Shown here one piece after another: positions 1 through 43,692 of a DNA stretch of 43,692 bases. The position numbers were made by a program, and so were the translations under genes. The notes under the pieces are model-generated. The model worked only from the letters and a program-made list of their open reading frames with translations. It searched no databases and was not told where the DNA came from. The stretch's first letter is position 1, and every line of letters starts with the position of its first letter. The stretch lies in NCBI GenBank assembly GCA_017429525.1, contig JAFROT010000019.1:1-43692 (forward strand), read 5' to 3'. This stretch comes from Bacteroidaceae bacterium (GTDB lineage Bacteria > Bacteroidota > Bacteroidia > Bacteroidales > Bacteroidaceae).

Positions 1-363
1 CAGTCTCCGCACAAACTTATCCCAGTGCGGAATGTTCTGCACCTCGTCCAGAAACACCACCGGCTTTTTACCATACAGTTCCAGATGGGCCTCCAGTAAA
101 CTATTGAAATCTTCTGTCTGGAATTCCGCCAGACGCTCATCCTCAAAGTCCACAAACAGAATCTCGTCCCATCCGATTCCTGCTGCCTGTAGCTGACGCA
201 CGCGCTGATACAGCAGGTATGACTTACCTGCATGTCTCACGCCAACTATCACATAATTGCCATTCTCTTCAAAGTCTATGGGACGGTTCACAATCACCGC
301 CTCATCCACTTCGCGCTGCTTACTAATCAGGCACTGTTTGATGACATCTTTACTGACACTCAT
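1..363 (-). CDS. ATP-binding protein, AAA_14/DUF4143-type ATPase (partial, 3' end outside window)
   Basis: The minus strand is open from an ATG at 363 to the window edge, giving the first 121 residues. A P-loop is visible at about residues 38-45 (GVRHAGKS, fitting GxxxxGKS), followed by a beta strand ending in a Walker B motif (VVFLDEVQNIPHW, about residues 102-114). The pair, with the DEVQ-x-x-x-W signature and the strand ILFVDFED between them, is typical of the ATPases that carry an AAA_14 domain and a C-terminal DUF4143 domain, common and multicopy in Bacteroidetes and of unclear physiological role. A Bacteroidetes -7 box lies 49 bases upstream of the start. The C-terminal half cannot be seen, so the DUF4143 assignment is by family resemblance only. 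Confidence 0.85.
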   Translation of the reverse strand, partial: MSVSKDVIKQCLISKQREVDEAVIVNRPIDFEENGNYVIVGVRHAGKSYLLYQRVRQLQAAGIGWDEILFVDFEDERLAEFQTEDFNSLLEAHLELYGKKPVVFLDEVQNIPHWDKFVRRL

Positions 364-411
364 ATAAATTATATTTAATAAGAATCACATGATTTTATTA
401 AGTTTGGTTTG

Positions 412-419
412 CAAAGTTA
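412..419 (-). promoter_or_regulatory. -7 box TAACTTTG for the partial ATPase gene
   Basis: On the minus strand the octamer matches the Bacteroidetes primary sigma -7 consensus TAnnTTTG and lies in AT-rich sequence 49 bases before the ATG at 363. A TTTG that could serve as the -33 element is present upstream, but its 16-base spacing is shorter than usual. Confidence 0.55.
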
Positions 420-727
420 GATATTTTCTATAAAACAAAATTAATAAATTCCAATTTTTTACAATATTTTCACACTTTTTTATCGCAATTTGATGATTTT
501 TACTCCAAAGTCAATTGTCTCCATATGATCCTTGTCAAAATTAAGCTGCATCATTCTTATATTCTAGAATCTAAGAATGCCTCGTAAAACCATCCTATTT
601 CATAATAGATATTATTTAACACGCTTAGGCACGTTATATAAAGTTAAACACGTTAAATCTTCATCTTTTTCTCTATCCATAGAATCTTTATATTCACTTT
701 TCTACCGTTTTAATCGAAGTCTACTGA
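420..727. other. AT-rich intergenic gap
   Basis: Strongly AT-rich sequence between two genes that point away from each other. No gene, hairpin or RNA gene is recognised. It shows no signal peptide or promoter for the surface protein gene that follows, as would be expected if that gene lost its 5' end here. Confidence 0.5.
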
Positions 728-778
728 TACACAGCATGTTGCAGATACTATGACTGTAAAAGCCTCACTAGCCTCAAC

Positions 779-2014
779 GTGAGTTCCTTCAACACAGCTA
801 ACGTTGACGATATGAGAAATCTGTTCAGTGGCTGCTCCAAACTCACCAGCCTTAATCTCAGCAACTTCAACATAGGAAATGCCGTGACATGGGATCTCCT
901 GACTGGCTGCAAGGGGCTGAAGAGCCTAAACCTTAGTGCCTCGCTTTTGTACAAAATCCAGGATAATGGTTGCACGGGCATCGGCACTGCCACCGCCCCC
1001 TGCACACTCATCTATCCCACTACCGAACACCCGACGTTCACTGAGGTCACCCCAAAATACGTCAGATGGAAGAACGGCTACTTCACCTGCGCGAACATCA
1101 AGCCTTACGCCTGCCTCGATGGCACTTCACTCATCTTCTACTACGACGACTTCTACACCGTGAGACAGGGCGCTACTGACGTCTACGACATGAACACTGC
1201 CAGCAACGACCCAGGTTGGTATGCCAGCCGTACAAACATCACCTCGGTGACGTTCAACTCCTCGTTTGCCAATGCCCGACCCATCAGCTGCTATAAGTGG
1301 TTCTATGGAATGAGTATTGCTGCCATCTCGGGGCTGAACTACCTCAACACCAGCAACGTCACCAACATGTATGGCATGTTTGCCCTTTGCCAAGATCTCG
1401 GAAGCCTCGACGTAAGCAACTTCAACACCGAGAAGGTCACCAACATGGAATCCATGTTCGCAGGGCTGAGCGTAATCAAGAGCCTCGACGTGAGCTCGTT
1501 CAACACCACGAGGGTCACCAACATGCAAAATATGTTCAAGAACTGCAGCCAACTCATTAGCCTCGACCTAAGCAACTTCACGATAAGCAGCTCGACGAAC
1601 ACCTCTGGCATGCTCAACGACATGCTCGGCTTGCAGACACTGACCCTCTCCAGTTCCTTGGTGAACTATCTGAACAGCAATGCCTGCACGCACATCGGCA
1701 CTAACATCTACGGCACCCTCACCACCCCCTGCACGCTCAACTACCCCGCAGGCACCGTCATCGAGAAGGAGGCAACAGGTGCCGGATGGTTCCTGTGGCG
1801 AGGCGGCTACTTCACCAGCAGCTTCCTGCCAGGTGATGTGAACGGCGACGAGAAGGTGACCATCGCCGACGTGACGGCCCTCGTCAACATCATCCTCGGC
1901 AAGGACGACGGTCCCACCCCGATGTACAACCATGACGCCGCCGATGTCAACGCCGACTCCAAGGTAACCATCGCCGACGTCACCGCACTGGTCAACGTGA
2001 TTCTCGGGAAATAA
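779..2014 (+). CDS. BspA-like (DUF285) leucine-rich-repeat surface protein with C-terminal dockerin-like domain, probably 5'-truncated
   Basis: The protein has two DUF285/BspA-type leucine-rich blocks built on the motif LxSLxLSNFNTxxVTNMxxMF (about residues 1-70 and 170-290). Each block is followed by a related segment ending in GYFT. The C-terminus (about 350-411) holds two dockerin-like calcium-binding repeats, GDVNGDEKVTIADVTALVN and ADVNADSKVTIADVTALVN. Such proteins are normally exported and surface exposed. Here the only possible start is a GTG at 779 in mid-repeat; the reading frame stays open back to 728 and still reads as repeat (YDCKSLTSLNVSS), but offers no start codon and no signal peptide. 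The gene is therefore probably a remnant whose 5' end was lost near 728-745. The family call is secure; expression of a functional product is doubtful. Confidence 0.8.
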   Translation: MSSFNTANVDDMRNLFSGCSKLTSLNLSNFNIGNAVTWDLLTGCKGLKSLNLSASLLYKIQDNGCTGIGTATAPCTLIYPTTEHPTFTEVTPKYVRWKNGYFTCANIKPYACLDGTSLIFYYDDFYTVRQGATDVYDMNTASNDPGWYASRTNITSVTFNSSFANARPISCYKWFYGMSIAAISGLNYLNTSNVTNMYGMFALCQDLGSLDVSNFNTEKVTNMESMFAGLSVIKSLDVSSFNTTRVTNMQNMFKNCSQLISLDLSNFTISSSTNTSGMLNDMLGLQTLTLSSSLVNYLNSNACTHIGTNIYGTLTTPCTLNYPAGTVIEKEATGAGWFLWRGGYFTSSFLPGDVNGDEKVTIADVTALVNIILGKDDGPTPMYNHDAADVNADSKVTIADVTALVNVILGK

Positions 2015-2186
2015 GACTCGGCCCCCGCTCGGCCCCAAGGGTGGCTTGAAGGCGAAACTGAATGTTTCGACCATAAAGACTTCGGCACTTCGAGAACCCC
2101 TCCGTCAAGGATGAGGAGATCGGCACAGCTTCTACTCTTTGCGTTTTTTGACGGATTAAGCACTTGAAAGGCTGACGGTTAGAGCC

Positions 2187-2268
2187 AGTGGAGGCTATTC
2201 ATTTTACCTCCATTTTGCTTCCACTAATGAGTGGAGGCTAAGTGGAGGTAAAATGAATAGCCTCCACT
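2187..2268. repeat. 26-bp perfect inverted repeat with nested hairpin
   Basis: Arms 2187-2212 and 2243-2268 are perfect reverse complements. The 30-base loop contains a second hairpin (CCACT / AGTGG, 2221-2234). The word AGTGGAGG recurs at 2187, 2230 and 2241. It lies about 170 bases after the surface protein stop; no T-run follows on either strand, so a simple intrinsic terminator is not the obvious reading. Confidence 0.8.
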
Positions 2269-2408
2269 TGCGTAATATCTTATATTTCAGATTAATAAGC
2301 GACATTTCCAGGCAAATAGTGGAAGCAGGGCCAACATGCCTTGTACTTTTTTATCGCTAACGTTTCCCCACTATGGGAAAACATTCCCGACCCATTGAAC
2401 CGCCTTTC

Positions 2409-2518
2409 ACGTACTATACGCGAAGCCTCACACGTATGTACGTGCAGCCCTTCACGTATATACGTAGAGCCCCATGCGTATATACGTGTGAGCCCCTACG
2501 TCCGTACGTGTAGCGCGC
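2409..2518. repeat. Five-unit tandem repeat, 22-bp period, palindromic core ACGTATATACGT
   Basis: Units begin near 2409, 2431, 2453, 2475 and 2497, exactly 22 bases apart for the last four. Each contains a palindromic or near-palindromic core (for example CACGTATATACGT) followed by an AGCC-type linker. There are no variable spacers, so it is not a CRISPR array. Short ORFs crossing it have no support as genes. A second array of the same period occurs at 25211-25342. Confidence 0.75.
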
Positions 2519-2555
2519 AGCCTCCCCTTGAAGGCGCCTAAAGATATTGACGAAG

Positions 2556-2629
2556 AGATTGACGAAGATTGATGTCCGGATCCATGCAGCAATTGATTGC
2601 TTATTTTGACGTACAATCTTCGTCAATCT
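2556..2629. repeat. Inverted repeat AGATTGACGAAGATTGATGTC, copy 1
   Basis: The left arm at 2556-2576 and right arm at 2608-2629 share a perfect 16-base core (CAATCTTCGTCAATCT in the right arm). The same arm sequence recurs as a perfect 21-bp inverted repeat at 38929-39001, so this is a dispersed family and not a chance hairpin. Confidence 0.7.
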
Positions 2630-2687
2630 GAGCGTCTATCTGGGTGTCTATCTGGGTGTCTATCTAGGCGTCTATCTAGGCGTCTAT
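2628..2687. repeat. 12-bp tandem repeat, five units (CTGGGTGTCTAT type)
   Basis: Five consecutive 12-base units start at 2628, 2640, 2652, 2664 and 2676. They differ mainly at the third to sixth positions (CTGAGC, CTGGGT, CTAGGC). The array begins inside the right arm of the preceding inverted repeat. No gene is associated. Confidence 0.75.
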
Positions 2688-2720
2688 TTCGGGTCATTTC
2701 TATAATGCTTCTCCAAACGA

Positions 2721-2752
2721 CACGGAGGGCGCAGTCTGTTGCACCCTCCGTG
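2721..2752 (-). terminator. Candidate terminator hairpin downstream of gpmI
   Basis: CACGGAGGG (2721-2729) and CCCTCCGTG (2744-2752) form a 9-bp stem with a 14-base loop, 28 bases beyond the gpmI stop. No clear T-tract follows on the minus strand, so the hairpin may act as an RNA 3' end stabiliser or as a weak terminator. Confidence 0.5.
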
Positions 2753-2779
2753 TGGTAGAGTATGTCAGCGTGCTGAGCC

Positions 2780-4300
2780 TTAGTCGTGGATGAGGCAGCG
2801 CCCCGTCATGTCGGCGGGCTGCTGTAGTCCCATGATGTGGAGGATGGAGGGAGCCACGTCGGCGAGGATGCCGTCCTCTACGCGTGCGTCCTTGTTCTCA
2901 GTGATGTAGATGAAGGGCACGGGGTTGAGCGAGTGGGCGGTGTTGGGGGTGCCGTCGGGGTTGATGGCGTTGTCAGCGTTGCCGTGGTCGGCGATGATGA
3001 TGACCTCGTAGTCGCCCATGGCCTTGGCGGCCTCGACGACCTCGCTGACGCACTTGTCGACGGCGACGACGGCCTTCTCGATGGCCTCGTAGACGCCGGT
3101 GTGGCCTACCATGTCGCCGTTGGCGAAGTTGACGACGATGAAGTCGTACTTATCCTCCTTGATGGCAGCTACGAGCTTGTCCTTGACCTCGAAGGCCGAC
3201 ATCTCGGGCTTGAGGTCGTAGGTGGCCACCTTGGGCGAGGCGACGAGGATGCGGTCCTCGCCCTCGTAGGGTGCCTCGCGACCGCCGTTGAAGAAGAAGG
3301 TGACGTGGGCGTACTTCTCGGTCTCGGCGGTGTGGAGCTGACGGAGGCCCTTACGGCTGATGTACTCGCCGAGGGTGTCCTCTACGTTCTCCTTGGGGAA
3401 GAGGATGTGCACGCCCTTGAACGAGGCGTCGTAGGGGGTCATACAGTAGTACTGGAGGCCAGGGATGGTGTGCATGCCCTGTTCAGGCATGTCCTGCTGG
3501 GTGAGCACGATGGTGAGCTCCTTGGCGCGGTCGTTGCGATAGTTGAAGAAGATGATGACGTCGCCCTCCTTGATGGTTCCGTCGACCGTGGCGTTGTTGA
3601 TAGGCTTGATGAACTCATCGGTGACGCCGTCGGCGTAGCTGAGCTGCATGGCTTCGACCATGTCCTTGGCCTGATAGCCCTGGCCGCTGATGAGGAGGTC
3701 GTAGGCAATCTTGACGCGCTCCCAGCGCTTGTCGCGGTCCATGGCGTAGAAACGGCCGATGATGCTGGCGATGTGTGCGCCGGTCTCATTGCACTTCTCC
3801 TGCAGCTGCTGGATGAAGGTGACGCCGGAATGGGGGTCGGTGTCGCGACCGTCCATGAAGCAGTGGACGTAGGTCTCGCGGACCTTGTACTGCTGCGAGA
3901 TCTCGCAGAGCTTGAAGAGGTGTTCGAGCGAGGAGTGGACGCCTCCGTCGGAGGTGAGGCCCATGAAGTGGACAGCCTTGCCCTCGCGCACGGCGTACTC
4001 AAATGCGCTGACGACCTCGGGGTTCTGCATGATGGAGTTGTCGCGGCAGGCGCGGTTGATCTTGACGAGGTCCTGATAGACGATGCGTCCGCCGCCTATG
4101 TTGAGGTGGCCGACCTCGGAATTGCCCATCTGTCCGTCGGGCAGACCTACGTTCTCGCCGCATGCCAGAAGCTGGCTGTGGGGGTAGGTAGCATTGAGGT
4201 AGTCCATGTAGGGAGTAGGCGTCTGGTAGATGACGTCGCCTTTACTTTTGTTGCCGATGCCCCATCCGTCGAGGATCATCAGGAGTGCTTTCTTTGCCAT
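2780..4300 (-). CDS. gpmI: 2,3-bisphosphoglycerate-independent phosphoglycerate mutase
   Basis: This is the cytosolic glycolytic and gluconeogenic enzyme that interconverts 3- and 2-phosphoglycerate using two metal ions and a serine phosphoenzyme. The 506-residue length is normal for the family. The first metal-binding aspartate is D11 in LMILDGWG, the nucleophilic serine is S61 in MGNSEVGH, and late metal ligands appear in GDMVGHTG and ADHGNADN. The substrate-binding insert domain lies between about residues 80 and 300. The gene stands alone with its own -7 box upstream (TACCTTTG on the minus strand) and a hairpin downstream. Nothing is missing or odd in the coding sequence. Confidence 0.97.
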
Positions 4301-4341
4301 ATTCTTTCTGATTTTTATTTAGTTTATTGTCTTAGCGGCTG

Positions 4342-4349
4342 CAAAGGTA
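4342..4349 (-). promoter_or_regulatory. -7 box TACCTTTG for gpmI
   Basis: This is a perfect match to TAnnTTTG on the minus strand, 42 bases before the gpmI ATG at 4300. Purine-rich repeats (GTGAAAA type, about 4358-4390) lie just upstream. Confidence 0.7.
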
Positions 4350-4436
4350 CGGATAAAAGTGAAAAGAGAAAAGTGAAAAGTGAAAAATGAAAGGCTGAAA
4401 GTCGAAAAAGTGGGAAAAAGGCTTCGCCAGGAGTGT

Positions 4437-5939
<1,503 letters not shown>

Positions 5940-5953
5940 GATAGAAAAACAAT

Positions 5954-5991
5954 AAGCCTCTCCCCCATCCCCTCCCCTGTTAGGGAGGGGA
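5954..5991. repeat. GGGAGGGG palindromic repeat, copy c (left terminal inverted repeat of the DUF559 unit)
   Basis: The copy begins AAGCCTCTCCCCCATCCCC and continues into the stem CCCCTCCC-type/GGGAGGGG. It differs from the reverse complement of copy d (6491-6531) only at the two bases after CTCCCCC (AT against GA) across 38 bases. It sits 15 bases upstream of the thrC start. Confidence 0.85.
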
Positions 5992-6080
5992 GCTCAAGTC
6001 CTCTGGAAGTCAGCTGGTTATTTGCATACTTCAAATAAGAAGGAGCGCTTAGCTACAAGAGAGGGAGGAGAGTGAACTTG

Positions 6081-7826
6081 CTATTTGGGATGTGAAATTT
6101 TTAATTTAATATGTTTAATGACATTTGCAGTATCATAAACGACTTCTTCGTTAGTAAAGCGAAGTACTCGATAGCCTTTGTTTTGAAGCCAATCGGAGCG
6201 TTGCTGATCCTCGTTAGCTTGAGTAGGGGTGTTATGGTATTCGCCATCCACCTCTATAATTAGTTTTATAGATAAGCAAACAAAATCTGCAATATAGTCA
6301 CCTATAGGATGCTGCCTACGGAAGAGAACACCTAATTGTTTTCTTCTTAGCTCTTGCCAAAGGATATCCTCAGCGAGAGTGGACTCTTTTCGATTGACGC
6401 GTGCATAATCCTTTAGTATAGGATAAATATCTGATGAAGCAGTACGATAGAAGTTGGAAGCCTCTTTACCATCTTCTCCCGCTCGGCTCTTTCTCCCCTC
6501 CCTAACAGGGGAGGGGTCGGGGGAGAGGCTTGACTGACACATAAACAACCTGATGAACGCATCGCCCTCAAGCAAGCCGCAGGACCCTGCGACGGCTGCA
6601 TCCTCGTCGAAGGTCTGGACGCCATCGGGAGTCAAGCCAGGGGCAAAGATGGCGAAGGGAATGGGCTCGGCCGTGTGAGTGCGATGCTCGCAGGGCGTAG
6701 GATGATCGGGCAAAAGGGCAATGGCTACAGGCGGCAATGAGGGCAGGGCGTCGAGGATGCGCTGAATGAGGCGATGGTCGAGGTCCTCTATCGTACGGAG
6801 TTTGAGCGGTACGGAACCATCGTGGCCTGCCTCATCGCTGGCCTCAACGTGAAGGTAGACGAAATCGTCGCCGCTGCGCAGGGCTTCGATGGCGGCATCG
6901 GCCTTAGCCTCGTAGTCGGTATCGAAGAGGCCCGTGGCGCCAGGGACGTTGATGATGCGCAGGCCCGCGTAATGCCCGATGCCACGAATCAGGTCGACGG
7001 CCGTGATGACGGCGCCCCGACGGATTGCGGGGAAACGTTCGGTGAGCGGAACCATCTGCGGCCGATAGCCCCCACCCCACGGCCAGATGCTGGAGGCCAT
7101 GTCTCGGCCCTCGCGCGCGCGTTCCTTATTAATGAAGTGCTGCGGAAGGAGAATCTGGGAGCGGACGACGAGGTCGCGCAGCAGAGCAGCGGTCTCCTCG
7201 GCCTCGGGCATCTCAGCCTCAATCTGGTGCTGCCGCCAAGGTTGTCCGGGAATATCATGGGGCGGTGTACAGCGGAGATGTTTGTTGCCGCCGTGGACAA
7301 CGAGGAGATGGCGGTACTGCACACCCGTGTAGAAGCGTACGCGCCCCTCGTAGCGGGGGTCGGAAGCAAGACTATCGTTGAGGTAATCGATGAGCGGCGC
7401 AGCCTCTTCGGTCTCAAGGCGTCCGCAGGAATGGTTCTTGAGCGTCTCGCCCTCGATGCAGACGAAATTGCAGCGCAGCGCCAAGTCATCGGGCGCCAGC
7501 TCAACGCCTATGGCAGCGGCCTCCAGCGGGCCACGCCCCTCATAGACGACGTGCTGATCGTAACCAAGGATGCTGCTGTTGGCCACTTCGGAGCCCGGAT
7601 GGAAGCCATCGGGCACAGTCTTCAGACGGCCACATCGTCCATGGCACGCCAACCAGTCCATAGCGGGCGTATCGGCATATTGGAGGAGGGTCTTACCGCC
7701 AAGCGAGGGTACATGCCAATCGGCCATACCGTCGCCAAGAATGATGAGGTGGCGGATAGACCCACCCCCATCCCTCCCTGGCAAGGAGGGAGCAGAATGT
7801 ATTTGAGTGTCAAAAATATTATTCAT
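6081..7826 (-). CDS. apgM: ApgM-family protein (probable homoserine kinase of threonine operon) fused to a C-terminal DUF559 domain
   Basis: Residues about 24-430 are a cofactor-independent phosphoglycerate mutase of the ApgM branch (alkaline phosphatase fold): RHLIILGDGMADW holds the first metal ligand, GSEVANSSILGYD the nucleophilic serine region, and ASDEAGHDG and LLPDHPTPC later ligands. In Bacteroidetes this paralogue sits between thrA and thrC and has been proposed to act as homoserine kinase; a normal thrB is absent here, and gpmI supplies true mutase. The N-terminus is extended by palindromic repeat copy e (residues about 11-23). Copy d at about residues 431-444 joins a foreign DUF559 domain (about 459-581; KESTLAEDILWQELRRKQLG, FRRQHPIGDYIADFVC, IIEVDGEYH), an endonuclease-fold family related to Vsr. 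The start at 7826 is the only upstream ATG. Confidence 0.88.
   Translation of the reverse strand: MNNIFDTQIHSAPSLPGRDGGGSIRHLIILGDGMADWHVPSLGGKTLLQYADTPAMDWLACHGRCGRLKTVPDGFHPGSEVANSSILGYDQHVVYEGRGPLEAAAIGVELAPDDLALRCNFVCIEGETLKNHSCGRLETEEAAPLIDYLNDSLASDPRYEGRVRFYTGVQYRHLLVVHGGNKHLRCTPPHDIPGQPWRQHQIEAEMPEAEETAALLRDLVVRSQILLPQHFINKERAREGRDMASSIWPWGGGYRPQMVPLTERFPAIRRGAVITAVDLIRGIGHYAGLRIINVPGATGLFDTDYEAKADAAIEALRSGDDFVYLHVEASDEAGHDGSVPLKLRTIEDLDHRLIQRILDALPSLPPVAIALLPDHPTPCEHRTHTAEPIPFAIFAPGLTPDGVQTFDEDAAVAGSCGLLEGDAFIRLFMCQSSLSPDPSPVREGRKSRAGEDGKEASNFYRTASSDIYPILKDYARVNRKESTLAEDILWQELRRKQLGVLFRRQHPIGDYIADFVCLSIKLIIEVDGEYHNTPTQANEDQQRSDWLQNKGYRVLRFTNEEVVYDTANVIKHIKLKISHPK
6491..6531. repeat. 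GGGAGGGG palindromic repeat, copy d (right terminal inverted repeat of the DUF559 unit)
   Basis: On the minus strand it starts AAGCCTCTCCCCCGACCCC, the mirror of copy c. It is translated as SLSPDPSPVREG and forms the fusion joint between the ThrB-like enzyme and DUF559. Confidence 0.85.
7758..7791. repeat. GGGAGGGG palindromic repeat, copy e (N-terminus of the ThrB-like gene)
   Basis: The copy reads AGACCCACCCCCATCCC followed by the stem TCCCTGGCAAGGAGGGA. It provides residues about 11-23 (SAPSLPGRDGGGS) in front of the normal family start (RHLIILGDG), so the present start codon comes from upstream of the insertion. Confidence 0.8.
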
Positions 7827-7882
7827 TATAGAGATATAGCTGCGACTACACCTATTTAAAGAAGAGCAATTCCTGAAAGGTA

Positions 7883-7920
7883 ACCACCCTCCCCCTACAA
7901 GGGGGAGTGAGGTGGGGGTC
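7883..7920. repeat. GGGAGGGG palindromic repeat, copy f (thrA-apgM junction)
   Basis: The inner stem CTCCCCC/GGGGGAG (about 7889-7907) is flanked by an outer ACCACCC/GGGTGGT-like stem. On the minus strand it directly follows the thrA stop codon, in the gap before the ThrB-like gene. The sequence is more diverged than copies a-e. Confidence 0.65.
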
Positions 7921-10349
7921 TAAATATTTGCTATACTCATGATGTCGGCAAAGACGCCTGCAGCCGTGACGCTGGCGCCTGCGCCATAACCTTGGATGAG
8001 CATGGGATATTCGCGATAGCGCTCGGTGGTGAGCATGACGATATTGTTGCTGCCCTCGAGGCCATAGAACGGATGGCCCTTGGGAATCTCTGCGAGCGCC
8101 ACGCGGGCATGGCCGTCCTCATACTTAGCCACGAAACGCCAGCGCTTGCCTTCGGCTTCAAGGCGCGCACGGCACTGCTCGAAGTCGTCGTCGAGCGAAG
8201 GCAACGCCTGCCAGAAGCCCTCGACATCTCCCTTGAAGAAAGAATCGGGGATGAAGAGGCTGGCCTCTACGTCAGACTGCTCCAACTGATAACCCGCCTC
8301 GCGCGCCAGAATGACAAGCTTGCGGATGACATCGGTGCCGCTGAGGTCGATGCGCGGGTCAGGCTCGCTGTAGCCTTCGTCCTTGGCCATACGCACAGTC
8401 TGACTGAAAGGCAAGTCGGCACTGATCTTGTTGAAAATGAAATTGAGCGTGCCGCTGAGCACAGCCTCGATGCGCAAGATCTTATCGCCCGAATGGATAA
8501 GGTCGTTGATGGTGCGGATGATGGGCAGGCCGGCGCCGACATTGGTCTCGAAGAGGAATTTGACGCCACGGCGCTGAGCGATGGCCTTGAGTTCGCGGTA
8601 GTTCTCATAGTCGCTGCTGGCTGCGAGTTTGTTGGCGGCTACGATATTGACGTTGTGCTCGAGGAAGTCGTGGTAGAGCGCTGCCACCTCAGGCGAGGCG
8701 GTGCAGTCAACGAAGACGGAATTGAAGATGTTCATGCCGATGACTTCGTCGCGCAGACGTCGGACGTTGCTCTCGGGAGCCGACTGAAGCAACTCACGGT
8801 AGTGGTTGAGGTCGAGGCCTTCGCGGTCGAAGATGGCACGACGGCTACTGGCCAGACCAACGACATTCAGCTTCAGTCCCTGCTCGCGCTTCAGCTTCTC
8901 CTGCTGCGAGGCAATCTGTTCGATGAGCGACTTGCCCACCGTGCCAACACCACAGAGGAAGAGATTCAGGACCTGATACTCCGAGAGGAAGAAAGCGTCG
9001 TGGATGACGTTGAGGGTCTTGCGAAGGTACTTGGAGTCGACGACAAAGGAGATATTAGTCTCGGAAGCGCCTTGCGCGCAGGCAATCACGCTGATGCCCG
9101 AGCGCCCAAGCGTTCCGAAGAGTTTGCCTGCAATGCCAGGCGTATGCTTCATGTTCTCGCCCACGACGGCCACTGTGGCCAGACCGCCCTCGGCCTGCAT
9201 CGGGAACATGGCACCCGTCTCTATCTCCTTGGCGAATTCATCATTGAGGACTCGGCAGGCGGCAGCGGCATCCTGATCGCGCACGCCGATGCTGGTGCTG
9301 TTCTCCGACGAAGCCTGCGAGACCATGAAGACGGAGATGCCGTTCTCTGCCAGGACAGAGAAGATGCGACGGTTGACACCAATCACACCGACCATGGAGA
9401 GACCCGCTACGGTGATGAGCGTCGAACCCTTGATGCTGGAGATACCCTTGATGAGGCGGCTGTCGTCAACCACCTCTTTCTTGATGACGGTACCAGGCGC
9501 ATCGGGGTTGAAGGTGTTCTTGATGCGAATGGGGATGTTTTTGACACAAACGGGGTAGATGGTGGGAGGATACACGACTTTGGCACCAAAGTTGCACAGC
9601 TCCATGGCCTCGATGTAGGACAACTCAGGGATGACGTAAGCCGAGGAGATCACACGCGGATCGGCCGTCATGAAGCCGTCGACGTCGGTCCATATCTCGA
9701 GCACGTTGGCATCGAGTGCTGCCGCAATGATGGATGCTGTATAGTCCGAGCCACCACGTCCGAGGTTGGTGACCTCGCCGCTCGTGGCATCGGTAGAGAT
9801 GAAGCCCGGCACGAGCGAGATAGGCGGCACGCTGGTCCACGTCTGACGCACGAGTTGGTTGGTCAGTTCGCTGGCGAGGAGTGAACGCCCGCCCTTGACC
9901 TCGGTCTTGATGAACTGCCGGCTGTCATACCACCGAGCTCCATCAATGAGCGTAGCAACAATCTGGCTGCTGATGCGCTCGCCATAGCTGACGATGGTGG
10001 CCTGCGTCTTTGGCGACAGGTCGCGGATGAGGTAGACGCCCTGATAGATGGAGCGCAGCTCCTCGAGCATACGGTCGACCTCAAGGATGAGCTGTTGGCG
10101 CATGGCCCCCTCAGGGATGACAGCCTGAATCATCGCATGATGGCGCTCGGCCATCTCAGCATACTCGGTCAGGTAGGCGACATCACCAGAGACAGCCAGC
10201 TGCGAGGTTCGAATGAGTTTGTCAGTAATGCCGCCGAGAGCAGAGACAACCACGATGACGGGCTCCGTCTGCGACTCGACGATGTGCTTGACGTTGCGAA
10301 TGCTGTCAGCGGAACCAACACTGGAGCCGCCGAATTTGAGGACTTTCAT
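7920..10349 (-). CDS. thrA: Bifunctional aspartokinase / homoserine dehydrogenase
   Basis: This enzyme catalyses the first and third steps of threonine and methionine synthesis from aspartate. The aspartokinase domain (about residues 1-290) begins with KVLKFGGSSVGSADS; regulatory ACT repeats follow (about 305-460); the homoserine dehydrogenase domain (about 465-809) starts with the NAD(P)-binding LFLCGVGTVGKSLI and contains the catalytic-core stretch VLSGTLNFI and DPRIDLSGTDVIRKLVILARE. Its 809 residues are normal for the fused form. The ATG at 10349 is chosen because a longer TTG reading (10385) would start inside the -7 promoter box. It is first in the thrA-apgM-thrC operon, and a palindromic repeat abuts its stop. 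The ACT domains imply feedback control by threonine, as known for the family. Confidence 0.96.
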   Translation of the reverse strand: MKVLKFGGSSVGSADSIRNVKHIVESQTEPVIVVVSALGGITDKLIRTSQLAVSGDVAYLTEYAEMAERHHAMIQAVIPEGAMRQQLILEVDRMLEELRSIYQGVYLIRDLSPKTQATIVSYGERISSQIVATLIDGARWYDSRQFIKTEVKGGRSLLASELTNQLVRQTWTSVPPISLVPGFISTDATSGEVTNLGRGGSDYTASIIAAALDANVLEIWTDVDGFMTADPRVISSAYVIPELSYIEAMELCNFGAKVVYPPTIYPVCVKNIPIRIKNTFNPDAPGTVIKKEVVDDSRLIKGISSIKGSTLITVAGLSMVGVIGVNRRIFSVLAENGISVFMVSQASSENSTSIGVRDQDAAAACRVLNDEFAKEIETGAMFPMQAEGGLATVAVVGENMKHTPGIAGKLFGTLGRSGISVIACAQGASETNISFVVDSKYLRKTLNVIHDAFFLSEYQVLNLFLCGVGTVGKSLIEQIASQQEKLKREQGLKLNVVGLASSRRAIFDREGLDLNHYRELLQSAPESNVRRLRDEVIGMNIFNSVFVDCTASPEVAALYHDFLEHNVNIVAANKLAASSDYENYRELKAIAQRRGVKFLFETNVGAGLPIIRTINDLIHSGDKILRIEAVLSGTLNFIFNKISADLPFSQTVRMAKDEGYSEPDPRIDLSGTDVIRKLVILAREAGYQLEQSDVEASLFIPDSFFKGDVEGFWQALPSLDDDFEQCRARLEAEGKRWRFVAKYEDGHARVALAEIPKGHPFYGLEGSNNIVMLTTERYREYPMLIQGYGAGASVTAAGVFADIMSIANI

Positions 10350-10382
10350 GTGTGTGCGTATAATGCGTGAAGATATGGGCTG

Positions 10383-10390
10383 CAAAAGTA
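10383..10390 (-). promoter_or_regulatory. -7 box TACTTTTG for thrA
   Basis: A TAnnTTTG match on the minus strand 34 bases before the thrA ATG. It overlaps the alternative TTG start and so decides against it. Confidence 0.65.
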
Positions 10391-10461
10391 ATGAATAAAA
10401 GCCAAAAAAGCGCTTTCCACGTCAAATAATTACTTCATGTCCCTCAAAAAAACAATTTATG

Positions 10462-12342
10462 TCAACTCTCCGAGCTGTCGCCCAGTGAGATTTCCTCTTC
10501 CACAAACATCTCATGCAGCACTTTTCCCAAGAGCGTAGCGGGAATCTCAGGCAAGCGTATCTGTAGGGCCGAACTGGGATGATGGCGGTCGATGAAATCC
10601 AAGATGCGCCGACGCACCTCGGCCTCATCGAGCGTCGGCACGGCTCCCGCATGGGTGCAGTTGTCACATTGTCCACAGTCGCTCTGAGCCTCCTCGCCGA
10701 AATAACGGAGGAAGAATCGGCTGCGACATTCGTCGGTCTCGAGATAACCAATCATCGTCTGGACGCGCTTGGTCAGCTCACGCTTGCGGTCGGCATAGAC
10801 ATTAGGAGGCAGCACTATCTCATCGCGCTCGACCCGGCGCTGGGTGAGGGTCAAGTAAGGAATATATTTGCGGGGGATGAACTGCAAGATATGGCGACGG
10901 CTCAGCTCAATCAACTGCTCGGTGACGGCCATTGCAGTAACCCCCAGCGCATGTGCCATCTCGTCCTCATGGATGGTCGCATATTCGCTGAAAATACCAG
11001 TGCAAGAGCGCAACAAGTGATGAAGGACCCGATCGGCAAGAGGAGGCAGCTGCACGCCGTAGAGGCTGTCGCGTCCGACACTCATCATGACGCGACTGTG
11101 GTTCTCCTCGGCATCAGTCCACTCGATGAATCCAGCCCGAGAGAGCAGTCCAAGTGCGTTGTAAGCACGTACGGGGAAGTGGCGGAAGCGGCGGCAGAAC
11201 TCCTCGAGGTCGAACTCGCGAGTGACGCCCTTTCCGTCGCCCATCGCCATTTGCAAAAAGCAACAGGCGTCCTCGTAGACTTGAGCCACATACTCTTCAG
11301 GCGGGAAAGTGTCTTCGATGCGACGATGCAAGATGCCCGCAGAATTCTTGTCGTAGAGCAGCACAGCATGGGCCGTAAGCCCATCGCGGCCAGCACGACC
11401 GGCCTCTTGGAAATAAGCTTCGGGCGAATCGGGGACGTCGGTATGGACGACCAGCCGGACATCGGGCTTATCGATGCCCATCCCGAAGGCATTCGTGGCC
11501 ACCATCACGCGTACGCGCCCCTCCTGCCAGGCTTTGGCGCGCTCGTTCTTCTCGAGATTGGTGAGGGCTGCATGGTAGTGGGTTGCGGTGATGCCCTGTG
11601 AGGAGAGCCAAGTCGCCAGCTCACGTGTTGCCTGACGGCTACGCGTGTAAACGATAGCTGAACCAGGCAAGGAGCGCAACAGGTGCTCGACCTCCTGTTC
11701 TTTGGTCGAGACGATGCGTTCGACGGAATAGATGAGATTCTTTCGCTCGAAACTCATCTTCAAGACGTTGGGCGAACGGAAGAGGAGCTGCCGCTGGATA
11801 TCTTCGACGACCTCAGGCGTGGCCGTAGCCGTCAGCGCAAGAACAGGCGTTTCAGGCAGGAGGCGACGGATGTCGGCAATCCGTGTGTAGGACGGGCGGA
11901 AATCATAGCCCCACTGCGAGATGCAGTGAGCCTCGTCGACGGTGATGAAGCTGACGTGCATGTGAGCGAGCTTAGCCCTGAAGAGTTCTGAGCCAAGTCG
12001 CTCGGGCGAGACATAAAGGAATTTATAGTTGCCGAAGATGCAGTTCTCGAGCGCTGTGATGACTTCGTCGCGGGTCAATCCCGTGTAGACGGCCGCTGCC
12101 CGTATTCCTTTCTGGCGAAGATGCTCAACCTGGTCCTTCATCAGCGCAATCAAGGGGCTGATGACCAGACACAGACCTTCCATCATGAGGGCTGGCACCT
12201 GAAAGGTAATGCTCTTGCCACCCCCAGTAGGCATAAGGCCAACGGTATCGCGGCCACTGGCGATGCTCTCGATGATTTCCTGCTGGATACCACGAAACGA
12301 GCTGTGACCGAAAAATTCTTTAAGGATGGAGAGATGGGTCAT
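10462..12342 (-). CDS. recQ: ATP-dependent DNA helicase RecQ
   Basis: A superfamily 2 3'-5' DNA helicase involved in recombination and replication restart. Walker A is GLMPTGGGKS (about residues 35-44), the Walker B box is DEAHCISQWGYDFRPSY, and motif VI is QEAGRAGRDG. The RecQ zinc-binding site is in the cysteine cluster CRSRFF...CGQCDNC near residue 560. The 626-residue protein ends after a short, divergent tail, and no clear HRDC domain is seen. The ATG at 12342 overlaps the recJ stop by four bases (ATGA), implying translational coupling of two repair genes. Confidence 0.95.
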   Translation of the reverse strand: MTHLSILKEFFGHSSFRGIQQEIIESIASGRDTVGLMPTGGGKSITFQVPALMMEGLCLVISPLIALMKDQVEHLRQKGIRAAAVYTGLTRDEVITALENCIFGNYKFLYVSPERLGSELFRAKLAHMHVSFITVDEAHCISQWGYDFRPSYTRIADIRRLLPETPVLALTATATPEVVEDIQRQLLFRSPNVLKMSFERKNLIYSVERIVSTKEQEVEHLLRSLPGSAIVYTRSRQATRELATWLSSQGITATHYHAALTNLEKNERAKAWQEGRVRVMVATNAFGMGIDKPDVRLVVHTDVPDSPEAYFQEAGRAGRDGLTAHAVLLYDKNSAGILHRRIEDTFPPEEYVAQVYEDACCFLQMAMGDGKGVTREFDLEEFCRRFRHFPVRAYNALGLLSRAGFIEWTDAEENHSRVMMSVGRDSLYGVQLPPLADRVLHHLLRSCTGIFSEYATIHEDEMAHALGVTAMAVTEQLIELSRRHILQFIPRKYIPYLTLTQRRVERDEIVLPPNVYADRKRELTKRVQTMIGYLETDECRSRFFLRYFGEEAQSDCGQCDNCTHAGAVPTLDEAEVRRRILDFIDRHHPSSALQIRLPEIPATLLGKVLHEMFVEEEISLGDSSES

Positions 12343-14060
12343 TCCTCGCTCGGTCTGATGTCCTCAATCTGCAGTTGTACCTCGCTGCGCTTGTGTGAGT
12401 TCTCCTCGACACTATAACAGATGTCGAACGCACGCTTGCTCTTGATGAAGCGCGCCTGCGAACTCTGGCCGAAGGCAATACCGCTGACGACCGCCGAGCT
12501 CTTGTTGTCCACCAATTCCAGCTTGATATGTTCCTGATGGTGGCCAACCACCTTGCTCGTGCCGTAGTCATAGACATGCTCGGTACAGAAGAGAGGCTTC
12601 GGATTATCAGGGCCGAAGGGGGCGAAGCGACGCAGATCGTTGTAGAAACGATGGTTGATATCCTTGAAGTCGAGCAAGCCGTCGATGTTCAACTCGGGCT
12701 GGATTTGCGAGTCGAGGATGTGCTCGTTGACGTAGGCCTCAAAGCGCTCGGTGAACGCCTCGACATTCTCAACACGCATCGAGAGGCCAGCGGCATAGGT
12801 ATGTCCGCCGAAGTTCTCAAGCAAGTCGCGGCACGAGTCGATGGCCTTGTAGACATCGAAGCCTCCGACGGAACGTGCCGAGCCCGTAGCCATATTGTCG
12901 GTTCGCGTGAGTACGACAGCAGGGCGCGTGTAGACCTCAGTCAGGCGCGAAGCAACAATACCGATGATGCCCTTGTGCCATTCCTCGTTGTAGATGACGA
13001 TGGCGCGCTGCTCATGGCTGGGATCCAGTTGCTCTACGATTCGATTGGCCTCCTGCGTCATCTCCTTGTCGAGGTCCTTGCGTTGGTCATTGTAGGCATT
13101 GATCTGCAGGGCCATGCGATGGGCACGGACGGGGTCACGCTCTACGAGCAGAGCTACAGCCTCGCTGCCGCTCTGCATACGCCCAGAGGCGTTGATGCGC
13201 GGTCCAATCTTGAAGATGATGTCGCTCATCGTGATGTCGCGATCCATGAGACCGCAAACCTCGATGATGGCCTTCAGGCCCACACTCGCCTTGGAGTTGA
13301 TCTGCTTGAGTCCATGATAGGCCAACACGCGGTTCTCACCCAGGATAGGGACGATGTCCGATGCTATGCTGACAGCACAGAGGTCCAACAGCGGCACCAG
13401 CTGCGAGAAGGGGATCTGATTGTCGATGGCAAAAGCCTGCATCAACTTGAACCCCACGCCGCAGCCCGAGAGATGCTCGTAAGGGTAGGTAGCATCCGTG
13501 CGCTTGGCATTGAGGATAGCCACGGCGGGCGGCAACACATCATCAGGAACATGGTGGTCGCAGATGATGAAATCGATGCCTTGTTCCTTGGCATAAGCTA
13601 TCTCCTCGACCGCCTTGATGCCGCAGTCGAGGACAATGATGAGTCCCACACCAGTCGATTTAGCAAAATCCACGCCTTTGTGGCTGACGCCATATCCCTC
13701 CTCATAGCGATCGGGGATATAGAAGTCGATGTTGGTCGTGAATTGCTGCAAGAATCGGTAGACCAACGCCACGGCTGTGCAGCCGTCGACGTCATAGTCG
13801 CCGTACACCAGAATGCGTTCCTTACGCCCGAGTGCTCTGTTAAGGCGGTCCACAGCCACCCTCATATCGCGGAACAAGAAGGGGTCAAGGAGCTCGCTCA
13901 GCTGCGGGCGGAAGAAGCGCCGCGCATCGGCCGCCGTGGTGATACCACGGTCCAAGAGTAGCCGTCCGAGCGCAGGGTGAATACCTACGTCGGCAGCCAG
14001 TTGCTTAGCTGCTTCGGCACGTTCGGGTGTGGGCGGTTCGTAGTTCCATTTATAATTCAT
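12339..14060 (-). CDS. recJ: Single-stranded-DNA-specific exonuclease RecJ
   Basis: A 5'-3' single-strand exonuclease of the DHH family, acting with RecQ in recombination and mismatch repair. Manganese-binding motifs are visible: VYGDYDVDG (about residues 81-89), IVLDCG, and the DHH motif in IICDHHVP. The DHHA1 part contains GHTYAAGLSM (the RecJ GGH-like motif), followed by an OB-like C-terminal region. The 573-residue length is normal. It is the first gene of a recJ-recQ pair with a -7 box 52 bases upstream. Confidence 0.96.
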   Translation of the reverse strand: MNYKWNYEPPTPERAEAAKQLAADVGIHPALGRLLLDRGITTAADARRFFRPQLSELLDPFLFRDMRVAVDRLNRALGRKERILVYGDYDVDGCTAVALVYRFLQQFTTNIDFYIPDRYEEGYGVSHKGVDFAKSTGVGLIIVLDCGIKAVEEIAYAKEQGIDFIICDHHVPDDVLPPAVAILNAKRTDATYPYEHLSGCGVGFKLMQAFAIDNQIPFSQLVPLLDLCAVSIASDIVPILGENRVLAYHGLKQINSKASVGLKAIIEVCGLMDRDITMSDIIFKIGPRINASGRMQSGSEAVALLVERDPVRAHRMALQINAYNDQRKDLDKEMTQEANRIVEQLDPSHEQRAIVIYNEEWHKGIIGIVASRLTEVYTRPAVVLTRTDNMATGSARSVGGFDVYKAIDSCRDLLENFGGHTYAAGLSMRVENVEAFTERFEAYVNEHILDSQIQPELNIDGLLDFKDINHRFYNDLRRFAPFGPDNPKPLFCTEHVYDYGTSKVVGHHQEHIKLELVDNKSSAVVSGIAFGQSSQARFIKSKRAFDICYSVEENSHKRSEVQLQIEDIRPSEE

Positions 14061-14111
14061 TTATATGTCGTTTTTATCCAATTCTTGTCTCGGATGCCTA
14101 TAATAAGCGGT

Positions 14112-14119
14112 CAAAGATA
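14112..14119 (-). promoter_or_regulatory. -7 box TATCTTTG for recJ-recQ
   Basis: A perfect TAnnTTTG match on the minus strand, 52 bases before the recJ start. It lies immediately after the terminator of the gene upstream. Confidence 0.65.
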
Positions 14120-14150
14120 AACAAAAAGTTGCAGCTCTCGGCTGCAACTT
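14120..14150 (-). terminator. Rho-independent terminator after the exported-protein pair
   Basis: Stem AAGTTGCAGC (14126-14135) with GCTGCAACTT (14141-14150) and loop TCTCG. On the minus strand the hairpin is followed directly by a T-rich run (TTTTTG), the classic intrinsic terminator form, 77 bases after the stop at 14227. Confidence 0.85.
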
Positions 14151-14226
14151 ATGTTAATTTGCGCTAAACGCCTTTTTTTTCTCTTCCAGAAGAGGTATAA
14201 AGGGCAAAACGAGGGTTTCGGACTGT

Positions 14227-16038
14227 TTATTTGGGAACGACAACCTTACGATGGCCCACTATATAGACGCCAGACTTAATAGGCAATCGGCCAGAGAGTG
14301 ATTCACCTTGGCGAAGAGAACTCACCTTTCGCCCACTCAAGTCGTAGATTTCGCCGTTTTCAGTCCCGCTTTCGTTAACGCCCTTTATTCCTGTAGTCAA
14401 GTAAGCCTGCGTGACATTGAGAACTGTATTCTTGCGCAGATTGTTCTTGTCAATGGGGTGAACGAGGGCTACAATGCGACGCTCAGTACCGCCAAAGCCC
14501 TCTACGTCCTCGGCAGCAGGGAAGGTGACATCGAACCTTCCATCGGAATCTATCGCGAGGCGGTCACCAGCAGCATTGGATGTATAATGGTGCAGGATCA
14601 CGCCATTGTGACGGAAGACGTCTTGAAGGTCGGCAGGTGCATCGGGATCGCCCGTAAGGCCTTTCTGGGGATAGCGTTGAGCGTTGATGTGGTCCTCAAC
14701 GAGATAGCAGGAGAGGTAGAGTTCGCTGTCGATCAGATCGCGAGCCACGCGTCCTACTACATGCACACCATTTGTCGTGGCACTGACGATCTCCACTTCT
14801 GCCATCGCGGGCATAGTGGCAGCCTTCTCCAGCGCCTCAGTATAGGGCGCAGGAGACATGTCGCGTATGCCCTGAACAATTCCATTCTCACCTTCCATCA
14901 CAGTACGATTGTACATGATTGCAGGGTTGTACTCGTTCTCGTAGCCTCCAAAGACATAGACAATCTCGCGGTCGGGAGCGCAGGTGAACACATCGTCAGC
15001 GAACCCACTGTGGTGCGAGAGATAGACATAGGGAGCGTCATACGCTTCGAGCGCTTTTTCGAGGAAATAGGCCATCTGCGGGCAGTTGATGCAGTACTGG
15101 CTGGTGAACTCCTCGACAAGTGGGGTGCGGATGAAGTTGTCATAGGTCACGTAGAGCGAGCTCACACCCGGTCGCCCTGCTTGTGCCGCTTCGCCATTCA
15201 CGCCCTCTACCGTCGCCTGCCATCTGACGGCAGTGCCCTCAGCCGTGCCGGAATGTAAGGAAGCCGTGATGAGCGTGCTCTCGTAGGGGCCGATGGGTGC
15301 ATCCAAAGACAGATGCCTGACGGTAGGCGCTTCAGCCCCTTCGCCCAACATCGCAATATTGAGTGTCTGAATGGGCGTCGACGAGAAATTGTGAATGTAA
15401 AGACCGCCATCGAAGTCGGCATCGGGCGCTACAGTCTGAGGATGCGTCGTGTTCTGTGCATAAGCTGTTCGCTCAAGCAGAGGAGCGGCAGCTTCGTCCA
15501 CGATGGCTGCGATGAGCAAGGTGCCACGGTCGGTGAACTCCTCCCACGACTTCTTAGCCAGATTCACAATACACGACTGCGGGACTGTAGCCTTGGCATA
15601 AGTCATGAGGGGATAGGGCGTGCCGATGGTCTCGTAAACTTGCAAGCCCAGATAGATGGGTTCGTCGCCAATGGTTAAAGGCTCGTCGAAGAGCACTTCA
15701 TTCCATCCTTCAGCGAAATCGGCATAGACGGTGCGAACATTATTCTCGGGGCGGCCGAGGCTGGCCAGGATGGCAGAGCGCTTCTGTCGCGCCTGAGCAT
15801 ACGCAGCGCGAAGGCAGCAGCGAACGCCACGTATCTGCAACCCTTTCATACGGGCCAATGCCGGGTCGGTGGCGGGGTCAAAGCGCACCAGTCCCTGCAC
15901 GAATTCATTCTTGTTGCCTCCCAAGGCAGAAAAGTCCTCAGGTTGAGCAGTGGATGGTGCATAGCTATAAGGGATCTGTGCCCAAGCAACAACACATGCA
16001 AGGACAGACAGCGAGATTGAAAAAAGGAATCGTCTCAT
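14227..16038 (-). CDS. Exported Omp28-like protein with thioredoxin-like CxxC segment and C-terminal sorting-type tail
   Basis: The N-terminus MRRFLFSISLSVLACVVAWA is a typical signal peptide, favouring the ATG at 16038 over the one at 16056. The middle of the protein has an Omp28/thioredoxin-like segment, VEEFTSQYCINCPQMAYFLE, with a CxxC pair, followed by YVYLSHHSGFADD. The C-terminus (IYDLSGRKVSS...SGVYIVGHRKV) is the short beta-rich tail common on Bacteroidales exported proteins, resembling type IX sorting domains. It lies 61 bases downstream of a similar protein gene and shares its tail. The function is unknown; a redox or adhesion role is conceivable because of the CxxC. Confidence 0.75.
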   Translation of the reverse strand: MRRFLFSISLSVLACVVAWAQIPYSYAPSTAQPEDFSALGGNKNEFVQGLVRFDPATDPALARMKGLQIRGVRCCLRAAYAQARQKRSAILASLGRPENNVRTVYADFAEGWNEVLFDEPLTIGDEPIYLGLQVYETIGTPYPLMTYAKATVPQSCIVNLAKKSWEEFTDRGTLLIAAIVDEAAAPLLERTAYAQNTTHPQTVAPDADFDGGLYIHNFSSTPIQTLNIAMLGEGAEAPTVRHLSLDAPIGPYESTLITASLHSGTAEGTAVRWQATVEGVNGEAAQAGRPGVSSLYVTYDNFIRTPLVEEFTSQYCINCPQMAYFLEKALEAYDAPYVYLSHHSGFADDVFTCAPDREIVYVFGGYENEYNPAIMYNRTVMEGENGIVQGIRDMSPAPYTEALEKAATMPAMAEVEIVSATTNGVHVVGRVARDLIDSELYLSCYLVEDHINAQRYPQKGLTGDPDAPADLQDVFRHNGVILHHYTSNAAGDRLAIDSDGRFDVTFPAAEDVEGFGGTERRIVALVHPIDKNNLRKNTVLNVTQAYLTTGIKGVNESGTENGEIYDLSGRKVSSLRQGESLSGRLPIKSGVYIVGHRKVVVPK

Positions 16039-16099
16039 AGGTTGATCATCAGACATGTGATTCTACAATTGATGCGTGATTCTCTGAGGGCTACACGGG

Positions 16100-17956
16100 T
16101 TAACGGATATATTTCTTGCCATCAATCACGTAGATGCCCTTGCGTGTGATGGTGTTGACACGACGACCACTGAGGTCATAGATACGGCCCTTTCCGCTAA
16201 CATTCCCGTTTTGATTTGCGCTTTCGTCCACGTTCCGTATCCCATCGCTCTCATCGATGAAGCCTTCGTTGCTGTTGAAGACATGCATATGGTTTCCGCC
16301 TTTCTCTCCATTACGATGAACAAACGCGACAAGATAAAGGTCATCACGCTTCCACGAGGGGTCAAGAACAGTCTCGTAGGTCGCCTGGATAGGACCGTCG
16401 CCATCGAGTTCATCGCCTTCGGGAGCCGTGAGGATCTCGCGAATAATATTATAGTGCGTATAGTGGCCTTTCCGTTCTTCTTTATCCTTTTCTGTCCAGA
16501 ACAACTGGCTGTCGCTGTCGACGAAACGCTCCATCACGTAAACCGTCAGCATAGGCTTTTCACCTGCTGGCAGGATGCCTTCAGCCACGTTTCCTCCCAC
16601 TCGAACATGCAGCGTTTCGCCATCCTCACCCCAATAACCATTCACATCAACACCCACGAACGTAGGATGCTGCAGGGCGAAGTTGAATGTCTGGCTGCCA
16701 TAAGGCTCCAGCAACACGCTGAACATAGGGTTATCGAGACCACCCATCTGGAAACTGATATTGTCCGTACTCATGGCACGATCAATAGTCATGGCAGGGG
16801 TGCTGACTTTCGAAGAGTCGTTGCTGCACAGACGCAAAGCCAGCGCCGTGGCATCATCGTCGCCCGTCATGAACTGATCGTCCATATGTTGGCAGACAAA
16901 TGTCAGATCCTCCGTCTTTCCTGAGATACTCGCCTGTACATATTCATCAAAATAGCGGGGCGACATATAATTATTCTCCGACTCGTAGTACTCCACGAGC
17001 GGGCGACGGGCATAGCGCTCGCTGACTGCAGCAGGAACGCCCAGCAGGTCAAGCGTATGCACCTCGGGATTCGCCACGGCCTTGTTATTGACCTTGGTAA
17101 TGCTCACTTCAACCTCACCTGAATGGAAGCAACAAATCGGGATGAGGAATGGACGGCTGGTGGCGCCTACATCAATGGTAGAAGAGAGGACCACCGTCTT
17201 GCTGAACACCTGGTCGCCCTGTCGCGAAGTGACCTCAATGTTACGGATAGCCATAGAGCCTGCATTCTTGATGCGAACAAGGCAGTCGGCTGTCTCGTTG
17301 GTAACGACTACGCCATTGTCAATCAATGATGTGACGATTGGCAAGTAGTTGAAAGAGCCCTTTGAATCCTGAATAATCAGGATGATAGGCAGAATGCCAT
17401 TCGCCCGAGCATCACGCCAGATGGGCTTGCCTTCAGCATCGTTATCGCCCTCCACCCAGAGGTAACAACTGTTGGCAACATCATGGGGATAAAGGGTTGG
17501 GATGGCGCAGACGTCTTTTTTCAGATTGGTGGTAAAGCCAACCACCAACTGTTCGACATCCTCGGGAATCTCGTATTTCGACATCGTCATCGTGTTCCAG
17601 CCGGGATTGCTACTGCTATAACTATAGCGCACAGTGGCCTTGCCAGTAGAGAGGTTTTCGCTGTTGAAGTCATTACGCACGAAACCATTATAGGTACCTG
17701 TTTGCGTACTCGTGTCCCAGCCAACATACATGCCCGTGATGGTGCCGCCCACGTAAGGTTTGATCATGTCCTTTGTCAACAGGATGGCACAGCCCACTGT
17801 GGCGTCGTGGTCCAACGATAACCCATCGTACTCCCAAATCTGGTCGCTCTGCTGGGCATAACCGACATATACTTTGCCCGTCGTACTCTGGGCATAAGAG
17901 GATGTTGTAAAAATGAAAGCAGCGATAAGAACTGCAAAAGAGTAGAGCTTCTTCAT
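16100..17956 (-). CDS. Exported protein, paralogue of the Omp28-like neighbour, with C-terminal sorting-type tail
   Basis: It begins with the signal peptide MKKLYSFAVLIAAFIFTTSSYAQ and ends with IYDLSGRRVNTITRKGIYVI. The 618-residue layout follows the downstream neighbour: an N-terminal beta-rich domain (VYVGYAQQ...), a central segment about conserved vector-like sorting of paired strands (VVTNETADCLVRIKNAGSM, a CARDB-like stretch), the tract RPLVEYYESENNYMSPRYFDEYVQ that matches the position of the Omp28 segment but lacks the CxxC, and a C-terminal beta domain. It is first in a two-gene unit with its own -7 box. Loss of the CxxC suggests the two proteins have divided roles. Exact function is not recognised. 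Confidence 0.7.
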   Translation of the reverse strand: MKKLYSFAVLIAAFIFTTSSYAQSTTGKVYVGYAQQSDQIWEYDGLSLDHDATVGCAILLTKDMIKPYVGGTITGMYVGWDTSTQTGTYNGFVRNDFNSENLSTGKATVRYSYSSSNPGWNTMTMSKYEIPEDVEQLVVGFTTNLKKDVCAIPTLYPHDVANSCYLWVEGDNDAEGKPIWRDARANGILPIILIIQDSKGSFNYLPIVTSLIDNGVVVTNETADCLVRIKNAGSMAIRNIEVTSRQGDQVFSKTVVLSSTIDVGATSRPFLIPICCFHSGEVEVSITKVNNKAVANPEVHTLDLLGVPAAVSERYARRPLVEYYESENNYMSPRYFDEYVQASISGKTEDLTFVCQHMDDQFMTGDDDATALALRLCSNDSSKVSTPAMTIDRAMSTDNISFQMGGLDNPMFSVLLEPYGSQTFNFALQHPTFVGVDVNGYWGEDGETLHVRVGGNVAEGILPAGEKPMLTVYVMERFVDSDSQLFWTEKDKEERKGHYTHYNIIREILTAPEGDELDGDGPIQATYETVLDPSWKRDDLYLVAFVHRNGEKGGNHMHVFNSNEGFIDESDGIRNVDESANQNGNVSGKGRIYDLSGRRVNTITRKGIYVIDGKKYIR

Positions 17957-17996
17957 ATTAATATAGTATTAGGATTAGTCTTTGTTTTGGACAGCG

Positions 17997-18004
17997 CAAA
18001 GATA
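17997..18004 (-). promoter_or_regulatory. -7 box TATCTTTG for the exported-protein pair
   Basis: TAnnTTTG match on the minus strand, 41 bases before the ATG at 17956, in AT-rich sequence. Confidence 0.65.
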
Positions 18005-18168
18005 TATATTTTTTATGGTGTAGCCAAAAAGAAAGCCCTGTTTTTCTGACCTATTTAAGCTGGGGAAAAACACTTTTCCACACCTTGAGCGAGGCGAAGT
18101 TTACTTATTACATTGTATTTGAATGTATTAACCTATTTCCAACAAAGTGATTTTTTCCACACCTTTCT

Positions 18169-18200
18169 TTTGGTGCGATTGAGAAAAGGCCGTACCTTTG
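18169..18200 (+). promoter_or_regulatory. Complete Bacteroidetes promoter TTTG-N20-TACCTTTG
   Basis: -33 element TTTG at 18169-18172, 20-base spacer, -7 element TACCTTTG at 18193-18200, 33 bases before the ATG of the TPR regulator. Both elements and their spacing fit the primary sigma consensus of the phylum. Confidence 0.75.
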
Positions 18201-18232
18201 CAGCGGCAAATCGAAGTAAAAGTCCGTAAATA

Positions 18233-19684
18233 ATGAAAATAGGCTTTCGACAACTCTACATCATCATCCTGACTGTCGGTCTCCCTACAGCCTGCCAACG
18301 TCATCGCGCCACCACTGCGGCCGAAAGTCTGAAGACAGCCGAGGTCGTTCATGCGGCCTCGCCTGATAGCGTAAAAGCCTATGAAGATCTACTGCGAACC
18401 GCCATCCTCAAGGCTGAGGCCGAACTCGACTGGACCACATGCGCCCAGGCAGCACTTCTCTTGTCTGCACAGCTTCAATGGACCGACGAGCCCGAAGCGC
18501 TTTCCCTTGCCAAGAAGGCGCAACAAGCGTTGGCAAAGAAACAATCTGCACAAGAGGGCACTTCGAGCGCAAATGAAGAAGATAACAACGCATCGCTGGG
18601 CATGCGCATCAACCTGGTGATGGCAGGGCTCTATGAACAAACAGGCGATACCGCTCGTGCGCGTTCCTTATATGAAGAGTGCCTCCGTAGTGAAGATAGC
18701 CGTAATGTCGCGCTGAGCCGTCTGGCCAACCTGAGTCTGGTTTCAGGCGATGCCGCCGGAGCACTGGCGCTGGCACGACAGATACATCCCAACGAGCGTG
18801 ATACGTCCGATGTCGAGCCTTTGTTTGTGCTTGCCAACTGCTACTTGCAATGCGACTCACTGGAAGCAGCACGACAGATCTATCAGCAACTGATCGCCCT
18901 GCCCAACAGCAAGGCACGTTACGTCGCCTATCGGCATCTCTCAGAGATTGCCATCCTGGACCGCCGTCTCGACGAACTCCCTGCCGGGCTTGACTCAGCG
19001 TTTGCGAGTGCCGAGGATGTCTTCTTCGAAGCACTCCAGCAGAAGGATGCCTACTTCCATGCTACGCTCGAGCAGGAGCGTCGTGCCGAGCGCCTGGCCT
19101 ATCATGGGCGCCTCCTGAACTGGGCCTTACTGGGCATCACCACCATAGGAACGCTCACCATCTTGTTCATCATTAGCGTGAGCCGTCAGCGCCGAGCGAC
19201 CCAGCGTCAGCGCCTGCTGGCCGAGCAACGCGAACGCGAGCTTGTTGAACAGCGACTACAGCATGAAGCCCAAGAACGCGAACGCGAAGCACACGAGGCC
19301 GAAGAGCGCCTGTTCCAACAAGGGCAGAAGATTCATCTGTTGCAGCGATTCATCCTCGACAAGAGCGAAGTCCTGCAGCGCCTGCGCGAAGAGGGCGACC
19401 ACAAACGGCAACTCAGCAGGCGAGAGTGGACCGACGTGGAACAGATGCTGGACAGCATCACCGACGGCTTCGTCGCACGTCTGAGAGCTGCACACCCCGA
19501 GTTTCGCGAGGAGGATATCCAACTCTGCATGCTCACTCGCATGAAACTCTCCAATCAAGTCATCTCAAGCATCTATCTCATCACCGTCTCAGCCGTCAAG
19601 CATCGTAAGCTCAAGCTGAAGAAAGACGGCTTCGGGGAGACCAACCCCGAGCGCCCGCTCGATGATGTGCTCGATGCTATCTAA
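18233..19684 (+). CDS. Membrane-anchored TPR protein with C-terminal HTH-like domain (putative transcriptional regulator)
   Basis: The 483-residue protein has an N-terminal hydrophobic segment ending in LPTAC, a signal or imperfect lipobox; a TPR-like helical region at about residues 50-280 (ALSRLANLSLVSGDAAGALALARQI and similar); one transmembrane helix at about 298-318 (LLNWALLGITTIGTLTILFI); a long charged coiled coil (about 320-385, rich in RQRLLAEQRERE-type sequence); and a C-terminal domain with FREEDIQLCMLTRMKLSNQVISS, which matches the LuxR-like HTH end of this Bacteroidetes family. The likely layout is periplasmic TPR sensor, cytoplasmic DNA-binding head. Signal and targets are unknown. 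The next gene starts 8 bases after the stop. Confidence 0.8.
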   Translation: MKIGFRQLYIIILTVGLPTACQRHRATTAAESLKTAEVVHAASPDSVKAYEDLLRTAILKAEAELDWTTCAQAALLLSAQLQWTDEPEALSLAKKAQQALAKKQSAQEGTSSANEEDNNASLGMRINLVMAGLYEQTGDTARARSLYEECLRSEDSRNVALSRLANLSLVSGDAAGALALARQIHPNERDTSDVEPLFVLANCYLQCDSLEAARQIYQQLIALPNSKARYVAYRHLSEIAILDRRLDELPAGLDSAFASAEDVFFEALQQKDAYFHATLEQERRAERLAYHGRLLNWALLGITTIGTLTILFIISVSRQRRATQRQRLLAEQRERELVEQRLQHEAQEREREAHEAEERLFQQGQKIHLLQRFILDKSEVLQRLREEGDHKRQLSRREWTDVEQMLDSITDGFVARLRAAHPEFREEDIQLCMLTRMKLSNQVISSIYLITVSAVKHRKLKLKKDGFGETNPERPLDDVLDAI

Positions 19685-19692
19685 GAACGAAC

Positions 19693-20457
19693 ATGAACGC
19701 ATTAGACATCATACTCCTACAGGTAATCACCATGTTCCAGCCCGAGGCCATTGTGCAGACGAGCGAAGGAACGGTGGTGGCAGTTGAGACGGAACAAGCG
19801 GAGACGCGTGTCCGGCTGCACTTTGCCTCTGCTGACGGCAGGTGGGCGGTTCCCTCGACAATTCTTCTCTCCGACGAAACCGACGGGCACCATGCTCTGC
19901 GCAGTAGTCGCACAGAGGGGGCTGATCTCATCCTGACGTTTGACGCGCTGCCGCCAACGACACGTGTATTCGACATCGTCGGCGACGAGCATCACCGATG
20001 GATGGGAGTGCATAGTGCCGCTCGCACAATGAACTTCGCACAGGTGCGTCCCAAGTTCGACGGGAATGCAAAAATCGCTCATTCCATTGATTCTATCATC
20101 CACGAATGTGGCCTCGTCAAGGCCCTCGAAGACGACTCCGTCTTCGCCCGGCTGCAGCCCGACCTGCCTCGTTTGCGCGACTATATTGTTTGGAAATGGA
20201 AGCTATCGCCGCATGAGGCGTTCCTCCTCGCAAGAACTCATCAGGCGAGGACCGAGACGGAAACGCTAAAGAGAACTGTGACAGCCACTCGATCGCTCGA
20301 CGAGTTGCCCTCGGCTCCCAAGTCGAGGCGGCACTCATCAAGAGGGAGGAAGGTCAAGGAGAAGGAAGCTCCCCCACCCCCATCGGCTGCCGTGTTGCCT
20401 CGCAAGGTGCGTCCACTCTCACGCTTCGAACAGAAGATGCTGCAAGAACGGAAGTGA
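19693..20457 (+). CDS. Hypothetical protein in operon with the TPR/HTH regulator
   Basis: Not recognised. The 254-residue product has no signal peptide or membrane helix. The first 120 residues look beta-rich (VVAVETEQAETRVRLHFA, ADLILTFDALPPTTRVFDIV) and contain a tryptophan-aromatic patch at HHRWMGVH. Residues about 120-195 are helical and acidic, and the last 60 are basic and proline-rich (SRRHSSRGRKVKEKEAPPPP), ending in LSRFEQKMLQERK. Codon use and GC resemble the neighbours. It lies 8 bases after the regulator, so co-expression is likely, and a basic disordered tail would suit contact with nucleic acid or membrane; that is speculation. An alternative start is the methionine of MFQPEAIVQ. 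Confidence 0.6.
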   Translation: MNALDIILLQVITMFQPEAIVQTSEGTVVAVETEQAETRVRLHFASADGRWAVPSTILLSDETDGHHALRSSRTEGADLILTFDALPPTTRVFDIVGDEHHRWMGVHSAARTMNFAQVRPKFDGNAKIAHSIDSIIHECGLVKALEDDSVFARLQPDLPRLRDYIVWKWKLSPHEAFLLARTHQARTETETLKRTVTATRSLDELPSAPKSRRHSSRGRKVKEKEAPPPPSAAVLPRKVRPLSRFEQKMLQERK

Positions 20458-20604
20458 AGCGACAACTTTAGTTGAGTGTTTAGGGCCGAGAGTTGTTCTT
20501 GAGTTTTGAGTCCTTCAGACTCGCATACACTCGAAAAAACGTCCCTATAGGCCGAACGGCGAGTTTTAGGTTTAGAGTTATAATGAGAAATAAAATAGGT
20601 TATT

Positions 20605-23600
20605 ATGAATACCAAAGGCTACGGAAACTGCGTACGCTGCAGTCTGATCAACATCGTAATCGTGACGTTATCGCTGCTGTCAACGGTCAAGGCACAGACG
20701 CCTGCTGACGTTGACGATACACGACAGAGCTATACTGTCCGCATCGTGGATGCCGAAACAGGCGAGGCGCTGCCACTCGTCGGCGTCTACATCAGCGAGG
20801 AATGCAACACGCTGACCAACTTCGATGGCGAGTTCACCATCAAAGCTGCGCCAACAGACGTCCTGCGGCTGACGTGCATCGGCCGGCAGACGCTGTCGCT
20901 ACAAGCCAAGAGCCTCCTGCAGGAAGAGGGCGCTACTGGCATACGCGTAGTGAAGATGAAGATGCTCGACACCACACTCTCGGAAGTAACAGTCAAGGCC
21001 GTCGAGGGTATGCTCTTTCAGGTGGCCAAGAAACTCGAGAAGGTCTTCGACCGCAAAGAGAATAAGGAAGCACAGTATTTCTATCGACAGACATCTGTCT
21101 TCTCGCAGAAGCAAGACATCGTAGAAGCTTTCGTGCGAGCTCGCTCTGCCGTCAACCTGCGCGAGCTGGAGTTCCTGACAGGACGTCATGGGCTACTGAG
21201 CCAGGCGGCTTGGAACCGCTCTGCCATCAACGACATGAACCTGCACCACTTGCTGGAGATGGGGCCCATGACACGCCAAAGCCAGTTCTGGCACGACCTG
21301 ATAGCCCCGTTAAGACCAGAAGGGACAGCAAGCGCGTTAGCCACGAGAGCCAAGGGCAACAAACTGGCGGTAGACATCAGCCAACTGCGGAAGAAGCATT
21401 ACTCAGGAATCGAATACCTGCAACATTTCTATGACATCACCGTCACCGAGATGGACGGTGACGACCAGCATCTCTACTGTTTCGAGCTCCGACAGCGCGA
21501 GGACGTAGAAGTCGAGCAGCCCATCATGACGGGTGTGCTCTACGTGGATCGTGCCACGCTCAGCCCCCTGGCCTTCGACGGTCAGGTGGAGAACCTGAAG
21601 TTGCGCTTCGGCAAGGGCGAACTGCGCTCGGCTACCGTGCTGCCCGTGACCTTCGACGTCCACATGGACTACGGCTACGACCGCAAATTCCCTGAAGTGG
21701 CCGACCTCTCCGTCGAAGCCAAATGGGGCGAATTCCAGACGCGCACCCTACTCTTCAACGTCGAGGGTCAGAAGCACTTGCATGTAGGAAAAATAAAGAA
21801 GACGCATGCGCGCGAGAACATGCTCTCGTCGATTGCCGAGGCTGGCTACGACAGCACCTTCTGGGCCAATAACGAAGTGGTGAAGCGAACGGCTGAGGAG
21901 CAGGCCATCGCACAAGGCGCTGTAGACCAGACGAAAGCTCGCCTCGACAGCGTGGCCGCTTATCAGGCTTCGCTGCCGCCCTTGGCGCGCCTGGCCGACC
22001 GCCTGGACCGATTCGGGAAAGCCATTCCACAGGAAAAGGTCTTCATACACATGGACAACACGAGCTACTTCCTTGGCGATACCATCTGGTTTGCCGCTTA
22101 CACGCGCCGAACCAACGAGGACTGCCCGAGCCGCATCAGCCGCGTGCTCTACGCCGAGTTGTGGAACCACGACGGCTATCTCGTTGAGCGTAAGCTCGTG
22201 GAGATGAAGGATGGTCGCGGGCATGGCTTCTTCGAGCTCCCCGATACGCTCTACTCGGGCTATTTCGAGCTGCGTGCTTACACCCGCTGGCAGCTCAACT
22301 GGGGTCAGACAGAGCACTATCACTCGTGGTACACGGAGTATAGCTTCTACAACAAGGCGATGGCGAAAGATTTCTTCCGCGACTACGAGAAGCTCTATTC
22401 GCGCGTCTTCCCCGTCTACGACAAGCCTAAGGAAGCGGGCGATTTCTACAAGGACATGACGTTCCGTCCCTTGCGTCGTTATTTCAAGAGTGCGCCCAAA
22501 GAACCAGAGCTGCGCCTCTCGCTCTTCCCTGAAGGCGGCAACCTGGTGGCAGGTGTGCCGTGTCGAGTGGCTTTTGAAGCGGCCACCTCCGAGGGCGAGG
22601 TGCGCGAGGGCATCCTTTCCATCAATTGCAATGACAAAAGGGTAAAGATACGAGATGACCGTGGCGAAGAGGTAATGGCCGTGAGGACTGAGAACCGTGG
22701 TCGCAGCACCTTCGTCTTCACGCCTGAGGAAGGCAAGGAATACGAAGCCATCTTCACGCCCGATGAACAGCCGAAGGATGCCAAGCGCCCCATGACCGTC
22801 ACCCAGAAGATCAAAGCGATCAAGGCTGAAGGTGTAGCCCTGCAGGTGCATCGCGACAGCACGACAGGCGACTGGCACTTCGACATCGCAGCCTCAGGTC
22901 AGGCCGCCAGCATCCCGCTTGGACTCACGGTGATGAACGAGGGCAAGTTGGTGGCTTTCAGAACAAGGGAAAACGGACAATGGACCGCTCAGCCCGAAGA
23001 AGCGCTTGATTCTTCAAGAATGGACAATGCTTCACAGGCTGAATCCACGCGCCAGCATCATCGTACATTGACCTTTGCCCATTCTGATTTACCCGCTGGC
23101 GTAAATCAAGTGACCGTCTTCGACAGCATCGGACATATCTATGCCGACCGCCTCTTCTTCGTCACACGTCCAGAGCTGGCAGAGCCCACGCTCCAGTTCA
23201 CAGGAGCCAAGGAACAGTACCAACCCTTCGAGCGCATTGATTTCGATGTGACTTCGGCTCACCTGATGCCCGATCAGACCGTTTCGCTGACGGTGCGCGA
23301 CGCCGTCCATGCCGACAACACGTTCGACAGCGGCAACATCATGACTGAGATGCTCCTGGCCTCAGAGATCAAGGGATTTGTGCCACAACCCAACTACTTC
23401 TTCGAACGCGACGACGAGGAGCATCGCCGTGCCCTCGACCTGCTGATGCTGACGCAGGGGTGGCGACGCTTCAACTGGCAGGAGATGGCCGTCAAGGGTG
23501 CTTGGGAAATCACTCACCCCGCCGAGCACACGCAGATCGTCACGGGAACGGTCAATCGCTATTATTCCAGCATGGCGGGGTTTGACCCTGCCTACGATGC

Positions 23601-25047
23601 CGCTTTGGCTCAACACGAGGAGTTCATGTTGACTCAAGAACTTCCCCTCTCAGAGCAATGGGCAATGGCTTCTGATGTCTTTGGCAATACCATCAATATT
23701 AATGGACAGGCGCTGACGTACTATACGTCCTACGGGAACCAAGGGCCCTACTACTTCTATAACCCTTACAGCGCCTCCCACTCAATAGGCAACCGCAGCT
23801 ACGGGTGGAACCTCAACGCCCAACGTGAGAACCTATTTGGACGACTTGACGAAGGTTTCGGAACATTTGGCTCAAGCACGCCCTCGCTCTTCCAACCTCA
23901 GCGACCCGAATGGCGCAATGATGACTACAACGTGCTCAGCTTCCGAACAGCCAATCGCTACCGCGAGAGCAAACGTTCCAAGTCTGAGAAAGCCGTGCGC
24001 CAATACCTCGAGGAGGGCAGCGTGACAAAGGACGTTACCGTCCACGCCGAATTCGTAAATCCGTTCGACCAAAAAGACGTGCTCACGGGCGAGACGCAGA
24101 CCCAAAAAGGTCGTTTCCAAATCGACCTGCCGCGATTCGAGGGGCAGTGCATCTTCTTTCTCGGAGCCAGCGATTCAACAAAATGGAAGAAGAACAAGCC
24201 CTACTCATGGGTGACCGTCGACCCAACCGACGAATACTCACGGAGCCCCCTCTTCCCCGAATATTATGTCCGCCTGAATTTCCCCTATCCACGATGGGTG
24301 AAGCCTTACACGTATTATCAAGTCCACAACGCACCCCTACGCGATTCGCTCTTTCTCTCGCCCAGACTTCTGACCGATGGCATACACACGCTCGACCAAG
24401 TGACAGTACGCGCCCGACATGGAGGCCTAAGACGTATCGACTACTCTAAACCCGCCTACGTCATCGATGCCTACGTTGCGCTCAACCTCGCGATGGACGC
24501 TGGGCTTATTGACTACTCGTTCAACTCCTATGAGATTGCCTCGAAAGCCGCCTTCGCGCTCATCGGCGATATGGGCATGGAACGCAACTACTCCATCAAC
24601 AGCAGCTTCAACAGCAAGCCTGGCATCTACACAGGCTATCTGGACCAACGCCGCCAGAGCCTGCTCACCTACGTCGACAAGATCTACATCTATACAGACT
24701 ACTCACCTCGCCGTGAGGGCGATGAACGCTTTGAGCAAGCCAATCAACCAAACGTACGCGTAGACCTACGAGGCAACGAAGGCAACGCCCAGCGCGTCAC
24801 CTATCGCGACCGCCGCTACATCCTCGATGGCTTCGCCTTCCAAGAGGACTTCTACCACCCCGATTACAAGCGAAACCCGCCCGTAGAGGGGCAGAAAGAC
24901 TATCGCCGTACGCTCTATTGGAACCCCGAATTGAAGCTCGATGCCAGCGGAAAAGCCCATGTGAGCCTCTACAACAACTCCCAAACCACGACGATTGCCA
25001 TCGATGCCGCCGGTCAGACAGCTGAAGGTGGACTCCTCTATAAATGA
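20605..25047 (+). CDS. Large exported protein with carboxypeptidase-regulatory-like and MG2 (alpha-2-macroglobulin-like) domains
   Basis: The 1480-residue protein starts with a signal peptide (hydrophobic IVIVTLSLLSTVKAQ, cleavage near residue 31). Residues about 38-110 form a CarboxypepD_reg-like beta sandwich (DAETGEALPLVGVYISEE...TNFDGEFTIKA). Around 470-570 is an MG2-like domain, QEKVFIHMDNTSYFLGDTIW...GYFELRAYTRW, as in alpha-2-macroglobulin-type and related Bacteroidetes proteins. The C-terminal third is beta-rich, with a possible plug-like stretch (LDQVTVRARHGG). It is probably envelope associated; similar proteins accompany outer-membrane transport or assembly. Residues about 793-810 (NGQWTAQPEEALDSSRMDN) are encoded by an in-frame copy of interspersed repeat B. 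Precise role unknown. Confidence 0.75.
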   Translation: MNTKGYGNCVRCSLINIVIVTLSLLSTVKAQTPADVDDTRQSYTVRIVDAETGEALPLVGVYISEECNTLTNFDGEFTIKAAPTDVLRLTCIGRQTLSLQAKSLLQEEGATGIRVVKMKMLDTTLSEVTVKAVEGMLFQVAKKLEKVFDRKENKEAQYFYRQTSVFSQKQDIVEAFVRARSAVNLRELEFLTGRHGLLSQAAWNRSAINDMNLHHLLEMGPMTRQSQFWHDLIAPLRPEGTASALATRAKGNKLAVDISQLRKKHYSGIEYLQHFYDITVTEMDGDDQHLYCFELRQREDVEVEQPIMTGVLYVDRATLSPLAFDGQVENLKLRFGKGELRSATVLPVTFDVHMDYGYDRKFPEVADLSVEAKWGEFQTRTLLFNVEGQKHLHVGKIKKTHARENMLSSIAEAGYDSTFWANNEVVKRTAEEQAIAQGAVDQTKARLDSVAAYQASLPPLARLADRLDRFGKAIPQEKVFIHMDNTSYFLGDTIWFAAYTRRTNEDCPSRISRVLYAELWNHDGYLVERKLVEMKDGRGHGFFELPDTLYSGYFELRAYTRWQLNWGQTEHYHSWYTEYSFYNKAMAKDFFRDYEKLYSRVFPVYDKPKEAGDFYKDMTFRPLRRYFKSAPKEPELRLSLFPEGGNLVAGVPCRVAFEAATSEGEVREGILSINCNDKRVKIRDDRGEEVMAVRTENRGRSTFVFTPEEGKEYEAIFTPDEQPKDAKRPMTVTQKIKAIKAEGVALQVHRDSTTGDWHFDIAASGQAASIPLGLTVMNEGKLVAFRTRENGQWTAQPEEALDSSRMDNASQAESTRQHHRTLTFAHSDLPAGVNQVTVFDSIGHIYADRLFFVTRPELAEPTLQFTGAKEQYQPFERIDFDVTSAHLMPDQTVSLTVRDAVHADNTFDSGNIMTEMLLASEIKGFVPQPNYFFERDDEEHRRALDLLMLTQGWRRFNWQEMAVKGAWEITHPAEHTQIVTGTVNRYYSSMAGFDPAYDAALAQHEEFMLTQELPLSEQWAMASDVFGNTININGQALTYYTSYGNQGPYYFYNPYSASHSIGNRSYGWNLNAQRENLFGRLDEGFGTFGSSTPSLFQPQRPEWRNDDYNVLSFRTANRYRESKRSKSEKAVRQYLEEGSVTKDVTVHAEFVNPFDQKDVLTGETQTQKGRFQIDLPRFEGQCIFFLGASDSTKWKKNKPYSWVTVDPTDEYSRSPLFPEYYVRLNFPYPRWVKPYTYYQVHNAPLRDSLFLSPRLLTDGIHTLDQVTVRARHGGLRRIDYSKPAYVIDAYVALNLAMDAGLIDYSFNSYEIASKAAFALIGDMGMERNYSINSSFNSKPGIYTGYLDQRRQSLLTYVDKIYIYTDYSPRREGDERFEQANQPNVRVDLRGNEGNAQRVTYRDRRYILDGFAFQEDFYHPDYKRNPPVEGQKDYRRTLYWNPELKLDASGKAHVSLYNNSQTTTIAIDAAGQTAEGGLLYK
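22982..23029. repeat. Interspersed repeat B, copy inside the 1480-residue gene
   Basis: Reads GGACCGCTCAGCCCGAAG then AAGCGCTTGATTCTTCAAG and AATGGACAATG, matching the copy inside thrC (5084-5135) with a few changes. It is in frame and forms a loop between conserved beta strands. Confidence 0.75.
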
Positions 25048-25210
25048 GTTCTTGGACAGATTCTGTAAAGGGACATCCGCACTGAAGCTTTACAACTGAA
25101 CTCTGAACACCCGCCTCCATCTCACTACAGACCACGGTGCGTCTCCTATCAAGGAGATGGTTGACGATGCAACTGCCGAAAACAGCCTAAGCTGAAATTC
25201 ACAATCGCGC

Positions 25211-25342
25211 ATACGAACGGACGTGAAGGACAACACGAACGGTCGCAAAGGCCAATACGAACGGTCGCAAAGCCCGATACGAACGGTCGTGAAGGGCGAT
25301 ACGAATGGTCGCGAAGGACGATGCGAATGGATGTTAAGCCGC
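25211..25342. repeat. Six-unit tandem repeat, exact 22-bp period (ATACGAACGGTCGCAAAGSC type)
   Basis: Six units begin at 25211, 25233, 25255, 25277, 25299 and 25321. The first eight or so bases (ATACGAAC/T GG) are the best conserved. The array ends 8 bases before the rodA stop codon and lies in the gap between two convergent genes. There are no spacers of different sequence, so it is not a CRISPR array. The rest of the gap (25048-25210) holds nothing recognisable apart from a short hairpin near 25143-25158. Confidence 0.85.
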
Positions 25343-25349
25343 CTTGGCC

Positions 25350-26909
25350 TCAACGCTGGAAGCGCGAGCGCCCGGCATCGATGCGCAAGAAGATGAACAG
25401 GAGCAACGTGAAGCCCCAGAGCGAGCTGCCGCCATAACTGAAGAATGGCAACGGGATACCGATGACGGGCATCAGGCCCAGGACCATGCCCACGTTAATG
25501 AGCAAGTGGAAAAAGAAAATGGAGAAGGCACAGTAACCGTAGACACGGCCGAAGGCATAGGGCTGCCGTTCAGCCACCACAATCAGTCGCCACAGCAACA
25601 GCAGGAAGAGCACGAGCACAGCTGCCGAGCCGATGAAGCCTTGCTCCTCGCCCACGGTGCAGAAGATGAAATCGGTTTCCTGCTCAGGCACGTACTTCAG
25701 CTTAGTCTGCGTGCCATTGAGGAAACCTTTTCCCTCAAGGCCGCCGGAGCCAATGGCAATCTTGGCCTGAATGACATTGTAGCCCACCCCATTGGGGTCG
25801 TCGCGCAAGCCCAGCAGCACCTGGATGCGCTTCTGTTGGTGGGGAGCCAGGTGGTCGACCAGGACGTTGGCCGAGAAGAAGGTTGCCAACGAGCCAAGAG
25901 CGAAGAGGCCGATGTAGACGTAGCGATACAGGTGGTTGGAGAAGCCCAGCCAGACGAGACGCAGGATGAGCATCAGGCAGACGGCAAACAGCACGGGAGT
26001 GATGTCGAACACGTAGGACGAGAAATGCTCACTTGAGAACACGAAGTAAGCAATCCCGATGAGGGCGAGCATGGAGCCCAGCGAGGCGAAGATGGTCTCG
26101 AGGAGGGAGCGACGATAGACCATCCGGGCAGCACGACTCTCGGCTGCCGTCTCGCCAAGCAGAGCTGCCGGGCGACAATAGACGATGATCATGCCAATGA
26201 CGAACACGACAATCATCAGCATGACAGCGATAGCGCCCAGACTGGTAGCCCCGCCCAGCACACGCTCGTCGGCAAAGCGCAGCCCCACAACGACATAGGC
26301 CACAGCAGCAATACCCGTGAAGAGAATACTTCCCGGCATGCCTTCGCGATAGAGCATCAGGAAGAGACTGAAGTAGACAAGGGCCGAGCCCGTCTCCTTC
26401 TGCAGCACGATGAGCACCATCGGCAGCATCATCAGCGCTACGCAGATGGCGAGATTCTTCCACGAGCCCTGCAGCCTGAAGCCATAGGAACTCATGAACT
26501 TGGCCAGCGCCAAGGCCGTCGCGAACTTGGCAAACTCAGCGCTCTGGAAACTGAACGGACCTATCTTGATCCACGAGAGCGAACCCTTGATGTCGTGAGC
26601 CAGGAAGGGCGTGACGAACAGCAACAACAGCAGGCCGCCATAGATGAGATAGGCAAAGGTGTCGAAGATGCGGTCGTCGAGGAGCAAGATGATGGCACCC
26701 AGCACAACTGACGACCCTATCCACACGAGTTGCATGCCCGTGCGCGTGTCGAAGGAGGCAAGCGAGAGGAGGTCGCGCGGCTGGCCATACTCATAGCACG
26801 CACCGCAGATGCTCATCCAGCCCATGGCCAGGAGGAGCACGTAGACGATGATGGTGAACCAGTCGATGCTGGCGAAAATGCTCTTGGGTTTATCTTGCAT
26901 AGCTGCCAT
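25350..26909 (-). CDS. rodA: Rod-shape-determining peptidoglycan polymerase RodA (SEDS family)
   Basis: The integral membrane glycosyltransferase polymerises lipid II for lateral wall growth with its partner PBP2. The protein has about ten hydrophobic helices and ends with the SEDS signature PLPFFSYGGSSLWGFTLLLF near the C-terminus; the conserved VGEEQGFIGS loop is also present. At 519 residues it is longer than many RodA proteins, mainly through a hydrophilic and membrane insertion around residues 215-330. The ATG at 26909 overlaps the mrdA end by 20 bases; the ATG at 26900 is an alternative. It is last in the mreBCD-mrdA-rodA elongasome block. Confidence 0.93.
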   Translation of the reverse strand: MAAMQDKPKSIFASIDWFTIIVYVLLLAMGWMSICGACYEYGQPRDLLSLASFDTRTGMQLVWIGSSVVLGAIILLLDDRIFDTFAYLIYGGLLLLLFVTPFLAHDIKGSLSWIKIGPFSFQSAEFAKFATALALAKFMSSYGFRLQGSWKNLAICVALMMLPMVLIVLQKETGSALVYFSLFLMLYREGMPGSILFTGIAAVAYVVVGLRFADERVLGGATSLGAIAVMLMIVVFVIGMIIVYCRPAALLGETAAESRAARMVYRRSLLETIFASLGSMLALIGIAYFVFSSEHFSSYVFDITPVLFAVCLMLILRLVWLGFSNHLYRYVYIGLFALGSLATFFSANVLVDHLAPHQQKRIQVLLGLRDDPNGVGYNVIQAKIAIGSGGLEGKGFLNGTQTKLKYVPEQETDFIFCTVGEEQGFIGSAAVLVLFLLLLWRLIVVAERQPYAFGRVYGYCAFSIFFFHLLINVGMVLGLMPVIGIPLPFFSYGGSSLWGFTLLLFIFLRIDAGRSRFQR

Positions 26910-28728
26910 AATCTATTCGTCTGTTGGCAAAGACTTCTGCCTTGTGCTGGCTGGCCTCAGAGAGATGGCCGTTGATGTATTGCTCCATCATGAGCGCACC
27001 GATGGGCACGCCGAAGTGAGCGCCATAACCGCCGTTCTCGACATAGACGGCGATGGCGATCTTGGGGTTGTCGCGAGGAGCAAAGCCCATAAAGGCGGAG
27101 TGGTCGAAGCCGCGGTTTTGCGCCGTTCCCGTCTTGCCGCAGACCACATATTGAGAAGTGGCTGCACCACGGCACGTGCCCGAGGTGACAGCGCGCGCCA
27201 TACCCTCAACGACAGTCTCGTAGTGCACACGCGACACCTTGGTGAAACGCTTCTGGTGGTAGATGGAAGCGATGGTGTCGTCCTGCACCTCCTTGACGAC
27301 ATGCGGGGTGATGAACCAGCCGCGATTGGCGATGGTGGCGCCGAGGTTGGCAATCTGCAAGGGCGTCAGCGTCACTTCTGCCTGACCGATGGAGATGTGA
27401 ATGACCGTCAGCGCGTTCCACGATTTCTTGTAGTGGTCGTCGTAGTAGTCGGCATTCGGAATCATGCCACGCGCCTCGCTGGGCAAGTCGACGCCTAACC
27501 TGTAGCCGAATCCCATGCTGACCATATAATTCTTCCAGGTGGTCATCGCCTCCTGCGTGGTATGATAATTGCTGCGATTATTGAGCATGTGGTAGAGGCC
27601 CCAGCAGAAATAAGAGTTGCACGACGTCGCGATAGCGGGCACGAGGGGCAGCGGAGAGCCATGTGAGTGGCACTTGACAGTAAGGCGGCCGTAGTGGAAG
27701 CCGCGATAACAGGGGAACAGGGTCTTCGGTTGGATGATACCCTCTTGCAGGAAGGTGAGTGCCTGCGAGGTCTTGAAGGTCGAACCTGGAGGGAAGGTAC
27801 CCATAATGGCTCGGTTGAGCAGGGGCTTCATCGGGTCGCGCGAGAGTTCTTTGTGTTTCTTGCCGCGCTGACGGCCGACCATTGTGCGAGGGTCGAACGT
27901 AGGCGAACTGACCATGCAGAGGATCTCGCCCGTCGACGGTTCAATAGCGACGATGCTGCCCAGTTTGCCTTGCATCAGACGCTCACCCAGCTTCTGCAAC
28001 TCGAGATCGATGCTGAGGGTGAGGTTCTTGCCCGGGACGGGCTTCTGGTCGTAGCGACCATCCTGATAGCGCCCCTTGATGCGTCCGTGGACATCGCGCA
28101 GAAGGATTTCGGAACCTTTCACGCCGCGCAACTGACGCTCGTAGCTGCGCTCGACGCCCTGCTTGCCGATGTAGTCGCCCGAACGGTAATATTCGTCGGC
28201 ATCGATGTCAGCCTGATTGACTTCACCGACATCGCCCAGGAGATGGGCGGCGTAAGGGAAGCTGTACTGACGGATGCTGCGCTTCTGGGCATAGAAGCCA
28301 CGGAAATGGAACAGCTTCTCCTGAAAACTGCTGAACTCCTCCATCGACAGTTGGTTCATGAACACCTGCTGGGTGTAAGGCGAATAGCCCTTGGTATTCT
28401 TAATCTCCGTCATGCGCCGCTGGTACCACTCCGGCGTGATGCCGAGGCTGCGACAGAGGTCGGCCGTGTCCACGCCCACCTGCTCCTGCATGATCACCAT
28501 GATGTCATAGGCTGGCTGATTATAGACCAGCAACTTGCCTTTGCGATCGGTGATGGCGCCACGTGCCGGGAACTGGATCCGACGCATGAGCGCGTTGGAG
28601 TCGGCACGCGCACGATAGTCGTCGGACAGCAGCTGCAGCGAAAACAGTCGTAGGATATAGATCGCTACGACCACAAAAGCGGCAAAGCCCAGAACGAACT
28701 TGCGATAGGAGAGATTGGAGTCGGACAT
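26890..28728 (-). CDS. mrdA: Penicillin-binding protein 2 (peptidoglycan transpeptidase)
   Basis: The class B transpeptidase cross-links new wall in rod elongation, paired with RodA. It has one N-terminal transmembrane helix (FVLGFAAFVVVAIYILRLF), a pedestal domain starting at RGAITDRKGKLLVYN, and a transpeptidase domain with the nucleophile in GSTFK (about residue 313), an SCN box near residue 369 and KTGTAQN near 527. The 612-residue length is normal. The 141-base gap from mreD contains a hexanucleotide tandem (28736-28783) ending just 7 bases before the ATG. Confidence 0.95.
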   Translation of the reverse strand: MSDSNLSYRKFVLGFAAFVVVAIYILRLFSLQLLSDDYRARADSNALMRRIQFPARGAITDRKGKLLVYNQPAYDIMVIMQEQVGVDTADLCRSLGITPEWYQRRMTEIKNTKGYSPYTQQVFMNQLSMEEFSSFQEKLFHFRGFYAQKRSIRQYSFPYAAHLLGDVGEVNQADIDADEYYRSGDYIGKQGVERSYERQLRGVKGSEILLRDVHGRIKGRYQDGRYDQKPVPGKNLTLSIDLELQKLGERLMQGKLGSIVAIEPSTGEILCMVSSPTFDPRTMVGRQRGKKHKELSRDPMKPLLNRAIMGTFPPGSTFKTSQALTFLQEGIIQPKTLFPCYRGFHYGRLTVKCHSHGSPLPLVPAIATSCNSYFCWGLYHMLNNRSNYHTTQEAMTTWKNYMVSMGFGYRLGVDLPSEARGMIPNADYYDDHYKKSWNALTVIHISIGQAEVTLTPLQIANLGATIANRGWFITPHVVKEVQDDTIASIYHQKRFTKVSRVHYETVVEGMARAVTSGTCRGAATSQYVVCGKTGTAQNRGFDHSAFMGFAPRDNPKIAIAVYVENGGYGAHFGVPIGALMMEQYINGHLSEASQHKAEVFANRRIDYGSYAR

Positions 28729-28735
28729 TGAAGAC

Positions 28736-28783
28736 GAAAACGATAACGATAACGATAACGATAACGAAAACGATAACGGTAAC
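28736..28783. repeat. Hexanucleotide tandem (GATAAC-type, eight units) directly upstream of mrdA
   Basis: Eight consecutive six-base units, mostly GATAAC with GAAAAC and GGTAAC variants. On the mrdA strand it reads GTTATC repeats and occupies the leader where a ribosome binding region would lie. Slippage would change leader length in steps of six bases without touching the coding frame. Confidence 0.85.
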
Positions 28784-28869
28784 TTCGCCCGGACGGGGGT
28801 TTAGAAGACTGATGTAAGGGTATCGGCTGGAGATTCTTTGACCATTCAAGCGTAGAGACGACGAGCGGA

Positions 28870-29391
28870 TCAACTCTTAGCGTTCTCCTTCCGGCCACCA
28901 CGGACGCTCTCGATGACAAGGATAATCAGCATCGTCAGCGCCCAACTGGAGGCGAAAGTGATGGCTAAATCACGCAGATGGAAGAAATTGAACGACAACA
29001 ACAAGAAATAGACCGACATGAAGATGAAAGTCAGGATTAAGGCATAACGGACATAGCCCCAGAAGCCCAATAGGGAGAAACTGGCCTGATCGTCCTCGAG
29101 TGCATCCTTCGGCACTACACGCTTCAGAATGAGCGGTTGCACGAAGGCTGTCAGCGTCATGGCTGCCGCCCCCACGCCAGGCGTGAGCGAGACAACATCG
29201 CAGAGCAGGCCGCAGACAAATCCCCACAGGAGTATGCTCCAGCGCTGCGTGTCCAACGGAAACAGCAACAACAGATAGACGAAAGGCAATGGCGTAGCAT
29301 AGCCCATGATGTGAATGTAGTTGAACACCATCATCTGGGCAGCCACGAGAGCCACCGTCCAGAGAAGCCGCTGTAGGAAAGTGATAATCAT
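28870..29391 (-). CDS. mreD: Rod-shape-determining protein MreD
   Basis: A small inner-membrane protein of the elongasome. The 173 residues include about five hydrophobic helices (for example FVYLLLLFPLDTQRW and ALILTFIFMSVYFLLL). The family is poorly conserved, but the size, the hydrophobicity, the GFVCGLLCDVVSLTPGVGA segment and the position between mreC and mrdA make the call safe. Gap to mreC: 16 bases. A basic tail (RGGRKENAKS) ends the protein in the cytoplasm. Confidence 0.9.
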   Translation of the reverse strand: MIITFLQRLLWTVALVAAQMMVFNYIHIMGYATPLPFVYLLLLFPLDTQRWSILLWGFVCGLLCDVVSLTPGVGAAAMTLTAFVQPLILKRVVPKDALEDDQASFSLLGFWGYVRYALILTFIFMSVYFLLLSFNFFHLRDLAITFASSWALTMLIILVIESVRGGRKENAKS

Positions 29392-29407
29392 TCGGCTGAA
29401 AGGTTGT

Positions 29408-30262
29408 TTACTGTTTCATGAGCGAATCGGCCTTCTGCTCGAGTTCGCGCACCTCTGGCTGGAACTGCTGAGCGATGACGTAGACGTCCTGCAAGTGGGA
29501 AAAATCCATGGCCAGATGCACGCGCAGCTTGTAGCTCAAGCCGTCGTCGCTATTACCAACGGCATCGACCTTACCTACGAACAATCCCGGCGGGAACACC
29601 GAACTGAAACCACTCGTCTCGACGATGTCGCCAATCTTGAAGCGTGCGTGACGAGGGATATCGTCCAGTTGCACGTAGAGCGGACTTCCACCGTCCCACG
29701 TCAGATAGCCGAAGAACTGCGAGTCGCGCAGGCGACAGCTGATGCGCGAACGGCTGTTGAGCAGCGGCAGCACGATGGAGTAGTGCTCCGAGGTGATGTA
29801 GACGATACCTACGATGCCCGTTCCACAGACGACGCCCATCTCTGGCTTCACGCCATCAAGCGATCCCGCGGATATGGTAATCAAGTTGTTGCGGCGTACT
29901 ATGCTGTTCGTGACGACCTTGGCCGGAATGAGCTTGATGCCCTCGATGCGATCCGCTTGCAGACGCTCAGTAACCGTAGAGTCGTGCGTCAGCTCAGCCA
30001 ATTGGCTGCTTACCTGACTATAATTATACTCAAGGATAAGGTTGCGGCGCGTGAGGTCCTCATTGACACGTCCGAGCGTCACATAGCGCAACGCCTCCTG
30101 CTCCCAGGCATCCACCTGCCCGACCACTTGATTGGCCGTCGTCAGCCAAACACTATTCTGATAACGATTGAACTGAAAGAGCAGCATGAGGCTGAGCCCT
30201 TCCAGTACAATAAAAATCATCCAATGGTAGTACTTGGCTATGAATTCAAGGAGCGCACGCAT
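29408..30262 (-). CDS. mreC: Rod-shape-determining protein MreC
   Basis: A bitopic periplasmic scaffold of the elongasome that contacts PBP2. An N-terminal transmembrane helix lies at about residues 12-30 (YHWMIFIVLEGLSLMLLFQF), followed by a coiled coil and the beta-barrel MreC domain with ITISAGSLDGVKPEMGVVCG, GIVGIVYITSEHYSIVLPLL and FKIGDIVETSGFSSVFPPGL. The 284-residue length is normal. It starts 7 bases after mreB in the same strand. Confidence 0.95.
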   Translation of the reverse strand: MRALLEFIAKYYHWMIFIVLEGLSLMLLFQFNRYQNSVWLTTANQVVGQVDAWEQEALRYVTLGRVNEDLTRRNLILEYNYSQVSSQLAELTHDSTVTERLQADRIEGIKLIPAKVVTNSIVRRNNLITISAGSLDGVKPEMGVVCGTGIVGIVYITSEHYSIVLPLLNSRSRISCRLRDSQFFGYLTWDGGSPLYVQLDDIPRHARFKIGDIVETSGFSSVFPPGLFVGKVDAVGNSDDGLSYKLRVHLAMDFSHLQDVYVIAQQFQPEVRELEQKADSLMKQ

Positions 30263-30269
30263 CTGGAGG

Positions 30270-31289
30270 CTACATCAGGAACGAGAAGTTGTGGATATTC
30301 TTCAGCGCTACGCCCGTACCCTTGGCTACGCTGTGGAGCGGGTCCTCAGCGATATGGAAGGGGATATTAATCTTGTCGGTCAGGCGCTTGTCCAGGCCGC
30401 GCAGCAGAGCACCTCCACCCGTCAGATAGATGCCGTTATGCACAATATCGGCATAGAGCTCAGGAGGCGTCTCCTCGAGGGCATTGAGCACAGCTGTCTC
30501 GATCTTGGCAATAGTCTTCTCGAGGCAGTGGGCAATTTCCTGGTAGCACACGGGCACCTCCATAGGCAGCGCCGTGATGCGGTTAGGACCATGAACGACA
30601 TAGTCCTCAGGGGCATTCTCGCCAAGGTCGGTGAGGGCAGCGCCCACGTTGATCTTGATGCGCTCAGCCATGCGCTCGCTCACGCGAACGTTGTGCTGAC
30701 GGCTCATGTATTCCTGAATGTCGGCTGTGAGGTCATCACCAGCGGTACGGAGGCTCTTGTCGGCCACAATACCGCCGAGCGAGATAACGGCAATCTCTGT
30801 GCTACCACCACCTATGTCAACAATCATATTACCCTGAGGAGCAACGACATCCAGTCCGATACCGATGGCTGCAGCCATAGGCTCATAGATGAGGTAGACC
30901 TCACGTCCACCCGCATGCTCAGCAGAGTCACGCACAGCACGCAGCTCGACCTCGGTCGAACCCGAGGGGACACCAATCACCATGCGGAGTGAGGGTGTGA
31001 AGAAGTGGCTACCCGTGTGAACCATCTTGATCAATCCACGCATCATCTGCTCGCAGGCATTGAAGTCGGCAATCACACCGTCGCGTAGCGGACGGATCGT
31101 CTTGATGCCAGCGTGTACCTTCTCATACATCAATTTGGCTTTCTCGCCTACAGCAATCATCTTCTCAGTATGACGGTCCAGCGCAACTACCGAAGGCTCG
31201 TCCACCACAATCTTACCATCAGCAATGATGATGGTGTTGGCGGTGCCGAGGTCCATCGCAATCTCTTTTGTGAAAGAAAATAATCCCAT
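30270..31289 (-). CDS. mreB: Rod-shape-determining actin homologue MreB
   Basis: A cytoskeletal ATPase that steers lateral wall synthesis. Phosphate-binding loops AMDLGTANTII (about residues 11-21) and VDIGGGSTEIAVISLGG are clear, as is the adenosine motif LTGGGALLRGL near residue 290. The 339-residue length is standard. It heads the mreBCD-mrdA-rodA run. The 128-base gap upstream has no TAnnTTTG box, only GTTTAGCGTT-type low-complexity repeats, so it may be transcribed from further upstream with purH. Confidence 0.97.
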   Translation of the reverse strand: MGLFSFTKEIAMDLGTANTIIIADGKIVVDEPSVVALDRHTEKMIAVGEKAKLMYEKVHAGIKTIRPLRDGVIADFNACEQMMRGLIKMVHTGSHFFTPSLRMVIGVPSGSTEVELRAVRDSAEHAGGREVYLIYEPMAAAIGIGLDVVAPQGNMIVDIGGGSTEIAVISLGGIVADKSLRTAGDDLTADIQEYMSRQHNVRVSERMAERIKINVGAALTDLGENAPEDYVVHGPNRITALPMEVPVCYQEIAHCLEKTIAKIETAVLNALEETPPELYADIVHNGIYLTGGGALLRGLDKRLTDKINIPFHIAEDPLHSVAKGTGVALKNIHNFSFLM

Positions 31290-31417
31290 GCTTTATTCTT
31301 GGTTTAGCGTTTAGTCGTTTAGTCGCTCAACGCGACTTAAATGTTTAGCGTTTTGTCGTTTCGCGATTATCGATTTCTTGTTGTTTATTGTTTATCCCTG
31401 TCGTCAAACGTCAAATG

Positions 31418-32020
31418 CTAAGCGTTGAACGACTCCTTGAACCAGGCATGAATAGCGGTATCATAATGGCTGCTGACGCCAAAGGCAGCGGTGGCGAACT
31501 GACGGCGCTGAGCCAAGGTCGTGCAGCACCCCTGGGCATTGAGGATTTCCAACAGCTGACCATACTGTTCCTTTGAGGGAACGATTACGACGTCGTTGAA
31601 GTTCTTGGCACCAGCACGAATGAGCGAAATGCCACCTATATCAATCTTCTCGATGATGTCGGCCTCGTTGGCGCCGCTGGCTACCGTCTGCTCGAAGGGA
31701 TAGAGGTCCACGATGACGAGGTCAATCTCGGGGATGGCATACTCTGCCATCTGCTGGCGATCGCCCTCGAGGTCACGACGACCGAGGATGCCACCGAAGA
31801 TTTTGGGATGCAGCGTCTTGACACGTCCGCCGAGGATACTGGGATAGGTCGTCACCTCCTCAACCTTTTGGCAGTCGTAGCCGAGGCTCTCGATGAAAGC
31901 CTGCGTGCCGCCCGTGGAGAGGAATTTGACACCTTCTGCATTCAACTTCTTGAGCAACTCGTCCAGGCCGTCCTTGTGGAATACGGAGATGAGGGCAGTT
32001 TTAATCTGTTTCTTATCCAT
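31418..32020 (-). CDS. purH: IMP cyclohydrolase (PurH N-terminal MGS-like domain only)
   Basis: The 200-residue protein starts at MDKKQIKTALISVFHKDG and covers the IMP cyclohydrolase domain, which closes FAICAR to IMP in the last step of purine synthesis. FLSTGGTQAFIE, GGRVKTLHPKI(F)GGIL and IDIGGISLIRAGAKNF are the family signatures. It ends with a TAG after HAWFKESFNA, at the point where the usual bifunctional PurH (about 510 residues) continues into the AICAR transformylase domain. No trace of that domain follows before mreB. The ATG at 32020 is preferred to the longer reading from 32149, which runs into the aminotransferase gene. Either a natural monofunctional form or a truncation. Confidence 0.85.
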   Translation of the reverse strand: MDKKQIKTALISVFHKDGLDELLKKLNAEGVKFLSTGGTQAFIESLGYDCQKVEEVTTYPSILGGRVKTLHPKIFGGILGRRDLEGDRQQMAEYAIPEIDLVIVDLYPFEQTVASGANEADIIEKIDIGGISLIRAGAKNFNDVVIVPSKEQYGQLLEILNAQGCCTTLAQRRQFATAAFGVSSHYDTAIHAWFKESFNA

Positions 32021-32078
32021 AACGGGAAATAATCTTAATTGTTTTTTGGCTTGATGAAAAAAAAGAAATTGAGGAGGG

Positions 32079-33272
32079 TTACCCCAAGCGAGCCAGCGTC
32101 TCCTTGATCCTGCGCATCGCTTCGACGATGTTCTCGTCGCTGGTAGCATAGCTCATACGGAAGCACTCAGGGCTGCCAAAGGCATCGCCGCCTACGGTGG
32201 CGACATGCCCGACTTCGAGCAGGTACATGGCCAGATCGGTGCTGGTCTGGATCACACGGTCGCCGTCGCGCTTGCCGAAATAGCTGCTGCACTTGGGGAA
32301 GAGGTAGAAGGCGCCCTGCGGGTCGTTGACCTCGAGGCCGGGAATCTCCTTGGCCAAGCGGACGATGAGGTTCTTGCGACGCTCGAAAGCCTGACGCATA
32401 TCCTCGACGCATTGCTGCGAACCCGTATAGGCTGCCTCGGCGGCCTTCTGGCTGACAGAGCAGGGACCACTGGTGTATTGGCCTTGCAGCTTGTTGCAGC
32501 CTTTGACGACCCACTCGGGAGCGGCTATGAAGCCGATGCGCCATCCCGTCATGGCATAAGCCTTGCTGACGCCATTGATGATGACGACGCGGTCACGGAT
32601 CTCCTCGAACTGAGCGATCGACTCGTGCCGGCCCACATAGTTGATATGCTCGTAGATCTCGTCGGCCAGAACCATCACGCGCTCATGGCGAGCCAGCACG
32701 TCAGCCAGTCCGCGCAGTTCTTCTTTCGAATAGACCGAGCCAGTCGGGTTGGAGGGCGAGCACAGGATGAGCGCACGTGTGCGAGGGGTGATGGCAGCCT
32801 CGAGTTGCTCGGGCGTGATCTTGAAGTCCTGCTCAATGGGAGCATCGATGAAGACGGGTGTGCCTTCAGCCAGCAACACCATCTGGGGATAACTGACCCA
32901 GTAGGGGGCTGGGATGATGACTTCATCACCCGCATTCACCAGCGCCATAACAGCATTGCAGACGCTCTGCTTGGCGCCATTGGAGCAAAGGATCTGGGCA
33001 GGCGTGTAGTCGAGACCATTTTCGTTCTTCAGCTTCGCCACGATGGCTTGTCGCAGGGCCGGATAGCCAGGCACGGGCGAATAGCGGGAATAGTTGTCCT
33101 CGACAGCCTTGATGGCTGCTGCCTTGATGTGGTCGGGCGTATTGAAGTCTGGTTCGCCGACACTCATGTTGATGACGTCAACGCCTTGTGCCTTCAGCTC
33201 GCTGCTACGCTGGCTCATGGCCAGTGTGGCCGAAGGGGCGAGGCGGTTGAGGCGGTCCGATAAATTGTTCAT
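32079..33272 (-). CDS. aspC: Pyridoxal-phosphate-dependent aminotransferase, aspartate aminotransferase type
   Basis: A fold-type I aminotransferase of the AAT I-beta group that probably moves the amino group between aspartate and 2-oxoglutarate. MSVGEPDFNTPDHIK, LCSPSNPTGSVYSKEEL and the PLP lysine motif NGVSKAYAMTGWRIG are visible; the C-terminal FRMSYATSDENI contains the carboxylate-binding arginine. The start at 33272 (MNNLSDRLNRLAPS) gives 397 residues, the normal size; the longer reading to 33395 crosses the promoter. It is first in a minus-strand run with purH 58 bases downstream. Exact substrate is not certain. Confidence 0.9.
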   Translation of the reverse strand: MNNLSDRLNRLAPSATLAMSQRSSELKAQGVDVINMSVGEPDFNTPDHIKAAAIKAVEDNYSRYSPVPGYPALRQAIVAKLKNENGLDYTPAQILCSNGAKQSVCNAVMALVNAGDEVIIPAPYWVSYPQMVLLAEGTPVFIDAPIEQDFKITPEQLEAAITPRTRALILCSPSNPTGSVYSKEELRGLADVLARHERVMVLADEIYEHINYVGRHESIAQFEEIRDRVVIINGVSKAYAMTGWRIGFIAAPEWVVKGCNKLQGQYTSGPCSVSQKAAEAAYTGSQQCVEDMRQAFERRKNLIVRLAKEIPGLEVNDPQGAFYLFPKCSSYFGKRDGDRVIQTSTDLAMYLLEVGHVATVGGDAFGSPECFRMSYATSDENIVEAMRRIKETLARLG

Positions 33273-33298
33273 GTGGGTACGTATTATAATTTTGCGCG

Positions 33299-33306
33299 CA
33301 AAGGTA
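33299..33306 (-). promoter_or_regulatory. -7 box TACCTTTG for the aminotransferase
   Basis: TAnnTTTG match on the minus strand, 27 bases before the ATG at 33272. Confidence 0.65.
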
Positions 33307-33377
33307 GTATAAAAAATTTGAATAGGCGCGACAAAACGAGCACTAATTTTGCTTTTCCCTCTTATTTTTGACGGAAC

Positions 33378-33433
33378 ACAATCGAGCAAGACCACAAACA
33401 GGCGATTTGATGCTTGTAGCCTTGCTCGATTGT
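33378..33433. repeat. Inverted repeat downstream of ribBA
   Basis: Arms ACAATCGAGCAAG (33378-33390) and CTTGCTCGATTGT (33421-33433) are perfect complements around a 30-base loop, 66 bases after the ribBA stop. It could end the lptF-ribBA transcript, though a T-run is not obvious. A run of nine G (33487-33495) lies between it and the ribBA stop. Confidence 0.55.
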
Positions 33434-33498
33434 TCAGAAAGAAGGATGTTCAACAGCTTTCCGACAAATACCCTTGGGGATGATTCGGGGGGGGGTGA

Positions 33499-34707
33499 CT
33501 ATTTATTGAAATGGAGCATATGTCCCATACGTTCCTGCTTCGTCTTCAGGTAACGCTCGTTGTAAGGGTTCGGCTTGATCTCAATAGGCACGTTCTCGAC
33601 GATCTCCAGCCCATAGGCCTCGAGTCCGACACGCTTGACGGGATTGTTGGTCAGCAAGCGTATCTTGTGAATGCCCAACTGACGAAGAATCTGAGCGCCA
33701 ACGCCATAGTCACGCTCGTCGGGACGGAAGCCGAGGTGCACGTTTGCCTCCACCGTGTCGTCGCCCTGTTCCTGCAACTTGTAGGCTTTCATCTTATTGA
33801 AGAGACCTATTCCACGTCCCTCCTGGTTCATATACAGCAGCACACCCTTACCTTCGCGGTCTATCATCTGCATCGCCTTGTGCAGCTGCTCGCCGCAGTC
33901 GCAACGCTGACTGCCAAAGATGTCTCCAGTCGCACAACTGGAGTGGACACGCACGAGGATGGGCTCATCGGGCTCCCACGCTCCCTTGATCAGTGCCACG
34001 TGCTCGAGGCCGTTGGAGAGCTGGCGGAAAGTGATGTCGCGGAAGTGTCCGTAGGCCGTCGGAAGGTCCACCTCAGGGGCGGCCTCCACCATCTGCTCAC
34101 GCTGCAGGCGATAGGCAATGAGGTCGCGAATCGTGATGATGCGAATGCCGTGTCGCTCAGCCACTTCCTTCAGTTGCGGCATGCGAGCCATTGTCCCGTC
34201 AGGATTCAGAATCTCGATGAGGGCGGCTGCGGGTTGCAGGCCTGCGAGACGAGCCAGGTCGACAGCGGCCTCCGTGTGGCCTGCACGACGCAGCACGCCT
34301 CGATCCTGGGCATAGAGCGGATTGATATGACCAGGGCGGCCGAAGTCAGCAGCCTTGGCTTCGGGGTCGGCCAGATGACGGATGGTGGCAGCACGGTCGG
34401 CAGCACTGACGCCCGTGGTGCAGCCCTCGAGCTTATCTACCGTAACCGTGAAAGGGGTGCCGAGCACTGAGGTATTGTCCTGCACCTGATGAGGCAACTC
34501 CAATTGCTCAGCGCGGCTGATAGTAATAGGTGCGCAGAGCACGCCACGCCCTTCGCGAAGCATGAAGTTGACCTTCTCGGGCGTAATCATCTCGGCTGCC
34601 GTGATGAAGTCGCCTTCATTCTCGCGATCCTCGTCGTCGACAACAATGACGAACCGACCTTCGCGGAAATCCTGTAGGGCGTCTTCTATGGATGAGAGGT
34701 TGATCAT
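33499..34707 (-). CDS. ribBA: Bifunctional 3,4-dihydroxy-2-butanone-4-phosphate synthase / GTP cyclohydrolase II
   Basis: Makes both branch precursors of riboflavin. The N-terminal RibB domain (about residues 1-200) has the acidic loop [16 protein letters not shown] and [27 protein letters not shown]. The C-terminal RibA domain (about 205-402) has the zinc-binding cysteines in [21 protein letters not shown] and the [10 protein letters not shown] motif. The ATG at 34707 overlaps the stop of the upstream permease by four bases (ATGA), implying coupling; the longer reading to 34836 lies wholly inside that gene. No FMN riboswitch is seen. Confidence 0.96.
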
Positions 34708-36158
34708 AATCCTATTCGTTTGAGTAATCGTTTGACAAATTGTTGATAGGCCTCGATGTTGAACACCACCGAATCCTGATTGGACTTCCACGTCAGCCAG
34801 GCGCCGATGGGCGCCAGAACCATCGTACTGAGCCAAGCGCCGAAGGTGGTGTCCCAGGTACCATTCTTGCAGAGCTTCTCGCCACTGACGTTAACGATGT
34901 AGTAGAAGATGAAGATAATCACCGACACAACCACAGGCACGCCCAGTCCGCCCTTGCGTATGATGGCGCCAAGGGGTGCGCCGATGAAGAAGAAGATGAT
35001 GCAAGCCAGCGAGAGCGTGAACTTCTTGTGCCGCTCGAACTTATGCACGCGCAACAGGCGGTTGGTGTAGCGGCTGCTCTCCTTCAGCATCTCGGTCTGT
35101 GTCTCACCGCTCTGCACGCGTTCCATGGCCAGCCGGACCACACGTGCCCGCTGCTGATCCGTCAGGTGAGCCAGCACGGTGTCCATCTCCAGCGTCGACT
35201 TGCGGGCCTTCGCGACGAGCTGAGCCGAATCCTGTCGCCCGTCAAGACGCGTGCGGGTCAGGAAGCCATAGCTGTACTGCTCATATTGCTCGCGCCCGAC
35301 CGTGTCCAGATGGGCCTTCAACGAGTCGATGCCGCGCGACAGTTGCTTCAAGTTCTTCGTCTGGGCATTGTTGTCGAAAAGCGAGGCGTCTAACAGGTTG
35401 AGCGTGTTGTCGAAGGGGATAAGGTCCACCTCCGACTTGAATGTCTCGCGCATGTAGGGCACCGTCGCATGGTCCATGGCGCTGCCCGTGTTCTGCATAT
35501 TGCGGAAACGCTGGCCGTCGTAGAGCGTCAGCCGCAGGTACTTCTGGTCGGCTGTCGACTGTAGGCGCCCTGAATCGGCCAGCACCACCTGCGTATCATC
35601 GAAGGTGCTGCCCTGATTGTAGATCATGACGCCATAGAGCATACCGCGCTCCACGTCCTTCCGCTCCACGAAGAGGTTGTAGCCTGGTATCTCGTTGTAG
35701 AACACGCCTTCAGGTATCTCCAGCTCAGGCGATTTCTGTCGTATGGAATAGGTGAGCGCCGCCAGTTGCTTGCTGCACTTCGGACCAATCACATTCTGGA
35801 AATAGAACGACCCAGCCGCTACGCACAACACGAACACCAACACAGGCCTGAGGATGCGCACCAGCGGTATGCCTGCCGCCTTCATGGCCAACAACTCCAG
35901 GCGCTCGCCCATATTACCAAAGGTAATCAGCGAGGCCAACAGCACTGCCAGTGGCAACGACAGCGGCACGAGCGTCATCGCCGCATAGAAGAAGAACTGA
36001 CCCAGCACGCTCAGTTCCAGTCCCTTGCCAATCATCTCGTCAACCCATTTCCACAAGAATTGCATCAGGAAGATGAATAGGCAGATGAAGAACGTACCCG
36101 CGAACAACAGGCAGAACTGTTTCAGTAGAAATATGTCGAGTCGCTTGAATAAACGCAT
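34704..36158 (-). CDS. LptF/LptG-family permease (YjgP/YjgQ), lipopolysaccharide export
   Basis: An inner-membrane subunit of the ABC transporter that extracts lipopolysaccharide toward the outer membrane. The N-terminal [19 protein letters not shown] and the conserved [20 protein letters not shown] coupling segment (about residues 78-97) are diagnostic. About six membrane helices are split by a large periplasmic domain (about 120-345) with extra charged helical sequence. 484 residues from the ATG at 36158, chosen because the -7 box lies just upstream at 36180; the reading from 36209 overlaps the promoter. It is first in a two-gene operon with ribBA. Confidence 0.9.
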
Positions 36159-36179
36159 ATCAATCTGCAAAAAGCGGCG

Positions 36180-36239
36180 CAAAGATAGTGAGTTTTTTGC
36201 AAATCTCACGCGCTATATTCAAAAAACTCACTATCTTTG
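36180..36239. promoter_or_regulatory. Divergent promoter pair in a perfect 20-bp inverted repeat
   Basis: CAAAGATAGTGAGTTTTTTG at 36180-36199 and its perfect reverse complement at 36220-36239 are separated by 20 bases. Each arm contains a TATCTTTG -7 box facing outward, one (36180-36187, minus) for the LptF-type permease gene and one (36232-36239, plus) for the GH2 gene. Identity extends well past the -7 boxes to the ACTCAC sequence, so the arms may also be a binding site or recently copied promoter. Confidence 0.75.
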
Positions 36240-36269
36240 CACACAAATAACACTTAAAACGACAAAATC

Positions 36270-38831
36270 ATGCTACGCAAGTTACTCTTTACCGCCGTAA
36301 TGGCCCTCTCTTTCACGTCGCTGTATGCCCAGCGCACCGAGACCCTTCTCCGCCACGACTGGCGCTTCACGCGCGGCGACATCACGGGAGCCGAGCAACC
36401 TACTTTCGACGACAGCCGATGGGAGCGCGTCAGTGTCCCTCACGACTGGGCCATCAAGGGTCCCTTCGGCAGCGAGTTCGACCTCCAGAACGTAGCCGTC
36501 ACCCAGAATGGCGAGAAAGAAGCTTCGCTCAAGACGGGTCGTACCGGCGGTCTGCCCTACATCGGCGTCGGATGGTACCGCACCACCTTCACCCTTCCCG
36601 CAGCCCCCGCTACAACGGCCTCCTCCCCTACCCGCACGACCCTCATCTTTGATGGTGCTATGAGCGAGGCGCGCGTTTACGTCAACGGCCGCGAAGCCAT
36701 ATTCTGGCCCTATGGCTACAACTCATTCTTCGTTGACGTTACCGACTTCGTCCACACCGACGGCACCCCCAACACCCTCGCCGTCCGCCTCGAAAACCGC
36801 GCCGAGAGCAGCCGTTGGTACTGCGGTGCCGGCATCTACCGCAACGTCCACCTCGTCCAGACCTCCAACGTCCATGTCGGCGTATGGGGCACGCAGGTCA
36901 CCACCCAGCTGACGCCGGCGTCTTCGGCTTCCGTCACCCTTCGCACCACCCTCGAGAACGCCGAGGGGCAGACGTTCCGCCTCGAAACCTCCATCTATGG
37001 CCCCGACGGCAGCGTTGTAGTGACGAAGTCCAACACGCAAACCGTAGCCCACGGGCTGCCGCTCACCCAACATCTGCTCGTCGCAAAGCCCCTCCTATGG
37101 TCGCCCGAGACACCTTATTTATATAAGGCCGTCACTCGCGTCTTCCCGGCCCCGTCGCCCAAGAAGGACAAGAAAGCTGCCGCCGGAGCGCCCGAGCGCC
37201 CGACAGTCACGCCGACGAATGAGCCACTCGACGAGTACGCCACCGTCTTCGGCATCCGCACCATCGACGTCATCGCCGACCGCGGCTTCTTCCTCAACGG
37301 ACAGCCCCGCAAGTTCCAGGGCGTCTGCAACCACCACGACCTCGGCCCCCTCGGCGCAGCCATCAACCGCGCTGCCCTGCGCCGCCAGCTCACCCTCCTC
37401 AAGGACATGGGCTGCGATGCCATCCGGACCAGCCACAACATGCCGGCCCCCGAACTCGTCGAGCTGTGCGACTCCATGGGATTCATGATGATGGTTGAGC
37501 CTTTCGACGAGTGGGACCGCGCGAAATGCAAGAACGGCTACCACCGCTTCTTCAAGGAATGGGCCGAGCGCGACATGATCAACATGCTGCGCCACTATCG
37601 CAACCACGCCTCCGTCGTCATGTGGAGCATCGGCAACGAAGTGCCCACGCAGTGCTCGCCCGACGGCTATCAGGTTGCTCGCTTCCTGCAGGACATCTGC
37701 CACCGCGAGGACCCGACGCGCCCCGTCACCTGTGGCATGGACCAAGTGGACTGCGCCCTCGACAACGGTTTTGCCGCACAGCTCGACATCCCCGGCTTCA
37801 ACTATCGCGCCAACCGCTACGAAGAGGCCTACGCACGCCTGCCGCAGAACGTCGTGCTGGGCTCCGAGACCAGTTCCACCGTCAGCAGCCGCGGCGTCTA
37901 CAAGCTGCCTGCTGCCCTCAAGGCTAATGCCACCTACGACGACCATCAGTCGAGCGGCTACGACCTCGAGTACTGCTGGTGGTCCAATACGCCCGACGTC
38001 GATTTCGCCAATGCCGACGACCATCCCTGGGAAATCGGGCAGTTCGTGTGGACAGGCTTCGACTATCTCGGCGAGCCCTCGCCCTACGACACCAATGCCT
38101 GGCCCTCTCATTCCAGCGTCTTCGGCATCATCGACCTCGCCAGCCTCCCCAAGGACCGCTACTACCTCTATCGCAGCCTCTGGAATCGCCGTGCGCACAC
38201 CCTCCACGTCCTGCCCCACTGGACATGGGCAGGCCATGAAGGCGAAGTCATCCCCGTGTTCGCCTACACGGATGCCCCTGCCGCCGAGCTCTTCGTCAAT
38301 GGCAAGAGCCAAGGCATACAGCATAAGTACACTCGCGAGGAGGCGCTCGCAGCCCGCGACGCCGGCGACCCGCTGTGGCTGCAGCGCCGCTATCGCCTCA
38401 TGTGGACAGACGTCCGCTATGAGCCCGGCGAGATCAAGGTCGTAGCCCGCTATGACAATGCCACTACGTCCGAAGCCACAGTCCACACCGCTGGCGCGCC
38501 CCATCACATCGAACTTGTGGCCGACCGCACCCGTCTCGCGGCCGATGGCGACGACCTCGCTTACGTCACCGTGCGCATCGTAGACCGCGATGGCAACCTC
38601 ATCCCCAACGCTGGCGACCTCGTTTCGTTCCGCGTCAAGGGTGCCGGACGCTTCCGCGCAGCCGCCAACGGCGATGCCTCCAACCTCGACCTCTTCCATC
38701 TGCCCCAACATCACGCCTTCGCTGGGCAGCTCACAGCCATCGTCCAAGCCTCCGACCGCCCAGGAGTCATCACCCTCGAAGCCTCGGCCAAGGGCCTCAA
38801 GAAGGCTTCCATCCGCCTCACCAGCGAATAG
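36270..38831 (+). CDS. Exported glycoside hydrolase family 2 (beta-galactosidase type)
   Basis: The 853-residue enzyme starts with a signal peptide (MLRKLLFTAVMALSFTSLYAQ). Order: GH2 sugar-binding jelly roll (about 22-200; DDSRWERVSVPHDWAIKGPF), immunoglobulin-like domain (about 205-330), TIM barrel (about 335-640) and C-terminal beta domains (DUF4982-like and an invasin/Ig-like domain from about 750). The acid/base glutamate is E457 in WSIGNEVP and the nucleophile is probably E533 in LGSETSS. It is likely periplasmic or surface located and removes beta-linked galactose or a related sugar. With the GH20 gene downstream it fits host mucin or N-glycan breakdown. GC is high and proline/alanine rich, as in the neighbouring genes. 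Confidence 0.92.
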   Translation: MLRKLLFTAVMALSFTSLYAQRTETLLRHDWRFTRGDITGAEQPTFDDSRWERVSVPHDWAIKGPFGSEFDLQNVAVTQNGEKEASLKTGRTGGLPYIGVGWYRTTFTLPAAPATTASSPTRTTLIFDGAMSEARVYVNGREAIFWPYGYNSFFVDVTDFVHTDGTPNTLAVRLENRAESSRWYCGAGIYRNVHLVQTSNVHVGVWGTQVTTQLTPASSASVTLRTTLENAEGQTFRLETSIYGPDGSVVVTKSNTQTVAHGLPLTQHLLVAKPLLWSPETPYLYKAVTRVFPAPSPKKDKKAAAGAPERPTVTPTNEPLDEYATVFGIRTIDVIADRGFFLNGQPRKFQGVCNHHDLGPLGAAINRAALRRQLTLLKDMGCDAIRTSHNMPAPELVELCDSMGFMMMVEPFDEWDRAKCKNGYHRFFKEWAERDMINMLRHYRNHASVVMWSIGNEVPTQCSPDGYQVARFLQDICHREDPTRPVTCGMDQVDCALDNGFAAQLDIPGFNYRANRYEEAYARLPQNVVLGSETSSTVSSRGVYKLPAALKANATYDDHQSSGYDLEYCWWSNTPDVDFANADDHPWEIGQFVWTGFDYLGEPSPYDTNAWPSHSSVFGIIDLASLPKDRYYLYRSLWNRRAHTLHVLPHWTWAGHEGEVIPVFAYTDAPAAELFVNGKSQGIQHKYTREEALAARDAGDPLWLQRRYRLMWTDVRYEPGEIKVVARYDNATTSEATVHTAGAPHHIELVADRTRLAADGDDLAYVTVRIVDRDGNLIPNAGDLVSFRVKGAGRFRAAANGDASNLDLFHLPQHHAFAGQLTAIVQASDRPGVITLEASAKGLKKASIRLTSE

Positions 38832-38907
38832 CTTATTCATGACGAGGTCCTCCAAGGAAAGTAAACGAAAAAGGGATGCGCTTCGCTAAGGCGAACCCAA
38901 AAACAAG

Positions 38908-39001
38908 GATTGACGAAGATTGACGTTCAGATTGACGAAGATTGACGTCAAAAATAAAACATTCACGTCCTCTGAAAAAAGACGTCAATCTTCGTCAATC
39001 T
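38908..39001. repeat. Inverted repeat AGATTGACGAAGATTGACGTC, copy 2
   Basis: Perfect 21-bp arms at 38929-38949 and 38981-39001, preceded by an extra direct copy at 38908-38925. The same family occurs at 2556-2629. The unit lies in the 300-base gap between the two glycosidase genes. Confidence 0.8.
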
Positions 39002-39004
39002 TTT

Positions 39005-39118
39005 CGTCCGCTCGGCGCGAAGCGACGCTTGACCCTTCAAGAATCTTTTTTCAACGTTTCAACTTTTCAACTTTTCAACTTTCAAAACGTCCGCTCGGCT
39101 CGAAGCGACGCTTGACGT
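39005..39118. repeat. Two tandem copies of interspersed repeat B with TTTTCAAC array between
   Basis: CGTCCGCTCGGCGCGAAGCG at 39005 and CGTCCGCTCGGCTCGAAGCG at 39088 are direct copies of the repeat that is inserted in frame in thrC and in the 1480-residue gene. Between them are short TTTTCAAC-type tandem units (about 39043-39085). This forms most of the leader of the GH20 gene; no TAnnTTTG box is seen. Confidence 0.75.
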
Positions 39119-39134
39119 AAATTGTAAATGGTAA

Positions 39135-41426
39135 ATGGTAAATAGAAATCGTTTTCTTGCGTTCGCGCTCTGCTTTAGCAGTATAGTCTGCGTCGCCTTC
39201 GCGCAGCCTACGCTTATCCCTGCACCCCAGTCTTTACACATGGACGCCGGCACCTTCGAAGTCCCCGACCTCGTCGAGGTCGCCTATGGCGCGCCGCAGT
39301 TGTCGCCGGCTGCCGACTACCTCGTAGCGAGCCTTCGGCAGGAGGCCGCCCTTCAGGCGCAGGCTCAGCGCGGCAAGGCAGGCACCATCGTCCTCGCATT
39401 CCAGAAGCGCGGGGCGTCCGGGGCCTACCGCCTCGCCATCACCCGAGAGGGCATCCGCCTCACGGGGATCGACCTCTCGGCGATGACCAACGGCATCGCC
39501 ACCCTGCGCCAGCTCGTCCTGCAGTATGGACGCCACCTGCCCCTCATGACCATTGACGACAGTCCCCGCTTCTCCTGGCGAGGTTTCCACCTCGATGTGT
39601 CGCGCCATTTCTTCACCGTCCCCGAGGTCAAGCGTATTATCGACCTCATGTCCCTCTACAAACTCAACCGCTTCCATTGGCACTTGACCGACGACCAAGG
39701 CTGGCGCATCGAAATCAAGAAATACCCGTTGCTGACAGAGCGCGGGGCATGGCGTATCTACAACGATCAAGACACCGCCTGCATGCGGCAGGCCGTGCTG
39801 ACCGACGACCCGTCAATGCTCGTCCCCCGCGATGCTGAACGCATGCGCATCGTCGCGACCGACACGCTCTACGGCGGCTTCTACACCCAAGAGCAAATTC
39901 GCGACATCGTGGCCTATGCCCGCCAACGCGGCATCGAGACCATCCCCGAGATCGATATGCCCGGCCACTTCCTCAGTGCCATTGAGAACTATGACGGCAT
40001 TTCCTGCTTCCCGCAGGTAGGCTGGGGCGAGTTCTTCACCACGCCCCTCTGCCCGGGCAAAGACAAGACGCTCGCATTCTGTCGCGACGTCTGGGACGAG
40101 GTCATCAGCCTCTTCCCCTTCGAGTACGTTCACGTTGGCGGCGACGAGGTTCTCAAGGACAACTGGAAACGCTGTCCCGACTGCCAGCAACGCATCCGCG
40201 ACCAGCACCTCAAGAACGAGTTCGAGTTGCAGGCCTGGTTCATCCATCAGATGGAAACTTACCTCAACCGCCACGGTCGCAAGATGATGGGATGGGACGA
40301 GATCCTCGAGGGTGGTCTCTCCCGCACGGCCACCGTCACGTGGTGGCGCACATGGGTTCCCGAAGCGCCTGTCGAGGTGACCGCCCAGGGCAACGACGTC
40401 ATCTTCTGCCCGGGTGCACCCATGTATTTCTCGCAAAAAGAACAGAAAGGCAACATCCGCGACGTCTACGACTACGACCTGCAGCCCACAGGCATGACAG
40501 CCGCACAACTCCGCCACATCCGCGGCGTGCAGGGCAACCTCTGGTGCGAGTACATCCCCACCCTCGACCGCGCCTTCTATCAGTATTTCCCACGTATCAT
40601 GGCGCTCTCCGAGCTCGCTTGGACACAGCCCTCGCGGAAAGACTACGACGATTTCGTCCGCCGCATGACCTGCCACTTCGACTTCCTCCATCGCCTTGGT
40701 ATCTCCTACCACACGCCCAGCCTCGATGGCTTCTACGGCGTTAATGCCTTCACCTCGCAGGGTACGCTCAACGCCACCTGCGCCGACCCCTCGGCCGTCA
40801 TCCGCTACACGACCGACGGCACCCTGCCCACCACCTCGTCGCCGCGATACACGGGGCCCGTCACAGTCGACGAGTCCACAGATTTCTCCATCCGCATCTT
40901 CCAGCCTGACGGACGTGGAGGCGAGACCGTCCGGGCCGCTTTCATCAAGCAGGGCTATCTCGAAGCCCTCGCCTCAGCACCCGCCGCGCTCGAGAACGGT
41001 CTCCGAGCCACGTGGTATGACTTCCGTGCTTTCAAATGCGACACCATGCACCGCTGTCCCGTGCGGGCCATCTACCCCGTCGACGATGTCGTAATCCCGA
41101 GCGCGGTGCGAGGGCATATCGGCCTCATCATCAGCGGCTATCTCGTCGTGCCCGTCGATGGTGTCTACACCTTCGCCCTGAAGAGCGACGACGGCAGCCT
41201 GCTCAAGATTGACGGCAACATGGTGGTCGACAACGACCAACCCCAGAGTCCCCACGAGGAGATTGGTCAGCAAGCCTTGCGCGCGGGCGTACATAAAATA
41301 GAGGTACGCTACTACGACCACAACGGCGGCATGCTGCGCCTCAATGTCCTCGACCCCGACGGACGCCTCATGCCTCCCTCCGCCATCTATCGGCGAGCGA
41401 GCGAAGAAGGAAGTAACTTTGAATGA
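39135..41426 (+). CDS. Exported beta-N-acetylhexosaminidase, glycoside hydrolase family 20
   Basis: The 763-residue enzyme has a signal peptide (MVNRNRFLAFALCFSSIVCVAFAQ), a GH20b N-terminal domain (about 25-145), and the GH20 barrel (about 148-500), recognised by SWRGFHLDVSRHFF, RFHWHLTDDQGWRIEIK and the catalytic D337-E338 pair in VHVGGDEVLKD. The reaction uses the substrate N-acetyl group. It ends with a chitobiase/Fn3-like domain (about 530-610) and a PA14-like carbohydrate-binding domain (about 625-755; GYLVVPVDGVYTFALKSDDGS). It removes terminal GlcNAc or GalNAc. An earlier ATG at 39127 runs into a stop after five codons, so 39135 is the start. Confidence 0.94.
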   Translation: MVNRNRFLAFALCFSSIVCVAFAQPTLIPAPQSLHMDAGTFEVPDLVEVAYGAPQLSPAADYLVASLRQEAALQAQAQRGKAGTIVLAFQKRGASGAYRLAITREGIRLTGIDLSAMTNGIATLRQLVLQYGRHLPLMTIDDSPRFSWRGFHLDVSRHFFTVPEVKRIIDLMSLYKLNRFHWHLTDDQGWRIEIKKYPLLTERGAWRIYNDQDTACMRQAVLTDDPSMLVPRDAERMRIVATDTLYGGFYTQEQIRDIVAYARQRGIETIPEIDMPGHFLSAIENYDGISCFPQVGWGEFFTTPLCPGKDKTLAFCRDVWDEVISLFPFEYVHVGGDEVLKDNWKRCPDCQQRIRDQHLKNEFELQAWFIHQMETYLNRHGRKMMGWDEILEGGLSRTATVTWWRTWVPEAPVEVTAQGNDVIFCPGAPMYFSQKEQKGNIRDVYDYDLQPTGMTAAQLRHIRGVQGNLWCEYIPTLDRAFYQYFPRIMALSELAWTQPSRKDYDDFVRRMTCHFDFLHRLGISYHTPSLDGFYGVNAFTSQGTLNATCADPSAVIRYTTDGTLPTTSSPRYTGPVTVDESTDFSIRIFQPDGRGGETVRAAFIKQGYLEALASAPAALENGLRATWYDFRAFKCDTMHRCPVRAIYPVDDVVIPSAVRGHIGLIISGYLVVPVDGVYTFALKSDDGSLLKIDGNMVVDNDQPQSPHEEIGQQALRAGVHKIEVRYYDHNGGMLRLNVLDPDGRLMPPSAIYRRASEEGSNFE

Positions 41427-41500
41427 CGAATGACAAATCACGAATATAAGTCACCTATGTCCTATGTATCCTGTAATGGTATATTTTATTCGTCATTTGT

Positions 41501-41570
41501 CATTCATCATTCGTCATTCATCATTCGTCATTCATCATTCGTCATTCATCATTCGTCATTCATCATTCGT
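41501..41570. repeat. Five perfect 14-bp tandem units (CATTCATCATTCGT)
   Basis: Identical units start at 41501, 41515, 41529, 41543 and 41557. A related inverted segment, GAATGACGAATGACAAAT, starts at 41421 just inside the GH20 gene end, so the RNA could fold over the whole gap. The array sits 25 bases before the longest possible start of the sigma factor gene. Confidence 0.9.
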
Positions 41571-41670
41571 CATTAAATAATCCCCCTCCCCTGCCATGCC
41601 TCGACATTTAACATCTTTTATAGGTAAACTTTTTGGCCGTTCTGCGTTATATGGGCAGAAAGACCAAGAA

Positions 41671-42630
41671 ATGACAACTATGGAAGATCATCAGATGACC
41701 GAGCAAGAGTTCGCGCAGTTGGTGGAGCGCCTGCGCCCACGGCTGATGCAGATGGGACGTGAATTCTTCGGCTCCGACACCGAGGCCGACGAAGTCGTGC
41801 AGGAGACTTGCCTCCGGGCATGGGGCGTTCGCGACAGGTCGACGCTCACCGATGCCTACATCCTGCGCATCGCCCGCAACGTCTGCGTATCGCTCTGGCG
41901 GGGACAGCGCTTGCAGATGATGGCCGCCAGTGCCGTCGCCGACAACCTCTCCGCCGATGCCACCACGCCTCAAGAGGAACTGGAGGAACGCGAGAACTCC
42001 GAGTGGCTGCAGTCGCGCCTGCAGCGCTTGCCCAAAGCTGAGCGCGAAGTGTGGCAGCTCTTCTACGACGAAGGGCTGACCGTTGAGGAGATTGCCAAGG
42101 CGCGAGGCATCTCCGTGGGCACGGTGCGCAAGACCATCTCCAACGTGCGGAGCACCTTGCGCAAGGACGTGCGCCGCCATTTCTTCAACCTGCGCCATCT
42201 GCTTATCTTCATCCTCATCGCCCTGGCCACAGGTATCGGCGTGGCTGCCATCATCAGCCCGCGAGGTCACGTGCGCGGCGTCATCCAGAAAGTGTTCCGT
42301 CTGCCCGAGGATACCACCATCTACGACAATGTAGAGGTGATGCCCACTTACCACGGCGACATCGAAGCCCTCTACCGTCACATCGCTGCAGAGATCCACT
42401 ATCCCGAAAGCGCCATGGCCGACAGCGTGCAGGGACGTGTCATTGTACGCTTCGTAGTAGAGAAGGACGGACGCCTCACGAACTTTGAGATCAAGCGCAC
42501 GCCTGACGACCGCCTCAGCGCCGAAGCCATCCGCGTCCTGAAACTCACAGAGCCGTGGATATCTGCCAAGAACAAGGGGCAGGACGTCCGCTGCCACTTC
42601 GTCATGCCCATCGTCTTCCGTCTGAATTAG
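41671..42630 (+). CDS. ECF-type sigma factor fused to a transmembrane helix and TonB C-terminal domain
   Basis: One continuous frame encodes three parts. An ECF sigma-70 module: region 2 at about residues 10-82 (DTEADEVVQETCLRAWG, ILRIARNVCVSLWR) and region 4 at about 118-167 (LPKAEREVWQLFYDEGLTVEEIA...GTVRKTISNVRSTL). Then one transmembrane helix at about 174-195 (LRHLLIFILIALATGIGVAAII) preceded by basic residues. Finally a TonB C-terminal domain at about 230-319 (YPESAMADSVQGRVIVRFVV, DDRLSAEAIRVLKL, MPIVFRLN). The predicted topology puts sigma in the cytoplasm and the TonB domain in the periplasm. The ATG at 41671 is favoured because upstream sequence looks promoter-like (TTTTTGG...CGTTATAT); an in-frame ATG at 41596 would add 25 residues. 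Standard ECF factors end at about 190 residues and TonB proteins lack sigma domains. Confidence 0.88.
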   Translation: MTTMEDHQMTEQEFAQLVERLRPRLMQMGREFFGSDTEADEVVQETCLRAWGVRDRSTLTDAYILRIARNVCVSLWRGQRLQMMAASAVADNLSADATTPQEELEERENSEWLQSRLQRLPKAEREVWQLFYDEGLTVEEIAKARGISVGTVRKTISNVRSTLRKDVRRHFFNLRHLLIFILIALATGIGVAAIISPRGHVRGVIQKVFRLPEDTTIYDNVEVMPTYHGDIEALYRHIAAEIHYPESAMADSVQGRVIVRFVVEKDGRLTNFEIKRTPDDRLSAEAIRVLKLTEPWISAKNKGQDVRCHFVMPIVFRLN

Positions 42631-42903
42631 ACGACTTGATTCCTATAAAAGCAGTTCTCCATGCAGGGAGTGAGCAGAGCTCGATCGCAGCGGTAAAAAG
42701 TACTTAGATAAAACCTGTTAACGCGGTTTCACGCAAGTCTCTGATTCAGCAGCAAAAGTAGCTAATCCCAACTACATAGCGCATCCCGCCAATACAGAAT
42801 ATCTGCCGTTGACATGAAAGCATACTAATTTGACGCTATTTCGTCCTATCTATAAGGCAATGGTATAGCAGCAGCCCCGCCCCTCTCTTGTAGTTTTTCC
42901 CCC
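42631..42903. other. Intergenic gap after the sigma-TonB gene
   Basis: No gene, tRNA or clear terminator is seen. Composition drops in GC compared with the preceding genes. Confidence 0.5.
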
Positions 42904-43452
42904 AAAAAAATCAATCACTACATCACTCACTATTGAGAACCAGCAGATTAGGAGTGATTGATTGCTAAAAAAATGCGTCACTTAGTGATGGAATTTAATT
43001 TTTTTAACGCGTTCATCCAATTTTCAACTGGATAAAAACTACAGCATCTCCCGCCCGATGAATGCCTGCGACGGGTTCATCGCTTATCCATTGCTTGTCC
43101 ATGACTACGGCATGGTGCCCGCTTCAGTGTAGAGCTGGACCATTTTCAGCGTAGACCTGAGCCTTTTCGTCTATAGGTGTTCAGTTTTCCAACCGGTTGG
43201 AAAACCGACATCACATAGATGCCATCAGTTTTCCAATTGGTTGGAAAACCGAATTCATACTGTCAAGCCGTTCACGGGCAACGTCTGAGGCGCAGTTTAC
43301 ATGATAGCGCATAGCTCACAAAAAGAGTTAAATTTGGGTATCAACCCCCATTTTTGAGGCATAATCTATCACTAAATCACCCATCTATCACTGCATAAAT
43401 CACTCGTAATCGCCTGGTTCTCAGTAGTGAGTGATGGAGTGATTGTTTTTTT
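42904..43452. mobile_element. Putative MITE-like 550-bp unit with long imperfect inverted repeats
   Basis: The left arm (42904-42958) and right arm (43398-43452) are imperfect inverted repeats of about 55 bases; over the 47-base core containing TGGTTCTCA and TAGTGAGTGATG I count five mismatches. Both arms end in runs of A or T. The interior has no ORF of note but contains twin palindromes (43184-43249). The unit stands directly before an insertion sequence. Non-autonomous element status is inferred from structure alone. Confidence 0.45.
43184..43249. repeat. Two GTTTTCCAA...TTGGAAAAC palindromes 44 bases apart
   Basis: GTTTTCCAACCGGTTGGAAAAC (43184-43205 in total, perfect palindrome) and a near-copy with AATTGG at its centre (43228-43249). 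Both are preceded by TCA and followed by CGA. They could be paired protein-binding sites or RNA hairpins. Confidence 0.7.
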
Positions 43453-43519
43453 ACGGAAAAAAACGTGAGTTCGGTATAAGAAATATGCTTGAAAAATTGT
43501 AGGAGTGCGAATTATTTTG

Positions 43520-43527
43520 TATCTTTG
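43520..43527 (+). promoter_or_regulatory. -7 box TATCTTTG for the transposase
   Basis: TAnnTTTG match 39 bases before the transposase ATG. An 8-bp inverted repeat, TAGGAGTG (43500-43507) and CACTCCTA (43560-43567), brackets it and overlaps the start codon. Confidence 0.6.
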
Positions 43528-43566
43528 TAGCTGCTAAACAACAAGTTACAATCAATCCACACTCCT

Positions 43567-43692
43567 ATGACGGCTGCAAATATAATTGAAATTTTTTGTT
43601 TTCTCGACGAATTCTGCAAATATTTTGAGCCAGAACTTAAAAAACGTGCGATTTCCACCTCCGGTAAGCTGCATCGGAACCGTCCCGGACGC
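43567..43692 (+). CDS. IS982-family transposase (partial, continues beyond window)
   Basis: The first 42 residues are visible. IIEIFCFLDEFCKYFEPEL followed by GKLHRNRPGR matches the N-terminus of IS982-type DDE transposases, which begin with an EIF-x-x-x-DEFC helix and an HRNRP-type motif. The catalytic residues lie beyond the window edge, so intactness cannot be judged. It has its own -7 box. The left end of the insertion sequence should lie between about 43453 and 43520 but was not pinned down. Confidence 0.85.
   Translation, partial: MTAANIIEIFCFLDEFCKYFEPELKKRAISTSGKLHRNRPGR

Follow-up and report, generated by a model that had tools for sequence, protein, structure and literature searches.

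A stretch of 43,692 nucleotides (the window) from a Bacteroidaceae bacterium related to rumen species encodes an ECF σ factor that continues through a single membrane helix into a TonB C-terminal domain (TonB_C). The fusion is no artefact: it is a conserved signalling protein, confined in our searches to a single genus, and confidence in the protein itself is high. Cell-surface signalling is understood through anti-σ factors that read a dedicated signalling domain of the receptor; the best reading of the fusion is a cell-surface-signalling σ factor in which TonB_C has replaced the FecR-type sensor. As a whole, the proposal that this membrane-tethered σ factor reads an outer-membrane receptor through TonB_C, its periplasmic sensor, and drives its own gene together with an operon appears to us probable.

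The frame is open from 41596 to 42630 (+ strand) with no interruption. On its 319-residue version, Pfam finds Sigma70_r2 (43.1 bits; cut-off 24), then Sigma70_r4_2 (42.3 bits; cut-off 25.7) and then TonB_C (55.9 bits; cut-off 24.6). Numbered on 316 residues (41680..42630), σ region 2 spans residues 14-77 (41719..41910) and region 4 residues 108-159 (42001..42156); they are followed by a transmembrane helix at about residues 174-192 (42199..42255; hydropathy and structure model), a short linker of about 40-45 residues (42256..42390) and TonB_C at residues 238-315 (42391..42624; Pfam and model), predicted to lie on the periplasmic side of the membrane. A single hydropathy peak, at residue 174, is present in 18/18 uncut copies, the window's included. 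Pfam and hydropathy thus agree with the sequence-only reading, which had described both σ regions, one membrane helix and TonB_C in one frame, yet its start at 41671 has to be moved: the frame is interrupted by a stop codon in four relatives (L034, L035, L038 and L043) at the position of this ATG, so the gene most likely starts at ATG 41680, with 41671 and 41596 as alternatives. Extending the frame back to 41596 makes it overlap a DNA element (below), and 18 of 43 distinct element sites have a stop in the same frame within 60 nt; given these stops and a variable spacer between element and gene start, we rejected the idea that the conserved stretch 5′ of the gene encodes an N-terminal protein extension.

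Could the fusion be an error of assembly or annotation, or a gene in decay? The host assembly is fragmented (56 contigs, 86% complete), and the sequence-only reading had itself allowed that a stop or frameshift might separate the two parts, or that homologues might always be two genes. A scan of GTDB contigs returned 20 relatives: 18, all in other assemblies, keep the same uninterrupted order of domains at 64-87% identity (one, L044, is cut by a contig end), and the remaining two match the TonB_C part only. Together with the window's copy, Sigma70_r2 and Sigma70_r4_2 are found by Pfam in 19/19 and TonB_C in 18/19, the miss being the cut copy. Counting the genus set, which overlaps heavily with the scan, manual matching gives about 20 distinct loci including the window, and these are single frames. 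Both ends of the protein are under similar purifying selection, with median dN/dS of 0.118 for the σ part (125/153 pairs) and 0.117 for TonB_C (85/153 pairs), compared to 0.261 for the membrane segment (130 pairs) and 0.23 for the linker (88 pairs), pairs with zero or saturated synonymous difference being left out. The order of domains across genomes and dN/dS of about 0.12 at both ends refute an accident, to which we give next to no credence.

The distribution of the fusion is narrow. Within the genus of the window, a search at E 1e-40 matched 14/139 genomes, with two matches each in two of them and, in one (G341), a match cut at residue 259; no fusion spanning both parts turned up in 294 other genomes of the order at E 1e-32 or in 394 other genomes of the phylum at E 1e-26, in searches which, like those of the genus and for the receptor, scored few candidates per genome, and which a remote fusion could escape. 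The source records of the 18 relatives name uncultured Bacteroidaceae, Prevotellaceae or Bacteroidales; goat or sheep rumen appears in four of them, goat omasum in one and water deer colon in one.

The surroundings of the gene in the window contain no adjacent anti-σ gene, in line with the sequence-only reading: the upstream neighbour is a GH20 gene, and on the downstream side 1,062 bases remain before the contig end. Within this downstream segment, 100-base inverted arms, 77% complementary and 372 bases apart, flank two palindromic 33-base repeats (42893-43464), an arrangement that looks like a small non-coding mobile element. An open frame at 43567-43692 leaves the contig end; it has no Pfam match and, by eye, resembles the beginning of a transposase, which would account for the contig break.

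A bipartite promoter-like element, TTTAACATCTTTTATRGGTAAA-N15-GCGTTATA (41607..41651, + strand; 45 bases), is common to fusion genes, receptor operons and M23-like/S41 genes, a sharing in which our confidence is high. The element or a close variant precedes 19/19 fusion genes examined, and 10 of 14 loci with the operon have a second copy (matrix score >15) between fusion and operon. In the window genome, there are three sites at two or fewer mismatches, versus one for a reversed control pattern: one site lies before the fusion and two lie in tandem (one mismatched) before an unlinked operon. Under a strict pattern, the element is found in 3/61 relatives, exactly the three with the fusion; in 1/295 genomes of the order, where the fusion likewise occurs once and both belong to the window's own genome; and in 19/139 genomes of the genus, at 32 sites, all with a spacer of 15 (12-18 allowed). 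The reversed control, searched strictly, had zero matches in the 61 relatives, the 295 order genomes and the 139 genus genomes. Two of the 32 sites yielded no locus; the other 30 precede a fusion gene (10 sites), a receptor/GLPGLI operon (11), an M23-like/S41 gene (8) or a contig end (1). At three of the 10 fusion sites a contig end truncates the gene, in two cases ahead of the TonB_C part, and two of the eight M23-like/S41 genes have 32-34% identity to the reference.

Does the element follow the σ factor or the operon? Across the genus, it is present in 14/14 genomes that match the fusion, versus 5/125 others (Fisher 2e-15, with genomes counted as independent though related). Two of these five (G347 and G364) carry the σ part of a fusion-like gene that a contig end truncates, G423 has only 81 nt of contig beyond the element, and searches of G334 and G432, which are 75% and 86% complete, returned no fusion. 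A receptor match of at least 57% identity (partial in G402, G338 and G334) is present in 22 genomes, and among them the element occurs in 12/12 with the fusion and 1/10 without (Fisher 2e-5, relatedness again disregarded); the element therefore tracks the σ factor rather than the operon. Because fusion and element are both limited to one genus in these searches, common descent accounts for part of their co-occurrence. What the sequences show directly is the fusion and its conservation, the element that it shares and the co-occurrence of the two; going further, we infer that the σ part reads the element, the two blocks of which would be its -35 and -10 contacts. ECF promoters with CGT-type -10 motifs are known.

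At 22 + 8 bases, the conserved block exceeds an ordinary ECF promoter in length, and the element may therefore be bound by another regulator; the fusion would then be one target among others. By eye, Crp-like genes stand just upstream of the fusion in four loci (L043, L047, L048 and L050), and a Crp-like protein is a candidate for such a regulator; however, the window's fusion has no Crp-like neighbour, and of ten genomes that have the receptor and in which no fusion turned up, nine are also without the element. We rate control by a different protein as unlikely.

Two further features overlap or adjoin the element. An inverted repeat (41632..41668, + strand; arms 41632-41645 and 41655-41668) overlaps it and, by eye, is not seen at operon-class sites; it might provide a layer of control specific to the fusion gene. 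Across the 17 of 19 fusion-gene sites used for the test, 80.7% of cells pair, versus 35-50% when the arms are slid, L035 and L038 being excluded for divergence inside the right arm. The idea of a conserved RNA hairpin was rejected: two-sided changes number 5 versus 4.3 in shuffles, 207/500 of which are as high, and covariation is weak. The leader likewise holds no convincing Rfam RNA, the seven matches all being microRNA models far under their cut-offs. Immediately 5′ of the element, a 14-base repeat stands in 6.2 tandem copies (41488-41574).

In 14/18 relatives, the fusion is followed by a gene for an outer-membrane-receptor-like protein (~910 residues) and/or by GLPGLI genes, as called by eye, representatives having been run through Pfam and NCBIfam to check the names. 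The four exceptions are L037 (an M23-like/S41-type gene), L038 (neither), L043 (another σ/anti-σ/receptor set) and L044 (contig end). In the window genome, the operon lies on another contig, where genes for a secreted TonB_C protein and six GLPGLI proteins accompany that of the receptor; other genes and no fusion occupy the preceding 6 kb, so the separation is real rather than the product of a contig break. A secreted TonB_C domain without a membrane helix is encoded inside the receptor operon of L063 (6405-6815), and the operon's secreted protein could act as a soluble competitor or adaptor for the TonB_C of the fusion. An apparent receptor-TonB_C fusion in L048 (1081 aa) was discarded; an internal signal-peptide-like stretch, identified by eye, suggests that a frame change has merged two genes.

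The receptor begins with a CarboxypepD_reg domain in 12/13 members and matches barrel family PF14905 in 5/13 (Pfam); its Plug match is weak (2/13 members, best E 0.015). Its TonB box is assumed from position. Its structure model (mean pLDDT 41.5) is too poor for use, no solved structural relative was found by profile, and a receptor tree, mostly lacking resolution, was too weak to serve as a sign of transducer swapping. In work on Bacteroides thetaiotaomicron cited in PMC12204202, a CarboxypepD_reg-type domain is implicated in the interaction of a receptor with TonB, as far as the excerpted text goes. The GLPGLI proteins are present in 18/80 sampled genomes of the order; in the parts of PMC9603813 consulted they appear just as entries among regulated genes, and the partial texts found under that name give them no function. 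The third element-bearing gene encodes a protein in which the S41 match is above the Pfam cut-off and the M23 match below it. In two genomes, the double-domain gene with its element (L066 8465-10543; L065 7023-9236, - strand) adjoins genes for BlaI and an M56-TonB_C protein. The S41 part belongs to the family of Prc, and its place in the putative regulon might suit a feedback on processing.

How does the protein span the envelope? An AlphaFold2 model of the fusion (19-row alignment; mean pLDDT 76.3, pTM 0.44) has an ECF σ fold in front and a confidently modelled TonB_C. Foldseek searches of the PDB match the σ part to SigW, SigH and SigE structures and the C-terminal part to TonB C-terminal domains, including 6i97_D and 9dc4_T, both solved with receptors. 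The fusion thus has the TonB C-terminal domain of an energy transducer and is without the long periplasm-spanning linker: 38-42 residues separate membrane helix and TonB_C in five fusions, whereas in the same genus eight of nine TonB proteins of ordinary appearance have 117-122 (the ninth gave no helix call). With ~40 residues instead of ~118, reach to the outer membrane is not assured; the N-terminal domain of the receptor would have to cover much of the distance, and this is the main physical worry. The same difference in length makes direct competition with TonB, which the sequence-only reading had entertained, doubtful. A tree of TonB_C domains, mostly without resolution, did not reveal where the fusion's domain came from, though the five fusions group apart from ordinary-looking TonB; one M56 protein (L120) falls among the ordinary TonB rows.

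A short linker also suits a different ligand. TonB_C might sense the cell wall or periplasmic proteins, such as GLPGLI proteins or the secreted TonB_C protein that the window genome's operon encodes, and not the receptor itself; the C-terminal domain of E. coli TonB binds peptidoglycan, and in several genomes the element precedes an M23-like/S41 gene. Against this unlikely alternative stands the recurrence of a TonB_C transducer beside the receptor operon in three different architectures (below). Our preferred reading, in which TonB_C senses the receptor, is held with moderate confidence. The earlier suggestion that receptor occupancy is sensed finds partial support in context: the operon downstream in 14/18 relatives, the shared element, and a separate σ factor with a membrane-anchored TonB_C protein next to the same receptor in three genomes.

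The preferred mechanism would run as follows. TonB_C would sense the state of an outer-membrane receptor (CarboxypepD_reg plus β-barrel) co-encoded with GLPGLI proteins, most likely by contacting an exposed TonB box or the receptor's N-terminal domain. The signal would cross the single membrane helix, probably through stepwise proteolysis that frees the σ part, which would then initiate transcription from the shared element at its own gene and at the receptor/GLPGLI operon, and in some genomes also at the M23-like/S41 gene. Proteolytic release is plausible by analogy to IutY, a hybrid σ/anti-σ protein (ECF243) of aerobactin cell-surface signalling in Pseudomonas putida, which, in the sections of PMC5411451 drawn on here, is processed by Prc and RseP, freeing σ when the receptor signals; confidence in the details of release is low. 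In which direction would the signal act? In the Fox system, the receptor's signalling domain is described, in the available part of PMC11637429, as binding the anti-σ factor when signal is absent and shielding it from proteolysis; if this model holds for the fusion, receptor-bound TonB_C would be the "off" state.

Alternatively, σ might be active while tethered, as part of a one-component membrane regulator in which TonB_C positions or dimerises the protein and no proteolysis takes place. TonB C-terminal domains can dimerise, Pfam finds no anti-σ domain in the fusion, and the model draws an unbroken helix (residues 146-192) that would join the last helix of σ region 4 to the membrane segment. 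However, model confidence is poor at residues 186-208 (pLDDT <50), and IutY, which has the same topology, requires cleavage by Prc and RseP (PMC5411451, as excerpted); a σ factor working from the membrane is thus improbable, and we retain release by proteolysis.

TonB_C is wired differently at other loci of the same kind. In 3/139 genomes of the genus (G013, G016 and G342), all of them lacking both fusion and element, overlapping genes for a separate ECF σ factor and a membrane-anchored TonB_C protein stand directly before the same receptor, 79-81% identical to that of the window genome (L113 5177-6374, - strand; L112 5334-6576, + strand; L121 2328-3519, - strand). The membrane partner (208-225 residues) consists of ~40 N-terminal residues with no Pfam family, one helix, a linker (37 residues, measured in L113) and TonB_C, and may be an anti-σ factor. 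The σ factor of G013 has no blastp match to the σ part of the fusion at E 1e-4, so this separate pairing probably arose independently. In a third arrangement, a second GLPGLI/receptor cluster of the window genome (L145, G000:C30) lies behind genes for BlaI (4411-4767) and an M56-TonB_C protein (4771-6471; TonB_C match in two pieces), followed by four GLPGLI genes and the receptor (9991-12630); in G360, a distant receptor likewise follows BlaI and M56-TonB_C. Three transducers sharing TonB_C thus stand at this kind of locus.

The pattern does not extend to the whole order: in 20 stretches from 17 of the 18 GLPGLI-positive genomes, searched with home-made profiles, a TonB_C transducer beside GLPGLI and receptor genes was found once, in the window genome itself. 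Within the genus, none stands beside the operon in the stretches read from five genomes with the receptor and no fusion (G003, G373, G381, G395 and G419); two of these (G003 and G419) have small exported TonB_C proteins by the operon, of 145 and 167 residues, and in a sixth genome of this type, G386, the contig begins 117 nt before the gene. Tentatively, TonB_C may be a receptor-reading module in this genus, with the engagement state of the TonB box itself as the transcriptional signal, a reading that we rate as possible and short of probable; its three outputs, again with somewhat less than even confidence, would be a fused σ factor, a separate σ factor with a membrane partner, and a BlaI/M56 repressor-peptidase pair, all at one family of GLPGLI/receptor loci.

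How new is this architecture? That it is undescribed, as the sequence-only reading held, stands insofar as no published σ-TonB_C protein was found in the portions of the literature searched, although an ECF group with such a tail may already be classified elsewhere; known σ-membrane hybrids, among them IutY and Dma3, qualify its novelty. IutY likewise consists of an ECF σ factor, one membrane helix and a periplasmic sensor and is encoded beside an outer-membrane receptor gene, as are most fusions (PMC5411451 and PMC8999054, in part). Its periplasmic part, however, is a cell-surface-signalling anti-σ domain, whereas the fusion has TonB_C in its place, and neither a FecR nor an STN family appears among its Pfam matches up to E 1, HMMER filters discarding most matches above about E 0.1. 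The receptors also differ, the CarboxypepD_reg N-terminal domain setting that of the fusion apart. Since a FecR-type sensor was looked for and not found, the fusion may work like IutY and is not a member of its family. Compared with cell-surface signalling systems, the regulator has no FecR or STN match; a receptor-like gene that shares the element, with CarboxypepD_reg as its N-terminal domain, adjoins most loci as a candidate for the signalling receptor.

Other systems share single features. Dma3 of B. thetaiotaomicron, also from Bacteroidota, has an N-terminal σ domain on a membrane protein, but Dma-family proteins have a disordered tether and their own C-terminal β-barrel where the fusion ends in TonB_C (PMC13088901, excerpted text). 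The actinobacterial groups ECF48, ECF52 and ECF53 carry C-terminal membrane extensions with expected proteolytic release; their extensions contain zinc-finger domains and one carbohydrate-binding domain, and the consulted sections of PMC8999054 describe no outer-membrane receptor for them. In the VreA/VreR/VreI (PUMA3) system of Pseudomonas aeruginosa, cell-surface signalling involves a TolA/TonB-like C-terminal domain with a proposed outer-membrane contact, carried, unlike that of the fusion, by a separate periplasmic protein and not by σ itself (PMC2729926, in part). The BlaI and BlaR1-type M56 pair of the window genome and G360 also ties a cytoplasmic output to TonB_C beside GLPGLI/receptor genes, with a repressor and a peptidase as output in place of a σ factor.

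The contact between receptors and their inner-membrane partners, and its role in signalling, is still under revision, according to the available part of PMC11637429. If the proposed reading is true, a σ factor with its own TonB domain would read the energised or occupied state of a receptor directly, in a single protein. The fusion would then be a variant of cell-surface signalling with a self-contained putative regulon, and this defined regulon and its element would offer a way into the GLPGLI/receptor systems of Bacteroidales.
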